Assembly (NCBI GenBank): GCA_903896015.1
Contig: CAITWF010000059.1
Location: forward strand, 1 to 64,000
DNA length: 64,000 nucleotides
Reading direction: 5' to 3'
Source of the DNA: an uncultured Opitutia bacterium
GTDB lineage: Bacteria; Verrucomicrobiota; Verrucomicrobiia; Opitutales; Opitutaceae
Positions within the stretch are counted from its first letter, which is position 1. Each line of letters starts with the position of its first letter. Positions 1 through 64,000 of this stretch are shown here, one piece after another. Both the position numbers and the translations under genes were made by a program. The notes below the pieces were generated by a model, which was not told the DNA's origin, made no database searches, and saw only the letters and a program-made list of their open reading frames with translations.

Positions 1-267
1 ATCACTGCATCGTTTCGCTTCGGGCGGTTCATGGTTTTCCTTTGTTGGTGGTTTTTGGCTTTAGCACCAAACCACTTACCATGTTCCGCCTTTTTGCTGA
101 ACTCTCCGGACACTACCCAGAAAATCAAGATCGTCCGGTTCATCGGGCGGTCGCATATCCAACCCGCGCGGAGTCCTGTCCGCGCTCGGCGGCGAGGGAG
201 GGTCAACAGCGCGGTGAGGCTCGTGCGGGCCCCGTCGCGGCCTAACCGCGGCGGGCATCACCCTAGC

Positions 268-632
268 TTAATGCAACAAAGCCGATACAACTGTCGCGGT
301 CTCGAGCGCTTCCTTGAACCAAGTTGTGTTGAGCCCGAGGAACGCTCCATCGGTCGGCATGATGTCAACGGTGAGATCGCCCAGCACCCAGCGGCAGCGC
401 GGCGCGTTTTCCCGCATGTCGTGCTCGAATCCCTGCCGCCTCAGCGCTACCTCCACGTCTGAATGCCGGCGGCAGGTCACGGTCTCCACGATCACATCGA
501 CATCATCCGTAGGGCGCGCGGGCGACATCGCGGGATGGTCGAGAGTTGATTTACAATCGAGCCGCCGACGAAGGCACAGTCCAGTCTGCGTATGCAATTG
601 CTGGAACCGGGCGATTACCCCCTTCGCCGCGA
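268..632 (-). pseudogene. Frameshifted nucleotidyltransferase (AbiEii/MNT-like) remnant
   Basis: The reading frame from about 520 down to 268 encodes PTDDVDVIVE, then a conserved tail with VLGDLTVDIMPTDG, typical of stand-alone nucleotidyltransferases related to AbiEii-type toxins. The expected upstream motif FVGGSIV is present, but in a different frame around 560-575, and that frame runs into a stop at about 610 with no start codon. The two halves are therefore separated by a frameshift and the N-terminus is lost. The catalytic DxD pair is still visible. It lies beside an intact RES/Xre pair, so the region looks like an old toxin-antitoxin deposit. I infer a dead gene. Family assignment is moderately sure. 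Confidence 0.6.
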
Positions 633-764
633 TTAATGACCAAGGGCCGGCACGAATCCGGGACGGGTGGCAATTCTACACCGGGTTGTTTCAGGTATTG
701 GGGCAAGCACTTCACACCCGCGAACCCCGGACTTTGCGGCGCGGTTCCCCGAGTCGTTGTTTTG

Positions 765-1253
765 TCATGGGCTTGGCGAATTGCCGATCAGCGCAGCCAG
801 CCGCGCATCGAAGTGAAACGGCGTCGGTCCAGAGATCACCCAACTCCAAGACCATGCAGAATGCCGTGCATTAAGCAGTAAGTTATGCTCTCCGGGAGTG
901 ACGGCGCTCGGAACCCGCAGCGCGGGGCTCGTCGCTTTATTGAACCAGGTATCGCCGATGGACTGTGCCGCAGGGAGCAGATCGTCGCCATCCCACCCCT
1001 TCGGAAAGGCCGGAACTATGTCGATCTCCGAGTCAGGCACGTCGACCTCGTAGATGACGTGGGGCGCCAGACAGTTGAAACGCTTGTAGTGTACCAGTCT
1101 TTCCAGTGTCGCAAGGGAACGACTTTCGGCCGCATAATCCAGATATCGGGCACGAGTGTGCCACCGACCGTCAGCCCAGAAGCCGCTTTGCCCCGAAAAG
1201 GCGTCTTTAGCGGTCGCGCCAAACTGCTGCAGCGCAATCCGGAACACCCTCAT
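765..1253 (-). CDS. RES-domain toxin (NAD+ degrading)
   Basis: This 162-residue protein has the RES fold signature. MRVFRI is at the N-terminus, then FSG..SGFWADGRWH (about residues 18-32), then a YAAESRSLATLE helix (about 40-51), with VPDSEI further on. RES toxins of the ParT/MbcT type deplete NAD+ by phosphorolysis or hydrolysis when not neutralised. The start ATG overlaps the stop of the upstream antitoxin gene by 4 bases (1250-1253), so the pair is translationally coupled, as is normal for RES/Xre loci. Length is typical and the frame is intact, so it may be functional. Family is sure, activity is inferred. Confidence 0.85.
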   Translation of the reverse strand: MRVFRIALQQFGATAKDAFSGQSGFWADGRWHTRARYLDYAAESRSLATLERLVHYKRFNCLAPHVIYEVDVPDSEIDIVPAFPKGWDGDDLLPAAQSIGDTWFNKATSPALRVPSAVTPGEHNLLLNARHSAWSWSWVISGPTPFHFDARLAALIGNSPSP

Positions 1254-1648
1254 ATCGGGACCCCATGCATCATGGCTTGCGCCAGATTCTCTACTTTGGC
1301 CGCGCCAACATCAGTCGCCAGCATTTCGAGCGGAGACTTCATCCCCAGGCTTCGGTCTGGGGCACTGAGCCACTGCGCCACGGCTTCATTGGTGGTGAAT
1401 ACTTGTCGGGCGAGGCGGTGAAGCCGGAGCACCCGCAGGAGGCGTTCTGATTCCTCCAGCGTAAACGGCTTGCGCGTTTTTTCACGTAAGGTGACGGTGC
1501 GCTGGGCCAGCCTCAAGGCTGCGATTATGCTCTGTTTCGGCAGGTTTAGCATCCCGGCGATTTGGGCCAGCGAAGCCGAGGGCAACCCCCGTTCCAACGC
1601 GGCGATTTGTTCGTTCGGCAGCCTGTCTGCAAGGGTTAATACGTTCAT
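1250..1648 (-). CDS. Xre/MbcA/ParS-type antitoxin (DUF2384)
   Basis: This is the antitoxin partner of the RES toxin. The C-terminal half carries the DUF2384 toxin-binding region: VFTTNEAVAQWLSAPDRSLG followed by KSPLEMLATDVGAAKVENLA. The N-terminal half has a helix-turn-helix-like segment (LPSASLAQIAGMLNLPKQSI). The frame is open from 1702, but the ATG at 1646-1648 (MNVLTLADRL) gives a better-shaped protein of 132 residues, so I chose it. By analogy with the family it blocks the RES active site and represses its own promoter, which should lie just upstream at 1650-1720. Confidence 0.8.
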   Translation of the reverse strand: MNVLTLADRLPNEQIAALERGLPSASLAQIAGMLNLPKQSIIAALRLAQRTVTLREKTRKPFTLEESERLLRVLRLHRLARQVFTTNEAVAQWLSAPDRSLGMKSPLEMLATDVGAAKVENLAQAMMHGVPI

Positions 1649-1702
1649 GGCAATATGGCTTGTTATTGATAGCATAATTGCCACTACCTCGCGGGATGTC
1701 AA

Positions 1703-2008
1703 GATATCTCCTACCCGCGCCTGACGTAATCGGCGAACACCTAAAACGGATCTTTAATCGCGGTCGGACTGGCGAGTGGCAACGGCTCCGTGAGTGAAGC
1801 TCATCTAGGTTCTAGCAAGTGCATATGCAGATGGTCCAATCCCGAACTGTCCAAGGGGTCCGCTACCGCTCGCATCGCTGAAAGATTAGGTTGCGACATG
1901 GGGCTTCAAACGCTGGCTGGTTTCCTTCTCTGCGATGCTAAATTCGCGGGCGCGTCCGATCCGCAGTGAGCAGAAACAAAGGTCAACGAACCCCACCCTC
2001 CGCTGCCC
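1703..2008. other. Intergenic stretch with no supported gene
   Basis: About 300 bases between the antitoxin start region and the end of the truncated transporter. It should contain the promoter of the RES/Xre operon at its left edge. I see no convincing open frame, hairpin terminator or repeat here. Confidence 0.4.
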
Positions 2009-2749
2009 TCATCTGCGCTTGTCGCGGCCCAGAACGCGCCACGCGCGCAACGACAAAGTCACTTCCCTGGCACGGAGCGATGGCTGTCGCTGGAGGCCCA
2101 CGTTTCCCGACAGCGGCCGTTCCGCCTGCACGAGCTGGTCCCGTCGGATCAATGCGAGCTCCTCATGGGTATCCCGCGGGTGTTCGGCCGGGCTGCGATA
2201 CAGGTGCCACCAGGCGAAAAGCCAGAGTCCGCTAAAAAACGGCGTGATCAGAAAGGCGAGTTGCCAGTGGCCTCCATCAGCGGCCACGAAAAGCGGCACG
2301 AGCAGCGGGGCGAGCACCGCACCGATGTTGGTGCTGGCGTTCACGACCCCAGTGGCAAGGCCTCGCTGATGCTGGGGAAACCACTCGGCAATCACCTTTA
2401 TGGTGCAGGGAAAGTTGCCGGACTCGCCCAGGCCGAGGCCAAACCGTGCCACCAAAAACCCGATGAAGCCGAACGCCGGACGGATGAGGGCGTGCGCCGC
2501 CCCGAACAGGCTCCAGACCGAGATCGTGAGGGTGTAGCCAACTCGCACCCCCACCCAATCAATAAAGCGCCCTACGCTCAACAGACCGATCGCATAGGAA
2601 AGCTGGAACGCGATCGTGATGTAGCTGTAGTGGCGCTGTTGCAAAAATCGTATCGCGTCCCGAAAGCCCGCCGTAGCAGGCAAGCAGAACGGTAGCTGGG
2701 GTGGGCCAACGGTTGAGGAGATGGACGCGCAGGAGCGCTTCGTGCTCAC
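2009..2749 (-). pseudogene. Truncated MFS transporter (ExuT/ACS family)
   Basis: Residues about 35-205 match the N-terminal half of hexuronate/anion:cation symporters of the MFS: SYAIGLLSVGRFIDWVGVRVGY, then FGLGLGESGNFPCTIKVIAEWFP, then TNIGAVLAPLLVP. It is clearly related to the complete transporter at 46717-48027. The first about 35 residues do not look like the family, and the C-terminal half is missing: after about residue 220 the protein reads into unrelated sequence and stops. A short piece of the continuation (RETWA) survives in another frame near 2090. At about 245 residues against about 430 for the family, this is a decayed gene. Confidence 0.75.
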
Positions 2750-2828
2750 ATGCTTAACCGCTGGACCACGCCGGCCTCGGTGTTGGTTGCATAATTAGAA
2801 CGTCGCTCAGGGAGGAACACCTCAGCTA

Positions 2829-3032
2829 ATGCAACAGGGCGACCACGTCTACATCGTCGATGCCCAGGGCGCGCGCCACATCAACGTTGCCGGCACGGTC
2901 GGTTTCCCCTATTTCGCTCACCTTGTGCTCGACTGCCTTCACCGCACCGAAAACGCGATGACCCAAGCCCACGCCTTCAAAGCCGCCGAGCTATGCCTGC
3001 GCGCCCAGGCCGGCGCGCGCCGCCTCGCGTGA
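2829..3032 (+). pseudogene. C-terminal remnant, probably Gfo/Idh/MocA oxidoreductase
   Basis: A 67-residue frame encodes a segment resembling the tail of NAD-dependent Gfo/Idh/MocA oxidoreductases. It has a FPYFAHLVLDCLHRTE segment followed by [12 protein letters not shown], where the family has a short strand and a closing helix. No Rossmann domain or catalytic residues precede it. It ends 13 bases before glpK. I treat it as the surviving 3' end of a deleted gene, in keeping with the truncated transporter next to it. The family call is from motif memory only and is moderate. Confidence 0.4.
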
Positions 3033-3045
3033 GCGACCCCATCCC

Positions 3046-4530
3046 ATGAGCTTTCTCCTCGCCATCGATCAGGGCACGACCAGTTCTCGCTCGATCATCT
3101 TCGACGAATCCGGCGCGCCGGTCGCATCCGCCCAGCGCGAATTCCGCCAGCACTTTCCCCAGCCGGGCTGGGTCGAGCACGACGCCGACGAAATCTGGGA
3201 GACCCAGGCCGCCACCATCACCGAGGCGCTCGCCCGCGCGAACCTGCGCCCTGATGCCATCGCTGCGATCGGCATCACCAATCAACGTGAGACGACCGTC
3301 GTCTGGGATCGCCGCACCGGCCGGCCAATCGCTCCGGCGATCGTGTGGCAGGACCGGCGCACGGCGGCATTTTGCGAGCAGCTGCGCGCGGCGGGCCACG
3401 ATGAGATGATCGCGGAGAAGACCGGGCTCGTCATCGACGCTTACTTTTCGGCCAGCAAACTGCGATGGCTGCTCGACCACGTGCCCGGGGCGCGTGAGCG
3501 TGCACGGCGCGGCGAGCTCGCCTTCGGCACGATCGACTCGTGGCTGGTGTGGAAACTCACGGGTGGGAAACTGCACATTACCGACGCCTCGAATGCCTCG
3601 CGCACGATGCTCGTGAATCTCGCGACCGGCGACTGGGACGACGAGTTGCTCGCGCTCTTCGACGTACCACGCTCGCTGCTCCCCCAAATTCGCGACTCGA
3701 GCGAAGTCTACGCGCGCGCCAGCGAGGTCGTGCCGGGCGTGCCGCTCGCCGGCATCGCGGGCGATCAGCAGGCCGCGTTGTTCGGCCAGGGTTGCCTGCA
3801 GCCCGGCATGGCGAAGAACACCTACGGCACGGGCTGCTTCATGCTCATGCAAACCGGCGCGGAGCGCGTGCGCTCGAAACAGCGTTTGCTCGCGACCATC
3901 GCCTGGCGGCTTGGCGGCCAGATCGAATACGCGCTCGAGGGCAGCGTGTTTGTCGCTGGCGCCGCCGTGCAATACTTGCGCGACGGGCTCGGCCTCATCC
4001 GCCATGCCTCGGAAATCGAAAAACTCGCGACCTCCGTCCCGGACAACGGCGGCGTTTACTTTGTGCCGGCCTTCGTCGGGCTCGGCGCGCCGTATTGGGA
4101 CCCGCACGCGCGCGGCGCGATTGTCGGGCTCACGCGCGGCACCGGCCCCGCGCACATCTGCCGCGCCGCCGTTGAAGCGATCGCGCACCAGGTCACCGAC
4201 GTGCTCCGCGCGATGCAGGCCGACACGGGCCTCACGTTGAAGGAACTGCGCGTCGATGGCGGTGCGGCCGTGAACAACCTCCTTATGCAATTTCAGGCCG
4301 ATCTGCTCGACTGCCCCGTCGTGCGGCCGCGCACGGTCGAGACCACCGCGCTCGGTGCGGCGTATCTGGCGGGACTGGCCGTCGGCCTCTATCGCTCGCC
4401 CGAGGAAATCGCCGCGCGCTGGGCTAAGGAGCGGCGCTTCATCCCCGCGATGGACCCAGCCGTGCGCAACGTGCACCGCGCCAATTGGAGCCGTGCCGTC
4501 GAACGTTCCCGCGCGTGGGCCGCGTCATGA
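3046..4530 (+). CDS. glpK: Glycerol kinase
   Basis: It phosphorylates glycerol to sn-glycerol 3-phosphate with ATP in the cytoplasm. The 494-residue length is standard. The ATP-binding DQGTTSSR motif is at residues 8-15, the glycerol-contacting NQRET at about 79-83, a second ATP site at YGTGCF, and the FGGY-type signature [21 protein letters not shown] in the C-terminal domain. Its stop overlaps the glpD start by ATGA (4527-4530), so the two enzymes form a coupled glycerol catabolic operon. No glpF facilitator is present in the window. Identification is secure. Confidence 0.97.
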
Positions 4531-6116
4531 ACCGCGCCCGTTCCCTCTCCCTCCTCACCGACGCGGCGACCACGTGGGACGTGCTCGTAATCGGCGGCGG
4601 CGCGACCGGCCTCGGCGTCGCGGTCGATGCCGCGGCGCGCGGCTACAAGACGGCGCTCGTCGAGCAGCACGATTTCGCGAAGGGCACCTCGAGCCGCAGC
4701 ACCAAACTCGCTCACGGCGGGGTGCGCTACCTGCGCAGCGGCGAGATCGGCCTTGTGCGTGGAGCGCTCCGCGAGCGCGGCCTGCTCGCGCGCAACGCAC
4801 CCCATCTCGTGCAAAAGCGCGGCTTCGTCATTCCCGTTTACCGCCGGCTCGATCTGCCGCTCTACGGATTCGGGCTCAAGGCCTACGAGCGACTCTCGGG
4901 CCAGTTGAGCTTTGGAGCGTCGCGCCGTCTTTCGATCGCCGAGACCATCCGATTCTTGCCGACCGTAAAAACACCGGGCCTGCGCGGCGGCGTGCTCTAC
5001 TACGACGGCCAGTTTGACGACGCCCGCCTGGCGCTCGCGCTGGCGCGCACGGCCGATGATCTCGGAGCCGCCGTCGTCAACTACGCGCGCGTCGATCGTC
5101 TCTCGAAGAAAGATGGACGCATCACCGGCGCGGAGATTGTTGATCAGGAGACAGGCCGCCGCCTCACGGCACGGGCCCGCGTCGTGGTGAACGCGACGGG
5201 CATCTTCACCGATGAGATTCGCCGGCTCGACGAGCCAAAAGTCACGCCGATGCTCGCCGTCAGTTCGGGCGTGCACCTGACGCTCGACCGAAGTTTTCTG
5301 CCCGGTGAGCACGCGCTGATGATCCCGCGCACGAGCGACGGCCGGGTGCTCTTCGCCGTGCCGTGGCTGGATCACGTGATCGTCGGCACGACGGATGAAC
5401 CGCGCAAAGCGGCGGAACTGGAGCCGCGTCCGCTTGAGCGCGAAGTGGATTTTCTCCTTGAGACCGCGAACGCCTATCTCGCCAAACCCGTCGCGAGGGG
5501 CGATGTGCTGAGTGTGTTCACGGGCCTGCGTCCGCTCGTGCGCCAGGGCAACGCCGCCGCCACCAAATCGCTCTCGCGCGATCACGTGATCGCCGTTTCG
5601 CCGGGCGGCCTCGTAACGATTACCGGCGGCAAGTGGACGAGCTATCGCAAGATGGCGGAGGACGCCGTCACGCGGGCGGCCGAAGTCGGCGGACTCAATA
5701 CCCTCGCCGCGAAAACGCAGACGATGCGCCTGCACGGCGCGCCCGCGGCCAAGGCTGGCGTGGCCGGCAAGCGCTTCGCGCACTATGGCACCGACGCCGC
5801 TGCGCTGGAGATTCTGATCGAGCGCGAGCCGGCGCTCGCCGCGGAGTTTCATCCGCGTCTGGCACTGTGTGGCGCCGAGGTGGTGTGGGCCGTGAGCCGC
5901 GAGATGGCGCGCACGCTCGACGACGTGCTCGCGCGCCGCAGCCGCGCGCTGCAACTCGACGCCCGCGCGGCGATCGAAGTCGCCCCATCTGTCGCGACGC
6001 TGCTCGCGCGCGAGCTCGGTCGCGATCCGGCATGGATCGCGGCGCAGGTGGCCGAGTTCAGACAAACTGCCGAAGGTTACCTGCCGAAGGCGAAGGGCAC
6101 CACCAAGCCGCTATAA
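4527..6116 (+). CDS. glpD: Glycerol-3-phosphate dehydrogenase (FAD, respiratory)
   Basis: It oxidises glycerol 3-phosphate to dihydroxyacetone phosphate and passes electrons to the quinone pool at the inner membrane. The FAD-binding [14 protein letters not shown] motif is at about residues 18-31, followed by [13 protein letters not shown], the typical DAO-family motif of GlpD. A C-terminal GlpD-type helical domain follows ([20 protein letters not shown]). The frame is open from 4485, but the ATG at 4527, overlapping the glpK stop, gives the normal start and 529 residues. With glpK it completes glycerol entry into glycolysis. Confidence 0.95.
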
Positions 6117-6134
6117 CCGCGCAACCCCCTCCCC

Positions 6135-7199
6135 ATGAAAACTCGAATTATCTTCGGCGCGGCGCTCGCGGTCAGCGCGAGCTGGCTGCCTTGGATCGTG
6201 GCCGCTGAGCCGCCGGCCAACACGTCATTCATCGACGATCAGGGGCAGACCCACATCACCCGCGTCGTCCCCGTGCCCGCCACCGTCAGCCCCGAGGCGC
6301 AGGCGAAGCTGGCCAAACCCTCGCCCTCGATCCTGTCGTCCGGCGCGAGCATCGCGGAGCAGCGCGAAAAGATCGATGCGCGGCAGCAGCGCGACGCCGC
6401 GGCGTGCTTGCAGCTTTTTCCGGCCGATGTCGCTGACGCCAAAATTGCCGGTGTGCCGGTGCGCATCGTGACCCCTCGCAACCCCGATCCGGCAAAAGTC
6501 GACCGTGTGCTGATCAATCTCCACGGCGGCGGATTTCGCACCGATACCGGATCCCTTCTTGAGAGTATCCCGATCGCCGCCCTCACTCGGACGAAAGTGG
6601 TCGCGGTGCTTTACCGGCTTGCGCCGGAGCATGTGTTTCCCGATGCGGTGGACGACGCCGTGGCGGTTTACCGCAAATTGCTCGCCACGCATGCCCCCGG
6701 CAAGATCGGTCTCTACGGCACATCGGCGGGTGCGATCCTGACGGCAGAAATGGTAATCAAACTCCGCCAGCTCGGGCTGCCGCTGCCGGCCGTGCTCGGC
6801 GTTTTTTCCGGCTCAGGTGACTTCAGCAAGGCGGGCGATTCGCTTTCGCTTTTCGGGATCCAGGGCTTGACTGGCTCGCCGCTGCCACGTGGTCCGGGAC
6901 CGATGTCACCGGATTATGTCGGAAAGACGGACGTAAAGGATCCGGTGCTTTCTCCGTTTTACGCGGACTTGCGCGGGATGCCGCCGACGCTGTTTCTCAC
7001 AAGCACGCGGGACATGCTGCTGAGCGGAACCGTGATTTTGCATCAGGCGTATCTCGCGGCCGGCGTCGACACGCGGCTGGTCGTGTTTGAGGCGCAGCCA
7101 CATGCGTTCTGGCTGGATGTCAGTCTTCCGGAATCGCGCGCGGCCGATGAATTGATTGCGCGTTTCCTCGACGAGCATCTTGGGAAATCCAATCGCTGA
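6135..7199 (+). CDS. Secreted alpha/beta hydrolase, HSL-type esterase
   Basis: A 354-residue esterase of the hormone-sensitive-lipase group. An N-terminal signal peptide ends near AEPPA (residues 23-28). The oxyanion motif HGGG is at 130-133, the nucleophile elbow GTSAG at 195-199 (Ser197), the acid Asp293 in TSTRDML, and the base His323 in PHAFW, so the catalytic triad is complete. It starts 18 bases after glpD and may be co-transcribed. If so, an exported esterase releasing glycerol from acylglycerols would feed the two preceding enzymes. That link is inference, and the substrate is unknown. Confidence 0.85.
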   Translation: MKTRIIFGAALAVSASWLPWIVAAEPPANTSFIDDQGQTHITRVVPVPATVSPEAQAKLAKPSPSILSSGASIAEQREKIDARQQRDAAACLQLFPADVADAKIAGVPVRIVTPRNPDPAKVDRVLINLHGGGFRTDTGSLLESIPIAALTRTKVVAVLYRLAPEHVFPDAVDDAVAVYRKLLATHAPGKIGLYGTSAGAILTAEMVIKLRQLGLPLPAVLGVFSGSGDFSKAGDSLSLFGIQGLTGSPLPRGPGPMSPDYVGKTDVKDPVLSPFYADLRGMPPTLFLTSTRDMLLSGTVILHQAYLAAGVDTRLVVFEAQPHAFWLDVSLPESRAADELIARFLDEHLGKSNR

Positions 7200-7265
7200 G
7201 ATCCCAGCCATCGTTTCAGATTCACATTTCACGCGCTCATTGTCTGTTTTGCGCGGCGGCTGGAA

Positions 7266-8201
7266 ATGGCCTCGCCAAAGCGGGGCTCAAATCTACACTC
7301 CTATCATGCGCTCCGCACTCCGTCAGTGCTGACTCCCGTGGCTTCCCCACCCATCGTCCATCTTTTCGGACTGAGCGACATCGGTAAACACCGTCAAACA
7401 AACGAGGACGCGTGGTGGGCGGGCCAGCTGGCGGGCCGGTTTTGTTCGTCGGAAAAACCAGGAGATGCCACGAGTTTTCGTTGCACCGACTTGCCTGTTG
7501 TGGCGATGGTGAGCGATGGAGTCGGCGGTGCGAATGCCGGAGAAGTCGCCAGCCAGATGGCGATCACCGGAATCCCCAAATTTCTCGCTACACGCCAGGA
7601 CGCACTCGCGGATGCAGCAACGGCACAGGCGACCGTGCGCGAGGCCCTTTTGTCTGCCCATGGGGCCATCAAGGTACTATCGGCCCAGCCCAGCCTGAAT
7701 GGAATGTGCACCACGGTGTCGGTTCTCTGTCTCGCTGGGGGGAAGCTCGCCTGTTGGGGGCAGGCAGGTGACAGCCGCATCTATTTTTTTCGCGCAGGAG
7801 AGTTGACGCAAATCACACCGGACCACTCCCCGGTCGGGCGCATGCGCCAGAACGGGTGGATCACCGAGGCCGAGGCGCGCTGCCATCCCCAGCGCAACCA
7901 AATCGACCAGAGTCTCGGCGACCCCCACAATCCGTTCATGCCGGACCTCGGTGTCCTCGAAATCCAGCCCGCCGATGTCTTCTTGATATGTTCCGATGGT
8001 CTGAGTGACGGCCTGTGGGAAAAGGATATCGCGCAGGCGCTGAAGCGCATCCGCCATCCGGCGGATGTGAAGCCGATCACCCAGGAACTCGTGGAGGCCG
8101 CCAAGAATGCCTCCGGCCGCGACAACATCACGGCCGTGCTTGTGCTCGTCGATGTCTCCCAACCGCCGCCCTTCCTCCCGGGAAATCCGGGTTCTTCGTA
8201 A
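7266..8201 (+). CDS. PP2C-family Ser/Thr protein phosphatase
   Basis: All metal-binding motifs of bacterial PP2C phosphatases are visible: SDIGKHRQTNEDAW, then MVSDGVGGANAGEVAS, then GDSRIYFFR, FLICSDGLSDGL and a final RDNITAVLVLV. It removes phosphate from Ser/Thr residues and very probably counteracts the kinase 131 bases downstream. The ATG at 7266 adds about 30 residues before the domain. A GTG at 7326 is an alternative start. There is no membrane segment, so the protein is cytoplasmic. Confidence 0.92.
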   Translation: MASPKRGSNLHSYHALRTPSVLTPVASPPIVHLFGLSDIGKHRQTNEDAWWAGQLAGRFCSSEKPGDATSFRCTDLPVVAMVSDGVGGANAGEVASQMAITGIPKFLATRQDALADAATAQATVREALLSAHGAIKVLSAQPSLNGMCTTVSVLCLAGGKLACWGQAGDSRIYFFRAGELTQITPDHSPVGRMRQNGWITEAEARCHPQRNQIDQSLGDPHNPFMPDLGVLEIQPADVFLICSDGLSDGLWEKDIAQALKRIRHPADVKPITQELVEAAKNASGRDNITAVLVLVDVSQPPPFLPGNPGSS

Positions 8202-8332
8202 AGTATGCCTCGCCTTTCCAGCGGGCCCGTCGCCCCCCCTGCCTGTCCAATAAAAACCCAACCGGTGCCACGCGTAACATCCGCACCAGGGCGCGCTTGT
8301 TTCAAAGCGCCAAATCTAACTAGCGTCCCGCC

Positions 8333-10762
8333 GTGACCAACGATGATGCCCCTACTCAGCGCACCCAAGCGCTTGGGCCCTCCACGCGATCAGGATACGC
8401 GGCGGGCCAGGTGGTGTTTTCTCGCTACACGCTCGAGGCCCAGATCGGCCGCGGCGGAATGGGCGTGGTATGGCGGGCGCGCGATGGGAAACTCGATCGG
8501 CCCGTCGCCTTGAAGTTTTTGCCGCCCGAAGTTGCGGCGGACGCCGAGGCCGTGCGCGATCTGAAACTGGAGACGCGCCGCTGCCTGGAGCTGACCCACG
8601 CCAACATTGTTCGGGTCTACGATTTCATCGAGGAGGATTCGGGGGCTGCCATCGCGATGGAATATGTCGAGGGCGAAAGCCTCGCCAAAATCAAAGCCAA
8701 TGCCCCCGGCGGCTGCATTGCCGCCGCGGACCTCACGCCGTTCGTCGCGCAGCTTTGCGCCGCGCTTCGCTACGCCCACCAAGTGGCGAAAATCGCGCAT
8801 CATGATCTAAAGCCAGCCAACGTGCTGGTCACCTTGGACGGCGTGCTAAAGATCACCGACTTTGGCATCGCCCGCAGCCTGACTGAAACCCAGACGCGGC
8901 TCACCGGAAAAATCGGCAACACGAGCGGGACTCTGTACTACATGAGCCCGCAGCAGATTGCGGGGGAAAAGCCCACCGCCTCGGACGATCTGTACGCTCT
9001 GGGCGCCATGCTGTACGAACTTCTCGCGGGCAAGACCCCGTTTTTTCGCGGCGATGCGTTCAGCGTGCGCCAGCAGGTGCTGGAGCGCGCACCCGCTCCG
9101 CTCGAGGCGCATCGGCGCGAGGTGGGTTGCACCGGCGCGGAAATCCCGGCGGCCTGGTCGGAAACGATTCTGGCCTGTCTGGCCAAGAAGCCCGAGGGGC
9201 GTCCCGCTTCGGCTGACGAAGTGGCGATGCGGCTCGGCGTGGCCCTGGAGCCGATGGCGACCACGCGGGGCGGCGTCACCCTGACGAGCCTGTCGGGCCG
9301 CACGCTGGGCGGCGGTACCGGCCCACTCCCGCCGGCCCGTCGCTCCCTGGTGCCCTGGCTCTTGGCGATCGGCAGCGCGGTCATCGCCCTGACGGGCGCG
9401 GGAATTTATTTTGGCATTTACGTGCCCGAACAGGAGCGCCTCGTGGCGGAAGCGGAGCGAGCCCATCGCGCCGAGCTAAAGCTCCAAGCCGAGCGGGCCC
9501 ACCGCGCGGAGGAGCAACGACTAGCCGCCGAGGCCCAGGCACGGGAGGAACGCAAGAAACAGGAAGAGGCGCGGGCCCAGCTGGCCAAGGATCAGGAGGA
9601 AAACACGGCCATGATGGCCCGGATCGCGGCGCTCAGCGACACGACACCCCAAATGAAAATCAACGAGACAAATCGCGCCGTGCGCGACTACCTCCGCGTA
9701 GCGCCCGCCGCCTACCGCGATCAGGTAGAGAAAGCGTGGAACGATCGCCAGGCCGCATGGCGCGCCATCGCCGCGGCCAACCGTCCCGGCACCGTGGTGG
9801 TGGAGACCGATCCGGCCGGTGCGACGGTCGTGCTTTATCCCCGCAATCTGCGCAAGCAAAGCCCGGCGCTGTTCGAAGACGTGAAGCCCGGCGACGTCAG
9901 TCTGCACATCGAGAAAGACGGTTTCGAATCGAAGGACGTGCCCTATGCCGTCAAGCCAGGCGTCACCAACAAACTCGATCTGATCAAGCTCACGGCAATA
10001 TACGGCAATGCCACCATCACGAGCGATCCGCCGGACTTGTACGTCGTCGTCGAAGGCAACGGCAAGCGCGTGGACGGCCGCACGCCGTTCGACACCCCGT
10101 GGCTTCCTCCCGGCAATTACACGGTGAGCTATCAGCGCCGCGGCTGGCGCAACCCCGTGGTGAAAAACCTCATAATCGAGCGGGGCAAGCAGACCAAGGT
10201 GTCCGCCGACCTGAATGGATTCAATCTGGTGTTCCGCAGTGTTCCGGCCGGGGCCACCGTGTCGGTCGACAATGGGACTCCCTTCACACTCACCGAGCCC
10301 CTGCCGGCCAAGGCCGTCGAGCCGCGCACCTTCCAAATCACCGCCGTCCGTGAGGGCTATGAACCGTACAGCAAGGCTATCACGGTCACGAAAAACGACA
10401 CCATCGTGATTCAGCTCACCGAGAAGCCGCTGCCCCATGCGCTGCGACGAATCATTGGCACGCACTGGCATTACGAGTCGTTCAGCACCAACGCGGAATT
10501 AAACTTCAATCTGCAAGGCCACATCACGGGCACGCACCGCGCAGTCCTGGGCAGCACGGAACGCGACGTGGGTGCAGCGGAGTCGTTCAACGCCACCACC
10601 AACACGTTCACGGCTTACTTTACCAATAACCCGAAATACCCCCTTTATGCAGGCACGGTCCAAATCAAGATCGTCGACGACGATCACCTCGCAGTCAGCT
10701 GGACCATCGACGGCTCGAAGGAAAATTTAGTCTTCGAGCGGGAAAAGGTCAAAAAGCCGTGA
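8333..10762 (+). CDS. Membrane Ser/Thr protein kinase with PEGA repeats
   Basis: The GTG start gives 809 residues. The kinase domain occupies about 30-305: GRGGMGVVW at 39-47, catalytic Lys61 in VALKF, HHDLKPAN (the usual HRD with His for Arg), DFG, and SGTLYYMSPQQ. A single membrane segment lies at about 344-366 (PWLLAIGSAVIALTGAGIYF), followed by a charged coiled coil to about 430. Then come three PEGA-type beta repeats (GTVVVETDPAGATVVL; GNATITSDPPDLYVVV; FRSVPAGATVSVD) and a C-terminal beta-rich region. The kinase is cytoplasmic and the PEGA part external. It is coupled to the next gene by a 4-base overlap. Confidence 0.92.
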   Translation: MTNDDAPTQRTQALGPSTRSGYAAGQVVFSRYTLEAQIGRGGMGVVWRARDGKLDRPVALKFLPPEVAADAEAVRDLKLETRRCLELTHANIVRVYDFIEEDSGAAIAMEYVEGESLAKIKANAPGGCIAAADLTPFVAQLCAALRYAHQVAKIAHHDLKPANVLVTLDGVLKITDFGIARSLTETQTRLTGKIGNTSGTLYYMSPQQIAGEKPTASDDLYALGAMLYELLAGKTPFFRGDAFSVRQQVLERAPAPLEAHRREVGCTGAEIPAAWSETILACLAKKPEGRPASADEVAMRLGVALEPMATTRGGVTLTSLSGRTLGGGTGPLPPARRSLVPWLLAIGSAVIALTGAGIYFGIYVPEQERLVAEAERAHRAELKLQAERAHRAEEQRLAAEAQAREERKKQEEARAQLAKDQEENTAMMARIAALSDTTPQMKINETNRAVRDYLRVAPAAYRDQVEKAWNDRQAAWRAIAAANRPGTVVVETDPAGATVVLYPRNLRKQSPALFEDVKPGDVSLHIEKDGFESKDVPYAVKPGVTNKLDLIKLTAIYGNATITSDPPDLYVVVEGNGKRVDGRTPFDTPWLPPGNYTVSYQRRGWRNPVVKNLIIERGKQTKVSADLNGFNLVFRSVPAGATVSVDNGTPFTLTEPLPAKAVEPRTFQITAVREGYEPYSKAITVTKNDTIVIQLTEKPLPHALRRIIGTHWHYESFSTNAELNFNLQGHITGTHRAVLGSTERDVGAAESFNATTNTFTAYFTNNPKYPLYAGTVQIKIVDDDHLAVSWTIDGSKENLVFEREKVKKP

Positions 10763-12717
10763 CCGCGACGGCCACGTCCCAAGCGCAACTGCTGTCGTCT
10801 GCGAAGCTGCGACTGACCGAACGGCTGGTCCGCGCCCGCCCCGAGCCCGACGCGGTGATCCTGCGTGCCGTCGGCGGGGAAAAACGGCTCGTGGTGAGTC
10901 CGGCGCACGCGGGCATTTTGACGGAGGGCTTTGCCGAGTTTCGCACGGTGCCGGAAGTGCTCGTCCGGACAATCGCGGAAGGCCGCTGCCCGCCCCTGCG
11001 CGAGTTTTACGAGCTCGTAGTGCAGGCGCACGCAGCCGGCGTGTTGCTGACCGAACCGACGCCTGTCGAACCGCCGGACGTCGTCCGCTGGCCGGTTCAG
11101 CTGCCCGCTCGCTGGTTGATGCCCGTCGCGACGGGCGGCGCGGTGGTCAGCCTCGGCTTTCTGGCGTTTACGGTCCCGCAGTGGCGCGGGCCCGAGAGCG
11201 CGCTGGAGGTGGTGGGCGGCTGGCTGCTTGCGTGTGCGCTGCTGAGCCTCGGCGCGTTGCTCGCGGCCTGCGTAATCGCGGCCTGCGGGGAAGTCCGCGC
11301 CCTGGGCCTGCATTGGCGCACCCGCTTTCCGCACTTTCGGATCGACTCCACGGAGGCGGCCATGGGCGGCCGCGAGTGCGAGGCGGCCGTCGGGGCGGCG
11401 CGGGCCCTGCCCGTGCTCGTCGGCGCAGCAATCGCGGCGGCACGTGCGCCCGGCTGGGTGCCCGCGTTGTGCGGCGGCTCGCTATTTATCCTCGCGCCCT
11501 TCGGTCATTCGGCCGCCCGGCAGTGGCTCGCTGCGCGCCGCAAGTCACCGAACTATTCCATTCGCACTGATTTTCTTTTCGAGCCGGTCCGCGAGGATTT
11601 GTGGGCCCGCGGCGTGGCGCGGCTCCGGGCCTTTGTAGCGGAGTTTGGCTGGCTGGGCCTCGTCTGGACCCTCGTATGGGGCGGGTGGTCGTTCGTCGCG
11701 TTCACGCATTGCATGCCGAAGACCGCCGCGGCGATCATGGCGGGCGTACGGGGCGCGCCACCGCCCGTGCACCTCGGGGCCGAATATCTGCTCGTCGGCG
11801 CGCTCGCCCTCGGCGTGATCGTATCGGCTTGGGCCGGCCTAAAGCACTGGCTGCTGGCGCGGGCGCGCACCAAACCCCTGCGTGGTGCCGATGCGCGCGA
11901 GCCACACCGTTCCCCTTTGACCGGCGAGCGGGCCGAAATGCTCGCGCAGGCACCGCTGTTCGCGAGGCTAGCCCCCGACGAACGCGCGGCGGTCGCCGCC
12001 GCCATGGAATTGGTCACGTGCGAGCGCGGCGATGAAGTCATCCGCGAGGACGAGCCGGGCGATGATTTTTTCCTTCTCATCGAGGGCGAACTCGAAGTGC
12101 GGAAACGGCTGCCCGCGAAACGCCGCTCAGCGACAATCGGCTGGCTCGGACCAGGTGATTGCTGCGGTGAAATCGCACTGCTGGAAAACACCACGCGCAC
12201 CGTCACCCTGGTCGCGAGCCGGCCCTCGCGGCTGCTGCGGCTCAGGCGGGCTGAATTCGATCGCCTCGTCGTCGGTCGCCTCGGTGCCGCACCCATCCGC
12301 GAGCTCCTGCAGCATGCTCGGTTTCTGGGGCGGCTCACTTTCACGGTCGGCTGGTCGTTTACCGATTTGGTGAAACTGGCCCAGCGCTGCCGGACCGTGC
12401 GGGTCGATGTGAACCAAGCGCCCATCATCCGGGGCGAACCGAATCTGTGGTTCTACCTCATCTACGACGGCGCGTTCGAGGCGCGGGACGGGGCACGGTT
12501 CTTGCGGCGCATGGGTCCGGGCGATTATTTCGGGGAGATTAGCCTGCTTGAGGGTTGGCCGGCGACCGCGACCGTGGTGGCCATCGAAGAGAGCCGCTGC
12601 CTCGCGCTCGGACGGACGGATTTCCTCGCGCTGTTCGCCCGGGACTTTCGGCTCGGCCTGCGGCTGGAGGCGATCGCCGAGCAGCGCCGCGGCGATAAAA
12701 TCTTTGTGTCGCGCTGA
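10759..12717 (+). CDS. Multi-pass membrane protein with two cyclic-nucleotide-binding domains
   Basis: A 652-residue protein starting with GTG inside the kinase stop. The N-terminal about 110 residues are soluble. Several hydrophobic segments follow between about 115 and 375. Two cNMP-binding folds come next: about 395-515 (GDEVIREDEPGDDFFLLIEGELEV, then GPGDCCGEIALLENTTRTVTLVA) and about 540-645 (MGPGDYFGEISLLEGWPATATV). The layout recalls M50-peptidase/cNBD fusions, but I find no HExxH motif, so any peptidase ancestry would be degenerate. Gene order suggests it reads a nucleotide made by the cyclase that ends 10 bases downstream on the opposite strand. Function is otherwise unknown. Confidence 0.75.
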   Translation: MTATATSQAQLLSSAKLRLTERLVRARPEPDAVILRAVGGEKRLVVSPAHAGILTEGFAEFRTVPEVLVRTIAEGRCPPLREFYELVVQAHAAGVLLTEPTPVEPPDVVRWPVQLPARWLMPVATGGAVVSLGFLAFTVPQWRGPESALEVVGGWLLACALLSLGALLAACVIAACGEVRALGLHWRTRFPHFRIDSTEAAMGGRECEAAVGAARALPVLVGAAIAAARAPGWVPALCGGSLFILAPFGHSAARQWLAARRKSPNYSIRTDFLFEPVREDLWARGVARLRAFVAEFGWLGLVWTLVWGGWSFVAFTHCMPKTAAAIMAGVRGAPPPVHLGAEYLLVGALALGVIVSAWAGLKHWLLARARTKPLRGADAREPHRSPLTGERAEMLAQAPLFARLAPDERAAVAAAMELVTCERGDEVIREDEPGDDFFLLIEGELEVRKRLPAKRRSATIGWLGPGDCCGEIALLENTTRTVTLVASRPSRLLRLRRAEFDRLVVGRLGAAPIRELLQHARFLGRLTFTVGWSFTDLVKLAQRCRTVRVDVNQAPIIRGEPNLWFYLIYDGAFEARDGARFLRRMGPGDYFGEISLLEGWPATATVVAIEESRCLALGRTDFLALFARDFRLGLRLEAIAEQRRGDKIFVSR

Positions 12718-12727
12718 GCTCCGGTCG

Positions 12728-13588
12728 CTACGTGCGGGCCAGCTTGTAGAGCGCGTGCTCGCCAGGGAATCCATCGAGCGGGTGCGAGCCCACCGGCTCG
12801 CACCGGCATTCCGGCGGCAGCGCCGCGAGTGCCGCCGCGCTCACGATCGAATCGTCGCCGAGCTTCGAGCAGACCTTCTCCATGCGGAAAACGTAAATGA
12901 CATCGGAGCCGGACAGATTGTCCGCCCCACCGGCGCCGCCGGAGACGCTGGCCATGCCGTGGTGGAGTACCAGTCGAAAGTCGGGATTTCGCGCCTGCTG
13001 GAGCACCGCCAGTTCGCGCATCGCCGCGGCCACCCGGGCCGCGCGCTGATCGTCGTGCACCCAGTAGGCAAAGATCGCGTCGCCGAGAAACTTATCCACT
13101 GTGCCACCAGCGGCCTCGATCACGTCACGACATTGCCGCAGCCACGTGCCAACGTTTTGGGCCAGAACGTCGATGTCCAGCTGATTGGCGAGCGCGGTAT
13201 AACGCTTGATATCAAGCATCAGAAACCAGCAGCGCTGGCTCGCTCGCACCGGCACGGTCGCTGGAATCTCCGTATCGGCGGCCAATCCAAAGGCATTAAA
13301 CTCCATCTTGAAAGTGAACTCCTCTTCCCCGATGCGGATGCCGTCGCCGCTTTTCAGGCGCGCCGGGATTGTCACGCGCTTGCCGTTCAGCAGGGTGCCG
13401 TTGGTGCTGCCCAAATCGGCGAGCCAATACTCCAAATGCTGATCCGCTCTTTGCGCGTGAATGTGGGCATGGCGGCGCGAGGCGCTGGTGGACATGAGGC
13501 GCACCTCATTGCTCGACGACCGGCCGAAATGGCAGTTGGACTCGATCGGGATTTGGCGCCCGTCGGAAGTTTCGATCCACGCGTTCAT
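12728..13588 (-). CDS. FHA domain-class III adenylate cyclase
   Basis: 286 residues. The FHA phosphothreonine-binding domain has FGRSSSNEVRL at 21-31, SRRH at 37-40 and GSTNGT at 60-65. A class III cyclase domain follows from about 118: metal Asp126 in LDIKRYTAL, and VDKFLGDAIFAYW at 164-176, which supplies a Lys at the base-selecting position (favouring ATP) and Asp170. There is no membrane segment. The FHA domain gives a simple route for the Ser/Thr kinase of the neighbouring operon to control cAMP synthesis, and the two-cNBD protein could be the receiver. The gene is convergent with that operon. Domain calls are secure, the circuit is inferred. Confidence 0.88.
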   Translation of the reverse strand: MNAWIETSDGRQIPIESNCHFGRSSSNEVRLMSTSASRRHAHIHAQRADQHLEYWLADLGSTNGTLLNGKRVTIPARLKSGDGIRIGEEEFTFKMEFNAFGLAADTEIPATVPVRASQRCWFLMLDIKRYTALANQLDIDVLAQNVGTWLRQCRDVIEAAGGTVDKFLGDAIFAYWVHDDQRAARVAAAMRELAVLQQARNPDFRLVLHHGMASVSGGAGGADNLSGSDVIYVFRMEKVCSKLGDDSIVSAAALAALPPECRCEPVGSHPLDGFPGEHALYKLART

Positions 13589-13675
13589 GCCTGCATAGCG
13601 TAGATGCCGGACTCCTAAAAACCAGCCCCGAACGCGCCACCTCTCACATTTTGGGGCGGTTTTTCTGAAACGAAA

Positions 13676-13718
13676 TTCAGGATCGCTTCAGTTTGGTTTC
13701 AGCCGGCCCAACTACGTT
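13676..13718 (+). promoter_or_regulatory. Triple 11-bp repeat operator and -10 before the TonB receptor
   Basis: Three direct repeats, ATTCAGGATCG, CTTCAGTTTGG and TTTCAGCCGGC, have their TTCAG cores at 13676, 13687 and 13698, exactly 11 bases apart. A -10-like TACGTT begins 15 bases after the start of the last core (13713). The ATG of the receptor is at 13747. The arrangement is that of PhoB/OmpR-family activator sites, which replace the -35 element. The same structure precedes four other units of this locus. Confidence 0.8.
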
Positions 13719-13746
13719 GGCAGCCCCTAACCGTAGTTACCCAATT

Positions 13747-16038
13747 ATGAAAACCCGAGTCCCCTACCGGGCGTCCGTGTCCTCGCACATGGTCGCGTCC
13801 GCGTTGCTCATTTCGCTTGGCGCCATCGCGCCGGCATTCGCCCAGTCCACGCCGCCTGCCACCAAGGCCGGCGACGAGGTCGTGCAACTCGACGCCTTCA
13901 AAGTCACGACGTCCATCGAGAGCTACCACCAAACAAGTTCATCCATGGCCTCGAAGCTGCCGATGGACACGAAGGAACTCGCATCCTCGCTCTCCATCCT
14001 GAACGCCTCCGCGATCACCGATCGCAACGCCGTGGTCCTCACCGATGTCGTCGCCTATGTTGTCGGCGCGACCGCCTCGCAGAATTCCGTGAACGGCTTC
14101 TCGTTCCGTGGCTTTCCCAACACCGGCAGCTACACGCAGAATATCCAATACGATGGCCTCATGGGCGCGACGCTCAAGAAAGGCGGCGCCAGCGCTTCCA
14201 ACGTCGACAGTCTCGAGTTCCTCAAGGGCCCCAACGGCGTGCTCTACGGCCAGATGAACCCCGGCGGCCTGCTCAACATCGTCACGAAAAATCCCAAGGA
14301 AATCTCGGAGACGACCGTGCGCACCACCGTCTCCACGTTCGCCGGCAACTTCAATAACTTCGGCGACAAGACCAACGAGACGATCAGCCTCGACACCACG
14401 GGCCCGGTGGGCACCAGCACACATTTGTTCTATCGCCTCGTCGTCGACACTGGCCACCAACCGTCCTCCCGCCCGGGCAACTGGGATAACGCCCTGTCGA
14501 TCTACCCCGCGCTCACCTACAAATGGAACGCCGAAACCCAGCTTCAGCTCAAATTTGAGTCGAGCGAGGATTTCCGCCGCCAAGATGATGGCGTAACTCC
14601 CATTTTCACAAACAAGGTGGCATTCGGCCCGACCGCATATTACTACACCGCGCCGCTCGACACCGTTTATGAGGACGCCAAGGACAAGGCGACCGACCGC
14701 GGCTCCGCCGCCGCGATGAAATTCCAGACCATCCTTCCCGGCGACTGGACGCTTCGCGTTCAGAGCCGCTCGGTGTGGCATCTCGATGTCGTTCGTGAAC
14801 TCACCATCAACAACGCGAATGTCTTCAATCCCACGTCCGCGTTTGCCAACCCAGCGTCCACGCTGCGCCGGCAATATAACTACGTGAAGAACGGCCACCG
14901 CTACAATTTCGTCGACGCCAACATCTATCATACGTTCACCACCGGCAAACTCACCCAAATCGTCCTTGCCGGTGTCGGCGGCGGCGGCGAGTTTTTCGGC
15001 AACAGCCGCCTCGCCTTCGGACCCAACCAACTCGTCGCACAGGCCGTCACCCTTACGAATCCGCTCCTCGATCAGTTCGCTTATCCGGCCGACGGCACCG
15101 GCGCGACCAACCAAGTGACATGGCAGAACGCCTTCGGCCAATACATCTCCGATCAAATCAAGTTCGGTGACTCGCTCCACCTTTCCGCCGGCTTCCGCCA
15201 CGATCGCCAGCGCGTTCATGGCGCCAACACCCTCGCGCCCGCGCTCACCACCTTCGCCACCGAACTCAAGGCCAACACCAAGCAGCTCGGCCTCGTCTAC
15301 GATCTCACCAGCAACATCTCCGCCTACACCAGCTGGAGCCAGTCGATCAAGCCGCAGACCAACATCGCCTTTGATGCGAGCGGCAACTCCACGTTCCCGC
15401 CCGAAACCGGCGAGCAATACGAAGGCGGCCTCAAGTTCGACAATGCGAGCAAAAACCTGAACGTCACCATCGCCGGCTACGAAATCAACCGCACCAACGT
15501 CGTGGTCGCGTCCGGCACCAACTTCACCGTCGCCACAGGCGCCGCGCAAGTCGGCCAGGCCATCTCCCGCCTTGACGGAAAGCAGACCAGCAAAGGCATC
15601 GAAACCGAAATCCAATGGCAGCCGATTCCTAACTGGCAGCTTCAGGCCGGCTACGCCTACTCCAAGGCGATCATCGCCGCCTCACTTAAAAACCCCACAA
15701 CCGTCGGCATGGATCTCGCCAACGCCCCGCGCGTCTCCGGGAATTTCTGGACCCGCTACAACTTCAAGGACGGCGGCCTCAAGGGTTTTGGCGTCGGCAC
15801 CGGCGTGATCTACGTCGGCAAAGCCTGGGCCGGCGATCCCACCACGACCGTCTATTACAATATGCCCGGCTATGCCCGCGTCGACAGCTCCGCCTACTAC
15901 GTGTGGAAAAAGTACCGCTTCTCACTCAATATCCAAAATCTCCTCGATCGCCGCTACATCTCCTCGGCGCAAAGCGCGCTCACGCTGAACATGGGCGAGG
16001 AACGCAAGTTCACCTTCTCGGCGTCGACGAAATTCTGA
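13747..16038 (+). CDS. TonB-dependent outer-membrane receptor (siderophore-receptor type)
   Basis: 763 residues from the ATG at 13747; the frame is open from 13693 but without a good start. A signal peptide ends near AFAQS, followed by the N-terminal motif VVQLDAFKV typical of this phylum. The plug domain has RGFPNTGSY and SLEFLKGPNGVLYGQMNPGGLLNIVTKNP. The beta barrel follows and ends in the C-terminal Phe of ASTKF. The plug motifs fit ferric-siderophore-type receptors, but the ligand cannot be read from sequence. It has its own triple-repeat operator and an intrinsic terminator, and stands directly before the solute-binding protein array with the same kind of operator, so it is probably the outer-membrane gate of that system. 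Confidence 0.93.
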   Translation: MKTRVPYRASVSSHMVASALLISLGAIAPAFAQSTPPATKAGDEVVQLDAFKVTTSIESYHQTSSSMASKLPMDTKELASSLSILNASAITDRNAVVLTDVVAYVVGATASQNSVNGFSFRGFPNTGSYTQNIQYDGLMGATLKKGGASASNVDSLEFLKGPNGVLYGQMNPGGLLNIVTKNPKEISETTVRTTVSTFAGNFNNFGDKTNETISLDTTGPVGTSTHLFYRLVVDTGHQPSSRPGNWDNALSIYPALTYKWNAETQLQLKFESSEDFRRQDDGVTPIFTNKVAFGPTAYYYTAPLDTVYEDAKDKATDRGSAAAMKFQTILPGDWTLRVQSRSVWHLDVVRELTINNANVFNPTSAFANPASTLRRQYNYVKNGHRYNFVDANIYHTFTTGKLTQIVLAGVGGGGEFFGNSRLAFGPNQLVAQAVTLTNPLLDQFAYPADGTGATNQVTWQNAFGQYISDQIKFGDSLHLSAGFRHDRQRVHGANTLAPALTTFATELKANTKQLGLVYDLTSNISAYTSWSQSIKPQTNIAFDASGNSTFPPETGEQYEGGLKFDNASKNLNVTIAGYEINRTNVVVASGTNFTVATGAAQVGQAISRLDGKQTSKGIETEIQWQPIPNWQLQAGYAYSKAIIAASLKNPTTVGMDLANAPRVSGNFWTRYNFKDGGLKGFGVGTGVIYVGKAWAGDPTTTVYYNMPGYARVDSSAYYVWKKYRFSLNIQNLLDRRYISSAQSALTLNMGEERKFTFSASTKF

Positions 16039-16062
16039 GTTTTCCACCGAACGTTCCCTTTC

Positions 16063-16096
16063 AAAAACCGCGTCCGAGCTCGGACGCGGTTTTTTT
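16063..16096 (+). terminator. Rho-independent terminator after the TonB receptor
   Basis: A perfect palindrome, ACCGCGTCCG-AGCT-CGGACGCGGT, is flanked by A5 on the left and T7 on the right. Being A/T-flanked on both sides, it can form in either direction, but only the plus-strand gene ends here. It isolates the receptor transcript from the SBP operon, which has its own promoter box 40 bases later. Confidence 0.9.
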
Positions 16097-16131
16097 GCGA
16101 CCGACCGCTCCCGCGTTTGCCTAAAGCGGAA

Positions 16132-16174
16132 TTCAGGCGGCGTTCAGCGCCGGTTCATGTTTTCGCCGCATGCT
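16132..16174 (+). promoter_or_regulatory. Triple 11-bp repeat operator and -10 before SBP operon 1
   Basis: The repeats ATTCAGGCGGC, GTTCAGCGCCG and GTTCATGTTTT have cores at 16132, 16143 and 16154, 11 bases apart. CATGCT begins 15 bases after the last core start (16169). The first gene starts at 16201. Same architecture as the receptor promoter. Confidence 0.8.
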
Positions 16175-16200
16175 CCTTCCTGCCTTCACCCCGACCCGCC

Positions 16201-17280
16201 ATGATCACTTCTCGCCGGCGCCCCCTCTTCCTTGGTCTCGCCCTCGCCGCACGTCTCACGATCGGCCTGCACGCGCAGACGTTCGATCTCTCGGGACTGC
16301 CGGCCTACGGCGAAGGCGAATCAAAACAACACGGCGTGATTCGCTTTCACGACACCGAGCTCACCCAGCACCTCGTCCATATCTGGCAGGATCGTTTTCT
16401 AAAAATCCATCCACTGGTTCGCTACTCGGAATATACGGTGCCCGCCTGGTTCAGCGGTCTTTGTGCCGGCACCGCCGATCTTGCCGTCACCGGCCACGAC
16501 GCGTGGCGCTCCGATCTCAAGGCCTTCGAGAGCATGTACGGATATCCGCCGCTCGAAATCATGATCGCGACCGGCGGCTTCAACCTCCGCAAGGGTAACA
16601 CGCCCGGTCTCATCGTTTTTTTAAACAAGGACAACCCGCTCCCCGGACTCACGCTCGATCAGCTCGACGGCATTTTCGGCGCCGAGCGCAGCGGAGGCTG
16701 GGTCGGCACCCGGTGGACGACGGCTGCCGCGCGCGGCCCCGAGAAAAACCTCCGCACCTGGGGTCAGCTGGGCCTCACTGGCGAATTTGCGGACAAACCG
16801 ATCACCCTCTTCGGCATTGATGCGACGCTGAGCGGCTGGTCGGGTCTCGTGCAGCGCGTTGTCTTCCGCGGCGGCGACAAGTGGAATCCCGCCATCCATG
16901 AGCTCGTGCGCGGCGGCGCGGAGATTCCCGCCGATGAACAAATCGTAGCCAGTGTCGCCGCCGACCGCTTCGCAATCGGTTTCAGCTTCATGCGGGTTGT
17001 CGAAAAAAATCCCGGCGTAAAACCGCTCGCACTTGCGGCCACGCCCTCGGGGGCCTTGGTCGCGCCGAGCAACGAAAGCTTTTTCGCGCGCACTTATCCT
17101 CTGGTCAACGCCGTCTATATTTACCTCAACCGCCCGCCCGGTCAGCCGGTCGCGCCGCGCCTTAGGGAGTTTCTCACCTACGTGCTGAGCCGCGAAGGCC
17201 AGCGCGACATCGCCGAGGACGGCATGTTCATCCCCCTAAACCCCGCGGCCGCGAGCGAACAACTCGCGAAACTGCAATGA
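16201..17280 (+). CDS. Secreted PstS-like solute-binding protein (array member 1)
   Basis: 359 residues from the ATG at 16201 (the frame opens at 16117 but upstream is promoter). A signal peptide ends near LHAQT. The body has the PBP-like-2/PstS-type landmarks of the whole array: ADLAVTGHDAW, then FLNKDNPLPGLTLDQLDGIFGAE, then PEKNLRTWGQLGLTGEFADKP, and near the C-terminus REFLTYVLSREGQ. The loop after the KPITLFG strand, where true PstS carries the phosphate-gripping GSGT motif, reads IDATLSGWSG instead. It is expected to bind a small ligand in the periplasm or at the cell surface. It overlaps the next gene by ATGA. Confidence 0.85.
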   Translation: MITSRRRPLFLGLALAARLTIGLHAQTFDLSGLPAYGEGESKQHGVIRFHDTELTQHLVHIWQDRFLKIHPLVRYSEYTVPAWFSGLCAGTADLAVTGHDAWRSDLKAFESMYGYPPLEIMIATGGFNLRKGNTPGLIVFLNKDNPLPGLTLDQLDGIFGAERSGGWVGTRWTTAAARGPEKNLRTWGQLGLTGEFADKPITLFGIDATLSGWSGLVQRVVFRGGDKWNPAIHELVRGGAEIPADEQIVASVAADRFAIGFSFMRVVEKNPGVKPLALAATPSGALVAPSNESFFARTYPLVNAVYIYLNRPPGQPVAPRLREFLTYVLSREGQRDIAEDGMFIPLNPAAASEQLAKLQ

Positions 17281-18311
17281 AGCCTCACGTCCTGCACTTT
17301 CTGCTTGGCGCGGCCTGCGCCGGCGCCGCACCTGAGTTACTCGACTATCGCCCCACCGAAAAGATTTCCGGCGTCATCCGCAGCTGGGGCAATCCCCACA
17401 TGGGAGCACTGATGAAAAACTGGGAGGAGGGCTTCCGCCAGTTTCACCCCGACGTATATTTCGCCGACAATTTGAAAAGCACGGCGACCGGAATTTTCGG
17501 TCTCACCGAGTGGACTGCGGACCTCGCGCTAATGGGGAGGCAAATCTACACCTACGAATTCTACGGCGTCTATCGCCGCTCGCTGCTCCTGCCCGTGGAA
17601 ATCGCAGTTGCGACCGGCAGCCTCGATGTTCCCGGAAAATCCTTCGCGCTCGCCGTTTTTGTCCACCGCGACAACCCGCTAGGAACGCTCACGCTCACCC
17701 AGCTCGACGGGATTTTTGGCGCGCAGCGCGACGGCGGTTGGGAAGGGCTCAACTGGCGCAAAGAATCCGCGCGCGGCCCCGAAAAAAACCTCCGCACGTG
17801 GGGCCAGCTCGGACTCACCAGTGCCTGGGCCGACCAACCGATCCACCTCTACGGACCACCCGGGATTTTCCCGGGTGGCCAATCGTTCTTTCAACGCCGC
17901 GTCCTCGGCGGTGGCGACACGTGGGCCGAAGGCCTCAGGGAGTTCGAGGATCGGAAACAGATGATGGCGGCACTCAGCCGCGATCCGCTCGGCATCGCTT
18001 ACACGGGACTTTGTTACGCGACGCCGGAGACCAAGGCGCTCGCGCTGGCCGACCATGCCGGCGCACCGGCCGTTGCACCTACCCGCGTCACCGTGGCCAA
18101 TCGCAGCTATCCGCTCGCGCGCACCGTTTACATCTACTTCGCGCCCGACACTCCCGCCGGCGATCCGGCCAACCCCAAAACCGATCCCAAGGTGCGCGAA
18201 TTCCTGCGCTACGTGCTGAGTCGCCAGGGTCAGGCCGACGTGGCACGCGAAGGCGATTACCTTCCGCTCTCCCCGGCGATCGCGAATCCGCAGCTCGAAA
18301 AACTCGACTGA
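17277..18311 (+). CDS. Secreted PstS-like solute-binding protein (array member 2)
   Basis: 344 residues, starting within the previous stop (ATGA). A short signal peptide is followed by LLDYRPTEKISGVIRSWG, the first strand of the fold (the motif GxIRxWG recurs through the array). ADLALMGRQI, FVHRDNPLGTLTLTQLDGIFGAQ, PEKNLRTWGQLGLTSAWADQP and REFLRYVLSRQGQ follow in the conserved order. The variable ligand loop is PPGIFPGGQSFF. It has the same order as member 22197-23267, which it resembles closely. It sits directly before an NMT1-like protein, a pairing that appears as a fusion at 23295-25499. Confidence 0.85.
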   Translation: MKPHVLHFLLGAACAGAAPELLDYRPTEKISGVIRSWGNPHMGALMKNWEEGFRQFHPDVYFADNLKSTATGIFGLTEWTADLALMGRQIYTYEFYGVYRRSLLLPVEIAVATGSLDVPGKSFALAVFVHRDNPLGTLTLTQLDGIFGAQRDGGWEGLNWRKESARGPEKNLRTWGQLGLTSAWADQPIHLYGPPGIFPGGQSFFQRRVLGGGDTWAEGLREFEDRKQMMAALSRDPLGIAYTGLCYATPETKALALADHAGAPAVAPTRVTVANRSYPLARTVYIYFAPDTPAGDPANPKTDPKVREFLRYVLSRQGQADVAREGDYLPLSPAIANPQLEKLD

Positions 18312-18320
18312 AATTTCCCC

Positions 18321-19409
18321 ATGAGACTCCGCCCCGCCCTCCTCGTCGCCTTTCTCGCGCTTTCCGCCGCACTTTTCGCCGTACCCGATCGGATCAAAAT
18401 CCGCCTCGCGCCCATGCCGGGCATCGGCCACCTCGTGCCCGAGCTCGCCCGGGGGCTCGGTTACTTCGAAGCCGAGGGCATCGAGTTGGAACTGGTCAAT
18501 GTCATGAACTATCGCGACGAGGATTTCTTCTCCACGGAGCTGCTCAACGACGGCACCATGGACGCTGAAATCTGCTGGTATCAACGCGTCGTCTTCGGCA
18601 TCGGCAACGGACAGCCGGCCCAAGCCGTCTTTCTCATCGAAGACAGCCCACATCTCACGATCTCTGTCGCGAACCGGCTCCGCGATCAGATTAAGACGGC
18701 TGCTGATTTCAAAGGTCGCACCATTGCAGACTCGGCCGGATTTTCCACGCGACGTTACCTGACCGACTTTATCATCGAGCGCGCGGGGCTGACGCGCAGC
18801 AGCTACACGCCCGCCGCCGCGGAGCTCTCCGCCAAGCTACCGCTGCTGACGAAGGCGCTCGAAGCCAATCAAGTTGATCTCGTCGCTTGCATGGAGCCGA
18901 TGACCACCAACCTCCTCGCGACCAAACTCATCACCCCGCTCTATGATCTCTCGACCGCCGACGGCACGCGCCGGGCGTTGGGTGAGGTCTGGCCCGCGCG
19001 CTGTCTTTACCTCGCGCCGAGTTACATCAAGGCGCACCCGGATCGCGTGCAGCGGCTCGTCAATGTCTTCACCCGCACGATGCGCTTCATCAACACCCAC
19101 ACCGCCGACGAAATTGTTGCCAAGATCGGTCCCGGCTACTTCGCGCCTGATATGAACAACGATCTTTGGGCCGACTACAAAAAGTCCAAGACCGACGAAA
19201 TCGCCAAGGTACTGCCGGGCCTCACCAACGGCGAATATTCGATTCCGCCTTCTGCGGCGAAATTCGCCTGCGACGTGCTTTTCCACACCGATTTCGACGA
19301 TAGCCCGGAGGGCAAGTATCGCCGAACGGCCGCGCAAAGCGGAAAAGTTCAGGCCGAGATGACCTACGACAATCGCTTCGTAGAGCAAGCGATGAAGGAA
19401 ATCAAGTGA
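18321..19409 (+). CDS. Secreted NMT1/SsuA-like solute-binding protein
   Basis: 362 residues with a signal peptide (cleaved near LFAVP). It belongs to the NMT1/THI5-like group that binds nitrate, sulfonates, taurine or pyrimidine precursors: LARGLGYFEAEGIELELV, then RDQIKTAADFKGRTIADSAGFSTR, and a long helical C-terminal part with NVFTRTMRFINTHTADEI. ABC transporters normally pair such proteins with a permease and ATPase, and none is present here. It is paralogous to the N-terminal half of the protein at 23295-25499. It lies 9 bases after the previous gene, so it is the last intact member of operon 1. Confidence 0.85.
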   Translation: MRLRPALLVAFLALSAALFAVPDRIKIRLAPMPGIGHLVPELARGLGYFEAEGIELELVNVMNYRDEDFFSTELLNDGTMDAEICWYQRVVFGIGNGQPAQAVFLIEDSPHLTISVANRLRDQIKTAADFKGRTIADSAGFSTRRYLTDFIIERAGLTRSSYTPAAAELSAKLPLLTKALEANQVDLVACMEPMTTNLLATKLITPLYDLSTADGTRRALGEVWPARCLYLAPSYIKAHPDRVQRLVNVFTRTMRFINTHTADEIVAKIGPGYFAPDMNNDLWADYKKSKTDEIAKVLPGLTNGEYSIPPSAAKFACDVLFHTDFDDSPEGKYRRTAAQSGKVQAEMTYDNRFVEQAMKEIK

Positions 19410-19763
19410 GCGAAGCGAACGGTGGGCGTGCTGCCCGGTGAAGTTTTCTGGCCTGCACTAACCGCCCGCCCGGCCAGCCGCTCGATCCCAAAGTGCGCGA
19501 CTTCCTCCACTACGTACTTGGTGCCGCCGACCAACGCAATGGTCTCGCCCGCGACCAGGTATATTGGTCACTCGTTATTTGGACTGAAAGTTACCAGGTG
19601 CGTGATTTGTTCAGCGCGGTCGACGGATGCTCCGTTGAATGTTTTGGAACTCACGCGCGAACTTTTCGAGTTTGTTGTCTTTGAGAGCGACCGCAGCCTC
19701 GTCTTTAACGAGTCGTTCCGAAGCAGCTTTGAGTTGCTTGGGCGTGGAGACTTCACGGTTGGC
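19410..19763. other. Array break: SBP gene remnant and decayed sequence
   Basis: 19460-19522 (plus strand) encodes NRPPGQPLDPKVRDFLHYVLG, the conserved near-C-terminal segment of the array's PstS-like proteins, without the rest of the gene. It is therefore a remnant of a deleted array member. On the minus strand, directly after the VapC stop, an in-frame stretch (about 19611-19760) encodes a helical peptide containing KQLKAASERLVKDE that lacks a start codon and that I cannot assign. No promoter or terminator is evident. Confidence 0.65.
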
Positions 19764-20180
19764 TCACTTCAAGAGATACGGTTTGGTGTCGATGAGCCGA
19801 AGCCCAGGGATATGGGCGAAGTGGCGCGTATTGGTCGTGGCGACATCGAACCCATGGTGTAGAGCGGTAGCCGCGATGAGCAGATCGTGGGCGTCTGGTT
19901 TGGTGCCCGCGGACTGCAAGGCCGCCCAGAGCGCAGCGTAGCGACGAGCTACGCCGAGGTCGAAGTCGATGACCTCCACGCTGGCGATGAACTGCTCAAC
20001 CCTGAGCGACCTAGCCGCCCGGTGTTCCGGGTTGGCTCGTTCAACCCCATGGAGGAGTTCGGCGGCAGTGATGGCTGCCATGTGTGGCACCTCATGGGGG
20101 TGTGCGGCGAAGAACGCCGCCAAGTCGAATTTCTTCCGTTCGTCCCCGATGAAAAGAGTGCTGTCGATGATTAGTCCCAT
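19764..20180 (-). CDS. VapC-like PIN-domain toxin
   Basis: 138 residues from the ATG at 20178-20180; the longer open frame upstream is antisense to other signals and is not used. PIN-domain acidic residues are in place: Asp6 in LIIDSTLF, Glu in TAAELLHG, Asp in KPDAHDLLIAATAL and the final Asp/Asn region ATTNTRHF. VapC toxins are Mg-dependent ribonucleases that cut tRNA or rRNA. The start overlaps the antitoxin gene end by 10 bases. The pair occupies the first break in the SBP array, and its strand is opposite to the array. Confidence 0.85.
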   Translation of the reverse strand: MGLIIDSTLFIGDERKKFDLAAFFAAHPHEVPHMAAITAAELLHGVERANPEHRAARSLRVEQFIASVEVIDFDLGVARRYAALWAALQSAGTKPDAHDLLIAATALHHGFDVATTNTRHFAHIPGLRLIDTKPYLLK

Positions 20181-20443
20181 TTGGATTTCATCGGGCTGAA
20201 GTTGCTTTTGGCCGCCTTCAGGTCGCGCTCGAAACGGACGGCTTCCTCGGCCGGAACTTGGGCCAGTGTCGGCCAGAGCACGGCCAGTTCCCCGCAGGTC
20301 TTGGGCCGGCGAGCAGACGTTACCTTGACCAGCGGCTTGCCGCCCTTGACCACCAGGGCACCTGAGCCCTGGTAGTGGATGCGGCTGAAAAAATCGGAAA
20401 GATTCCGGGCGACTTCCGTGACTGTGAATTTTTGGAGCGGCAT
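20171..20443 (-). CDS. Phd/VapB-type antitoxin
   Basis: 90 residues from the ATG at 20441-20443 (MPLQKFTVTEVARNLSD). This N-terminus is typical of Phd/YefM-fold antitoxins, which bind DNA through it and neutralise the toxin through the C-terminal helix (EEAVRFERDLKAAK). It overlaps vapC. A short palindrome ATATCTGATAT (20442-20452) at the start codon is a plausible autoregulatory site. Confidence 0.75.
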   Translation of the reverse strand: MPLQKFTVTEVARNLSDFFSRIHYQGSGALVVKGGKPLVKVTSARRPKTCGELAVLWPTLAQVPAEEAVRFERDLKAAKSNFSPMKSKWD

Positions 20444-21067
20444 ATCTGATATTACATATCGGCGTAAAATCAGATTTTGCAACGTAAATCGAGATTGAGC
20501 CAATTGAGACTGCGCAGCGTTTTTGCTCCGTGAGCCGCCTGACCCCCGACCGGAGAGATGGAGTTGTCTTTGCGCAATGCATCGAGCGAAGCAGCCATTG
20601 GGCGAAGAGCGGTGTTCATCAGAGCCAATTCAACAGCCCACTTCTCGTTCCCCGCATGGCGAGCAGCATCTGCGGTCGTGAACGCCGACGCGCCCGCATC
20701 CTCGATTCGCTCCGAAAGCGTTTTAATACCTTGAGTGGTCAGGTTGCGGAAAACGGCCGTGCGTTTGTGCGTATCGGCATCGGTGACGGTTTGCATGGTG
20801 GTGAAGAGCGCTGCGGGCCGGCCGGTGTGTTGGTTGAAAAGTCACGGGTTAATCTGGCGGTGGACTGTTGGGATTAAGCATCGGGAGGAGATGGTCTCGA
20901 GAAAGCATCCACCTCAGCCCTCGCAATACACCAGCGCCGGCAACCCGCCAGCTTACGCCAACTGCAAGCCCCTTAAGCCAAATTAAGATGGCGTTCACGT
21001 TTGCTTCAGAAAATTCCGGCAAGCTGCTGCGGAAGTTCGACCCCTCCTCGCCCCACGTTGTTTCGCC
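20444..21067. other. Intergenic region between VapBC and SBP operon 2
   Basis: About 620 bases. A 108-residue minus-strand frame (20470-20796, with EKWAVELALMNTALRPM) has protein-like composition but no family I recognise and no clear ribosome site. I leave it as doubtful. The palindrome ATATCTGATAT at 20442-20452 may be the VapBC operator. The right end carries the triple-repeat promoter of SBP operon 2, listed separately. Confidence 0.4.
20983..21025 (+). promoter_or_regulatory. Triple 11-bp repeat operator and -10 before SBP operon 2
   Basis: The repeats ATTAAGATGGC, GTTCACGTTTG and CTTCAGAAAAT have cores at 20983, 20994 and 21005, 11 bases apart. CAAGCT begins 15 bases after the last core start (21020). 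The first gene begins at 21068. The first core has TTAAG, a variant also seen at 39048 and 33270. Confidence 0.75.
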
Positions 21068-22183
21068 GTGCATAAACTCCCCTGCCTGGGCCTTGCGCTC
21101 ATCCTTGCGACGTCCGCCTTGCGCTCCGCCGATCTCGCGCCGACCGCCGGTTACCAGCCGGCGCACTACGATCTCAGCGCGCTCCCGGCATACGCGCCAA
21201 CGCAGCGCGTCACCGGCGTTCTGCGGATCTACGGCACCCCGCTCGAAGAACTCGTCGGCAAATGGGCGGGCGCGTTTCGCGGACACCACGGCCAGGTGCG
21301 GTTGAACGCCTATCTCATCAATACCTCACAAGCGTTTGCCGGCCTCATCACCGGCCAAGCCGACATCGGCCTGATGGGGCACCGCCAGTGGCGCAACGGC
21401 CGCGTGGCCTTCGAGGAACAGTTCGGCTACGCGCCACTTGAGATTCGTTTTGCCAGCGGCTCCTACGACGATCCCCAAGGCACCACGCCCGGGCTCATGT
21501 TCATCGTGAACAAAAAGAATCCGCTCGCCGGCCTATCGCTCGATCAAATCGACGGCATCTACGGCGCCGCCCGCACCGGCGGGTGGGACGGAACAAAGTG
21601 GACCACGGCCGCTGCCCGCGGCCCGGAAAAAGATCTTCGCACGTGGGGACAGCTCGGCATCACCGGCGAACTCGCCAACCAGCCGATCCGCTTGCACGGC
21701 TCCGATGTCACGCTCAGCAACTGGGCCGATCTGATCGAGCGCGAGGCATTTCACGGCGGCACCAAATGGAATCCCACGCTCACCGAGGCGCCCCGTGCCG
21801 ACATCTCCACCAAGGCCAAGGGCAAGACCCGTGACCAACTCATCCTCGAGGCCGTCGAAAACGATCCCGCCGCGATCGGGTTCATTTTTCAGCGCGTGAT
21901 CAACGCCAACCACGGTGACGTCAAAGTACTACCGCTTGCGCGCAGCGCGAGCGGACCGTTCGTGACGCCGAACGCGCAGACCTTTTTCGACGGCAGCTAT
22001 CCCCTGCACAACGGCGCTTACCTCTACTTCAACCGCTTGCCGGGCCAGCCGCTTTCCGTGCGGGACCGAGAATTCGCCCGATTCGTGCTCAGTCGCGAAG
22101 GCCAGCAAATCATCGCGGACAGCCGTCTGTTCGTTCCCCTCGACGCGGCGCAGGTGCAGGCCGAGCTCGCCAAACTCAACTGA
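21068..22183 (+). CDS. Secreted PstS-like solute-binding protein (array member 3)
   Basis: 371 residues from a GTG start, with a signal peptide (LGLALILATSALRSAD). Array landmarks are present: FDLSALPAY-type lead (YDLSALPAYAPTQRVTG), ADIGLMGHRQW, NKKNPLAGLSLDQIDGIYGAA, PEKDLRTWGQLGITGELANQP and REFARFVLSREGQ. The variable ligand loop is SDVTLSNWADL. It is closest to member 1 (16201), sharing the insertion PTLTEAPRAD/NPAIHELVRG region and the LLDYF-less lead. It opens operon 2, which runs without a promoter-sized gap to 30450. Confidence 0.85.
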   Translation: MHKLPCLGLALILATSALRSADLAPTAGYQPAHYDLSALPAYAPTQRVTGVLRIYGTPLEELVGKWAGAFRGHHGQVRLNAYLINTSQAFAGLITGQADIGLMGHRQWRNGRVAFEEQFGYAPLEIRFASGSYDDPQGTTPGLMFIVNKKNPLAGLSLDQIDGIYGAARTGGWDGTKWTTAAARGPEKDLRTWGQLGITGELANQPIRLHGSDVTLSNWADLIEREAFHGGTKWNPTLTEAPRADISTKAKGKTRDQLILEAVENDPAAIGFIFQRVINANHGDVKVLPLARSASGPFVTPNAQTFFDGSYPLHNGAYLYFNRLPGQPLSVRDREFARFVLSREGQQIIADSRLFVPLDAAQVQAELAKLN

Positions 22184-22196
22184 GCCGCCTCCCACC

Positions 22197-23267
22197 ATGA
22201 AACGACTCCTTTCGTTCCTGCTCTCCGCTTCGGCCACGCTCACGGCCGCCGAGTTGCCCGACTACCAGCCGACGATGACGGTCACGGGCACCCTGCGCGC
22301 GTGCGGCAACGACCAAATGTCAGCCCTCCTGCAGCGCTGGGAAGCGGGCTTCAAAAAATTCCATCCTGAGGTGCGATTCACGGGTGAACTCAAGGGCACC
22401 GCGACTGCGATGTATGGCCTTGATCTGCGCACGGCAGACTTCGCCCTGATGGGTCGGCCGATCTTCCCTTACGAGCGCTACGGCACCTACGAGCATTCGT
22501 GGGCCTATCCGGTCGGCATTGAGGTCGCAACCGGCAGCGCCACCGCGCTCCATAAGTCGCCCGCGTTCGCGCTTCTTGTTCATCGCGACAACCCGCTTGC
22601 GCAGCTCACCGTTCGCCAACTCGACGGAATCTTTGGCGCACAACGCGGCGGCGGCTGGAACGCGCTGAGCTGGGATGAAAGCGTCGCGCGGAAAACAAAG
22701 GATAATCTTCGCACGTGGAGCCAAGTTGGGGTGAGCGGCTCCCTCGGCTCGCAACCCATCCATGTCTACGGTCCGCCGAATCTCGGTGCCGGTGCGATCA
22801 CGTTTTTCCAAGCGCGTGTCATGGGTGGCGGCGCGATGTGGAACGAAAATTTGCGCGAGTATGCCGACCGGGAAAAAATGATCGCCGACCTCGCGCGCGA
22901 CCCGCTCGGCATCGCCTACGCGCCAATCGCCTATGCCACACCCGGCGTGAGAGCCATCCCGCTCGCCGAGGCAGCGGACGGCGCAGCCGTCGCGCTGACG
23001 CCTGCGACCGTCGCCGACCGCTCCTATCCGCTGCATCGGCCGGTCTACCTCTACTACACGATCGACAACGAAAAATCTGAGCTCAGCCCGGCGCGCGGCG
23101 ATCCGCGGTTGAAGGAATTTCTGCGCTACATCCTGAGCAGACAGGGTCAGGCCGACGTTCAGAGTGACGGCGCCTATTTGCCCCTGCCGCCCGCCAGCGC
23201 ACGAGAGCAGCGGCAGAAACTTGAATCGACGCAGAGCCCGCCCGAGCACGCGATTTTGGAATCGTGA
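22197..23267 (+). CDS. Secreted PstS-like solute-binding protein (array member 4)
   Basis: 356 residues with a signal peptide (LLSFLLSASATLTAAE). It has ELPDYQPTMTVTGTLRACG, ADFALMGRPIFPYE, VHRDNPLAQLTVRQLDGIFGAQ and KEFLRYILSRQGQ. The usual PEKN-RTWGQ motif is altered to KDNLRTWSQVGVSG. The ligand loop is PPNLGAGAITFF. Its order of features and loop resemble member 2 (17277), and both precede an NMT1-type domain, so genes 21068-25499 look like a duplicated copy of the 16201-19409 block. Confidence 0.85.
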   Translation: MKRLLSFLLSASATLTAAELPDYQPTMTVTGTLRACGNDQMSALLQRWEAGFKKFHPEVRFTGELKGTATAMYGLDLRTADFALMGRPIFPYERYGTYEHSWAYPVGIEVATGSATALHKSPAFALLVHRDNPLAQLTVRQLDGIFGAQRGGGWNALSWDESVARKTKDNLRTWSQVGVSGSLGSQPIHVYGPPNLGAGAITFFQARVMGGGAMWNENLREYADREKMIADLARDPLGIAYAPIAYATPGVRAIPLAEAADGAAVALTPATVADRSYPLHRPVYLYYTIDNEKSELSPARGDPRLKEFLRYILSRQGQADVQSDGAYLPLPPASAREQRQKLESTQSPPEHAILES

Positions 23268-23294
23268 GCGAAGACTTTGAACCCCGAAACTCAG

Positions 23295-25499
23295 ATGAAC
23301 CTACTTCGTTTCTTTCGCCATGTCGTCCTGCAGCCCGTCGCGCTCCTCGCGCTGGCCGGATCTGCGACCGCCTCTTCGTCCATGGCCGCGGAGGGCCTCA
23401 CCAAAGTGCGGATGAGCTTCGACGAGGATCTCATCGTCACGCGTCTCGCCAATAGTCTCGGCTACTTCAAACAGGAGGGCATCGAGATTGTGCCGGTCGA
23501 TATCAGGCAGTTCGTGAAAGAAGACTACCTCGTGCAGGAGCCTCTGATGAAAGGGCAGGTCGACGCGGTCGAGCACTGGTTTAACCATACGATTTTCGGC
23601 GCGCGTCACGGTTTTCCGGTGAAGGCGGTGTTGATGTTGAACGACGCCCCGGCGATGAAGATCCTGGTCGCGAATCGCGTGAAGGATCAGATTCACGGCG
23701 CGGCCGATTTCAAAGGCCATGTGATCGCCGAGGGTGCGGGCTACGCGACGAAGGCGGTGGTGACGGGCTACCTTGCGCGCAAGGCCGGCGTGCCGGCGGG
23801 TGGCTACACGTCCATCAATCACGCGAAAGAGGGTCGGCTCGAAGCCGTCCTGCGCGATCTGAAGGCGGATAAGCTCGACGTCATGACTTTTCAGGAGCCA
23901 GTGACTTCAGGCCTTCTGGAGAGCAAACTGGCGACCACGCTCTACGACCTCACGACGCGCGAAGGGACGATCAACGCGCTGGGCGCGCCGTTTCCCTCCG
24001 AGTCCATCCTCATGGCGCCGCAGTTCATCAAGGAGCATCCAGAGACGACTCAAAGACTCGTGAACGCATTCGTTCGCGCGCTGCGTTTCATCAATTCCCA
24101 TTCGGCCGATGAAATCATCGCCACCCTGCCCGCCGCGTATTTCGACGGAAAAGATCGCGCCACAGAGAGTAAGATCATTCGGAACACGCTTCCGACCTAT
24201 GCGAAAGGAGACTACTCGTTCGCTCCCGATGCCGTTCGGCTTGTCGTCGATGCGATGCTGACCGCCCGGTTTGATCAAAGTGAGGAAGGCATCTGGCGCG
24301 CTTCGGGTGATACCACGAAGGTGAAGGACGCGGAGCTCTACACGAACGAATTTGCCGAGCGCGCCATGAAGACCATTCCCTCGCAGGCAAAATCCTCCGA
24401 GCCCGCCAACGCCGGCGTCAGCATCTGGACGCAAAACGTCACCGCGTTTCGCAAGGACCACGGCGCCGTCGGCGGCTACACGAAAAAGTGGGACTTGAGC
24501 GAACTGCCACACTATGCGCCAAAACAAAAGCTGACGGGCACGCTGCGCTTCTGGGGCAACAATTACATCAAGGACGGCGACCTCCGCGATTACTGGGAGG
24601 CGGAATTCAAAAAATTTCACCCCGATCTCAAAATCGACTGGCATCTGCCGACGACCGGCATCGCGATCCCCGCGCTCTCGTGTGGCGTCGCCGATCTGGT
24701 GATGAGCCGCAAGGCGATCCTCATGGATCTCCTGACGTTCGAGCAGGTGTATCATTATCCCGTCACGGAGCTCTCCGTGGTTACAGGTTCGTATGATGTC
24801 TACGGCTGGTCACCGGCCTTCATCATCGCGGTCAACAAGGACAACCCGCTGAAAGAGATTTCGATGAAGCAGCTCGACGACGTCTTCGGTGGCGCCCGGC
24901 TCGGTGGCTACGTCGGCAGCGTGTGGCACGCCGAGTATCCCTATTCGCGCGGCCCTGAGGAAAATATCCGGACCTGGGGTCAGCTCGGTCTCACCGGCGA
25001 GTGGGCCGACAAACCGATTCACACCGGCGGGCAGTCGCAACGCGGCAACCAGACCGTGCAGTTCTCCGACATCGTGCTGCGCGGCAGCGATCAGTTCGCC
25101 GAGGGCTACCGCGCCTATGCGAACTACATCACGCCCGACGGGAAAATTAACAGCTGGAGCGTGCAGGCGCAGCACGCGATCGCACAGGACAAGTATGCGA
25201 TGTATTACGTTTCGCCCGCGTCGCTGGGGCCCGACCTGAAGGAGCTGGCGATCGCGCCCTACGAAGGCGGCGCCGCCGTTCCGCGCACACTGGAGACGAT
25301 TCACGATCGGACTTATCCGCTCTACGGGCAGTATTTTTTCTACGTGAACCGCGAGCCGGGAAAGCCGGTTGATCCGAAAGCGGAGGAGTTCATCCGCTTT
25401 GTACTGAGCCAGGAAGGCCAGGAGTGCGTGCAACGCGAGGGCCGCTACCTTCCGCTCACCGCCAACGTGCTGAAGGAGCAACTCAAGAAGATCGAATGA
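23295..25499 (+). CDS. Fused NMT1-like and PstS-like solute-binding protein
   Basis: 734 residues from the ATG at 23295 (MNLLRFF), followed by a signal peptide. Residues about 35-365 form an NMT1/SsuA-like domain (LANSLGYFKQEGIEIVPV; DQIHGAADFKGHVIAEGAGYATK). Residues about 395-734 form a PstS-like domain (WDLSELPHYAPKQKLTGTLRFWG; VNKDNPLKEISMKQLDDVFGGA; ENIRTWGQLGLTGEWADKP; EEFIRFVLSQEGQ). The two parts are joined by a short linker. Two ligand-binding folds on one secreted chain without a transporter is unusual. The fusion indicates that the two types act together. It overlaps the next gene by ATGA. Confidence 0.88.
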   Translation: MNLLRFFRHVVLQPVALLALAGSATASSSMAAEGLTKVRMSFDEDLIVTRLANSLGYFKQEGIEIVPVDIRQFVKEDYLVQEPLMKGQVDAVEHWFNHTIFGARHGFPVKAVLMLNDAPAMKILVANRVKDQIHGAADFKGHVIAEGAGYATKAVVTGYLARKAGVPAGGYTSINHAKEGRLEAVLRDLKADKLDVMTFQEPVTSGLLESKLATTLYDLTTREGTINALGAPFPSESILMAPQFIKEHPETTQRLVNAFVRALRFINSHSADEIIATLPAAYFDGKDRATESKIIRNTLPTYAKGDYSFAPDAVRLVVDAMLTARFDQSEEGIWRASGDTTKVKDAELYTNEFAERAMKTIPSQAKSSEPANAGVSIWTQNVTAFRKDHGAVGGYTKKWDLSELPHYAPKQKLTGTLRFWGNNYIKDGDLRDYWEAEFKKFHPDLKIDWHLPTTGIAIPALSCGVADLVMSRKAILMDLLTFEQVYHYPVTELSVVTGSYDVYGWSPAFIIAVNKDNPLKEISMKQLDDVFGGARLGGYVGSVWHAEYPYSRGPEENIRTWGQLGLTGEWADKPIHTGGQSQRGNQTVQFSDIVLRGSDQFAEGYRAYANYITPDGKINSWSVQAQHAIAQDKYAMYYVSPASLGPDLKELAIAPYEGGAAVPRTLETIHDRTYPLYGQYFFYVNREPGKPVDPKAEEFIRFVLSQEGQECVQREGRYLPLTANVLKEQLKKIE

Positions 25500-26533
25500 T
25501 CGGGCGCATCTCCATCGGTTTCTTGGTGGCCCGCGCGGCGATGTTCGCCGCGGCAGGCGAATCGGTTGTGCCGAGCTACGTTCCGCAGCCGGTATCGCCA
25601 CCCACCGGAGCAGGCTACGTCACCCGTGCCGGCGCGATTCGGATTGCCAACGGCAACCGCGGCATGGGGAAAATTCTCGAGGGCTTCAACACGCTCTTTG
25701 TGCGCACGCATCCGGGAGTGGCGTTCGAGATCGAGTTCAACCGACTCGGCAACGCCGTAAATCTGCCCGCGCTGACCCATGGCGTGACGCTCGTCGCGCC
25801 GATGGGCCGCGAGGTGATGCCGGTGGAGCTGGGGCCCTACAAAAAAATTATCGGCGCCGATCCGTTGGTCGTGCGCATCGCCCACGGCACGATCGTTGCG
25901 CAGGACAAAGCCGCGCCGCTCGCCATCTACGTCAATCGCTCGAATCCGATTGCGCAACTGACCACCGCGCAGGTCGCACAAATTTTCTCGTCGGGCGCAC
26001 CGGCCGGCGATCTCACCACGTGGGGTCAGCTCGGGTTGAAGGGCCTCTGGGCGCACCGGGCGATTCACCCCTGTGGCACACCCGAGGCGAGCGGCTTCGG
26101 CTCGTTCATGGTGGAGCACCAGATGGAAGGGCGCGCCTTCACTCCCGGTTACGAGGCGTTCCCGCTCGCCGCTGAAATCGTGCAGCGGGTCGGCGAAGAT
26201 CCCGGCGCGATCGGGTTTTCGGCGCTCGGATTTCTTACGCCTCAAACCAAGATTGTCGCCATTGCGCCACGGCCAGGCGGACCCTTCATGACGGGCACCG
26301 GCCCGGAAATCGCATCCGGCGAATATCCGTACGATCGCTTCGTGTTCCTTTATGCGCGGCGCACGGCGGGCCGGCCGCTCGATCCGTTCGTGCGGGAGTA
26401 TCTCCGGCTCGTGCTCTCGCGCGAGGGTCAGGCCATCATCGCTGCCGAGGCCAACGGCTTCATTCCGCTCAACGCGCGCGAGGTGGCTGCCGAGCTGGCC
26501 AAGATCGACCAAATCCTACCATCCACTCTATGA
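25496..26533 (+). CDS. Secreted PstS-like solute-binding protein, PSYVPQPV subtype (member 6)
   Basis: 345 residues from the ATG inside the previous stop. After the signal peptide comes VVPSYVPQPVSPPTGAGYV, a lead shared only with the gene at 27330. The core follows: THPGVAFEIEF, VAPMGREVMP, YVNRSNPIAQLTTAQVAQIF, then a shortened LTTWGQLGLKGLWAHRAIHP, and REYLRLVLSREGQ. The PEKNIR segment and the FGAxRxGGW segment of the other members are missing. The ligand loop is GTPEASGFGSF. It forms a separate subtype with 27330, and the two flank the amino-acid-type binding protein. Confidence 0.85.
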   Translation: MIGRISIGFLVARAAMFAAAGESVVPSYVPQPVSPPTGAGYVTRAGAIRIANGNRGMGKILEGFNTLFVRTHPGVAFEIEFNRLGNAVNLPALTHGVTLVAPMGREVMPVELGPYKKIIGADPLVVRIAHGTIVAQDKAAPLAIYVNRSNPIAQLTTAQVAQIFSSGAPAGDLTTWGQLGLKGLWAHRAIHPCGTPEASGFGSFMVEHQMEGRAFTPGYEAFPLAAEIVQRVGEDPGAIGFSALGFLTPQTKIVAIAPRPGGPFMTGTGPEIASGEYPYDRFVFLYARRTAGRPLDPFVREYLRLVLSREGQAIIAAEANGFIPLNAREVAAELAKIDQILPSTL

Positions 26534-27333
26534 GACCCATCCACCGCCTGTTCACCTTCATCGCGGTCGCGGCCCTCGCGGTGGCCACAGCTTCCGCCGC
26601 CGGCAGCGAGCCCGACACCCTCGCGCGCATCCGCCAGCGCGGCCGGCTCATCGTCGGCAGCGAGCTGGTCTTTCCCACGCTCAATTTCAAGAACCCGGCG
26701 ACGGGCCGCTGCGAAGGTTTCATGGCGGATATCTCGCGCGCGCTCGCACGGCAAATGCTCGGGGATGAAAACAAGGTCGAGTTTCACCAAACCGAGGACC
26801 AAACGCGCATCGATGAGGTGACGAACGGCGTCGTTGACCTGCTGATCGACACAGTCCCGATCAGCGAGGAGCGGGCCAAGATTGTCGATTTCTCCGACCC
26901 GACCTTCCAATCCGGCTCGGCGCTGCTCGTGAAAAAAGGCAGCCCGATCACGGACATCGATCATCTCCCGGCGCAAACCCGCATCGCGTGGGTGACCGCC
27001 AACCCAGACGTGAAATTCATCAAGGCAAAGGCGCCGGGCGCGACTTACCTCGAGTTCACCAAGAGCGCGGATGCCCTGGCCGCGTTGAAGGACGGACGCG
27101 CCGATGCGTTCACTCAGGTCGTCACGCACCTCTACCGGGCGGCGAGCGAGAACCCGGGCTATGTGCTCGTCGGTCGGTTCACCTCCAAGCCGTACGGCAT
27201 CGTCCTCAAGAAGGGCGACGCGGCGCTACGCGCCTACGTGAATGACTTCCTCGCCACCCTGCGCGCCAGCGGTGACTATGATCGGCTGTTTCAAAAATGG
27301 TTCGCGGCGTATGGCGGGAACAACGTGAAATGA
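26530..27333 (+). CDS. Amino-acid-type solute-binding protein (SBP_bac_3)
   Basis: 267 residues with a signal peptide (TFIAVAALAVATASAAG). The fold is that of family 3 periplasmic binding proteins: LARIRQRGRLIVGSE, then GFMADISRALARQML, then ISEERAKIVDFSDPTF, a VDLLIDTVP hinge strand, and a C-terminal helix LRASGDYDRLFQKWF. Family members bind polar amino acids, opines or related ligands for ABC transporters, or act as sensor input. No cognate permease is here. Its start and its stop both overlap neighbouring genes, so it is translated as part of the SBP operon. Confidence 0.88.
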   Translation: MRPIHRLFTFIAVAALAVATASAAGSEPDTLARIRQRGRLIVGSELVFPTLNFKNPATGRCEGFMADISRALARQMLGDENKVEFHQTEDQTRIDEVTNGVVDLLIDTVPISEERAKIVDFSDPTFQSGSALLVKKGSPITDIDHLPAQTRIAWVTANPDVKFIKAKAPGATYLEFTKSADALAALKDGRADAFTQVVTHLYRAASENPGYVLVGRFTSKPYGIVLKKGDAALRAYVNDFLATLRASGDYDRLFQKWFAAYGGNNVK

Positions 27334-28349
27334 TTCGACGGCTGACATTGCTGCGGCTCGGTTTTGCGGTCGTCACGGGGACGGTCGCGCTGGCTGACGA
27401 GCTACCCTCCTACGTGCCGCAGCCCGTGACGGTGCCGAAGGACGCACCGTATGTGCAGCCGGATGGATCGATTCTCATCGTCGGCAACGACGGGATGGAG
27501 GCGATGCTCCAGCGATTCAACGAACTGTTTATTCGCACGCATCCCGGCCTCAAATTCACGCTGCTCCTCAAGGGCTCGTCCACCGGGATGGGCGGGCTCA
27601 CGGCGAACGTGTCCGCATTCGCGCCGATGGGTCGCGACGCATGGCCCGTGGAGGTCGAGCCCTTTCGCCGTCTGTTTGGCTATCTTCCCATCGACATCCA
27701 CATCGGGCGCGACGGGTTCGCCGCGCCCGGCCGCAAAAATCCGCCGGCGGTCTACGTAAACGCGAAAAATCCGCTGGCGAGCCTCACGCTCGAGCAAGTC
27801 GCGCAGATCTTCACCACCGGCCAGCCCGGCGGCGATCTCACCCACTGGAACCAGATCAGCGCGCGCGGCGCCGAGCGCATCATCCATCCCTATGGCCCGC
27901 GCGACGACGGCGGTTTCGTAACGGCGCTACGCGCAGCCCGGATGCACGATCTGCCGCTGGCCCGCCGATACGAGGGCCTGGCCAAGTTTGCCGACGTCAT
28001 TCGCGCCGTCGCCGAAGATGCGAACGGTATCGGCATCACCGGGTATTTCGACGCGGCAGCCGTCCCGGCGGGCGTGAAGCGCCTCGCGCTGGCCGAGACG
28101 CCGGACGCGCCGGGGTCGCTCGCGAGTTACGATGACGTGCGCGCCGGGCGCTATCCGCTCGCTCCCTTCATCCGACTCTATGCCAATCAGGCGCCGGGCG
28201 CGCCGCTCGATCCGCTCGTCAGGGAATACGCCCGGCTCGCGCTTTCACGCGAGGGCCAGGCGATCATCGCCGCGTTGAAAGACACCGAGGAGGGCTATGT
28301 TCCCCTCACCGCCGCCGAGGTCGCCATCGAGCAGGCCAAGCTCCCATGA
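27330..28349 (+). CDS. Secreted PstS-like solute-binding protein, PSYVPQPV subtype (member 7)
   Basis: 339 residues from the ATG at 27330, which overlaps the previous stop. Lead LPSYVPQPVTVPKDAPYV after the signal peptide, then THPGLKFTLLL, FAPMGRDAWPVE, YVNAKNPLASLTLEQVAQIFTTG and REYARLALSREGQ. The RTWGQLG motif is reduced to LTHWNQISARG. The ligand loop is PRDDGGFVTAL. It shares the shortened middle segment with 25496-26533. This subtype may contact the SBP_bac_3 protein encoded between the two genes (inference from order only). Confidence 0.85.
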   Translation: MIRRLTLLRLGFAVVTGTVALADELPSYVPQPVTVPKDAPYVQPDGSILIVGNDGMEAMLQRFNELFIRTHPGLKFTLLLKGSSTGMGGLTANVSAFAPMGRDAWPVEVEPFRRLFGYLPIDIHIGRDGFAAPGRKNPPAVYVNAKNPLASLTLEQVAQIFTTGQPGGDLTHWNQISARGAERIIHPYGPRDDGGFVTALRAARMHDLPLARRYEGLAKFADVIRAVAEDANGIGITGYFDAAAVPAGVKRLALAETPDAPGSLASYDDVRAGRYPLAPFIRLYANQAPGAPLDPLVREYARLALSREGQAIIAALKDTEEGYVPLTAAEVAIEQAKLP

Positions 28350-29449
28350 CGACTTCGCTTCGAAAACTCAGTGGCCTCGCAGCGTTGGCGGCCTCGCTCG
28401 CGTCAGTGAGTTTCGACGCGCGCGCGCGCGGCGCAGAGCCGCCCGTCACGCCGATCGCGCGGGCCGACACCGCATTTGTCTCGTCGCTGCCGGGCTACGC
28501 GCCGCGCGAAAAAGTCTCCGGCACGATCCGGTTGTGGGGCCATGGGAGTTTCAAACACGACTTCATGGGCGGGCTCGTCGCGAAATGGATGGAAGGCTTC
28601 AATCGCTTCCAGCCCGATGTGAAGCTCGACAACCGGATGTATGGCACGGCGTCGGCGATCGGCGCGCTGCTTTCCGGCGCGGGTGATATCGCGCTGCTCG
28701 GCGAGGAAATCAGCCCGGCAGCCGCCGCGGCTTTTGAGCGGGCGAAAGGCTATCCGCCCACCGGCATTCAAGTCGCGACCGGAAGTCTCGACGTAAACTT
28801 CTTCGATTACGCGCACATGATTTTTGTGCATCGCGACAATCCACTCGCCCAGCTCTCGCTCGTACAGCTCGACGCGATTTTCGGCGCCGAGCATCGCCGC
28901 GGTGCGCCGAAAAACATCCGCACGTGGGGCGATCTTGGGCTCACCGGCGAATGGGCGGATAAGCCGATCCAGCCCTACGGCTGGAAAGTCGACGAGGACT
29001 TTGCCCTCTTCTTTCGCGAAGCCGTCCTGGCGAATTCCCATCGCTGGAATACCGCACTCAAGGAATTCGTCCACGTTACGCGGCCCGACGGCACGCAATA
29101 CGATCACGGCCTTCAAATCCTCGACGCCCTCGCCCGCGATCGCTTCGGCATTGCGCTTTCGAATGTGCGCTACGCCAACCCAAACGTGAAGACGCTCGCG
29201 CTTGGCGCCGGCGACGCCGGTCCGTTCTATCCACCAACGCCCGCCAACCTGATCGCGCAGACTTACCCGCTCGCTCGCATCATCCCCGCGTTCATCGATC
29301 GCGCTCCCGGTCAGCCGCTCGATCCGAAGGTGCGCGAGTTCCTGAGCTACATTCTTAGCCGCGAGGGGCAGCAAGCTCTGATCGAAGCAAGCGACTATCT
29401 TCCGCTCGGGGCGGACATCATCCGCGCCCAACAGGAGAAGCTAAAATGA
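28346..29449 (+). CDS. Secreted PstS-like solute-binding protein (array member 8)
   Basis: 367 residues starting within the previous stop. A longish N-terminal leader precedes LPGYAPREKVSGTIRLWG. ADIALLGEE-type motif (GDIALLGEEISP), VHRDNPLAQLSLVQLDAIFGAE, KNIRTWGDLGLTGEWADKP and REFLSYILSREGQ follow. The ligand loop is WKVDEDFALFF. The 3' end (29251-29397) has been copied almost exactly to 30464-30610, beyond the next gene. The stop overlaps the next start by ATGA. Confidence 0.86.
   Translation: MTTSLRKLSGLAALAASLASVSFDARARGAEPPVTPIARADTAFVSSLPGYAPREKVSGTIRLWGHGSFKHDFMGGLVAKWMEGFNRFQPDVKLDNRMYGTASAIGALLSGAGDIALLGEEISPAAAAAFERAKGYPPTGIQVATGSLDVNFFDYAHMIFVHRDNPLAQLSLVQLDAIFGAEHRRGAPKNIRTWGDLGLTGEWADKPIQPYGWKVDEDFALFFREAVLANSHRWNTALKEFVHVTRPDGTQYDHGLQILDALARDRFGIALSNVRYANPNVKTLALGAGDAGPFYPPTPANLIAQTYPLARIIPAFIDRAPGQPLDPKVREFLSYILSREGQQALIEASDYLPLGADIIRAQQEKLK
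29251..29397 (+). repeat. 147-bp repeat, copy A (inside SBP gene 28346-29449)
   Basis: This segment encodes IAQTYPLARIIPAFIDRAPG and the following RVREFLSYILSREGQ region of its gene. Aligned by eye it matches 30464-30610 at all but two positions (ccGcg/ccAcg and gAaggtg/gCaggtg). The near identity shows a recent duplication. Confidence 0.9.
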
Positions 29450-30450
29450 GCCGCCGCCTTTTCCTATTTTTCCTCCTTGTACGAGCCGCGGGTTTCGCCG
29501 CGCTGCCACCGCCGGAGGAGCCGACCGGCGCCAGCGGCGTGATTCGCATCTGGGGCACCGCAGAGCTCAAACCACTGCTCGAACGCTGGCAAAAAATCTT
29601 TCTGGCGAACCACCCGACCGCGCGCTTCGAGGCGCACCTCGTCGGCAGCGACTCTGGCCTGCCCGGGCTTTATACGCGCCGCGCGGACATCGCGCTCCTC
29701 GGCCGAGAGGCGACCGCCACCGAACTCAAAGCCTTCGAGTGGATCTATCGTTACAAACCCACTGCGATCGAAGTCGCGACGGGCAGTCTCGGCGTATCCG
29801 GACGTTCGCCGGCGCTTATCGTTTATGTGCATCGAGACAATCCGCTCACGCAGGTCACCCTCGCGCAGCTCGACGCGGCGTTTGGCAGCGAGCACCGGCG
29901 CGGCGCGCCCGAGAATATCCGGACCTGGGGCCAGCTTGGCCTCACCGGCGAATGGCGCGATCGACCGATTCACCTGTACGCGCCCGACACCGAGGAGGGC
30001 ACCGGGCGTTTCTTCCGCAGCGTCGTGCTCAACGACAGCCGGATGCTCCATTGGGAGCAACTGCGCGAATTCGCCGACACAAAGGGCACGCCACCGACTC
30101 ACGATGCGGCCCAGAAAATTCTCAACGCGCTTGCGCACGATCCGCTTGGGCTGGCGGTCGCCGGCGGGCGTCCAGCCGATGCTCGCACCAAGCCGCTCGC
30201 CGTGTCCGCCACGGACAAAAGCCCCTTTGTCCTGCCCACCCGCGAAAGCCTAATCGCACGTACGTATCCGCTTACGCGCGCTGTGTTCGCCTACGTCAAC
30301 CGCACCCCGAATGCGCCGCTCTATCCGAACGTGCGCGAGTTCCTAGACTGCGTCCTGAGCGACGAGGGACAGGCTGCCATCGCGCAGGATGGCAGTTACC
30401 TGCCTCTTTCCAGCGCCGCCGCGGCGGATGCCCGCGCGCCATTGCGTTAA
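29446..30450 (+). CDS. Secreted PstS-like solute-binding protein (array member 9)
   Basis: 334 residues, the shortest of the standard subtype, starting within the previous stop. After the signal peptide comes GASGVIRIWG, then ADIALLGREATATE, VHRDNPLTQVTLAQLDAAFGSE, ENIRTWGQLGLTGEWRDRPIHLY and REFLDCVLSDEGQ. The ligand loop is APDTEEGTGRFF. The C-terminus is shortened (SSAAAADARAPLR) and lacks the usual final E-Q-x-K-L motif, and the duplicated 3' fragment follows 13 bases later. The gene end may therefore have been remade by recombination. Confidence 0.84.
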   Translation: MSRRLFLFFLLVRAAGFAALPPPEEPTGASGVIRIWGTAELKPLLERWQKIFLANHPTARFEAHLVGSDSGLPGLYTRRADIALLGREATATELKAFEWIYRYKPTAIEVATGSLGVSGRSPALIVYVHRDNPLTQVTLAQLDAAFGSEHRRGAPENIRTWGQLGLTGEWRDRPIHLYAPDTEEGTGRFFRSVVLNDSRMLHWEQLREFADTKGTPPTHDAAQKILNALAHDPLGLAVAGGRPADARTKPLAVSATDKSPFVLPTRESLIARTYPLTRAVFAYVNRTPNAPLYPNVREFLDCVLSDEGQAAIAQDGSYLPLSSAAAADARAPLR

Positions 30451-30463
30451 CCTCGTTAAACTT

Positions 30464-30613
30464 GATCGCGCAGACTTACCCGCTCGCTCGCATCATCCCC
30501 ACGTTCATCGATCGCGCTCCCGGTCAGCCGCTCGATCCGCAGGTGCGCGAGTTCCTGAGCTACATTCTTAGCCGCGAGGGGCAGCAAGCTCTGATCGAAG
30601 CAAGCGACTACTA
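30464..30613 (+). pseudogene. Orphan 3' fragment of an SBP gene (147-bp repeat, copy B)
   Basis: A second copy of the 3' segment of 28346-29449, open in the SBP frame and closed by a chance TAG at 30611-30613. There is no start, so it is not a gene. It marks the left edge of the second array break, immediately against the 3' end of the minus-strand nucleotidyltransferase gene. Confidence 0.9.
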
Positions 30614-31342
30614 GAGTTGGCGAGGCAGACGTTTTTCCAAGAACGATCGGAGTTTCGGCAGCTTCTGACGGCCAAGCCCGGCGAAGAAGGCGCGAGCGTC
30701 GAGCTTCAATTCCTTGAATGCTTTCCGGGCCTTTTCTGCTGTGACTACGGTAAGCAAGCGCTCCAGAAATTCGATCAACTTGCGCTCCTCCATGCGTCCT
30801 TCGATTGCCGCCTTCTGGAGGTCTTCAAGGTAGGCCGGCAGCACCTGGGCGAGAATCGCGACGTGCCGGGCGTCCTGCCGCCCTGTTTGGGCAATGTCGG
30901 CGACGTTGGCGATCTTCGCCTGCAAGAGAGCAATCGGGCTGGGGACTTGGACGTGGGTTTCGCCCACCGCGACGGTATAAACAGGCTCGCGCAGTTCCTC
31001 ATTGCTGACGCCATGCACGTAGCGGAGCACTTCGATGAGAAGCGGACGGCCGTTGTGATCCTTGGCAATAACCACCCCGATTTCATTGGTCGGCGGCTTG
31101 ACCGGAAAAAATTGCGGCTTGGTGCCGGCCAGTTTGCCAAGAGCCTCCAAAGTCTCCCGGTCGCCGAGCACGTCCACGTCCCGCGAAACGAACGGCGCCA
31201 GTGCAGCCGTCCGTGTTTCGTAATACATGGCCCACAAGTTCACGGCCTGCCCGCCCACGAGAAGGACCGGCTCTTTCGTTGCCAAAAGGGGAGCGAAATC
31301 CTCGGGCGGACGTGGCTCGGCGTCAGACGGCAGCGGTGGCAT
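30611..31342 (-). CDS. Nucleotidyltransferase-fold protein of a toxin-antitoxin-like pair
   Basis: 243 residues from the ATG at 31340-31342 (MPPLPSDAEP); the open frame extends to 31459, but that part overlaps the upstream gene out of frame. Nucleotidyltransferase motifs are present: LLVGGQAVNLW and SRDVDVLGD, then a helical C-terminal domain. Proteins of this shape are found as AbiEii/MNT-like components of toxin-antitoxin or phage-exclusion pairs. The partner is the 133-residue gene that overlaps its start by 20 bases. It lies in the second break of the SBP array, on the opposite strand. Confidence 0.65.
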   Translation of the reverse strand: MPPLPSDAEPRPPEDFAPLLATKEPVLLVGGQAVNLWAMYYETRTAALAPFVSRDVDVLGDRETLEALGKLAGTKPQFFPVKPPTNEIGVVIAKDHNGRPLLIEVLRYVHGVSNEELREPVYTVAVGETHVQVPSPIALLQAKIANVADIAQTGRQDARHVAILAQVLPAYLEDLQKAAIEGRMEERKLIEFLERLLTVVTAEKARKAFKELKLDARAFFAGLGRQKLPKLRSFLEKRLPRQL

Positions 31343-31724
31343 GGGCGAGATCGAAGTTGACCATGCGCACAGCCCGTCGCGGCGAAGCGATGGAATTGCG
31401 CTGCTGAATCGCCTGCGGACTGGCCAGCGCCAAGTCGAGAAGCACCTGGTCGAACTCACGCTGCGCCCGTTTGAAGCGCGCCACCTGCGCGGCTGTCTTG
31501 AAAAGAGCCGGCATCCGTGGGGCTTTCTGCCAAACGGTCTGCCGCAGTCGCTCGGCTTGGATCGGTTCGCTCGCCCTTTTCTTTACCAGTTCTCGGGTGG
31601 CCTGACGCAGCAACGCCATCACGGTCGTATCTTCGCGACGGGCGATTTCTGCGAGTGCAGCCAATACGGCCTCGTGCTCGGCGAGACTTTGGCGACGCTT
31701 GGACTTTGAGAGTTGGTTAGGCAT
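31323..31724 (-). CDS. Putative antitoxin partner of the nucleotidyltransferase
   Basis: 133 residues, Lys/Arg-rich and helical. I do not recognise a named family. The N-terminal part (HEAVLAALAEIARREDTTVMALLRQATRELV) has the length and pattern of a small DNA-binding helical domain. It overlaps the nucleotidyltransferase gene by 20 bases, so the two are co-translated, which is the arrangement of antitoxin-first pairs. The C-terminal part (PRMPALFKTAAQVARFKRAQREFDQVLLD) could be the toxin-binding helix. The role is inferred from gene order only. Confidence 0.5.
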   Translation of the reverse strand: MPNQLSKSKRRQSLAEHEAVLAALAEIARREDTTVMALLRQATRELVKKRASEPIQAERLRQTVWQKAPRMPALFKTAAQVARFKRAQREFDQVLLDLALASPQAIQQRNSIASPRRAVRMVNFDLAHATAAV

Positions 31725-31749
31725 GACCTAAAGGTTGAATCAACCTCAG

Positions 31750-31961
31750 TCATTCAGGTGCGACAGGCAAGCCAATCAGAGCGAAAATATTGAAGCTCGA
31801 GCTGTACGAGATTCCCCTCGAAATGCACCAGATCATGTAGGCGATATCGAGCGCACCAACGATGATGAGCGACCCGCCTGCACTCAGTCCTTGAGCGTAG
31901 CGCTCTTCAGCCGGCAACTTGGCGTAGTGCTCCCAGAATCGCGAAGAAGCGAAGTGAGTCA
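31750..31961 (-). pseudogene. Decapitated RelE-like toxin joined to a membrane-protein tail
   Basis: The first about 20 residues (THFASSRFWEHYAKLPAEE) match the start of RelE/YhbR-family toxins and begin with GTG overlapping the antitoxin stop. After that the protein switches to a sequence with two hydrophobic segments (SLIIVGALDIAYMIW; FNIFALIGLPVAP) that has nothing to do with RelE. The chimera suggests a deletion that joined a toxin start to the 3' end of a membrane-protein gene. It is probably non-functional as a toxin. Confidence 0.6.
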
Positions 31962-32138
31962 CAGACGGCGGGTCTTCCCGCTACGATGCTCCAGCAATGC
32001 TTCGTCAGCGAGCGCATCAAGCCGACCAGCCGCCGCATCTCGTGCAATGTCGCGGTCCCACAGCCACGCGCGAACCTCCGCCAACTCTTCGTCGGTCAGG
32101 TTCTCGATAGCGCGCTCAATCTCTTGGACGGTGCTCAT
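31959..32138 (-). CDS. Small antitoxin of RelBE type, toxin lost
   Basis: 59 residues: MSTVQEIERAIENLTDEE, then LAEVRAWLWDRDIARD, AAGRLDALADEALLEH and a basic end. The E-I-x-x-A-I-x-x-L-x-x-E-E-L pattern and the AAGRLDALADEAL motif are those of the small antitoxins paired with RelE-like toxins. The toxin start follows with a 3-base overlap, but the toxin is truncated. The gene is short, so its identification rests on this motif and the pairing. Confidence 0.7.
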   Translation of the reverse strand: MSTVQEIERAIENLTDEELAEVRAWLWDRDIARDAAAGRLDALADEALLEHRSGKTRRL

Positions 32139-32249
32139 GCGGTGACCGTATTCCTAAGCGGGATGTCCGCAAGCCGGTCTTTTTGGCTAACGTTCTAATG
32201 AACCGCGCGCAGCGGCGGTTCGGGAAAGTGGGTTGTCCAACAAGCGTCC

Positions 32250-32298
32250 TGTGTCGCGCTACGGCGACACAGAACCCTCTGGGTTCGCCTCTTTTTTT
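32250..32298 (+). other. Two adjacent hairpins with a T tract
   Basis: TGTGTCGC...GCGACACA (about 32250-32271) is followed directly by GAACCC-TCT-GGGTTC (32272-32286), then gcct and a run of Ts. It has the shape of a plus-strand terminator, yet no plus-strand gene ends here; the nearest gene, 32312-32710, is on the minus strand. It may be the relic of a deleted gene. Confidence 0.45.
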
Positions 32299-32311
32299 AT
32301 CCGAGCTTGAG

Positions 32312-32710
32312 CTATCGGTCGATCATGAACCCTAAGGGCTCTTCGACTGCTATCCGCACAGGCTGGCCACCTTTCTTCGGCGGCGAATAGCGCCGTCGCA
32401 ATATCGATTGGCGCGCAGCTTCCCCAAACTCTTCGTCCGTCGTCTTAACGACCTGCGCTTCGGACGTCGTTCCGTCTTTCTCGACGATGAAGGCGATCAC
32501 CGCAGAAGCATCGATGCCGTTTTTTCGCAGCGCCATCGGCACAGCTGGCGGCTCAAGATGTATCGGATGAAGATACGACTTCAGCACGATATTTTCTCTA
32601 GCGTCGAGGTAGTCTCCGGTAAACGTCACAGAGTGCGGGGCCGGCGGTGTCGATGGGGAACTTGTGCATGCCGCCAGTAGCGCGATCACAACGAGAAGTA
32701 GGACTCTCAT
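32312..32710 (-). CDS. Lipoprotein with TonB C-terminal-like domain
   Basis: 132 residues. The N-terminus is a lipoprotein signal with lipobox LLAAC (Cys15), followed by a Ser/Pro-rich linker. Residues about 65-130 resemble the TonB C-terminal fold: ASAVIAFIVEKDGTTSEAQVVKTTDEEFGEAARQSI, then RRRYSPPKKGGQPVRIAVEEPLGF. It has no N-terminal transmembrane anchor or proline-rich spacer like true TonB, so it is a periplasm-facing, membrane-tethered TonB_C module. Its place inside the array break next to a TonB-linked locus may be coincidence. Confidence 0.7.
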   Translation of the reverse strand: MRVLLLVVIALLAACTSSPSTPPAPHSVTFTGDYLDARENIVLKSYLHPIHLEPPAVPMALRKNGIDASAVIAFIVEKDGTTSEAQVVKTTDEEFGEAARQSILRRRYSPPKKGGQPVRIAVEEPLGFMIDR

Positions 32711-33122
32711 AAAGTTTTTGCCGAACCATCAAGGTGTGCCGCGCCGCCAGGCGTCGGCACCGGCGGACGTTCCCAGCATACGCCGCATCGGATGTGCGTC
32801 TACCTCTATAGCGCGGCCCTTCGTCGCATTGCGATGGGCACCGACCACTTTTCGGCTACCATCGCCGCGAAGCGCGGCGGTTTGTCGGCAGAGCGCAGGT
32901 CTGCCGAAAACCTTAGCGTAGCGGCGAGTCCCCATGCGTTCGTTGTATGACAAATGGCACTATGTTTCATATCTTGCGAATTAACATATAGTTAGCGCCG
33001 GTGTCGGCGGGAACGTCGATTATGCCACTGAGGGTTAGTGGATCATATTCCAGTAGTCCTTCCTAGCCCGTGGGTTCTCGAAAATCAACTCCCGCTCAAA
33101 CTGAATATTGACCCGGCAGGAC

Positions 33123-33149
33123 TGATCCACCGCCCCTTTCGGTGGATCA
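33123..33149. repeat. Perfect 10-bp inverted repeat
   Basis: TGATCCACCG-CCCCTTT-CGGTGGATCA, with ten paired bases and a seven-base loop, about 100 bases upstream of the SBP operon 3 promoter. There is no T tract, so it is not an ordinary terminator. It could be a protein-binding site or a REP-like element. The sequence GTGGATCA also occurs once about 90 bases upstream (33037-33044). Confidence 0.7.
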
Positions 33150-33247
33150 GGTTCCGGGTCGTACGGACCATGAGCGCGCGAGCGAAAAGCGCCTCGAATT
33201 TTCGGAAGGTTCTGCGCCCACGTTTGCTCTGGGATACTGAATTTAAA

Positions 33248-33290
33248 TTCAGCGACTGTTCACCTGACGTTAAGCTCGATCAGTCTTAAT
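33248..33290 (+). promoter_or_regulatory. Triple 11-bp repeat operator and -10 before SBP operon 3
   Basis: The repeats ATTCAGCGACT, GTTCACCTGAC and GTTAAGCTCGA have cores at 33248, 33259 and 33270, 11 bases apart. CTTAAT begins 15 bases after the last core start (33285). The first gene starts at 33331. Confidence 0.8.
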
Positions 33291-33330
33291 CAATTTCGGA
33301 TCGATTAATCCCTCACCCCGTTATCTCCCC

Positions 33331-35067
33331 ATGAAGCAAAGCCTTCTGCTCGTGTGCGTTTCAATCTGGCTTTCGGTCACGGCCCTCGCCGTGCCGGCCA
33401 ACGTGCTCATTCGCGTGCCCGCCGGCTCGCCGATGCCTGCGGAGCTCGCGCCGCTCCTCTCGAAGTGGCGGCAGTCCGGCCAAGTCGCCAATGTCCTCCT
33501 CCTCACGCAGGGCCGCACCGAAAACCCTGGCCCCGATCGCAAGGCGCAGTTCGAGACGTTCGCCGTGCTGGAGTTTCCCAACGAGGCCGCCGCCGATCGC
33601 TGGCAGCAGGAGGCTGCGCCCGCGCTCCCCGCGGGCTTGATCGTGCGCCGCGCCGACGCGCTCGCGCACGGCGAGCTCTCGCCGCGCGACTCGAATCACT
33701 CGATCTTCATCGTCAACACCTACCAACCCAAGGTTCCGGCTTCCCGCTTTGGCGAGTTCGTCGCCGGTTATGTCAAGCCGCTCTACGAGGCGATGCGTAG
33801 CACCAAGCACCTCGTTCGCTATACCGCGTATCTTGAGCGCGGCGAGACTGGCAAAGTGGACGCGCTGAACGTTCTCGAATACCGCGACAGCGTCGCGTTC
33901 GCCACCGTGACCGCACAGAAGACCGCGATTCGCGAAAAACTCACCGCGACGGTCCCGACCTACGCAGCCTTCGACAAGATCAAGGACACGCTGCGGGTCG
34001 ACGGCTTCGGGACCACCGCGACCTACACGGAGTTGCCTCCGCCTGAGCTCAGCGATTTGCCGCCCTACGTGCCCGAGACCAAAATCGTCGGTGCCGTCCG
34101 CATCCTCGGCAGCGAATTGAAAAACGCGGTCGTCTATCTCGCCGAGGGTTTCAACAAGTTCCACCCCGATGCGCGGGTGAGCACGAGCTACATGACGAGT
34201 AGCGAAGGCGGCCTCGCGGGACTTTACACTGGCATCAGCGACGTCGCCCCGATGGGCGACGACGCAAAAATCACCGACCAGATGCCGTTCTTCAATGTCT
34301 TCGGCTACATGCCGACGGAGATTTCCGTCGCGACCGGCGGCTACGAGAAGCGCGGCTCGCTCTTCGCCTGGGCGATCGTGGTCAACAAGGACAATCCGCT
34401 GACCGAAATCTCGATGGACCAGCTCGAGCGCGTCTTCGGCAGCGAGCGCAGCGGCGGTTGGGAGTTGCGGGACAACAACTGGCTCTACACCGCGAAATAC
34501 GCGCGCGGCGCCGACACCAACATCCGCCAGTGGGATCAGCTCGGCCTCGGCGGCGAATTCGCCAAAAAGGAAATCCAGACCTTCGGCTACTGCGCTCCCG
34601 GCTTCGCAATCGCGATCGAGCGCCAGCTCTTCCACTGGTCGCACAAGTGGAACGGCAACTTCATGGAATACGTCGAGACGAAGCAGACGACGCCCGACGA
34701 AGACGGTAAGAAGGTCGACAGCGTCCGCCCGCTCGAAGCGCTATCGAATAACAAATTCGCCATCGGCATCGCCGCGCTGATGCACGTGAACGATTTTCCC
34801 AATCTCAAGGTGCTGAAGGTCGTTCCCCGCAGTGGCGGACCCGCCGTCGCGCTCACGCCGGACAATGTCGCCAACCGCGTCTACCCACTCATCCGCGACG
34901 CCTATTTCTACGTCAACAAGCCGCCTGGTGGAAAGCTCGACCCGCGCGCGCGCGAGTTCATGCGCTTCGTCCTCAGCCGCGAAGGCCAGGAGATCATCGC
35001 GAAGGTCGGCTACTACTACCCGCTCAACGCCGCCGCTCTGAAGGAACAGCTCAAGAAGCTCGACTGA
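33331..35067 (+). CDS. PstS-like solute-binding protein with N-terminal ferredoxin-like region
   Basis: 578 residues with a signal peptide. Residues about 22-230 form a region unique in the array, which looks like two alpha/beta repeats of the dimeric ferredoxin-like barrel type (VANVLLLTQGRTENPG... QFETFAVLEFPNEAAADRW; then SIFIVNTYQPKVPASRFGEFVAGYV... VDALNVLEYRDSVAF). Residues about 240-578 are the PstS-like domain: DLPPYVPETKIVGAVRILG, VNKDNPLTEISMDQLERVFGSE, NIRQWDQLGLGGEF and REFMRFVLSREGQ. The ligand loop is YCAPGFAIAIE. It opens operon 3. The fused region could supply an oligomerisation or second binding site. Confidence 0.82.
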   Translation: MKQSLLLVCVSIWLSVTALAVPANVLIRVPAGSPMPAELAPLLSKWRQSGQVANVLLLTQGRTENPGPDRKAQFETFAVLEFPNEAAADRWQQEAAPALPAGLIVRRADALAHGELSPRDSNHSIFIVNTYQPKVPASRFGEFVAGYVKPLYEAMRSTKHLVRYTAYLERGETGKVDALNVLEYRDSVAFATVTAQKTAIREKLTATVPTYAAFDKIKDTLRVDGFGTTATYTELPPPELSDLPPYVPETKIVGAVRILGSELKNAVVYLAEGFNKFHPDARVSTSYMTSSEGGLAGLYTGISDVAPMGDDAKITDQMPFFNVFGYMPTEISVATGGYEKRGSLFAWAIVVNKDNPLTEISMDQLERVFGSERSGGWELRDNNWLYTAKYARGADTNIRQWDQLGLGGEFAKKEIQTFGYCAPGFAIAIERQLFHWSHKWNGNFMEYVETKQTTPDEDGKKVDSVRPLEALSNNKFAIGIAALMHVNDFPNLKVLKVVPRSGGPAVALTPDNVANRVYPLIRDAYFYVNKPPGGKLDPRAREFMRFVLSREGQEIIAKVGYYYPLNAAALKEQLKKLD

Positions 35068-35074
35068 TCGCGCC

Positions 35075-36256
35075 ATGAAATCCTCACCCCTTGTTGCCCT
35101 GCTCGCCGCCGGCCTCGCGGTCGGCGCGCTCTTGCCGCCGCTGGGCGCCCAAACCGCGACCTCCAAAGACGCAGAAAACGCCCTGCGCGCGCAGGTCGAT
35201 CATTTCCGCATCGTCAAGGAGCGCGGCAAGCAGGCCTTCTACACCAACAAATTCGATCTGAGTGGCCTGCCCCACTACGAACCGCAACCGCTGCCGGCCG
35301 GCTGGCTCCGCATTTATGGCAACAACTATCTCGTCGACGGCGCGCTCGGCGACTACTGGCAGAAGGCCTTCGAGAAGTTCCAGCCCGGCATCCACCTGTC
35401 GTTCAACATGCCGACCTCGGCCAACGCGCTCTCCGCGCTGAATTTTGATCAGGCTGAGCTCGTCATGTCGCACAAGCCGAGCTTCTACGACCTTCTCGCC
35501 TACGAGCGCATCAAGAACTGCGAACCCATCGAGATCACGGCGGTCACCGGATCGTTCGACGTCGGCGGCTGGCAAAATTCCTACGACATCATCGTCAACG
35601 ACGGCAACCCGATCAAAGGCATCTCGATGGAGCAGCTCGACGGCGTGTTCGGCGCGCAACGCGACGGCGGCTGGGTCGGCACCAACTGGCGCCCCGACCT
35701 CGCGCGCGGCCCGGAAAAGAATATCCGTACGTGGGGCCAGCTCGGTCTCACCGGCGAATGGGCCGACAAGCCGATTCACGTCTACGGCTTCAGCCTGCGC
35801 TACAACACCGCGGTCGAATTTTCCGATGTCGTGCTCAAGGGCAGCGACAAGTGGAACGAGAACATCCACGCCTTCGGCAACTACATGGCGCCGGATGGCA
35901 AACGCTACGTTGAGGCCGACCAGATCACCGAGGCTATCGGCAAGGATCCTTACGCGATCGGTTTTAACCGCTATCGCGGCGAGCGCCCGCAAGTGCGCCG
36001 CCTGCCGGTCAGCGTGCATGACGGTGAGCCGTTCGTCGCCCACACGCTCGAAAACATCCAGAACCGCACCTACCCGCTGAAGAGCGAGGTTTACTTTTTC
36101 GCGACGATGCTGCCCGGCCAGAAAATGGATCCACGCGTCCGCGAATTTCTGCGCTTCGTGCTCAGCCAGGAAGGCCAGGCCGAGGTGCAACGCGACGGCA
36201 AATATCTCCCGCTCACCGCCGAGGTCGCCCGCGAACAACTCAAGAAAATCCAATGA
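35075..36256 (+). CDS. Secreted PstS-like solute-binding protein (array member 11)
   Basis: 393 residues with a signal peptide (LAAGLAVGALLPPLGAQT) and a longer N-terminal extension than operon 1 members (DHFRIVKERGKQAFYTNKFDLSGLPHYEP). Landmarks: WLRIYGNNYLVDG, VNDGNPIKGISMEQLDGVFGAQ, KNIRTWGQLGLTGEWADKP, REFLRFVLSQEGQ. The ligand loop is FSLRYNTAVEF. It is close to member 12 and to the C-terminal half of the fusion protein (shared NNY/SNY, VEFSDVVL and GSDKWNE motifs). It overlaps the next gene by ATGA. Confidence 0.87.
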   Translation: MKSSPLVALLAAGLAVGALLPPLGAQTATSKDAENALRAQVDHFRIVKERGKQAFYTNKFDLSGLPHYEPQPLPAGWLRIYGNNYLVDGALGDYWQKAFEKFQPGIHLSFNMPTSANALSALNFDQAELVMSHKPSFYDLLAYERIKNCEPIEITAVTGSFDVGGWQNSYDIIVNDGNPIKGISMEQLDGVFGAQRDGGWVGTNWRPDLARGPEKNIRTWGQLGLTGEWADKPIHVYGFSLRYNTAVEFSDVVLKGSDKWNENIHAFGNYMAPDGKRYVEADQITEAIGKDPYAIGFNRYRGERPQVRRLPVSVHDGEPFVAHTLENIQNRTYPLKSEVYFFATMLPGQKMDPRVREFLRFVLSQEGQAEVQRDGKYLPLTAEVAREQLKKIQ

Positions 36257-37443
36257 AACGTTCTCTCTCGCCTGTTCTCCTCGCCGCGCTCGCGTTCGCC
36301 ACCACGGTGGGCGCGGAGACGGAAAAAGCTTCCACCGGTCTCGCAATGCAGAAGGCGCGCGCCGACGGCCTCGTGGTAAAAGGCAAAAAATCCTACTATC
36401 CCGCCGACAAGTGGGACCTCAGCGATCTGCCGGCCTATGAGCCCAAGGAAAAAATCACGGGCACGATCCGGCTCTGGGGCAGCAACTACATCGTCGACGG
36501 CAACGTCGGCGACTATTGGGAAAAAGCATTTCAGAAATTTCACCCCGATGTGAAATTCGAGTATCACATGCTGACGACGCGCGCCGCAATTCCAGCGATC
36601 ACGTTCGATCTGGCCGACGTCGGCATCAGTCGAAAGATGAAGACCGAGGAGCAGCAGCTGTTCGAGCGCTACAAAAATCATTCCCCGCTCGAACTCGTGG
36701 TCGCCACCGGCTCCTACAACGTCACCGGCTGGAATCCCGCGTTCGGCATCGTCGTCAGCAAAGACAATCCACTCACTCAAATCACCGTCGAGCAGTTGGA
36801 CGGGGTTTTTGGCGCCGAACGTTTGGGCGGTTGGATTGGCACCGACTGGCACCCTGAGTTTTCGCGCGGCCCGGAGAAAAACATCCGCCGCTGGGGCCAG
36901 CTTGGTCTCACCGGCGAATGGGCCGACAAGGAAATCATTCCGTACGGTCTGAACCAACGCTACAGTCAGGCCGGCACGTTTTCCGATCGCGTCCTGCAGG
37001 GCAGCGACAAGTGGAACGAGCGCCTCCGCATTTATGCGAATTTCGTCGGCGATCCGAACAGCGGCGGAGCCTCGATGGGATTCGGTGCCCTCAAGCGCGG
37101 ACTCAACGACGATCTGAAAAAGGATCGCTATGGAATCGCCTACGTCGCTTCGCCGGTCGGCCCGAATCTGCCGGCCGAATGCAAGGTGCTCGAAGTGGCG
37201 GAGACCGCGACCAGCCCGGCCTACGCCTACACGATCGATAACATCCGCAGTCGGAAATATCCTTTCTACGACGAGATCTACGCCTATATCGACGCGAAGC
37301 CCGGCCAGCCCATGGACCCCAAGGTCCGCGAGTATCTGCGTTTCATCGTCAGCCGCGACGGCCAGGCGGAAATCGCGCGCGACGGCAAATACCTGCCGCT
37401 GACCGCCGAAGTTTCACGCGCTCAGCTCAAAAAACTGCAATGA
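36253..37443 (+). CDS. Secreted PstS-like solute-binding protein (array member 12)
   Basis: 396 residues, starting in the previous stop. A signal peptide precedes GLAMQKARADGLVVKGK, then KWDLSDLPAYEPKEKITGTIRLWG, VSKDNPLTQITVEQLDGVFGAE, KNIRRWGQLGLTGEWADKE and REYLRFIVSRDGQ. The ligand loop is LNQRYSQAGTFSD. The shared lead and GSDKWNERL motif make it a close paralogue of member 11, probably from local duplication. Its stop overlaps the start of the small secreted protein. Confidence 0.87.
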   Translation: MKRSLSPVLLAALAFATTVGAETEKASTGLAMQKARADGLVVKGKKSYYPADKWDLSDLPAYEPKEKITGTIRLWGSNYIVDGNVGDYWEKAFQKFHPDVKFEYHMLTTRAAIPAITFDLADVGISRKMKTEEQQLFERYKNHSPLELVVATGSYNVTGWNPAFGIVVSKDNPLTQITVEQLDGVFGAERLGGWIGTDWHPEFSRGPEKNIRRWGQLGLTGEWADKEIIPYGLNQRYSQAGTFSDRVLQGSDKWNERLRIYANFVGDPNSGGASMGFGALKRGLNDDLKKDRYGIAYVASPVGPNLPAECKVLEVAETATSPAYAYTIDNIRSRKYPFYDEIYAYIDAKPGQPMDPKVREYLRFIVSRDGQAEIARDGKYLPLTAEVSRAQLKKLQ

Positions 37444-37928
37444 GTTATGCCCGTCTTCTGTTCGCGATGCTGGCCCTTGGCTTCGCCGCGCTCCGAGCCG
37501 AGGAGGCGAAGCCCAAGTTCGGCCTGGCTGCCGAAAACCACATCGGCGCCCAAACGATGGTGAACGATCTGATGGCGCGCTACCCCGCGCTCGTCACCGC
37601 CGGCATTCACGCGGTGGCGCCCGGTGCAAAAACCCAGGCCATCATTGCTTCCACGCTCAACGTCATCGGCAAACCCAGCGATCCCGAGGACGTTGATGTC
37701 GGTGCGCGCGGCTGCACGCAGCTCGTGCCCAACCTGAAGGTCGGCAAGTTTGGCGTGATGCTGCCGCTGCGTGATCGCGCCGGGCAGGACATCGGCGCCC
37801 TCGCCCTCGCGTTCAAATATCGCGACGGCGACGATCAGGTGAAACTTTTCGCCGCGGCCACGGCGATCCGCAACGAGCTCGCGCCCAAAATCGCCGCGCT
37901 CGCCGATCTCTTCGCACCCACTCGCTGA
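37440..37928 (+). CDS. Small secreted protein of unknown function in the SBP array
   Basis: 162 residues with a signal peptide (LLFAMLALGFAALRAEE). I do not recognise a named family. The C-terminal two thirds (ASTLNVIGKPSDPEDVDV, CTQLVPNLKVGKFGVMLPLRDRAGQDIGALALAFK) have the alternating strand pattern of small PAS/Cache-like sensor domains, in which a line such as VMLPLRDRAGQDIGAL forms the central strands. That is a shape-based guess. It is the only non-SBP member inside the three SBP operons and overlaps the preceding gene by ATGA, so it should be a part of the same secreted system. Confidence 0.6.
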   Translation: MSYARLLFAMLALGFAALRAEEAKPKFGLAAENHIGAQTMVNDLMARYPALVTAGIHAVAPGAKTQAIIASTLNVIGKPSDPEDVDVGARGCTQLVPNLKVGKFGVMLPLRDRAGQDIGALALAFKYRDGDDQVKLFAAATAIRNELAPKIAALADLFAPTR

Positions 37929-37930
37929 CG

Positions 37931-39022
37931 ATGCGCTCCTCCTTCGCTTGTTTTGCCTTTACGCTGCTTGCGGCCGGCGGCGGATGGGCGCGCGCCGACG
38001 ATCTCTCTTCGTTGCCGGCTTACGCCGCCCCAACGGAAAAAGTCACGGGTGTGATTCGAAATTTCGGCAACGGCTACGCGGGCGTGCTGAAAAAATGGGA
38101 GCAGGGCTTCCAAAAATTCTGCCCCGACGTGTCGTTCGCCGACACCCTGCCGACAAGCGACGCGGCCTTTCCCGCCCTGATCACCGGCGTGACCGATCTC
38201 GCGCCGGATGGATCCGAGCCGGCACTGACCGAGACCCTGGCGTTCTTCGAGGTCTACGGCTACCATGCTACTGCGATCACGGTGGCCAGCGGCACTTACG
38301 ACGTCGAGGGTCACTCGCCCGGCATGGTGATCTTTGTGAACGAAAAGAATCCGCTCACGCACCTGACGCTCGCGCAGCTCGACGGAATTTTCGGTGCAGA
38401 GCGCACGGGCGGTTTGCGCGGATTTCAATGGTCGCCGGAGGATGCGCGCGGGCCGGAGAAAAACATCCGCACGTGGGGGCAGCTCGGCCTCACGGGCGAG
38501 TGGGCCGACAAATCGATCCAAACCTACGGGCATGCGCCGTCGGGCGCGTCGCGTTTCTTTCAGTGGATGGTGCTGAAAAATTCCGAGAAGTGGGCACCCA
38601 ACTATCGCGGCTACGTCGAGTCCGGGAGCAAGATGATCGGTGAATCGGACAAGACGGCGCAGCGCCTGGGCATCCGCTCGATGCTCGCCAACGAGCTCGC
38701 GCACGATTCCGGCGGCATCGCGTGGACGATCATGCCGCAGGCGAAGGATATCACCGGCATCAAGCCCATCGCGCTCGCGGCGGACGAGCGCGGGCCGTTT
38801 GTCGCGCCGTCGCGCGACAGCTTTCAGGCACGGACCTATCCGCTCGTGCGCAGCATCTACATTTACTTGAATCGCAAACCAAGCGCCCCGCTCGAGCCAA
38901 AGCTCCGCGAGTTTCTCCAATTTATCCTCAGCCGCGACGGCCAGCAAATCGTCGCAGACGATGGCGGGTTCTTACCCCTGCCGGCATCTTTTGCGGCCGG
39001 GCAGCGGGCCAAACTGAACTGA
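37931..39022 (+). CDS. Secreted PstS-like solute-binding protein (array member 13)
   Basis: 363 residues with a signal peptide (FTLLAAGGGWARAD), two bases after the previous stop. Landmarks: LPAYAAPTEKVTGVIRNFG, VNEKNPLTHLTLAQLDGIFGAE, KNIRTWGQLGLTGEWADKS and REFLQFILSRDGQ. The ligand loop is HAPSGASRFF. The motif ADLAxMG is changed to TDLAPDGSEPAL. It closes operon 3, and 85 bases later the PepSY/citrate operon begins with its own repeat box. Confidence 0.86.
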   Translation: MRSSFACFAFTLLAAGGGWARADDLSSLPAYAAPTEKVTGVIRNFGNGYAGVLKKWEQGFQKFCPDVSFADTLPTSDAAFPALITGVTDLAPDGSEPALTETLAFFEVYGYHATAITVASGTYDVEGHSPGMVIFVNEKNPLTHLTLAQLDGIFGAERTGGLRGFQWSPEDARGPEKNIRTWGQLGLTGEWADKSIQTYGHAPSGASRFFQWMVLKNSEKWAPNYRGYVESGSKMIGESDKTAQRLGIRSMLANELAHDSGGIAWTIMPQAKDITGIKPIALAADERGPFVAPSRDSFQARTYPLVRSIYIYLNRKPSAPLEPKLREFLQFILSRDGQQIVADDGGFLPLPASFAAGQRAKLN

Positions 39023-39047
39023 GCCATCGCTTGCTTCTGAAAAAAAA

Positions 39048-39090
39048 TTAAGGCGCGGTTCAGCCTCGTTTTAGGCTATCAGCCCATCCT
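39048..39090 (+). promoter_or_regulatory. Triple 11-bp repeat operator and -10 before the PepSY/citrate operon
   Basis: The repeats ATTAAGGCGCG, GTTCAGCCTCG and TTTTAGGCTAT have cores at 39048, 39059 and 39070, 11 bases apart. CATCCT begins 15 bases after the last core start (39085). The PepSY gene starts at 39108. Confidence 0.75.
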
Positions 39091-39107
39091 CATTTCCTCC
39101 GATTCGT

Positions 39108-40229
39108 ATGAAGCCCGCCCTCCGCACGCCCCTGCTGACCTTCCACCTCTGGACCGGGATCACCGTGGGGTTCGTTTTTATGGTCGTGGCCCTGTCCGGA
39201 GCCGCGCTGATTTTCCGCACCAAGCTTGAGCGCGCGTTCGATCCGCAGCGCTTCATCGTCACCCCCGGGGACCACCGGCTGCCCATCGATGATCTTGTGG
39301 CGCGCGCGAAGGCCGCGCATCCCGGCCCCGATTTCCTGAGCGTCCGTTTCTGGAGCGACCCGACGATGCCAATGACCGCGCTCTTTTCCGACAAAAAATA
39401 CGTCCACCTCAATCCCTACACCGGCGCTGTGCTCGGCGTGCGTGCCCGCTACGGCGAGGGCTTTGGCTGGATCGAGGGCCTGCACAAATACCTCATGCTC
39501 GAGCCGAGCCTCGGCGAAAACGTCAACGGCACATTCGCCTTTGCCTTTGCCTCCCTGCTCCTCACGGGCGTCGTGCTCTGGTGGCCGGCTACGCGCCGCG
39601 CGCTCGTTGCCGGACTGACCTTCAATCGCAAGCTCTCGGGCCGCCCCTGGAATCTGAATCTCCACAAGACGATCGGTATTTACGCGGCGCTCGTGCTCTC
39701 GTTCAGCGCGCTCAGCGGCATTCCAATCTCGTTCGAGTCGACTCGCGTGGTGCTCGACGCGATCACCTTTTCGAAGCGCGATGAGCCACCGGTCGCGACG
39801 CCTGGACAAAAGATTCCCTTCGCCGGCTTCGACGCCGCCGAACGCCAGATCAACTACCTGATGCCAAACGCGCGCGAGACATACATCCCGCTGCCGAAAA
39901 AAGGGCTCGTCCCCGCCTACGCGATCGCGGCCGATGCGCCGCACCCGAACGCGCGCTCCTATGTCTACCTTGACCCGGCGGCGAATGTCGTGCGTTACGC
40001 GCCGTTTGCCCACGCCAGCGCGGGCTACCAGTTGTATTATTGGATGCTCTCGTTGCACACCGCTGTAACGGGCGGCTGGGTGGTGCAGCTCCTGCTCTTG
40101 TTCGCGACTCTCAGCGTGCCTGTGCTCGCTTGGACGGGCGTCGCGAGTTACCTGCGCCGCAAGTCCCGCGTGCGCACCGCGGTTCCCGCCTCCTCCTCGC
40201 TCAACCCCGAAACCATCCCCGCCAAATGA
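39108..40229 (+). CDS. PepSY-associated membrane protein (iron uptake/reductase type)
   Basis: 373 residues with four membrane segments and the conserved His positions of PepSY_TM proteins: FHLWTGITVGFVFMVVALSGAALIF at 14-38, LHKYLMLEP, LLLTGVVLWWP, NLHKTIGIYAALVLSFSALSG and a final SLHTAVTGGWVVQLLL. The family is commonly encoded beside TonB-dependent siderophore receptors and is thought to reduce or help release ferric complexes at the inner membrane. It starts the last unit of the regulon and overlaps the citrate carrier by ATGA. It is the best evidence here for a metal-linked substrate. Confidence 0.88.
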   Translation: MKPALRTPLLTFHLWTGITVGFVFMVVALSGAALIFRTKLERAFDPQRFIVTPGDHRLPIDDLVARAKAAHPGPDFLSVRFWSDPTMPMTALFSDKKYVHLNPYTGAVLGVRARYGEGFGWIEGLHKYLMLEPSLGENVNGTFAFAFASLLLTGVVLWWPATRRALVAGLTFNRKLSGRPWNLNLHKTIGIYAALVLSFSALSGIPISFESTRVVLDAITFSKRDEPPVATPGQKIPFAGFDAAERQINYLMPNARETYIPLPKKGLVPAYAIAADAPHPNARSYVYLDPAANVVRYAPFAHASAGYQLYYWMLSLHTAVTGGWVVQLLLLFATLSVPVLAWTGVASYLRRKSRVRTAVPASSSLNPETIPAK

Positions 40230-41584
40230 GTTTGCCCCCCGCGCCCTCCGACAAAAATTCACCCACTGGATTCTGGCCGCACGGCTGGTGGAAAATTATG
40301 GAGCTGCGCATAGGCATTCTGCCACTGCCGGTTTACCTGCTGCTTCTGTTCATCGTCGCCTGGTTCGCGATGCAGCCGGGCAAATTTCCCACCGAAATTT
40401 GCATGATGATGACGGTGCTTGCGATCGGCGGCTTCACCTGTGGCGAGCTGGGGAAACGCATTCCCATTCTGCACCATTTTGGCGCGGCGGCCATCTTTGC
40501 GACCTTCATCCCTTCATTTCTCGCATTCAAAAAGATTCTGCCCGACACGCTCATTACGGCGATCACCGACTTCACGAAGGGCACCAACTTTCTCTATCTG
40601 TTTATCGCGGCTGTGATCGTTGGCAGCATTCTGGGGATGGATCGCACGGTGCTAATCCGTGGTTTCGTAAAAATATTCATTCCCATGGCGGTCGGCTCCG
40701 TGCTGGCGGCGGCGGTCGGCGTCGGCGTCGGTTCGATGCTCGGACTGGGCGCGAAACATACGTTTTTTTATCTGGTGGTGCCGGTGATGGCCGGCGGCGT
40801 CGGCGAGGGCGCGCTCCCGCTCTCTACCGGCTATGCGGACGTGCTGCACTTGAAGCAGGGTGACGTGTTTGCCCAGGTATTGCCGCCCGTGATGTTTGGC
40901 AGCCTCACCGCGATTCTCATTTCCGGCGCGCTCAACTTCGTCGGCAAGCGCTACCCGCACCTGACCGGCAATGGCCGCCTGCAACCCGCCGAGCACGACG
41001 ACCTCGATCTTAAAAAGGATGAAATCGCAGCGCACATGGATGTGACTCACGTGGCCGCGGCCGGGAGCCTGGCCCTGGCGTTTTACCTCCTGGGGCTTTT
41101 TGTCGCCGCCTTCGGCGCAAAATTCGGCAAGGTCTGGCCCGCGGCGCTTACGATGCTCGCGCTCGCCGTCGTCGCCAAACTCGCCAACGCCGTCTCGCCC
41201 AAGCTGCAGCAAGGAGCCCACGTGGTGTACAAGTTTTTTGCCAGCGCCGTCACTTATCCGCTGCTCTTCGCCATCGGCGTGGCCATGACACCGTGGGACA
41301 AGCTCGTGGCTGCGTTCGCGCCTGCCAACCTTGTGACGATTGTCGCCGAAGTAGCCACGATGGTCCTCACCGGGTTTGTCGTCGGAAAATGGGTAAAACT
41401 TTACCCCATCGAGGCCGCCATCGTTAACTCCTGCCGCTGCGGCCAAGGAGGCACGGGCGACGTCGCGATCCTCACGGCGTCAAACCGGATGCAACTGATG
41501 CCCTTCGCGCAAATCGCGACGCGCATCGGAGGGCTGGTCACCGTCTGGACCGCCATCAACGCGCTCGCCTATTTTGGCGCCTAA
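40226..41584 (+). CDS. 2-hydroxycarboxylate (citrate/malate) transporter, CitS type
   Basis: 452 residues from the ATG at 40226. It is a 2HCT-family secondary transporter: FTCGELGKRIPILHHFGAAAIF in the first half, the first re-entrant loop motif GGVGEGALPLS, and the second loop CRCGQGGTGDVAIL (the GGxG motifs of CitS/CitP). About 11 hydrophobic segments run from residue 30 on. Known members move citrate or malate with Na+ or H+. The gene overlaps RraA-like gene 41574 by 11 bases, suggesting that the imported carboxylate is used by that enzyme. Confidence 0.92.
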   Translation: MSLPPAPSDKNSPTGFWPHGWWKIMELRIGILPLPVYLLLLFIVAWFAMQPGKFPTEICMMMTVLAIGGFTCGELGKRIPILHHFGAAAIFATFIPSFLAFKKILPDTLITAITDFTKGTNFLYLFIAAVIVGSILGMDRTVLIRGFVKIFIPMAVGSVLAAAVGVGVGSMLGLGAKHTFFYLVVPVMAGGVGEGALPLSTGYADVLHLKQGDVFAQVLPPVMFGSLTAILISGALNFVGKRYPHLTGNGRLQPAEHDDLDLKKDEIAAHMDVTHVAAAGSLALAFYLLGLFVAAFGAKFGKVWPAALTMLALAVVAKLANAVSPKLQQGAHVVYKFFASAVTYPLLFAIGVAMTPWDKLVAAFAPANLVTIVAEVATMVLTGFVVGKWVKLYPIEAAIVNSCRCGQGGTGDVAILTASNRMQLMPFAQIATRIGGLVTVWTAINALAYFGA

Positions 41585-42080
41585 GTTAAGCGCCATACCC
41601 GCTCCGTTCGCGACGGCTGACCTGTGCGACGCTCACGGCGAGCGCTGCCAGGCGTGCAGCCTGCAGTTTCGGTCGTTCGGCGGTCAGCGGGCCTTCGCCG
41701 GAAAAATCCGCACGCTCCGCTGCCACGCCGACAACGCCCTCGTGCGTCGCGCCCTCGAAACGACCGCAACCGGCCAGGTCCTGGTCGTTGACGGCGGTGG
41801 TTTCCTCGGTGCCGCGCTGCTCGGCGATCAACTCGCCACGCTCGGCGCCGCGAACGGCTGGGGCGGCGTGATTATTCATGGTGCCGTGCGCGACTCGGTC
41901 GCCCTCGCCACGATTGATTTCGGCGTGAAGGCACTCGGCACCAATCCGCAACGGGGCGCGAAGCTGGGCGTGGGCGAAATTGACGTGCAGGTGACGTTCG
42001 GCGGCGTGACGTTCACGCCCGGACAGTGGCTCTACTCCGACGAAGACGGCATTGTCGTTTCATCCGACCCACTGCTTTAG
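41574..42080 (+). CDS. RraA-family protein, possible 4-carboxy-4-hydroxy-2-oxoacid aldolase
   Basis: 168 residues with a TTG start inside the citrate carrier gene. RraA fold motifs: VVDGGGFLGAALLGDQLATLG, then GVIIHGAVRDSVALATIDFGVKALGTNP (with the Arg-Asp pair used by the aldolase members), then GDVIVS-like SDEDGIVVS. RraA fold proteins include the HMG/CHA aldolases, which split branched hydroxy-oxoacids to pyruvate plus pyruvate or oxaloacetate and also decarboxylate oxaloacetate. RraA itself is an RNase E inhibitor. The context of two carboxylate transporters favours the aldolase or decarboxylase role over the RNase role. Confidence 0.8.
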   Translation: MAPKLSAIPAPFATADLCDAHGERCQACSLQFRSFGGQRAFAGKIRTLRCHADNALVRRALETTATGQVLVVDGGGFLGAALLGDQLATLGAANGWGGVIIHGAVRDSVALATIDFGVKALGTNPQRGAKLGVGEIDVQVTFGGVTFTPGQWLYSDEDGIVVSSDPLL

Positions 42081-42149
42081 CTCGGTCGTTCCTGCATTGC
42101 TCACCGCCGCACCGCGCGCATCGTCGAGGCCGCGCTTCGTTCCTCCGCG

Positions 42150-43562
42150 ATGAGCCCCCCTTCTCGATCCACCCTGCGCCGCTGGGCCGTCGTGCTCCTG
42201 CCCGGCGTGATTTTGTATTTTGCGCCACTGCCGTCGCTCACACCGGAGCAACGCCACCTGCTCGCGTTCTTCACCGCGATGATCGTGTCGTTCATGGCAC
42301 GGCCGGTGCCGATGGGCGTAAGCGTGCTCGTGACGATGACGCTCATCGCGCTCACCAATACGCTGCCGCCCGCCCGCATCTTCGCCGGCTTTGGCGATCC
42401 GGTGGTGTGGCTCGTGTTCTCCGCGTTTCTCTTTGCCAACGCCGTCACCAAGACTCAGCTCGGGCTGCGCATCGCGTATTTTTTCATCGCCCGCTTTGCG
42501 CGCACCCCGCTGACACTCGGATACTCCGTGGCGTTCACCGACCTGGTGCTGGCACCCTGCGTGCCGTCCGACACGGCCCGCGGCGGCGCGATCGTTGCGC
42601 CGGTTGTGCGCGGGCTCGCGACCGCGCTCGGCTCCGAGCCGGGCCCGACCGCCAATCGCATCGGTGCCTACCTCACGCTCGTGGGCTTTCACTGCACCTA
42701 CACGTCGTCGGCGATGTTTCTCACGGGCATGGCCGCGAACCCCGTCATCGCGAAGTTCGCCGGCTCGCTCGCCCACGTTGAACTCACCTGGGGCCGCTGG
42801 GCGCTCGCCGCGTGCGTGCCGGGGTTGTGCTCGTTTGCGCTGCTGCCGTGGCTGTTGTTTCAGCTGCACCCGCCGGAAATCAAGGACACCGAGCACGCGC
42901 AATCGCTCGCGCGCTCGCGCCTCGCCGAGATGGGCCCGATGAGCCGGGAGCAGAAAATCCTCGTGACGATCATTCTCTTCGTCGTCGCCGGCTGGATCAC
43001 GACGCCGTGGCACGGCATGTCCAACACCGTCGTCGCGCTCGCTGGCGTCTGCGCGATCCTGCTCACCGAAGTCGTCACGTGGCGCGACCTGCTCGCCGAC
43101 ACGCGCGCGTGGGATGCGATCAGCTGGTTCGGTCCGCTCCTCGTGCTGGCTGAGGAACTCAACCGCCAGGAAATCATCACCGTCCTGTTTACCCCCGTGT
43201 TCGCCCACGTGCACGGCTGGCCTTGGCCGCTCGCGCTTGCCGCGATTGCCGTGCTCTACCTCTACGCCCACTACGGCTTCGCGAGCATGACGGCGCATGT
43301 CTCGGCCCTGTTTCCCGGCTTTCTCGCGGCGGCGCTCGCCACCGGCGCGCCGCCGATGGTCGCGGTGCTGCTGCTCGCGTTTCTCTCCAACCTCAACGCC
43401 GGCATCACGCACTACGGCACCGGCTCCGCGCCGGTTTACTTCAGCCCCGGCTTCGTCTCGCAAAGCACCTGGTGGACGATCGGATTCATTGTCTCCGTCG
43501 TGAACATCGCCATCTGGCTCGGCGCCGGCCTCGTGTGGTGGCAGCTTATGGGCTGGTGGTGA
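42150..43562 (+). CDS. DASS-family di/tricarboxylate transporter (CitT/SodiT type)
   Basis: 470 residues, hydrophobic throughout. The two signature loops of the divalent anion:sodium symporter family are present: APCVPSDTARGGAIVAPVV at about 133-150 and LLLAFLSNLNAGITHYGTGSAPVYF at about 410-435. Members exchange citrate, malate, succinate or 2-oxoglutarate. A second carboxylate transporter next to CitS suggests an exchange or import/export pair. It is 70 bases after the RraA-like gene and ends convergently with the sensor kinase, overlapping its end by 17 bases. Confidence 0.9.
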   Translation: MSPPSRSTLRRWAVVLLPGVILYFAPLPSLTPEQRHLLAFFTAMIVSFMARPVPMGVSVLVTMTLIALTNTLPPARIFAGFGDPVVWLVFSAFLFANAVTKTQLGLRIAYFFIARFARTPLTLGYSVAFTDLVLAPCVPSDTARGGAIVAPVVRGLATALGSEPGPTANRIGAYLTLVGFHCTYTSSAMFLTGMAANPVIAKFAGSLAHVELTWGRWALAACVPGLCSFALLPWLLFQLHPPEIKDTEHAQSLARSRLAEMGPMSREQKILVTIILFVVAGWITTPWHGMSNTVVALAGVCAILLTEVVTWRDLLADTRAWDAISWFGPLLVLAEELNRQEIITVLFTPVFAHVHGWPWPLALAAIAVLYLYAHYGFASMTAHVSALFPGFLAAALATGAPPMVAVLLLAFLSNLNAGITHYGTGSAPVYFSPGFVSQSTWWTIGFIVSVVNIAIWLGAGLVWWQLMGWW

Positions 43563-44955
43563 CGGTCGCGAGCGGCGGCAACGCGGGTTCTGCCGCGGCC
43601 GTCGCCGCGATCGGGATTTCGAAGACCACGCGCAACCCCGTCCCGCGCGTCGAGCCCTCCGCGCGAATCACCCCATGGTGCAGCCCCAGAATGCTGCGCG
43701 AAATCGCGAGGCCGAGACCGCTGCCTTTTTCGTCCTGCGCGCCCTCGAGCCGCACAAACCGCTCGAAGATCCGTTCGCGCTGCTCGGGCGGCACGCCCGG
43801 CCCGTCGTCCTCGATCGCCACCCGCCACGAATCCACGGTGAACTCCGCCGTCAGCGCAATCGTGCCGCCGCGCGGCGAATACTTGAGCGCGTTCGCGACA
43901 AGGTTGAGCAGCACCTGCCGAATCCACTTGGGATCGTAGGCCACGCGACCCACCCCGGAAATCACCTCGGAAAATTTCACCCCGCGATCCTCGGCGAGGA
44001 CCCGCGCGTCCTGCGTAAAGGTTTTCAAAAACTTTGTCGGATCCTCGGCGACGAACTGCGGCGTCACCGCCTGCGCCTCGACGCGCGACAGAAACAGCAG
44101 CTCCTCGATGATTTGCTTGAGCCGAGCGATTTCCTCGAGCTGAAGCTGCACCGCCTCCTCCTGTGCGGGTGTGAGCCCACCCTCGACGAGGAGTTTTTCC
44201 GCCTGCAGGCGCACGAGCGAGAGCGGCGTTTTCAACTCGTGCGAAGCCTCCGCCGTGAACCGCCGCACCTGGTTGAAAGACGATTCGAGGCGGTCGAACA
44301 TCGAGTTGAGCAGGCGGGCGAGGTTCGAGATTTCGTCCTGCACGTCGGCCACAGGGATGCGTTCGCTCAGATTGTCGGAGCGGATGTGATTCGCCGTCTC
44401 CTGAATCAGCCGCACCGGCCGGAGGGCGATCCGGCTCAGCACGAGGCCGGAGATGATGCTTACGACGAGCATGAAGCACACGAGCACGAGGCTGATTTCC
44501 GCGTAACCGTCCATCACCTTGCGCACCTGGCCGAGTGACGTGCCGATCATCACGTCCTTCGAGCCCAGCACAAATTCACCGACGCGCAGTTCGCCCACTC
44601 CGTCGAGCCGGCCGTTGAACTCGCGCTCGCCGGGCACGTCGGGGAGTCGCCGGCCGTTCAGGTTGGAGGAACTAAACAACACGCCACCCCCTTTCTCGTG
44701 CACCTCGATAAAGAAGAGCACCGATCCCGCGTCCGTCGTCCGCCGAATCCGCTCGCCGATCTGATCGGCGTTGAGCGCGGCAAAGTCGGGGCCGAGTCCC
44801 GCCCGCACCTGCTCGAACTCCGCCTTGTTCAGCAAGTCCACGCCGCTCACGAGGTGCTGGTTGAGCAGGTAGTAGCCCGCGACGAAGAGCACCGCGAGCG
44901 TCGCCGTCGAGACGAACGCATAGAGCAGCGCGAGCCGCACGCCGAGCGATCTCAT
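43546..44955 (-). CDS. Sensor histidine kinase (CusS/QseC-like)
   Basis: 469 residues. TM1 is at about 8-31 (LALLYAFVSTATLAVLFVAGYYLL), a periplasmic sensor region at about 32-155, TM2 at about 157-180 and HAMP to about 232. HisKA has FTAEASHELKTPLSLVRLQAEKLL (the phosphoacceptor His), and the ATPase domain has N-box NLVANALKYSPRGG, EDDGPGVP and GSGLGLAISRSILG. It is translationally coupled to the response regulator (4-base overlap). It faces the end of the DASS gene, and it is the only two-component system in the window, so it is the natural candidate to control the neighbouring regulon. Confidence 0.93.
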   Translation of the reverse strand: MRSLGVRLALLYAFVSTATLAVLFVAGYYLLNQHLVSGVDLLNKAEFEQVRAGLGPDFAALNADQIGERIRRTTDAGSVLFFIEVHEKGGGVLFSSSNLNGRRLPDVPGEREFNGRLDGVGELRVGEFVLGSKDVMIGTSLGQVRKVMDGYAEISLVLVCFMLVVSIISGLVLSRIALRPVRLIQETANHIRSDNLSERIPVADVQDEISNLARLLNSMFDRLESSFNQVRRFTAEASHELKTPLSLVRLQAEKLLVEGGLTPAQEEAVQLQLEEIARLKQIIEELLFLSRVEAQAVTPQFVAEDPTKFLKTFTQDARVLAEDRGVKFSEVISGVGRVAYDPKWIRQVLLNLVANALKYSPRGGTIALTAEFTVDSWRVAIEDDGPGVPPEQRERIFERFVRLEGAQDEKGSGLGLAISRSILGLHHGVIRAEGSTRGTGLRVVFEIPIAATAAAEPALPPLATVTTSP

Positions 44956-45617
44956 GACAACTGGTAGCCGACGCCGCGCACCGTCTTGAAGATCGACTTG
45001 TCCGGTGCGGGCTCGAGTTTCGCCCGCAGCTTGCTCATGTAGACATCAAGGAGGTTCGTATCGACGTCGTAGTGCGACTCCCAGATTTTCTCCGAGATGA
45101 GTGTGCGCGTAAGAATACGGCCAGGGTTTTGCAGGAAAATTTCCAGCAGTGCGAACTCGCGGCTCGTGAGCTCGATCGGCTGACCGTGGTGCGTGACGGT
45201 GCGGCCCAGCAAGTCCATGCGGATGCCGTTGTGCTCCAGCACGGTTTCCTTGACCGCAGTCTGGCGGCGCAGCAACGAACGCACGCGCGCGAGCAGTTCC
45301 TCCAGGCTGAACGGCTTCGAAAGATAATCGTCCGCGCCGAAGTCGAGCCCCTTGATTCGATCCTGCACGGCATCGCGGGCGCTGAGGATGAGCACGGGCT
45401 CGTTGAAGCCGCCCTTGCGCCATTCCTTCAGGAGGTCCAACCCGTCGCCGTCCGGCAGACTCAAATCGAGCACAATCACATCGTAACTGGTTTCGCACAG
45501 CGCGTCGCGCGCCTCCTTGCACGTCTGCACCCACGTCACGGTGTAGGCGCGCTCGGCGAGGCTTTTCTTCAGAAACTGGCCCAGCCGGCGCTGGTCTTCG
45601 ACGATCAAAATTTTCAC
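44952..45617 (-). CDS. OmpR/CusR-family response regulator
   Basis: 221 residues from a GTG at 45615-45617 (VKILIVEDQ); the frame is open to 45671 but the receiver domain starts here. Receiver: acidic pocket ILIVED, phosphoacceptor Asp in VIVLDLSLPDGDG, Thr/Ser in LILSARDA, Lys in YLSKPFSLEE. The winged-helix output domain has ELTSREFALLEIFLQNPG and TNLLDVYMSKLRAKL. OmpR-family regulators bind direct repeats about one helical turn apart, which fits the 11-base repeats of the array, but no such box is seen before this gene itself. It is encoded first, then the kinase. Confidence 0.93.
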   Translation of the reverse strand: MKILIVEDQRRLGQFLKKSLAERAYTVTWVQTCKEARDALCETSYDVIVLDLSLPDGDGLDLLKEWRKGGFNEPVLILSARDAVQDRIKGLDFGADDYLSKPFSLEELLARVRSLLRRQTAVKETVLEHNGIRMDLLGRTVTHHGQPIELTSREFALLEIFLQNPGRILTRTLISEKIWESHYDVDTNLLDVYMSKLRAKLEPAPDKSIFKTVRGVGYQLS

Positions 45618-45984
45618 GGCGGGAGGGGTTCGGGGGCGCGAGGGAAAATTTCCGCAGCCGCCAACGAACACCCGCGCGGACCTTCACGCGAGGGCAAACT
45701 CGCTGAAAAAATTGGCTCGCTACGCGTCGATGGAAAAGGCTCGAAGTGCGCGGGCTTTCGGCTAGGCGGGACATTCTGAATGCGTCGATAGGCTCGACCG
45801 TGGCGGCTTAGCTCCGCGGCTGCGCTCAATCCATTAGCGCCAATTGATATTCAATTTATGTTTAACTGGGTACGCACTTCACACAGGTTGCCGTAATTCT
45901 CCATGCCCGGCACCCACGTTCCTTCATCCTGCGACGCAGAGCGAAGCGCGGATTCACGGTCGGTCTGCATTCAATCTTGTATTA
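45618..45984. other. Intergenic region between the two-component system and the MazEF-like pair
   Basis: About 370 bases holding the minus-strand promoter of the two-component system. I looked for the 11-base TTCAG triple repeat on both strands and did not find it: isolated CTGAA sites occur at 45703 and 45776, but without 11-base companions. No gene is supported. Confidence 0.4.
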
Positions 45985-46011
45985 GTCCGTTAAACGGACC
46001 ATAAATGGTCC
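45985..46011. promoter_or_regulatory. Overlapping palindromic operators of a toxin-antitoxin operon
   Basis: Two palindromes share bases: GTCCGTT-A-AACGGAC (45985-45999) and GGACCAT-AA-ATGGTCC (45996-46011), the second ending directly at the antitoxin ATG (46012). Arms are 7 bases each. They are typical of autoregulated toxin-antitoxin promoters, in which antitoxin dimers bind side by side. Confidence 0.75.
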
Positions 46012-46248
46012 ATGCTCAAAGCCCTCACTGTTTCCCAAGCGAAACCTCTCCTCGGAAAACTACTCGACAAAGCTGGTGCTGGCCAATCCGTCTACCTCCG
46101 GCGGAAGGAGCAACTCTACCGCATAGAGCCTGTCGCCGAGGTTGAGCCAATCCCGAGCCGCCCATTCGGCTTCTTCGCCGTCGAGGAGGGCGATCCGATG
46201 ATCGCCCTCGCCAACTCGGCGCCAGCCAACTTTGCCCCACCCCAATGA
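46012..46248 (+). CDS. Phd/YefM-like antitoxin
   Basis: 78 residues. MLKALTVSQAKPLLGKLLDKAGAGQSVYLRR has the Phd-type DNA-binding pattern, followed by a Pro/Glu-rich tail that would wrap the toxin. It overlaps the toxin gene by ATGA and is preceded immediately by two palindromic operators. It probably represses its own promoter and is degraded on stress to free the toxin. Confidence 0.7.
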   Translation: MLKALTVSQAKPLLGKLLDKAGAGQSVYLRRKEQLYRIEPVAEVEPIPSRPFGFFAVEEGDPMIALANSAPANFAPPQ

Positions 46249-46589
46249 CACCTGTTCGGCAGTGGGACATCGTGCGATTTCGAATTCGTCCCCAGGACAC
46301 CGAACTGCATCCCGGCGTTGTCGTCTCGGGCGAAGAATGGTGCGCTTCCGATCACACGACCAACCTCAACGTCCTAGCGTGTTCCAAGCGGCCTCCGGCC
46401 GCGGCGGTGAAGCCGCATCAAGTCGTGCTCAACGGCGCCGACGGGCTGGATTTTCAATCCACGGCCGACTGCCGGTTCTTTCACATCATCACGAAGGAAG
46501 GAGTCACGGAGGTGATCGGTCGCGTCTCGGCCGAACGGCGACACGCCATTGGCCGCAAGCTCAACGAAGTTCTTCGTCTGCTCCTTTGA
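46245..46589 (+). CDS. PemK/MazF-like toxin
   Basis: 114 residues. The N-terminus VRQWDIVRFRIRP, then LHPGVVVSGEEW, fits the beta-barrel start of MazF/PemK-type endoribonucleases (G/D-I-V-x-x-x...HPGVVVS). Later segments (QSTADCRFFHIITKEGVTEVIGRVSAERRHAIGRKLNEVL) match the C-terminal helix region. The closest alternative is another small SH3-like barrel toxin. The overlap with the antitoxin and the operators upstream support the pairing. Confidence 0.7.
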   Translation: MTPVRQWDIVRFRIRPQDTELHPGVVVSGEEWCASDHTTNLNVLACSKRPPAAAVKPHQVVLNGADGLDFQSTADCRFFHIITKEGVTEVIGRVSAERRHAIGRKLNEVLRLLL

Positions 46590-46716
46590 GCGGCTATGGC
46601 GGGCCGTTCCCGGAATCCGCGCTCGCGGAAAAAGGGGCGACATCGCGGATGTTTCAAACGACCTTAGAGCCAAAAGAGCCAAAATTCAGCTCCGCCCCAC
46701 CCCCCGGCGGCCGGGC

Positions 46717-48027
46717 TTAAGCCTCCTTGAGTTCCACCATCTCGAACTTCGGCGCGAGCAGATGCTGGATCACAAAGGCCAAGAGATACGCTCCGGCGCA
46801 CACCGCGAAGAGCACGCCGTAACCGCCGGAAATGTTGTTCTGCGCCTTGAAGCGATCGAGCAGCTGCCCAGCGAGGATTGGAAAGAGGAAACCGAGGCCA
46901 GAGCCGGCCATGCCGCCAAGGCCGACGACTGAGGCCACCGCGCGCTTGGGGAACATGTCCGATGCCGTCGTGAACAGGTTCGCCGACCACGCCTGGTGCG
47001 CGGAGCACGCGAGGCCGATCAGCAGAACCGCCGTCCAGTCGCCGACATCCTTCACCAGCACGATCGGCAGCACGCACAACGCGAAGACTATCATGCCGGT
47101 CTTGCGCGCGCGCGTGACGGACCAGCCGGATTTCACGAGCCGACCGACAATCACGCCGCCGAAGATGCTGAGCACCGTCGCCATGCCATAGATCGTCGCG
47201 AGCATGTAGCCGCTCTGCTTGATGTCGAGGTGGCGGGTCTGCTTGAAGAAGTCCGGCAGCCACGTGAGAAAAAACCACCACACCGGATCGGTGAGCGCCT
47301 TGGCGGCAACAAATGCCCACGTCTGCTTGTAGCCGAGCAGGCTGAACCACGAAACCTTTTCGCCGTCGCGGCTCGTGTCGTCACGATCACTGGCGATGTG
47401 GTCGAGCTCGGCGGCGTTGATGGCCCGGATTTTTTCGGGGACGTTGTAGAACGGGAACCAGAGAAACAGCCAGAGGAAGCCGGCGATGCCCGCCGCCACA
47501 AACGCCCAGTGCCAGCCAAATGAGAGCGCGATCCACGGCACAATGAGCGGCGCGATGATTGCGCCGACGTTGGTGCCGGAATTGAAGATTGCGGTGGCGG
47601 TCGCCCGCTCGCGTTTCGGAAACCAGAGCGCGACGGCCTTGATTGCCGAGGGGAAATTGCCGCCCTCACCCAAGCCGAGCGCAACGCGCGCCGTGTAGAA
47701 ACCACTGATGCTACCGACGAGTGCATGGCCGACGGCCGCAACACTCCACATCGCGATCGAAACCGCATAGCCGATCTTCGTGCCAAACTTGTCCACGAAC
47801 CAGCCGAAGATCATCAGCGACACCGCATAGGACAGCTGGAAGAACGCGTTGGTCAGGCCGAACTGCTCGTTGGTCCAGTGCAACTGCTCATCGAGGATCG
47901 GTTTGATCAGCGCGAGGATCTGCCGGTCGATGTAGTTAATCGTCGTCGCGAAAAAGAGCAGCGCGCAGACAACCCAGCGGTAGTTGGTGGGCTGCTGACC
48001 GGCGGGGACGGTGGGGTTAATCGACAT
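46717..48027 (-). CDS. exuT: Hexuronate transporter, MFS ACS family
   Basis: 436 residues with twelve hydrophobic segments. Motifs: FFATTINYIDRQILALIKPIL, FGTKIGYAVSIAMWS, ALGLGEGGNFPSAIKAVALWFP, TNVGAIIAPLIVP and DPVWWFFLTWLPDFF, characteristic of anion:cation symporters such as ExuT/GudP/GarP. It lies 79 bases downstream of uxaC on the same strand, so it probably imports galacturonate and/or glucuronate for that pathway. The truncated transporter at 2009-2749 is a paralogue. Symbol by function and context. Confidence 0.85.
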   Translation of the reverse strand: MSINPTVPAGQQPTNYRWVVCALLFFATTINYIDRQILALIKPILDEQLHWTNEQFGLTNAFFQLSYAVSLMIFGWFVDKFGTKIGYAVSIAMWSVAAVGHALVGSISGFYTARVALGLGEGGNFPSAIKAVALWFPKRERATATAIFNSGTNVGAIIAPLIVPWIALSFGWHWAFVAAGIAGFLWLFLWFPFYNVPEKIRAINAAELDHIASDRDDTSRDGEKVSWFSLLGYKQTWAFVAAKALTDPVWWFFLTWLPDFFKQTRHLDIKQSGYMLATIYGMATVLSIFGGVIVGRLVKSGWSVTRARKTGMIVFALCVLPIVLVKDVGDWTAVLLIGLACSAHQAWSANLFTTASDMFPKRAVASVVGLGGMAGSGLGFLFPILAGQLLDRFKAQNNISGGYGVLFAVCAGAYLLAFVIQHLLAPKFEMVELKEA

Positions 48028-48106
48028 AAAAAAGCGATGCGCCGCAAACTGACCCGGTCATTCTTCGCGGCGCGAGGAGTGACAGGCGAGGGAATTTTTA
48101 GCCGGG

Positions 48107-49540
48107 TTATTTCGAAAACTCCGGGGCGAGTTCGAGGCCGAAATAATTGCGCGCGTTGCCAAAGCAGATGTTGCGCACCATCTCGCCGACAAGCTTCAAG
48201 TCACCGGGGATTTCACCGCGGGACATGTCTGCGCCGAGCAGGCCGCAGAGCGTGCGACGGAAATACTCGTGGCGCGGATAGCTCACGAAGCTGCGCGAAT
48301 CCGTCAGCATGCCAACGAAGCGGGAGAGCAGGCCGAGGTTGGAGAGGGCATTCATCTGCCATTCCATGCCCTCTTTCTGATCGAGGAACCACCAGCCGCT
48401 GCCGAACTGCAGCTTGCCCGCGATCGAGCCGTCCTGGAAATTTCCAATCATCGTGCCGAGGACGTAATTGTGCGCGGGGTTGACGTTGTAGAGGATGGTG
48501 CGCGGGAGCTGGTTCGTGGCGTCGAGCGTATCAAGATAACGCGAGAGCGAGCGGGCCTGCGGGAAGTCACCGATCGAATCGAGGCCGGTGTCGGGCCCGA
48601 GCTTGGCGAGGAGGCGGGAGCTGTTGTTGCGCAGCGCGCCGAGGTGGAGCTGCTTCGTCCAACCGCGCGCGGCGTCCCAGCGGCCGAACTCCAGCATGAG
48701 ATACGAACCGTAGCGCGCCGCGTCCTCGGGCGAGGCCGCGCGACCGCTGCGCGCCGCATCGAAGATCATTTTTGCCTGCGCGTGGGTGCAGGGCTCGGAG
48801 AGCGCGGTCTCGAGACCGTGATCAGAGAGCCGGCCGCCGGCGGCGTGAAAATCGTCGTGCCGCTTCTTCAACGCGACGAGGAGATCGTCGAACGACTTGA
48901 TGCCGTTGGCGACGCCCGCCGTGCCGGCGAGTTTTTCGAGCCACGCGTTGAAACTACCCGGGGTTCCGACGGCGAGCGCCTTGTCGGGACGAAACGCAGG
49001 ATAGACGCGCGTCTTTAGTTTGCTGGCGGCGATCTTCTTGTGGAGGTCGAGCGAGTCGGCCGGATCGTCGGTGGTGCAGACGACGGCGACTTTGGACATC
49101 GTCAGCAGATCGTGGACGCGCAGCTTGGGGAGTTTCGCGTTGGCCTGCTTCCAGATTTTCTCAGCGGACTTGCCATCGAGCAGCACGTCGACGCCAAAGT
49201 AGCGCTTCAGTTCAAGGTGCGTCCAGTGGTAGAGCGGATTGCGCAGCGTGTGCGGCACCGTCTCGGCCCATGCCTGAAATTTTTCGCGCGGCGTGGCGTC
49301 GCCGGTGCAGTAGCGCTCCTGCACGCCGTTGGTGCGCATCGCACGCCACTTGTAGTGATCGCCGCCCAGCCAAACCTCCGCGAGGTCGGCGAACTGATGG
49401 TTGTTCGCGATCAGATCAGGCGGCAGATGGCAGTGGTAGTCGTAGATCGGCTCTGACTTCGCATAGCGGTGGTAGAGCTCGCGGGACTGCTTGGTCGGGA
49501 GCAGAAAGTCGTCGTGGATGAAGGAGCGTGATTTCGGCAT
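48107..49540 (-). CDS. uxaC: Glucuronate/galacturonate isomerase
   Basis: 477 residues, near the usual length. It converts D-glucuronate to D-fructuronate and D-galacturonate to D-tagaturonate. The N-terminus has FIHDDFLLPTKQSRELYHRYA and the metal-binding YDYHCHLPP, then RYFGVDVLLDG, MSKVAVVCTTDDPADSL, and the C-terminal FGSGWWFLDQKEGMEWQMNAL and RSFVSYPRHEYFRRTLC typical of UxaC. It lies 47 bases downstream of uxaE. Identification is secure. Confidence 0.96.
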   Translation of the reverse strand: MPKSRSFIHDDFLLPTKQSRELYHRYAKSEPIYDYHCHLPPDLIANNHQFADLAEVWLGGDHYKWRAMRTNGVQERYCTGDATPREKFQAWAETVPHTLRNPLYHWTHLELKRYFGVDVLLDGKSAEKIWKQANAKLPKLRVHDLLTMSKVAVVCTTDDPADSLDLHKKIAASKLKTRVYPAFRPDKALAVGTPGSFNAWLEKLAGTAGVANGIKSFDDLLVALKKRHDDFHAAGGRLSDHGLETALSEPCTHAQAKMIFDAARSGRAASPEDAARYGSYLMLEFGRWDAARGWTKQLHLGALRNNSSRLLAKLGPDTGLDSIGDFPQARSLSRYLDTLDATNQLPRTILYNVNPAHNYVLGTMIGNFQDGSIAGKLQFGSGWWFLDQKEGMEWQMNALSNLGLLSRFVGMLTDSRSFVSYPRHEYFRRTLCGLLGADMSRGEIPGDLKLVGEMVRNICFGNARNYFGLELAPEFSK

Positions 49541-49587
49541 GGGGATTCGCAGCAGCCTGACGGTTGAAAAGGGCGGACGGCGACCGC

Positions 49588-51441
49588 TTACTTGGAAATA
49601 TCGTTAAGCATCGCGTCGAGGGTCGTGTAGCCCGCGAGCAGTTTCCGCGCAGCCGCACACGTCGCCGCAGCGGCGAGACCCGTGTTTTCCGCGAGGAAGA
49701 TGATGTAGGTCGCGACGTTCTTCGCGAAGTTCAACCGGCCTTCGTCGCTGATCGTGTAAAAGCGCGCGCGCTGCTGGTAGCCCGCGGGCGTGTGATCGCC
49801 GAGCGCGGATTTTTCCGGGCGGCCGCCGGCGGCGAGCACGTGGAGGAAATTATACTCAAACCAGAACATGTGCTCCGGGCTCGCGGGCAGCGACTCCAGC
49901 GCGGCCCGCGTGGCGGTCGGATTCGCGAACACATCGGTGCCCTTGCCGGATTTCGCCAGCGCGTCGGTGATGAAGGTGCGCGCCATCTTCTGCTCGGTGG
50001 CGTCGGCCGCAAAGGCACCGAGCACCGCGAGATCGAGCGTGAACTTATACCAGTCGCGCCAGAGCGCCTGATCCGCCGCATTCTTCGAAGTGAAGAGCGC
50101 GCGGCCCATCTCGTAGGTGTAGCGTCCGCTCGTCTTGATCTCGAGGCGGCTGCCGGTGACCTGGCCCATGACCTGGTAATTCTCGGCCGACTTGCCCGAG
50201 CCCGAGTGGAAACCGATCGAGGCGCCGAACTGTTTGCAGACGGCCCACTGTTTTTCCGCGAGCACGCGCAGCTGGGCGTTGTCGGGATATGGCATGTTCT
50301 TCTGGAACCCGAAGGCCGGCGCGACAAAGTGGATCTTCATGCCGAGCGCCTCGCAGAGCGACAGCATGATGGCGGTCGTCTCGGGCGTCGTGAGACCGGG
50401 CAGTTCGTCGATCGAAAGTTCGCGCAGGTAAGCGCGGCCGACCTCGGTCGTGAAAAGTCGCGCGCGCGCGGCGGCGTATTTCTCCTCGCGGCGCTTCATC
50501 TTTTCGAGGGACGGCCAGACGTAGGCAAGCAGCTTGGCAAACTCGGCCTCGTTGATCGTGAGCCCTACCGCAGCGACGCGCGCTTTCACTTTCGCAATGA
50601 GCGAGGCGGGAACGTTGGCCTGCACCCATGCACCCGCATCATCGGCAACCTTGGTCTGCGCGAGCTCCGGCGAAAGATCGAAGGTGATGTAGCTCGCGAG
50701 CACGCAGCCGGTGACAAGCGCGTCCTCGCGGTTGTCGAACTTGCCACCGATCGGCTGGTGATCGGCGTTGAACGACCACGCGATGCCGCGGCGGTGAAAG
50801 CCGTTCTTCAGTTTCGAGATTACGCAGCCATGGCTCATGCCCTCGACGCTCTGACCCTGGTGGCCCTCGGGGACGTTGGTGCCGATGAACGGGAACGGCA
50901 CGGTGTCGAGCTTGCCCGCGAGCATCACATCGACGTCGTAAACGAGTTCGCGCGGGATCGAATTCTGGTTCGCCGTCATGCCGAGCGAGAGCGCGCTCAT
51001 CGCCCACTCTGTCGCCGGCCAGTGCAGCGTAGTGAAACGCGCGCCGAGGCCCAGCGTGCTCTGGCCAAGCTTTTCGGCGGCCGTCGGGAAGATCGTGCAC
51101 GCGGGGGCTTTTTCCTGCGCGAGATTTTTTAGCTTCAGCAAGTTCGCGAAGGTGGCTGGAAACACCGTTGTGCCGTCTGCCAAGGTCTCACCTTCGGCCA
51201 GCGCCGCGGAGCCCTTCGCCGCCAGCTTCCACGCACAGTCGCCCGTCACCGGGTCCTCGAGCAGCACGACCTCCCCCGCCGTAGTGGCGAAGCGGCTCTT
51301 CTCGTAGACTTTCACGCCGGCGCCGCCGGCTTTCAGTTTCGTCGCGAGGGCGGGCCAATCGAGGCAGAAGTCCGGCGAGACGCACGGATTTGTCGCGATG
51401 CGGAGATTATTTTTGAGGAGAAACGCGTTGATGGCAGACAT
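49588..51441 (-). CDS. uxaE: Tagaturonate epimerase
   Basis: 617 residues from the ATG at 51439-51441 (MSAINAFLLKNN); the open frame extends to 51474. It interconverts D-tagaturonate and D-fructuronate, joining the two branches after UxaC. Family features: SIGFHSGSGKSAENYQVMG (matching the HSGSDK-type active-site loop), EIKTSGRYTYEMGRAL and SFNADHQPIGGKFD. It is longer than the roughly 480-residue thermophilic enzyme. Because the tagaturonate reductase UxaB is absent in this operon, the epimerase route explains galacturonate use. First gene of the operon. Confidence 0.85.
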   Translation of the reverse strand: MSAINAFLLKNNLRIATNPCVSPDFCLDWPALATKLKAGGAGVKVYEKSRFATTAGEVVLLEDPVTGDCAWKLAAKGSAALAEGETLADGTTVFPATFANLLKLKNLAQEKAPACTIFPTAAEKLGQSTLGLGARFTTLHWPATEWAMSALSLGMTANQNSIPRELVYDVDVMLAGKLDTVPFPFIGTNVPEGHQGQSVEGMSHGCVISKLKNGFHRRGIAWSFNADHQPIGGKFDNREDALVTGCVLASYITFDLSPELAQTKVADDAGAWVQANVPASLIAKVKARVAAVGLTINEAEFAKLLAYVWPSLEKMKRREEKYAAARARLFTTEVGRAYLRELSIDELPGLTTPETTAIMLSLCEALGMKIHFVAPAFGFQKNMPYPDNAQLRVLAEKQWAVCKQFGASIGFHSGSGKSAENYQVMGQVTGSRLEIKTSGRYTYEMGRALFTSKNAADQALWRDWYKFTLDLAVLGAFAADATEQKMARTFITDALAKSGKGTDVFANPTATRAALESLPASPEHMFWFEYNFLHVLAAGGRPEKSALGDHTPAGYQQRARFYTISDEGRLNFAKNVATYIIFLAENTGLAAAATCAAARKLLAGYTTLDAMLNDISK

Positions 51442-51571
51442 GGGATTTGGCGCGAAGGAAGACCAGTCGCGCACATTCTGCCGACACTGACAAGCCCGTG
51501 ATTCGGACTCGTGTCCTAATTCTTCGGGTGAATCGCCGATAACAGATTTCCTACCCAGCCAGCGCGCTGGC

Positions 51572-52057
51572 CTACCACTTGTCCAGCGAGTCCGTCACCA
51601 TCTGCTGCAACATCGGGAAGCGAATCTCGCCATAATTGAGCGCGTAGCGCAGCTTGCCGTCGCGGTAGACCCACGTCGTCGGCAGCCACTGCATCGGCAG
51701 GCCCATGAATGAAAGCATCTGCGTTTCCTTTTTCCGCGAGCTGTTCGGGTGCTGGAGGACCGTCAGGTTCGGCTGTGCGCCCAATCCGTATTTTTCGAGC
51801 TCCGGCGCGCCGGGCTTCGGATCCCAGCTCGTCACAAAAATCACCTGCACGTCCGGATTCGTGGCGAGAAAGTCCTTCCATCCGCCGCTCACTAGCTCGT
51901 GCTTGCAGTTGCCGCACCACGTCGCCCAAAAGTGGACGACCGTCACCTTCGGCGACTTCACGGCGTCGGCCACCTGCTGCTCGATCGGCGAGAGTTCAGC
52001 GGCACGGAGCGGCAGCGCGGCGGCGAGCAGGGTAAGCGCGAGGAAGAACCGTTTCAT
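51572..52057 (-). CDS. Secreted TlpA-like thioredoxin-fold protein
   Basis: 161 residues. A signal peptide ends near PLRAAEL. The active-site motif WATWCGNCKHEL is at about residues 44-55 (CxxC), followed by VQVIFVTSWDPKPG and the cis-Pro region LPTTWVYRDGKLRY. It is a periplasmic thiol-disulfide protein, in the TlpA/ResA style, that may help cytochrome or envelope protein maturation. It stands alone on the minus strand, 131 bases before uxaE (upstream side), with its start 115 bases from tex, which is divergent. Confidence 0.85.
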   Translation of the reverse strand: MKRFFLALTLLAAALPLRAAELSPIEQQVADAVKSPKVTVVHFWATWCGNCKHELVSGGWKDFLATNPDVQVIFVTSWDPKPGAPELEKYGLGAQPNLTVLQHPNSSRKKETQMLSFMGLPMQWLPTTWVYRDGKLRYALNYGEIRFPMLQQMVTDSLDKW

Positions 52058-52171
52058 GTGCGCACCGTAATAACGCGCCCCGCCCGTGCAACCGCACAGT
52101 GGGTTTTATGACCACGATCGCTTTCGGGATTGCACGTAGGCGCGCAGCCGCTCTGTTCGCCCATTCCTCGC

Positions 52172-54517
52172 ATGTCTGTTGCCGCCGCTCCGTCCCCCAA
52201 CCTGCTCAACGCCGATCACGTCCTCCGCGTAGCTGCGGAGTTGAACATCAAGGTCGCCCAAGTCGCCGCCACCGCGCAGCTCTTCGCCGAAGGAGCAACC
52301 GTCCCCTTCATCGCGCGCTACCGCAAAGAGGTCACCGGCGAACTCGACGAAGTCCAAATCACCGCCATCCGCGATCGCCTCGAACAGATGCGCGCGATCG
52401 ACGAGCGCCGCGACGCCATCCTCGCTTCGCTCAAGGAGCGCAACCTCCTCACGCCCGCCCTCGAAAAGGCGATCCACGCCGCCGCCACCCTCGCCGAACT
52501 CGAGGACATTTACCTTCCGTTCCGCCCAAAAAAACGCACCCGCGCCACCATTGCGAAAGAGAAAGGCCTCGAGCCCCTCGCCGAACTCCTCTGGGCGCAG
52601 GACGCCTCGACCGATCCGCTCGCCGCCGCGCAGGCCTACGTCGGCCGCGACTACACGGCGGACGACGGAAAAAATCTTCCCGCGAAAATCGCCTCGATCG
52701 AAGAAGCGCTCACCGGTGCACGCGATATTCTCGCCGAGCGCATCAGCGACGACAAAGACGCCCGTGCCCGCCTCCGTGCTGTTTTCCAGAAGGACGCCGT
52801 GATCTCGTCGAAGGTCATGCTCGGCAAAGACGCCGATCCCGAGGCCGCGAAATTCAAAGACTACTTCGCGTGGAACGAGCCGCTCGCAAAGGCACCCTCG
52901 CACCGTATCCTCGCCATGCGCCGCGGCGAAAAGGAAGGCTTCCTCATGATGCGGGTGCAACTCGCCGACGAAGCCGCGGCCGCCGCCGAAGTGCAGTCAC
53001 TCTTCGTAAAAAACAAGGGCGCCGCTGCCGTGCAGGTCAGCCTCGCCGTGCAAGACGCCGCCAAGCGCCTCCTCAGCCCCGCGATGGAAACCGAGATGCG
53101 CCTCGAATCAAAAAAACGCGCCGACGAGGCCGCGATCAAAGTCTTCGCCGACAACGCCCGCGAACTTCTCCTCGCCGCCCCACTCGGTCAGCGCGCCGTG
53201 CTCGCGATCGATCCGGGCTTCCGCACGGGCTGCAAATGCGTGCTCCTCGATCGCCAGGGCAAGCTGCTCCACAACGACGTCATCTACCCCGATCGCCACG
53301 CCGAGGAGGCCAAGGAAAAGATCCTCGGCTTCGTGAAGTTCTTCAAAGTCGAGGCCGTCGCGATCGGCAATGGCACCGGCGGCCGCGAAACGGAAGCCTT
53401 CGTCCGCGCGCTCGGCCTGCCTGCCACGATTCCCGTCGTCGTTGTCAACGAGTCCGGCGCCTCGATCTACTCCGCGAGCGAAGTCGCCCGTGAAGAATTT
53501 CCCGATCACGACCTCACCGTGCGCGGCGCCGTCTCGATTGGCCGACGCCTGATGGACCCGCTCGCCGAGCTCGTGAAGCTCGATCCAAAATCGATCGGCG
53601 TGGGCCAATACCAGCACGACGTCGATCAGTCCGCGCTCAAGCGCTCGCTCGACGACTCAGTGATGCTTTCCGTGAACCGCGTCGGCGTCGAAGTGAATAC
53701 CGCCTCGAAGCAACTCCTCAGCTACGTCTCCGGTCTCAACGCCACCGTTGCCGCCGCGATCGTGGCGCGCCGCAACGAAAAGGGCGCGTTCAAGTCGCGC
53801 GCCGATCTCAAGGAAGTTCCGCGCCTCGGGCCCAAGGCGTTTGAGCAGGCGGCTGGATTCTTGCGCATCCGCGACGGCGCGCATCCGCTCGATGCCAGTT
53901 CGGTTCACCCCGAGCGCTACGCCCTCGTCGAAAAGATGGCCGCGGACTGCGGCGCGACCGTCGCTGATCTCATGCGCGACGGAAAACTCCGTGCGAAGAT
54001 CAAACTGGAAAACTACGTCACCGCCGACGTCGGCCTGCCCACGCTCACCGACATCATGGCCGAGCTGGCCAAGCCCGGCCGCGATCCACGCGAGCAGTTT
54101 GAGGCGTTCAGCTTCACCGAGGGCGTCAACAAGCCCGAGGACTTGAAGCCCGGTATGAAGCTGCCTGGCATTGTCACCAACGTCACCGCCTTCGGCGCGT
54201 TCGTGGACATCGGGGTGCATCAAGACGGCCTCGTGCATGTCTCGCAACTCGCCGACACGTTCGTGAAAGAGCCCAACACGATCGTTAAGCCCGGCCAGAA
54301 AGTTCGCGTGACGGTCACCGAGATCGATCTCCCGCGGCAGCGGATCGCGCTCTCCATGAAGAGCCAGCCGCAGCTTGGACCGAAAACCGCGGCGGGCGCC
54401 GCAGGCCCGCGAACCGGTCCCGGCGGTCCGCGACCGGTGGCGGGTTCACCTGTGCCGCGGGCCCCTCAGGCCGTGAATAATGATTGGTTTAGCGCCGCGC
54501 TGAACAAGAAGCGCTGA
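52172..54517 (+). CDS. tex: Tex-family RNA-binding transcription accessory protein
   Basis: 781 residues from the ATG at 52172; the frame opens at 52130. N-terminal helical domain with ATVPFIARYRKEVTGELDE, YqgF-like domain with LAIDPGFRTGCKCVLLDRQGKLL, helix-hairpin-helix region (VEVNTASKQLLSYVSGL; RLGPKAFEQAAGFLRI), and a C-terminal S1 domain (GIVTNVTAFGAFVDIGVHQDGLVHVSQLAD). A Pro/Gly-rich tail follows. Tex binds RNA and affects transcription in most bacteria. Monocistronic, with a terminator at 54566. Confidence 0.96.
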   Translation: MSVAAAPSPNLLNADHVLRVAAELNIKVAQVAATAQLFAEGATVPFIARYRKEVTGELDEVQITAIRDRLEQMRAIDERRDAILASLKERNLLTPALEKAIHAAATLAELEDIYLPFRPKKRTRATIAKEKGLEPLAELLWAQDASTDPLAAAQAYVGRDYTADDGKNLPAKIASIEEALTGARDILAERISDDKDARARLRAVFQKDAVISSKVMLGKDADPEAAKFKDYFAWNEPLAKAPSHRILAMRRGEKEGFLMMRVQLADEAAAAAEVQSLFVKNKGAAAVQVSLAVQDAAKRLLSPAMETEMRLESKKRADEAAIKVFADNARELLLAAPLGQRAVLAIDPGFRTGCKCVLLDRQGKLLHNDVIYPDRHAEEAKEKILGFVKFFKVEAVAIGNGTGGRETEAFVRALGLPATIPVVVVNESGASIYSASEVAREEFPDHDLTVRGAVSIGRRLMDPLAELVKLDPKSIGVGQYQHDVDQSALKRSLDDSVMLSVNRVGVEVNTASKQLLSYVSGLNATVAAAIVARRNEKGAFKSRADLKEVPRLGPKAFEQAAGFLRIRDGAHPLDASSVHPERYALVEKMAADCGATVADLMRDGKLRAKIKLENYVTADVGLPTLTDIMAELAKPGRDPREQFEAFSFTEGVNKPEDLKPGMKLPGIVTNVTAFGAFVDIGVHQDGLVHVSQLADTFVKEPNTIVKPGQKVRVTVTEIDLPRQRIALSMKSQPQLGPKTAAGAAGPRTGPGGPRPVAGSPVPRAPQAVNNDWFSAALNKKR

Positions 54518-54565
54518 CGCGCTCCGTGCGGCCAACGGCCCACAGAAGGTTTGATTCTGGTTCGA

Positions 54566-54587
54566 CGCCCCGCAGGCTCACGGGGCG
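54566..54587 (+). terminator. Probable terminator of tex
   Basis: CGCCCCG-CAGGCTCAC-GGGGCG type hairpin (arms CGCCCCG at 54566-54572 and CGGGGCG at 54581-54587), followed by ctcgttt. The T tract is short, so it may be a weak terminator. Confidence 0.65.
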
Positions 54588-54625
54588 CTCGTTTGCCAAA
54601 GGCCAATCGTAATCATACTTTACAA

Positions 54626-55795
54626 ATGGTCTTACCAAATGCTAACTACGATAGCATGATTGGCCGCCCCTTCTGGCACGATCGCCTTGAACAGGCGTGG
54701 CGCGAGGCATCGATCGTCTGGCTCGCGGGGGTGCGTCGCTCCGGCAAAACCACGTTGGCACAAAGTCTGGGCCCCGAGTGCAGTCTCTACGTCAATTGCG
54801 ATCTGCCCGCCACCGAAGACCGGGTGCGTGATCCCGTGCTGTTCTTCCGCCAGTGCGACCAGCCGGTCATGGTGCTGGACGAGATTCACCAACTGCGCGA
54901 TCCGAGCCGGCTGCTGAAGATCGCCGCGGATGAGTTCCCCAAACTCCGCGTGCTGGCCACCGGTTCATCGACGCTCGCTGCGAGTAAAAAATTCCGGGAC
55001 ACCTTGACGGGGCGAAAGCGGCTGGTCCACCTCGTGCCGGCTTTGACCGGCGAACTCCCCGCCTTCGGCGCCACCCTGGAGAAACGCCTCTATCACGGCG
55101 GATTGCCTCCGGCGTTGCTCGCCGCCAGCAAGCAGCCGGCGTTCTACCGCGAATGGCTCGATTCGTTTTTTGCGCGCGATATCCAGCGGCTGTTCGCGTT
55201 TCGCGATATCAACCGGTTCAACGCCCTCTTCGAATACGTGCTGCGGCAAAGCGGTGGGCAGTTGGAGACCTCCCGCACGGCCTCCGCTCTGGGGATTTCC
55301 CGGCCGACGGTGGAAAGCCACCTGCAGGCACTGACCATCACGCAGGCGCTGACCCTGGTGCGCCCGTTTCACGGCAGCGGGCAGGGCGAGATCGTCCGCC
55401 AGCCCAAGGCCTACGCGTTTGACACCGGCTTCGTAAGCTTCGCCCGCGGCTGGGATCCGCTGCGCCCGGCAGACCGTGGAATTTTGTGGGAGCACCTCGT
55501 CGTCGAAGCTTTTCAGGCGCTGTGGCCCGGCGAGCCAGTACGCTACTGGCGCGACAAGGCCGGCCGCGAGGTAGACTTTGTACGCCCGCGCAACCGCGAC
55601 ACGGTGGATGCCTACGAATGCAAATGGGACCCGGATGATTTCGACGCGGCGGCGCTCAAGGCCTTCCGGGCGGCCTACCCCAAGGGGAACAATTATCTTG
55701 TCACACCGCTGACTGGCCCAGCCTACCAGAAGCGCGCGCAAGGTCTGGAGCTGAAAGTCTGCGGACTCGACGGCCTCGCCAAGTCTGACGCATGA
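54626..55795 (+). CDS. DUF4143-type AAA ATPase
   Basis: 389 residues from the ATG at 54626 (MVLPNANYDS); an ATG at 54656 is an alternative. Walker A is GVRRSGKTTLAQ, Walker B is MVLDEIHQL, and a sensor segment is LATGSS. A helix-turn-helix lies at about 210-240 (TASALGISRPTVESHLQAL), and the C-terminal DUF4143 region has GILWEHLVVEAFQALWP and WRDKAGREVDFV, a PD-(D/E)xK-like fold. Family members are of unclear function and often sit with toxin-antitoxin or defence genes. The stop overlaps the start of the TIR-cyclase gene by ATGA. Confidence 0.85.
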   Translation: MVLPNANYDSMIGRPFWHDRLEQAWREASIVWLAGVRRSGKTTLAQSLGPECSLYVNCDLPATEDRVRDPVLFFRQCDQPVMVLDEIHQLRDPSRLLKIAADEFPKLRVLATGSSTLAASKKFRDTLTGRKRLVHLVPALTGELPAFGATLEKRLYHGGLPPALLAASKQPAFYREWLDSFFARDIQRLFAFRDINRFNALFEYVLRQSGGQLETSRTASALGISRPTVESHLQALTITQALTLVRPFHGSGQGEIVRQPKAYAFDTGFVSFARGWDPLRPADRGILWEHLVVEAFQALWPGEPVRYWRDKAGREVDFVRPRNRDTVDAYECKWDPDDFDAAALKAFRAAYPKGNNYLVTPLTGPAYQKRAQGLELKVCGLDGLAKSDA

Positions 55796-58263
55796 GCGAC
55801 GCCGCCAACAAAGCTGTCTTTCTCAGCTACGCATCCCAAGACGCGGAGGCGGCGCGGCGCATTTGCGAGGCGCTGCGGTCGGGCGGTGTCGCGGTCTGGT
55901 TTGACACCGATGGGGGACTTGAACACGGCGACGAGTGGGACGCGAAGATCCGCCGCCAAATCAAGGAGTGTGTGTTTTTCGTTCCGCTTATTTCTGCAAG
56001 CACGCAGGCCCGGCTCGAAGGCTATTTCCGGATTGAATGGGATCTCGCGGCGGAGCGGGCCCGGGGAGTCGCCGCCGGCGTCCCGTTCATTTTGCCCATC
56101 GTGATCGACGACACGCGCGAGCCCGACGCGCTCGTGCCGGATCGTTTTCGGAAGGTGCAGTGGACGCGGTTGCCGGGCGGTGTCGTGCCGCCCGAGGTGC
56201 AGGCGCGCTTACTAAAGCTCTGGTCGCATCGCGTGGGCGTGCTCGCGCACAACGAGGGTCGCACGCTCGGCCCCGCTTATGCACCACCCGTTCCGTTCAC
56301 GATGGCGCCGGGTGAAACGCGTGCGCCCGGCCTCGAGAGCCCGGTAGAGGGCAACACGACCTTTGGCGGCCGGCGACTGGCCGCGATCGTTTTCACCGAC
56401 GCCGTGGGTTACTCGGCGCGCATGCAGGCCGACGAGGCGAGCACGCTCGCCCTCGTGCAATCGGATTTCGAACAGATGCGCCGGCTCTGCGTGCAACACG
56501 GCGGCCAGACGTTGAAGTCGACGGGCGATGGATTGCTGATGTGTTTCGACAGCGTGATCGACGCGGTGTCCTGTGCGTTGGCGATCCAGGCGGGCTTTGC
56601 CAGACGAGGCGTCAGCGCGTTGCAGCACCGCATCGGAGCGCATTTGGGCGATATTTATCACCACGCCGGCGACGTCGCGGGCGACGGCGTGAATCTCGCG
56701 GCGCGTTTGCAGACCGCCGCACAACCGGGCACGATCTGCGTCAGCGATGTGGTGTTTGCCGCCGTCAAAGGCAAGGTGGCGCTGGAATCGATGGCGCTCG
56801 CGCCGCTCGCGTTGAAGAACATCGCGCAGCCGCAGGCCGCACACTTGATCGCGCCGGTCGGCACGCGCCTGGCGGCGAGCGCGGGGGCGCGCAGCCGGCG
56901 CAGGTGGGTGTTCGCTGCGGCGGGGGTGGTGGTGCTGGCCGCGGTCGCGGTGCTCTTACTGCGTGGTCCGGAAAAAACGGTCGTGCCCGCCGTCGCTCCG
57001 AGCGGGAACCGGGTGGCACCCGCGGCGGAATTTCCGCACGATCCTAATCTCAAGCGCGCACGGGCGCTCATCTACGAGATCAACAGCATCGCCGCGGACT
57101 TTGCGCTGGCGGACGACCTCGTGAAGCCGTTGCTGGTGGAGCGGCCCAACGATCCCGAGGTCGTGACCGTGGCCGCGGAAATCTCCGCAGAATATCTCAT
57201 CCGCGGGTTTGACACCACGCAACCGCGCCGCGCTCAGGCCCAGCGGCTGGGCGAGCGCGCGGTGCAGCTCGCGCCGGACAATCCGGCCGCCCTCGCCGCG
57301 CTCGGCCGCTACCTCCGCTACGACAACAAGACGCAACTCGCGCGGGCCGAAGCATTGCTGCGCCAGGCGATCAAGATCGATCCTACGGAACCGCGCTATT
57401 ATCGCTACCTCTACTCGGTGCTCATCGTCACCCAACCCGGGCCTGACACCGCGGCGTTTGGCGCGCGCATGGCGACGTTGTTTCCGCATGACCCGGTCGT
57501 GACCTATGAGATCGCCGTGCTCCACCTGTCGGTCGGCGACCTCGCCGCCGCGGAAGAGGGATTTGATCAAACCCTGAAGCTGGCGCCGGTGGCCAACGCG
57601 ATCACTTCGAAGGCGAGGCTCAGGCTTGAGGTGCACGCAGACGTGGAGGGCATGAAGCTCTGGCTCGACCGTATGCCAGAGCGCCAGCGGACCAACGCCC
57701 GCTTCGCGAACGCCTGCGCCGTGGCCGCCCTCGTGACCGGCAAGACCGACTCGGCGCGGCAAGTGCTGGCGGCGATCACGGACCCGTGGCTGACGGATGC
57801 CGGTTACATTTTCCCCAAGGTCATGCTGCTCGGCGATCTGGATGCCATCGATCGGAAAGACGACGTCGCACGGCTCGACTACGAAGCGGCGTTGGACGAG
57901 ATCAATCAAGCGCTTGCCGCCGAGGCGACGGACCTGCGTCCGATCCGCGCCAAGTTATGGGTGCTCCTTGGGCTCGGCCGCCGGCAGGAAGCGCTCGCGG
58001 CGTTGCGGATCAACTTGCAGAGGCGACCGACGCCCTATCACTGGAATATGGGTCTCACGTGGTGGACCAGTGCCCTGCGGGCCTGCCTGCTGCTCGGCGA
58101 ACGCGCGGAAGCAATCACCCTGCTCAAGGAAGCCTGTGCGGAATCGCAAGGTCGCCTGCTTCTGCGCAACCTGTTTAAGGTCGATCCGAAGATGGCACCG
58201 TTCCGCGATGATGCGGAAATCGCCGCGCTGCTCGCCGATCCGAAAAATTCCGTGCCCCTGTAA
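55792..58263 (+). CDS. TIR-adenylate cyclase-TPR membrane protein
   Basis: 823 residues. The TIR domain at about 8-140 has FLSYASQDA and Glu82 in RIEWDLA at the NADase catalytic position. A class III cyclase domain at about 194-355 has metal Asp203 in FTDAVGYS, Lys242 and Asp246 in TLKSTGDGLL; Lys242 favours ATP. A single membrane segment lies at about 373-394, then TPR-like helices to the end. TIR plus cyclase in one protein implies NAD- and cAMP-linked signalling. It is translated with the DUF4143 ATPase. Domain order is directly visible, the pathway is not. Confidence 0.85.
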   Translation: MSDAANKAVFLSYASQDAEAARRICEALRSGGVAVWFDTDGGLEHGDEWDAKIRRQIKECVFFVPLISASTQARLEGYFRIEWDLAAERARGVAAGVPFILPIVIDDTREPDALVPDRFRKVQWTRLPGGVVPPEVQARLLKLWSHRVGVLAHNEGRTLGPAYAPPVPFTMAPGETRAPGLESPVEGNTTFGGRRLAAIVFTDAVGYSARMQADEASTLALVQSDFEQMRRLCVQHGGQTLKSTGDGLLMCFDSVIDAVSCALAIQAGFARRGVSALQHRIGAHLGDIYHHAGDVAGDGVNLAARLQTAAQPGTICVSDVVFAAVKGKVALESMALAPLALKNIAQPQAAHLIAPVGTRLAASAGARSRRRWVFAAAGVVVLAAVAVLLLRGPEKTVVPAVAPSGNRVAPAAEFPHDPNLKRARALIYEINSIAADFALADDLVKPLLVERPNDPEVVTVAAEISAEYLIRGFDTTQPRRAQAQRLGERAVQLAPDNPAALAALGRYLRYDNKTQLARAEALLRQAIKIDPTEPRYYRYLYSVLIVTQPGPDTAAFGARMATLFPHDPVVTYEIAVLHLSVGDLAAAEEGFDQTLKLAPVANAITSKARLRLEVHADVEGMKLWLDRMPERQRTNARFANACAVAALVTGKTDSARQVLAAITDPWLTDAGYIFPKVMLLGDLDAIDRKDDVARLDYEAALDEINQALAAEATDLRPIRAKLWVLLGLGRRQEALAALRINLQRRPTPYHWNMGLTWWTSALRACLLLGERAEAITLLKEACAESQGRLLLRNLFKVDPKMAPFRDDAEIAALLADPKNSVPL

Positions 58264-61200
58264 TGCCGATGAGCGAAACCACCAAAGCCGTCTTTCTGAG
58301 CTACGCGTCGCAGGACGCGGAGGCCGCGCGTCGCATTTGCGAGGCGCTGCGGTCGGGTGGCGTCGAGGTGTGGTTCGACGCCGATGGCGGGCTCGAGCAC
58401 GGCGACGAGTGGGACGCGAAAATCCGCCGCCAAATCAAGGAGTGCGTGCTCTTCATCCCGGTCATCTCCGCGAACACGCAGGCGCGCGAGGAAGGTTATT
58501 TCCGGATCGAATGGGACCTCGCCGCGGAGCGCGCGCGCGGCATCGCCTCGGGCGTCCCTTTCATCTTGCCCGTCGTGATTGACGATACGCGCGAACCTGA
58601 AGCGCTCGTGCCAGATCGTTTCCGTGCGGTGCAGTGGACGCGTCTGCGCGGCGGTGACGTGCCAACCGAGGTGCGGCAGCGTTTCCTCAAGCTCTGGTCG
58701 CATCGCACGGGTGTTTTGAAGCAGCAAGCGGCCGATCACGATGCGGCACCCGCCGCAGCCCTGTCCTCGGCGCCGGTGCCGAATCGAAAACCGGGTGCCA
58801 AGCCCTACCCGCTCATCGCCGTCGCGGTAGTCGCTTTCGCCGCAACGCTCGGCTGGTGGCTGCTCCGCGGAAGAAAGACCGCCCACCTCTCGCAACCGGC
58901 CGTGCCCGCGGAGCTGAAAACCGCACCCGCCGCCGCGCCGCTCTCGGAGGCGCGGCAGTTGGTCGCGAAGGCGCGCCCCCTCTTCGAGGGCCTGGACGTC
59001 ACCCGAGAAGACTTTGCCTTTGCCGAGGACTTGTTGAAGCAGGCGGTGGCCAAGGACGGCGCGGATGCGGACGTGTGGGCCGCCTGCTCCGAGCTTCACC
59101 AGCGCTACATCGTCCGCGGTTGGGATGTGACCGACCAACGCCGCGAGGCCGCCCAAACCTCGGCCCAACGGGCGCTGCGAATCGATCCGGGCTCCTACGA
59201 GGCGCGCTTCGCTCAAATCGGTCTTTCCGGCGACTCGCCGCGCGAACTGACCGAAGCGGAGCGAGCGTTGCGCGCATTGCGCCCCGAGCGACCGGATGAT
59301 CACCGCTTGCTTCAGGCCCTCGGCGGTGTGGTCCGGAAGCTCAACCGCCAAGACGAGGCCAGCGCGATCTACGACGAAGCGGCCGCGCTTCCGGGCGGCG
59401 ATCCGCTCGCGCTCTACGACAAGGCGCTCGATATGTGGTTCGTCGGACGCACGACGGAGGCCGAGGCGGCGATTAAGGCCGCGATCGCGCAAAAGCCGTT
59501 TTCCAGCGCGTTGCTCATGAGCGGCTGGTTCAAAATGATTTTGCACGGCGACCTCGATGGCGCGCTCACCGATCTAAACCAGGCACCCGCTTGGGTGTTT
59601 CGCGAGGACCGCGGCTGTTTCTTTGCCTTCGTCCTGCATGTGTGTCGTCGCGAGCCCGACGCCGCTCTGGCGGCCCTCCGCGCCTCGCCGCGCGACTGGC
59701 TCAATGACAACTGGCACCGCGGTCCCAAGGGAGAACTCGCGGGCGATGCGCTGAAGCTCGGCGGCCGGGACGCAGCCGCCATCGCGGAGTGGCGCGCTGC
59801 GTTGAAGCTGGTGGAGTCCCGCCTCGCCACGGCTTCGACCGATCCACATCTGGTCTACAACCGGGTCATGCTACTGGCGAAATTGGGCGAGCGGGGCGAG
59901 GCAGAGCGGCAGTTCGCCCTTTTGGCCCAGCTTGCCGGCTTCAACCCCGCCGACAGCAAGCCCATGCCATTCTATTTCGCCGACCCGCTCATCGCGCTGG
60001 GCCGGCACCACGAGGCCATCCAAGTGATCCGCCAAAGCCTCAAGCTCGAAGCCCACGCCGTTAATTTCCCCTCCGCGGCTCTGCGGCTTGATCCGACCTG
60101 GGATCCGCTGCGGAGTGACCCGGAGTTTACCAAGGTCATCGCCGAGGCCGAGGCCGTCGAGAAAGGCACGACGCTTTCAATGGGAACGAACCGCACGCCC
60201 GACGAAAAATCTGTCGCCGTGCTCGCCTTCGCGAATCTCTCCGACGACAAGGGCAATGAATATTTCTCAGACGGCATCAGCGAGGAGCTGCTCACGGTGC
60301 TGCAGAAAATTCCCGGACTGCACGTCGCGGCGCGGACGTCGGCGTTTTCGTTCAAGGGCAAGAATGCGACCGCGCAGGAAATCGGCACGACACTCAAAGT
60401 TGCGCACTTAGTCGAAGGCAGCGTCCAGAAATCCGGCAACCGCGTGAAGATCACCGCGCGCCTGAGCCGCGCCGCGACGGGCGAGGAATTGTGGTCGAAG
60501 AGTTTTCCGCCGCGCGAACTGACGGATGCGTTCGCCGCGGAAAGCGAGATCGCACTGGCGATCGTCGCCGAGCTGCGCGGCCGGCTCGCGGGCGACGCCA
60601 CCGCCCAGGCGGTCATCGAAGCACAGGTGCAGGCCGCGGAAATTGGCGGCACGAAGAAGGTCGAGGCTCGGCAACTTTACTTGCAGGGGAAGTTTTTCGC
60701 GAACCAGTTCAACGGCGAAAACGTGCGCCGGGCCGAGGAGCTGCTGCAACGCGCGGTGGAGTTGGATCCGCAGTTCGCGCAGGCCTGGGCGGCGCTGGCG
60801 CGCACGGCGTCGATCGACGCCGGCTACGCGGATACCCGAGGTGCAGTCGAGGCGGCCAACGCCCTGGCCCGCCGCGCGTCCGACCGCGCGCTCGCCCTGG
60901 CACCGGGGCTCGCCGCCGCGCGACGGCGCTGGCCCCCGGCGACGCCGCCGTGGTGGCGAGCGCCGCGAACCTCGCGTACTATTTCGGCCAGATCGACCAG
61001 GCGATCGCCCTCTCGCAGCAGGGTGTGGCGCTTGACCCGGTGAATCCGGTGCTGCGCGTGACCTACGCATCCGCGTTGACTTCGGCCCGACGCTTCGACC
61101 TGTCGAGTGCGGAGTATCACCGTATTGTCGAGCTCAGCCCCGCGGCTCCCTGGGGCCATGCCGGCCCGAGCCAAAACCTCTCGCTGCAGGGCCGGTACGA

Positions 61201-61540
61201 CGAAGCCGCGGCAGAAGCCGCGCTCGAGGTTCCCGAATGGTCGCGGACCTTCGCCCTTGCGCTCGCTCAATGGGGACAAAAGAAAACCGCGGAAGCCGAT
61301 GCCACTCTTGCCTCGTTCATCAAAACGGACGCCGAGATCGCTGCCTACCAGATTGCCGAAATCTACGCTTTTCGCGGCGACCACGACCACGCCTTCGAAT
61401 GGCTCGAGCGCGCCGACCGTCAGCACGACCCCGGCTTGGCGTGGACCAAACCGGACCTGCTGCTCGAATCCCTCCATGCCGACCCTCGGTGGGCGGCGTT
61501 CATGTTCAAGCTCGGGCTCACGGACGAGCAGCTGAAGTGA
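58263..61540 (+). pseudogene. TIR-TPR-TolB-like protein with internal deletion and frameshift
   Basis: The TIR domain is a close paralogue of the preceding one (FLSYASQDAEAARRICEALRSGG in both; Glu83), and a membrane segment lies at about 183-198. TPR-like helices follow. A TolB-type N domain at about 645-780 has SVAVLAFANLSDDKGNEYFSDGISEELL and AHLVEGSVQKSGNRVKI. The open frame from 58263 runs to 61043, but its last about 40 residues are out of frame. From about 60925 the coding signal moves to another frame (APGDAAVVASAANLAYYFGQ) and continues to 61540. One TPR-sized piece is lost at the junction between two ALALAPG copies. Either a mutated gene or an assembly error. Confidence 0.8.
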
Positions 61541-61546
61541 ACGCGC

Positions 61547-62494
61547 TCAGACGCCCACCCACGCCAGTCCCGCGCTGATCCAAAGTGGAATCGTGAAGAG
61601 ACCGACGGCCGTCGTGCCGAAGACGATCTGCACCGCGGTCTGTGGATGCCCGCCATAGAGCCGCGCCACAATCACCGTGATCATTGCGGTCGGCATCGCC
61701 GCCTGCACGACGATCACGCGCTTCAACTCTACGGGGCAAGGCAGGTATTTCGCGAGCAGCAGCAACGCGATCGGCAGCACGCCGAGCCGCAGCGCCGCCG
61801 CCGCGCCCGCGATGCGCGCGTCGAACAGCTCGGCCGGCCGGTCCAGGAAATTCGCGAGGCTCACTCCCGTCATGATGAGCCCGAGCGGCACGCCGCACAC
61901 GCCGAGCGCGTGGATCGCGTCGGTCGCGACTTTCGGCAGGTGCGGGGTGACGCCCGTGAGATTGCAGACCACCGCCGCCACAAGCGTGATCACGATCGGG
62001 GTGACGAGCCGGCGCCAGCCGGCGCGCAGGGATTCGCCACTCAGCACTAGGAGCCCGACCGTCCACAGCGCAGCCTCGACGCCGACATTGTGGACGAGCA
62101 GCACACCGCGGCTGTCCGGCCCCCAGATCCCCTCCATGATCGGCAGCGGCAGATAGCCGTAGTTGGTGATGCCGACGGCGAGCGCAAATGTTCGCAGCCC
62201 CGTCCCCACCTGCAGCCCGATCATTTTTGCCACGATGAGCCCCGCGCGAATCCCGAGAAACGTGATTCCGAAACCGACGAGCGGCGGCAGCAGCAGGTTG
62301 CCCGGCGTGCGCAGCGCGGCGTTGCCCGCGACCGACTCGAAGATGAGCGCCGGATAACACAGATTGACAACGAGCCGGATGAGACTCGTCTCCGCCTCGC
62401 CCTCGATCCAGTGCACGCGCCGCACGACCACGCCGATCGCGATGAGCGCGAACACCGGCACGACGAGCGCGAGCAGTTGCCAATAGGACATCAT
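61547..62494 (-). CDS. AEC-family permease (auxin efflux carrier type)
   Basis: 315 residues with about ten hydrophobic segments. The N-terminus LLALVVPVFALIAIGVVVRRV and motifs NLCYPALIFESVAGN, GITNYGYLPLPIMEG, GLIMTGVSLANFL and VVQAAMPTAMITVIVARLYGG are typical of bacterial AEC transporters, which carry malate, malonate and similar small organic acids. It is convergent with the TIR gene and divergent from the following gene. Confidence 0.88.
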   Translation of the reverse strand: MMSYWQLLALVVPVFALIAIGVVVRRVHWIEGEAETSLIRLVVNLCYPALIFESVAGNAALRTPGNLLLPPLVGFGITFLGIRAGLIVAKMIGLQVGTGLRTFALAVGITNYGYLPLPIMEGIWGPDSRGVLLVHNVGVEAALWTVGLLVLSGESLRAGWRRLVTPIVITLVAAVVCNLTGVTPHLPKVATDAIHALGVCGVPLGLIMTGVSLANFLDRPAELFDARIAGAAAALRLGVLPIALLLLAKYLPCPVELKRVIVVQAAMPTAMITVIVARLYGGHPQTAVQIVFGTTAVGLFTIPLWISAGLAWVGV

Positions 62495-62598
62495 CCGGCC
62501 CGCACTCCAACGGTGCGCACCGTCCGCGTCGAGCCCGGCTTCCGTGATTTGCCACCGCAGGATTGCCCTGCGCGGAAATTCACTCAGCGTCCCGCTCC

Positions 62599-64000
62599 GT
62601 GATCGTCTACGACAATTCGGAAGAATCCGGCAAAACCACCCCGCCCCTTTCCCACGACGTCCGCGAATACGAGCAGACGGCCCGCAAGTCCGCCTCGTCC
62701 GGCCAGCTCCTCACCGCGATCGAGGTCGCGCGCGAAGGCATCAAGCGCTACGGCCAGAACCGGCTGCTCCAGCAGCAGCTCGCGCTCGCGCTCGCGCAGA
62801 CGGGCGCGCTCGACGGCGCGCGCGAGGTGCTCAATGAGGTGATGGAGGAACCCGAGTCCGCGAAGGACGAGGAAACGCTCTCGCTGCTCGGCCGCGTCTA
62901 CAAGGAACTCTGGCGCCGCTCCGGGGATCCCGCGATCGCGGCCGACGCGATCAAGCAGTCGGCCAAATTTTACGGCGACGCGTTCGCGATCAAGGAAGCG
63001 TATTATCCCGGCATCAACCTGGCCTTCACGCTGGCCGCGGCCGGCGACTTGAAGCAGGCGGTCGAAGTCGCGAAGAAGGTGGAGAAAATCTGCCGCACCG
63101 AGATCGGCCAGACGCTCGACAAGCCCGACGGCTGGATTTTCGCCACGCTGGCCGAGGCGCTTACGCATCAGGGCGCGACGGTGGCGGCCGCGGAGTATTA
63201 CAAGAAGGCGGCCGACATGTTCAAAGGCCGCTGGCGCGATCTGGCGTCGATGCGGAAACAGGCCCGCGAGATTATCGGTTTCGCCTCAAAATCCGAGGAA
63301 GGTACGCGCCACAACTGGTATGATCTCGCCTCGATTAAGAAGCGCGCGATGCGGATGACCGGCCGCAGCCAAGCGGGACAGGAGTGGCTGGACGCGTGTT
63401 TTTCGTTTCCTACGATCGTCGTCTTCTCCGGCCACATGGTCGATCGGCCGGGACGCCCCACGCCGCGCTTTCCCGCCGGGGCCGAGGCGCGCGTGCGCGA
63501 AGAAATCATGGCCTACCTCAAGAGCGTCAACGCCGGCTATGGCTACTCGTCGGCGGCATGCGGCGCGGACCTCATTTTCTGCGAGTGCCTGCTCGAGCTC
63601 GACGCGAAGATCAACATCGTGCTGCCCTGCCCGGTGCAGGCGTTCAAGAAGCAGAGCGTGTCGTGGGCCGGGCCGGAGTGGGAGCAGCGCTTTCTGAAAA
63701 TCCTCTCGCTCGCCAACTCTATCCTGATCGCAAGCCCCGCGGATTTCGTCGCAACGGACAACGATGTGGCGTCGACCATGGGGCTCGTCTACGCGAACAA
63801 GATCATCACGGGCCTCGCGGTGTTGCAGGCGCAGGCGCTCGACTTCGAGCTCCGGGCGCTCGCGGTGTGGGATGGCAAGGAAGGCACGAACGGCGAGAGC
63901 CGTGGCGGCACCGCCAGCGTCATCCACGAGTGGGAGGAACGGCAGCTCAATCCGCACCTCGTCAAACTGCGCCCGAGCGACGGCACGACCTCGGCGCCCG
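62599..64000 (+). CDS. TPR/TRAFs-binding-like protein, partial at the window end
   Basis: The frame is open from a GTG at 62599 (VIVYDNSEESGK) to the end of the window without a stop, so the C-terminus is missing. About 467 residues are visible. Residues about 25-225 are helical repeats resembling TPRs and the DUF4071/TRAFs-binding domain of bacterial signalling proteins (GQLLTAIEVAREGIKRYGQNRLLQQQLALALA; GDPAIAADAIKQSAKFYGDAFAIKEAYYPGINLAFTL). A second domain at about 275-430 has IVVFSGHMVDRPGR, CGADLIFCECLLE and IVLPCPVQAFKKQSV, resembling a SLOG-type nucleotide-binding fold. The start codon is not certain. Confidence 0.65.
   Translation, partial: MIVYDNSEESGKTTPPLSHDVREYEQTARKSASSGQLLTAIEVAREGIKRYGQNRLLQQQLALALAQTGALDGAREVLNEVMEEPESAKDEETLSLLGRVYKELWRRSGDPAIAADAIKQSAKFYGDAFAIKEAYYPGINLAFTLAAAGDLKQAVEVAKKVEKICRTEIGQTLDKPDGWIFATLAEALTHQGATVAAAEYYKKAADMFKGRWRDLASMRKQAREIIGFASKSEEGTRHNWYDLASIKKRAMRMTGRSQAGQEWLDACFSFPTIVVFSGHMVDRPGRPTPRFPAGAEARVREEIMAYLKSVNAGYGYSSAACGADLIFCECLLELDAKINIVLPCPVQAFKKQSVSWAGPEWEQRFLKILSLANSILIASPADFVATDNDVASTMGLVYANKIITGLAVLQAQALDFELRALAVWDGKEGTNGESRGGTASVIHEWEERQLNPHLVKLRPSDGTTSAP

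What the first reader, a model, noticed from the sequence alone, without database searches (positions are those of the whole stretch)
54626..58263. DUF4143 ATPase translationally coupled to a TIR-adenylate cyclase-TPR protein
The ATGA overlap makes these two products a pair. The second joins a TIR domain with the NADase Glu, a cyclase with metal Asp residues, a membrane segment and TPRs. TIR-linked NAD depletion and cyclic-nucleotide signalling both occur in anti-phage defence, but a single protein carrying both with this ATPase is not a system I recognise.
Basis: inference. Interest (0 to 1): 0.6.

Follow-up and report, generated by a model that had tools for sequence, protein, structure and literature searches.

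The report
TIR-cyclase membrane receptor beside mobile ATPase
A bacterium carries a likely membrane receptor that joins two signalling enzymes, one that probably destroys NAD and one that probably makes cyclic AMP, within a large family of immune-like receptors, next to a wandering ATPase gene that keeps turning up in the same kind of gene array.

Summary
An AAA_14-DUF4143 ATPase overlaps (ATGA) a TIR–class III cyclase–TM–TPR protein. Two corrections: the ATPase probably starts at 54656, and a third gene, a frameshift-broken TIR-TM-TPR paralogue (58263-61540), follows with a 1-base overlap. The second protein belongs to a large Opitutaceae family of TIR-TM-TPR receptor-like proteins, often in tandem arrays (23 TIR matches in this genome): near-constant TIR (median 71% identity within loci), divergent TPR (33%), mostly N-in topology, Glu82 kept in 73 of 73. 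The cyclase seems inserted between TIR and TM: 7 such genes found in 4 of 252 family genomes; two also carry a kinase. DUF4143-TIR co-occurrence is real: two DUF4143 clades have a TIR gene within 200 bp downstream in 14 of 17 cases, other family DUF4143 genes in 0 of 24 loci. But DUF4143 goes with TIR receptors in general, not with the cyclase version (1 of 7); the TIRs behind it are scattered on the TIR tree, and 13 loci of relatives elsewhere showed no TIR. So it is a recurrent mobile array member rather than a dedicated partner. Closest known logic: Pycsar, but its cyclic-nucleotide-binding effector domain is missing. Immune function is inferred, untested.

The parts
54614..54655 (+). conserved promoter/operator-like element in front of DUF4143 (CATACTTTACA...TGCTAAC...), apparently for a leaderless start
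   Evidence: Position. Last 45 bp before the shared Met: mean pairwise identity 0.58 over 14 genes, against 0.26-0.27 further upstream; one of the 14 (L149) has the element further upstream of the Met used and does not line up. A sigma-70 scan of 54450-54800 found nothing, so 'promoter' is inference.
54656..55795 (+).
   Evidence: Pfam; 35 of 35 aligned sequences keep G25, R27, G30-K31-T32, D75-E76, E279, E305, D307, E321, K323; model pLDDT 91.9; residues 1-265 match 2qen Z 15.7, and residues 1-272 plant TIR-NLR RPP1 7dfv Z 13.3.
55792..58263 (+). TIR - class III cyclase - TM - TPR protein (P0002, 823 aa)
55816..56175 (+). TIR_2 domain; putative catalytic Glu = E82
   Evidence: Glu in 73 of 73 TIR rows; that it is the catalytic Glu is by motif position, recalled
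56368..56835 (+). class III cyclase domain: D203, D246 (metals), K242, D294 (base), N301, R305
   Evidence: alignment to 3mr7 and to 13 other cyclase rows, numbering; roles of the residues recalled from the class III cyclase literature
56905..56961 (+). transmembrane segment, residues 372-390 (WVFAAAGVVVLAAVAVLLL), inside one long helix 360-390
   Evidence: mean hydropathy 2.77; 5 K/R before, 3 after; helix 360-390 in model
57043..58233 (+). TPR superhelix (residues 418-814), predicted periplasmic
   Evidence: Pfam TPR_19; model pLDDT mostly above 90
58263..61540 (+). third gene of the array: TIR-TM-TPR paralogue broken by a frameshift (open frames 58263-61043 and 60491-61540)
   Evidence: TIR_2 E 5.6e-19; homologue L095:5506-8826 (1106 aa) aligns its residues 1-847 to the first frame and 894-1102 to the second

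Best explanation
P0002 is a single-pass inner-membrane receptor of an Opitutaceae TIR-TM-TPR family. The variable C-terminal TPR domain probably lies in the periplasm and binds a ligand or senses envelope disturbance; binding clusters the N-terminal cytoplasmic domains, the TIR cleaves NAD+ and the cyclase, inserted between TIR and membrane, makes cAMP, giving two outputs from one sensor; the likely role is defence or self/non-self conflict. The DUF4143 ATPase is a small mobile gene unit with its own promoter-like element that has repeatedly entered such arrays and now leads this operon; it is an accessory or passenger, not an obligatory partner of the cyclase version. Shown here by computation: domains, intact motifs, paralogue family, constant-TIR/variable-TPR pattern, recurrent DUF4143-TIR adjacency. 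Inferred: topology, ligand sensing, enzyme activity, order of the cyclase insertion, mobility mechanism, defence.
For: 23 TIR_2 matches in the genome but one DUF4143. Pairs of TIR proteins within a locus: TIR more alike than C-terminus in 64 of 65, medians 0.71 and 0.33. Of 62 proteins with a TM behind the TIR, 42 have more K/R before it, 11 after, 9 tie; 6 had none in the searched stretch and 5 of the 73 were too short to judge. TPR of P0002 is closest to TIR-TM-TPR proteins without cyclase (besides the fusions of G012 and G029), and no cyclase-only protein is among the 36 rows at E <= 1e-6, so insertion of the cyclase is inferred. E82 kept in 73 of 73. DUF4143 clades A/B: TIR within 200 bp downstream in 14 of 17, controls 0 of 24 loci. 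TIRs behind DUF4143 scattered on the tree (A 3 changes for 3 rows, B 4 for 4). Truncated TIR pieces just upstream of the DUF4143 element in 6 of 18 clade A/B genes (L141, L142, L145, L107, L108, L161), none in the window itself. P0001 relatives at 52-73% (full-length) in bins of other phyla, no TIR found.
Against: No activity or phage data. P0003 has nearly balanced charges round its TM (3 before, 4 after), so topology is not certain for each member. The close, often ATGA, spacing and the intact DUF4143 motifs would also fit a functional pair. The arrays also hold broken genes, so some members may be decaying. Nothing was obtained that shows DUF4143 to be a passenger. The TIR tree rests on 136 columns and many forks are open.
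Confidence: 0.45

Rival explanations
1. Dedicated two-protein defence unit: the STAND-like ATPase (NTPase region + winged helix) with a nuclease-like tail is the switch, and the TIR-TM-TPR protein is sensor and effector, in effect a TIR-NLR split over two coupled genes.
For: ATGA coupling; two separate DUF4143 clades both found with TIR arrays, 14 of 17; AF2 model of the first 265-272 residues resembles plant TIR-NLR RPP1 (Z 13.3), CED-4 and Apaf-1; PDC-S01 hit.
Against: 21 of the 23 TIR matches in this genome lie outside this operon, and the genome has one DUF4143; TIR arrays without DUF4143 exist (L113 within 19.9 kb; no P0001 match in that genome); the other six TIR-cyclase genes have none; P0001 relatives sit beside kinase or methyltransferase genes in L147, L152, L140; the fold resemblance is expected of many P-loop ATPases.
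Confidence: 0.25
2. Ordinary environmental signalling: the protein is a cyclase-TPR-like sensor whose TIR only scaffolds, with cAMP as the output and no role in immunity.
For: Cyclase proteins with a hydrophobic segment and no TIR occur in the family (six complete-domain examples in L118-L121, L123, L124; TPRs shown for L121); cyclase residues complete.
Against: E82 invariant in 73 of 73 TIR rows; large TIR paralogue expansion with broken copies and divergent sensors looks like conflict genes.
Confidence: 0.2
3. A decaying array with no present function: remains of recombination around TIR genes with an inserted selfish ATPase gene.
For: Third gene frameshifted; 23 5' TIR stubs against 77 full copies in the fetched loci; the whole block, with tex, is absent at the same place in the same-genus genome G013.
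Against: P0001 and P0002 are open over their full length with all motifs; TIR-cyclase genes 85% identical over the TIR-cyclase part are open in G012 and G029 too.
Confidence: 0.1

Closest known systems
Pycsar (PycC cyclase with PycTIR or PycTM effector; recalled from the literature)
   Same: A class III-type nucleotide cyclase and a TIR effector act in one antiphage system.
   Different: Here TIR and cyclase are one membrane protein; Pfam found no cyclic-nucleotide-binding domain in the three operon proteins; no cyclase model of PADLOC was hit (I did not check which Pycsar models it holds); residues K242/D294 look like those of adenylate cyclases (recalled).
TIR-NLR / STAND immune receptors (RPP1, CED-4, Apaf-1 as fold relatives)
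   Same: TIR output, repeat sensor (TPR instead of LRR), and a STAND-like ATPase fold in the same operon.
   Different: ATPase on a separate chain; the receptor has a membrane segment; no evidence of complex formation.
AAA_14-DUF4143 ATPases (COG1373 recalled; PADLOC PDC-S01)
   Same: Full family architecture and motifs.
   Different: Clades A and B are mostly found in TIR arrays; none of the control rows shows an ORF of 300 aa or more starting within 100 bp behind DUF4143.
Cyclase-TM-TPR and kinase-TolB-TPR sensors (rhizobial-type, recalled; L118-L124 here)
   Same: Same layout of cytoplasmic output, one membrane segment, repeat domain.
   Different: A TIR domain stands in front; in two G059 genes TIR, cyclase and kinase are stacked in one chain.
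Thoeris and CBASS TIR effectors (recalled)
   Same: Bacterial TIR NADase logic.
   Different: No ThsA-like, SAVED or CD-NTase gene in the operon or directly beside it.

Membership tests
AAA_14-DUF4143 ATPase family | AAA_14 and DUF4143 Pfam domains over cut-off | tested here: met
   73 and 90.4 bits against cut-offs 27 and 28.1
AAA_14-DUF4143 ATPase family | Walker A/B and PD-(D/E)XK-like E...D...ExK residues | tested here: met
   invariant in 35 of 35 rows; motif names recalled
Catalytic TIR (NADase) domain | TIR_2 match and conserved Glu at the catalytic place | tested here: met
   61.3 bits, cut-off 28; E82 in 73 of 73
Catalytic TIR (NADase) domain | NAD+ cleavage | not testable with these tools
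   needs an assay
Class III nucleotide cyclase | two metal Asp, base-specifying pair, Asn and Arg | tested here: met
   D203, D246, K242, D294, N301, R305; roles recalled
Pycsar | PycC-family cyclase | tested here: inconclusive
   PADLOC-DB 2.0.0 gave only TIR models for P0002 at E <= 1e-3, but I did not verify that PycC models are in it
Pycsar | TIR effector with a cyclic-nucleotide-binding domain | tested here: not met
   no such Pfam domain in P0001, P0002 or P0003 at E <= 1e-3
Thoeris / CBASS | ThsA-type, SAVED or CD-NTase gene in the operon | tested here: not met
   operon is DUF4143, TIR-cyclase, TIR-TM-TPR, between tex and a Mem_trans gene
STAND / TIR-NLR receptors | STAND NTPase in the same protein as TIR and repeat sensor | tested here: inconclusive
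   STAND-like fold but on a separate chain; Pfam calls it AAA_14
PADLOC PDC-S01 candidate | HMM match to PDC-S01 models | tested here: met
   E 2.3e-46; a candidate, not a proven system

The most novel reading that the evidence does not exclude
Opitutaceae carry a membrane-bound analogue of animal and plant TIR receptors: tandem arrays of one-pass proteins with a near-constant cytoplasmic TIR and variable extracytoplasmic TPR sensors, in which further output enzymes (cyclase, and cyclase plus kinase) have been stacked behind the TIR, and to which a STAND-like ATPase/nuclease is recruited as a separate, translationally coupled switch: a split, surface-sensing TIR-NLR with several second messengers.
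Probability: 0.2. Interest if true: 0.85.

Novelty: new variant of a known kind. Interest (0 to 1): 0.55.

Why it matters
If right, it is a bacterial receptor that looks outward through a variable TPR domain and fires two enzymes, NAD cleavage and cAMP synthesis, on one chain. That makes it testable whether cyclic nucleotide and TIR signalling, separate proteins in Pycsar (recalled), can be one switch. It also gives DUF4143 ATPases, named in one paper of the library searched, a concrete recurrent genomic context.

Tried and rejected
Chance overlap: rejected, since DUF4143-TIR adjacency recurs in several genera. One inherited DUF4143-TIR block: not supported, as the TIRs directly behind clade A (3 rows) and clade B (4 rows) genes need 3 and 4 changes on the tree (starred branches force 3 and 2), though the tree rests on 136 columns and many forks are open. 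Palindromic operator for the window's own DUF4143: tested and not found (score 7, at another place); inverted repeats scoring 8 or more occur in 7 of 10 clade B genes and in other DUF4143 genes, in no clade A gene. Origin by TIR joining a cyclase-TPR protein: not favoured. Sigma-70 promoter or terminator at 54450-54800: none. Rfam and tRNA scans of the window: nothing. Solved structures with sequence similarity to P0001: none at E <= 1. In the fold comparison the part behind residue 291 was barely tested. P0001 in phages: 3 records; in plasmids: 294 records; all under 60% identity.

Literature. Searches that gave nothing for the combination: DUF4143 with 'TIR domain', 0 papers; TIR domain, adenylate cyclase, TPR, Verrucomicrobi, 0; DUF4143 alone, 1 (listing only); Opitutaceae with TIR, 1 (listing only). 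Other listings seen. Two papers were seen in passages only: PMC10907252 and PMC7159879 (which mentions TIR and cyclase domains among bacterial conflict systems and holds no 'DUF4143'). The library holds open-licence papers only, so 'not in print' is not claimed.

Limits of the counts: at most 8, 7, 7 and 5 candidates per genome were scored and the row lists were cut, so fusion and clade counts are lower bounds. Loci L105-L110 were fetched because their TIR neighbours had been seen; clade B membership was then fixed by identity alone (10 full-length genes at 75% or more, next 49%), and the 17 include the two query genes (without them 12 of 15, p about 1e-7). One clade A gene (G148) was dropped, as its contig ends behind it; a partial clade B gene (G141) was dropped. 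Among the 14 positives, two downstream TIRs are themselves broken (L108, L160) and five start 91-160 bp behind the stop, some after a TIR remnant. Controls dropped: L102, L103, L111 (fragments), L125, L170, L173 (no downstream flank); one control (L179) has only 445 bp downstream. Three controls (L110, L177, L178) have TIR genes near, but on the other strand. The genes are related, so Fisher's test overstates independence. The TIR model used outside the family was built from Opitutaceae TIRs and may miss distant ones. Of the 23 5' stubs, two are one place in L107 and two (L025, L028) are nearly full length.
Full report
What is there. The window lies in contig C59 of a 4.96-Mb draft genome. Named records that carry the closest P0001 relatives are Opitutaceae or Opitutia bins, so I call its family Opitutaceae; that is inference. 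At 52130-54517 lies tex; then DUF4143 (54656-55795), the TIR-cyclase-TM-TPR gene P0002 (55792-58263), a third TIR-TM-TPR gene (58263-61540, frameshifted) and, on the other strand, a Mem_trans gene (61547-62494). The stop of DUF4143 and the start of P0002 overlap as ATGA; P0002 and the third gene share one base.

The ATPase. P0001 has AAA_14 and DUF4143 and matches PADLOC's PDC-S01 at 2.3e-46. In an alignment of 35 sequences the Walker motifs and E279, D307, E321, K323 (numbering from Met 54656) are invariant, the pattern of a PD-(D/E)XK-like module (motif recalled). The AF2 model has mean pLDDT 91.9. Its residues 1-265 align with the archaeal ATPase 2qen (Z 15.7, rmsd 3.3, 243 residues), 1-264 with 2fna (Z 14.2), and 1-272 with plant TIR-NLR RPP1 (7dfv, Z 13.3, rmsd 4.2, 233 residues); CED-4 and Apaf-1 follow: a STAND-like NTPase region. 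Fold likeness shows no function.

Start and leader. In 14 clade-A genes and closest relatives, from Opitutaceae and bins of other phyla, the last 45 bp before the shared Met keep a mean pairwise identity of 0.58, against 0.26-0.27 in the 75 bp before that; family against outside members 0.55. One of the 14 (L149) has the element further upstream. The element CATACTTTACA... runs almost into the ATG. I infer a promoter with a leaderless start; a sigma-70 scan found none.

The receptor. P0002 has TIR (9-128), cyclase (193-348), a TM (372-390) and TPRs; its model (pLDDT 82.9, weaker over the TIR) shows a cyclase-like domain, one long helix 360-390 through the membrane segment and a TPR superhelix 418-814. 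E82 is Glu in 73 of 73 TIR rows; cyclase residues D203, K242, D246, D294, N301, R305 are all present, while the four fusions of G059 have Asn and Gly at the base-specifying places, so their substrate may differ.

The family. This genome has 23 TIR_2 matches, some of them partial; 19 ORFs of the fetched stretches matched the TIR query, and P0002 alone of these has a cyclase. G059 has 93 TIR_2 matches, G013 (same genus) 20. In 65 pairs of TIR proteins lying in the same fetched locus the TIR is more alike than the C-terminus in 64 (medians 0.71 and 0.33). Of 73 TIR proteins, 62 had a TM behind the TIR: K/R counts favour N-in in 42, the opposite in 11, tie in 9; 6 had none in the searched stretch (in L115 and L117 the kinase pushes it further out) and 5 were too short.

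The cyclase insertion. TIR-cyclase proteins appear as 7 genes in 4 of 252 family genomes: here, G012, G029 (both 85% identical) and four in G059; among 387 genomes drawn over the phylum only G000 and G012, both of this family, show it (at most 5 candidates scored per genome). The TPR region of P0002 scores highest, apart from the fusions in G012 and G029, with TIR proteins that have no cyclase (500.7 bits for one with two such regions, then 455.9 and 433.7), and no cyclase-only protein is among the 36 rows listed, so I infer that the cyclase came in between TIR and TM. Two of the G059 proteins also carry a protein kinase domain behind the cyclase (L117, L115).

The pairing. Clade A (80% or more to P0001) has 8 members found in 252 genomes; of the 7 with downstream sequence, 5 have a TIR gene within 200 bp downstream (this genome, G147, G138, G080, G215), G183 and G186 do not. 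Clade B (75% or more to the G145 gene) has 10 full members, 9 with a TIR gene downstream, G123 without. Other full-length DUF4143 genes of the family with a downstream flank: 0 of 24 loci (25 genes). Fisher p 1.9e-8, without the queries 1.2e-7. The TIRs behind DUF4143 are scattered. The other six TIR-cyclase genes have no DUF4143 in the fetched stretches, which hold 2.8 to 9.9 kb upstream.

Signs of movement. Truncated TIR pieces, ending at TIR residues about 15, 33, 35, 37, 67 and 70, stand just before the DUF4143 element in 6 of 18 clade A/B genes (L141, L142, L145, L107, L108, L161; not in the window), in none of 12 outside or 46-56% relatives; one control, L177, has a piece on the other strand. 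A full TIR follows in 5 of the 6; in L142 the contig ends, and in L108 the following TIR is itself broken. Over the fetched loci my script counted 77 full TIRs, 23 5' stubs, 2 3' fragments, 1 internal and 2 at edges. P0001 relatives at 52-73% (full-length; a partial one in L158 has 88% over 113 residues) lie in bins labelled as Betaproteobacteria, Myxococcales, Chloroflexi, Planctomycetota and others (13 loci; bin labels may be wrong), none with a TIR by my model; behind two of them stand a kinase (L147) and a zinc-ribbon-kinase-TPR protein (L152). In the same-genus genome G013 the Mem_trans orthologue lies directly beside the genes that precede tex here; tex, DUF4143 and both TIR genes are missing there; in G173 tex and Mem_trans are about 1.9 kb apart, without TIR.

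Reading. I take P0002 as a two-output membrane receptor in a rapidly turning-over TIR array, and DUF4143 as a mobile gene that recurrently joins such arrays. Whether DUF4143 serves the receptors is open; the recurrence in two clades is the strongest hint that it might. Pycsar is the nearest known system by logic (recalled), but the cyclic-nucleotide-binding effector domain was not found and membership of the cyclase in PycC was not settled.

Noticed in passing
L117:6349-10080 (-) and L115:1-3176 (-), genome G059: One chain with TIR, cyclase and protein kinase domains, followed in L117 by a hydrophobic segment and TPRs: a possible triple-output receptor; the kinase match covers about three quarters of the Pfam model and the DFG motif reads DIG.
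   Followed up: partly
upstream of DUF4143 genes, e.g. L178:8088-9242 (-), L131:9457-10617 (+), clade B loci L105-L107, L109, L160, L161: Subfamily-specific inverted repeats, mostly close to the start codon: 27 of 55 DUF4143 upstream regions score 8 or more, against 5 of 56 control ORF starts. Suggests autoregulation or a cassette end.
   Followed up: partly
L177:7600-13400, L161:1600-6200: Arrays with many truncated TIR 5' ends, in L177 interleaved with short repeated DNA; 23 5' stubs against 2 3' fragments over the fetched loci. The cause of the asymmetry is unknown.
   Followed up: partly
window 58263-61540: The third gene of the array is broken by a frameshift; whether real or an assembly error is not known.
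   Followed up: partly
L221 (G013:C83:60000-78000): The same-genus genome lacks tex together with the DUF4143-TIR-TIR block; only S1-domain matches to tex were found in that draft.
   Followed up: partly
window 12728-13588 (-): Weak cyclase-like match (27.5 bits with my own model), not listed by PF00211.
   Followed up: no
genome G059: 93 TIR_2 matches in one 8.4-Mb draft genome (contamination estimate 6).
   Followed up: no
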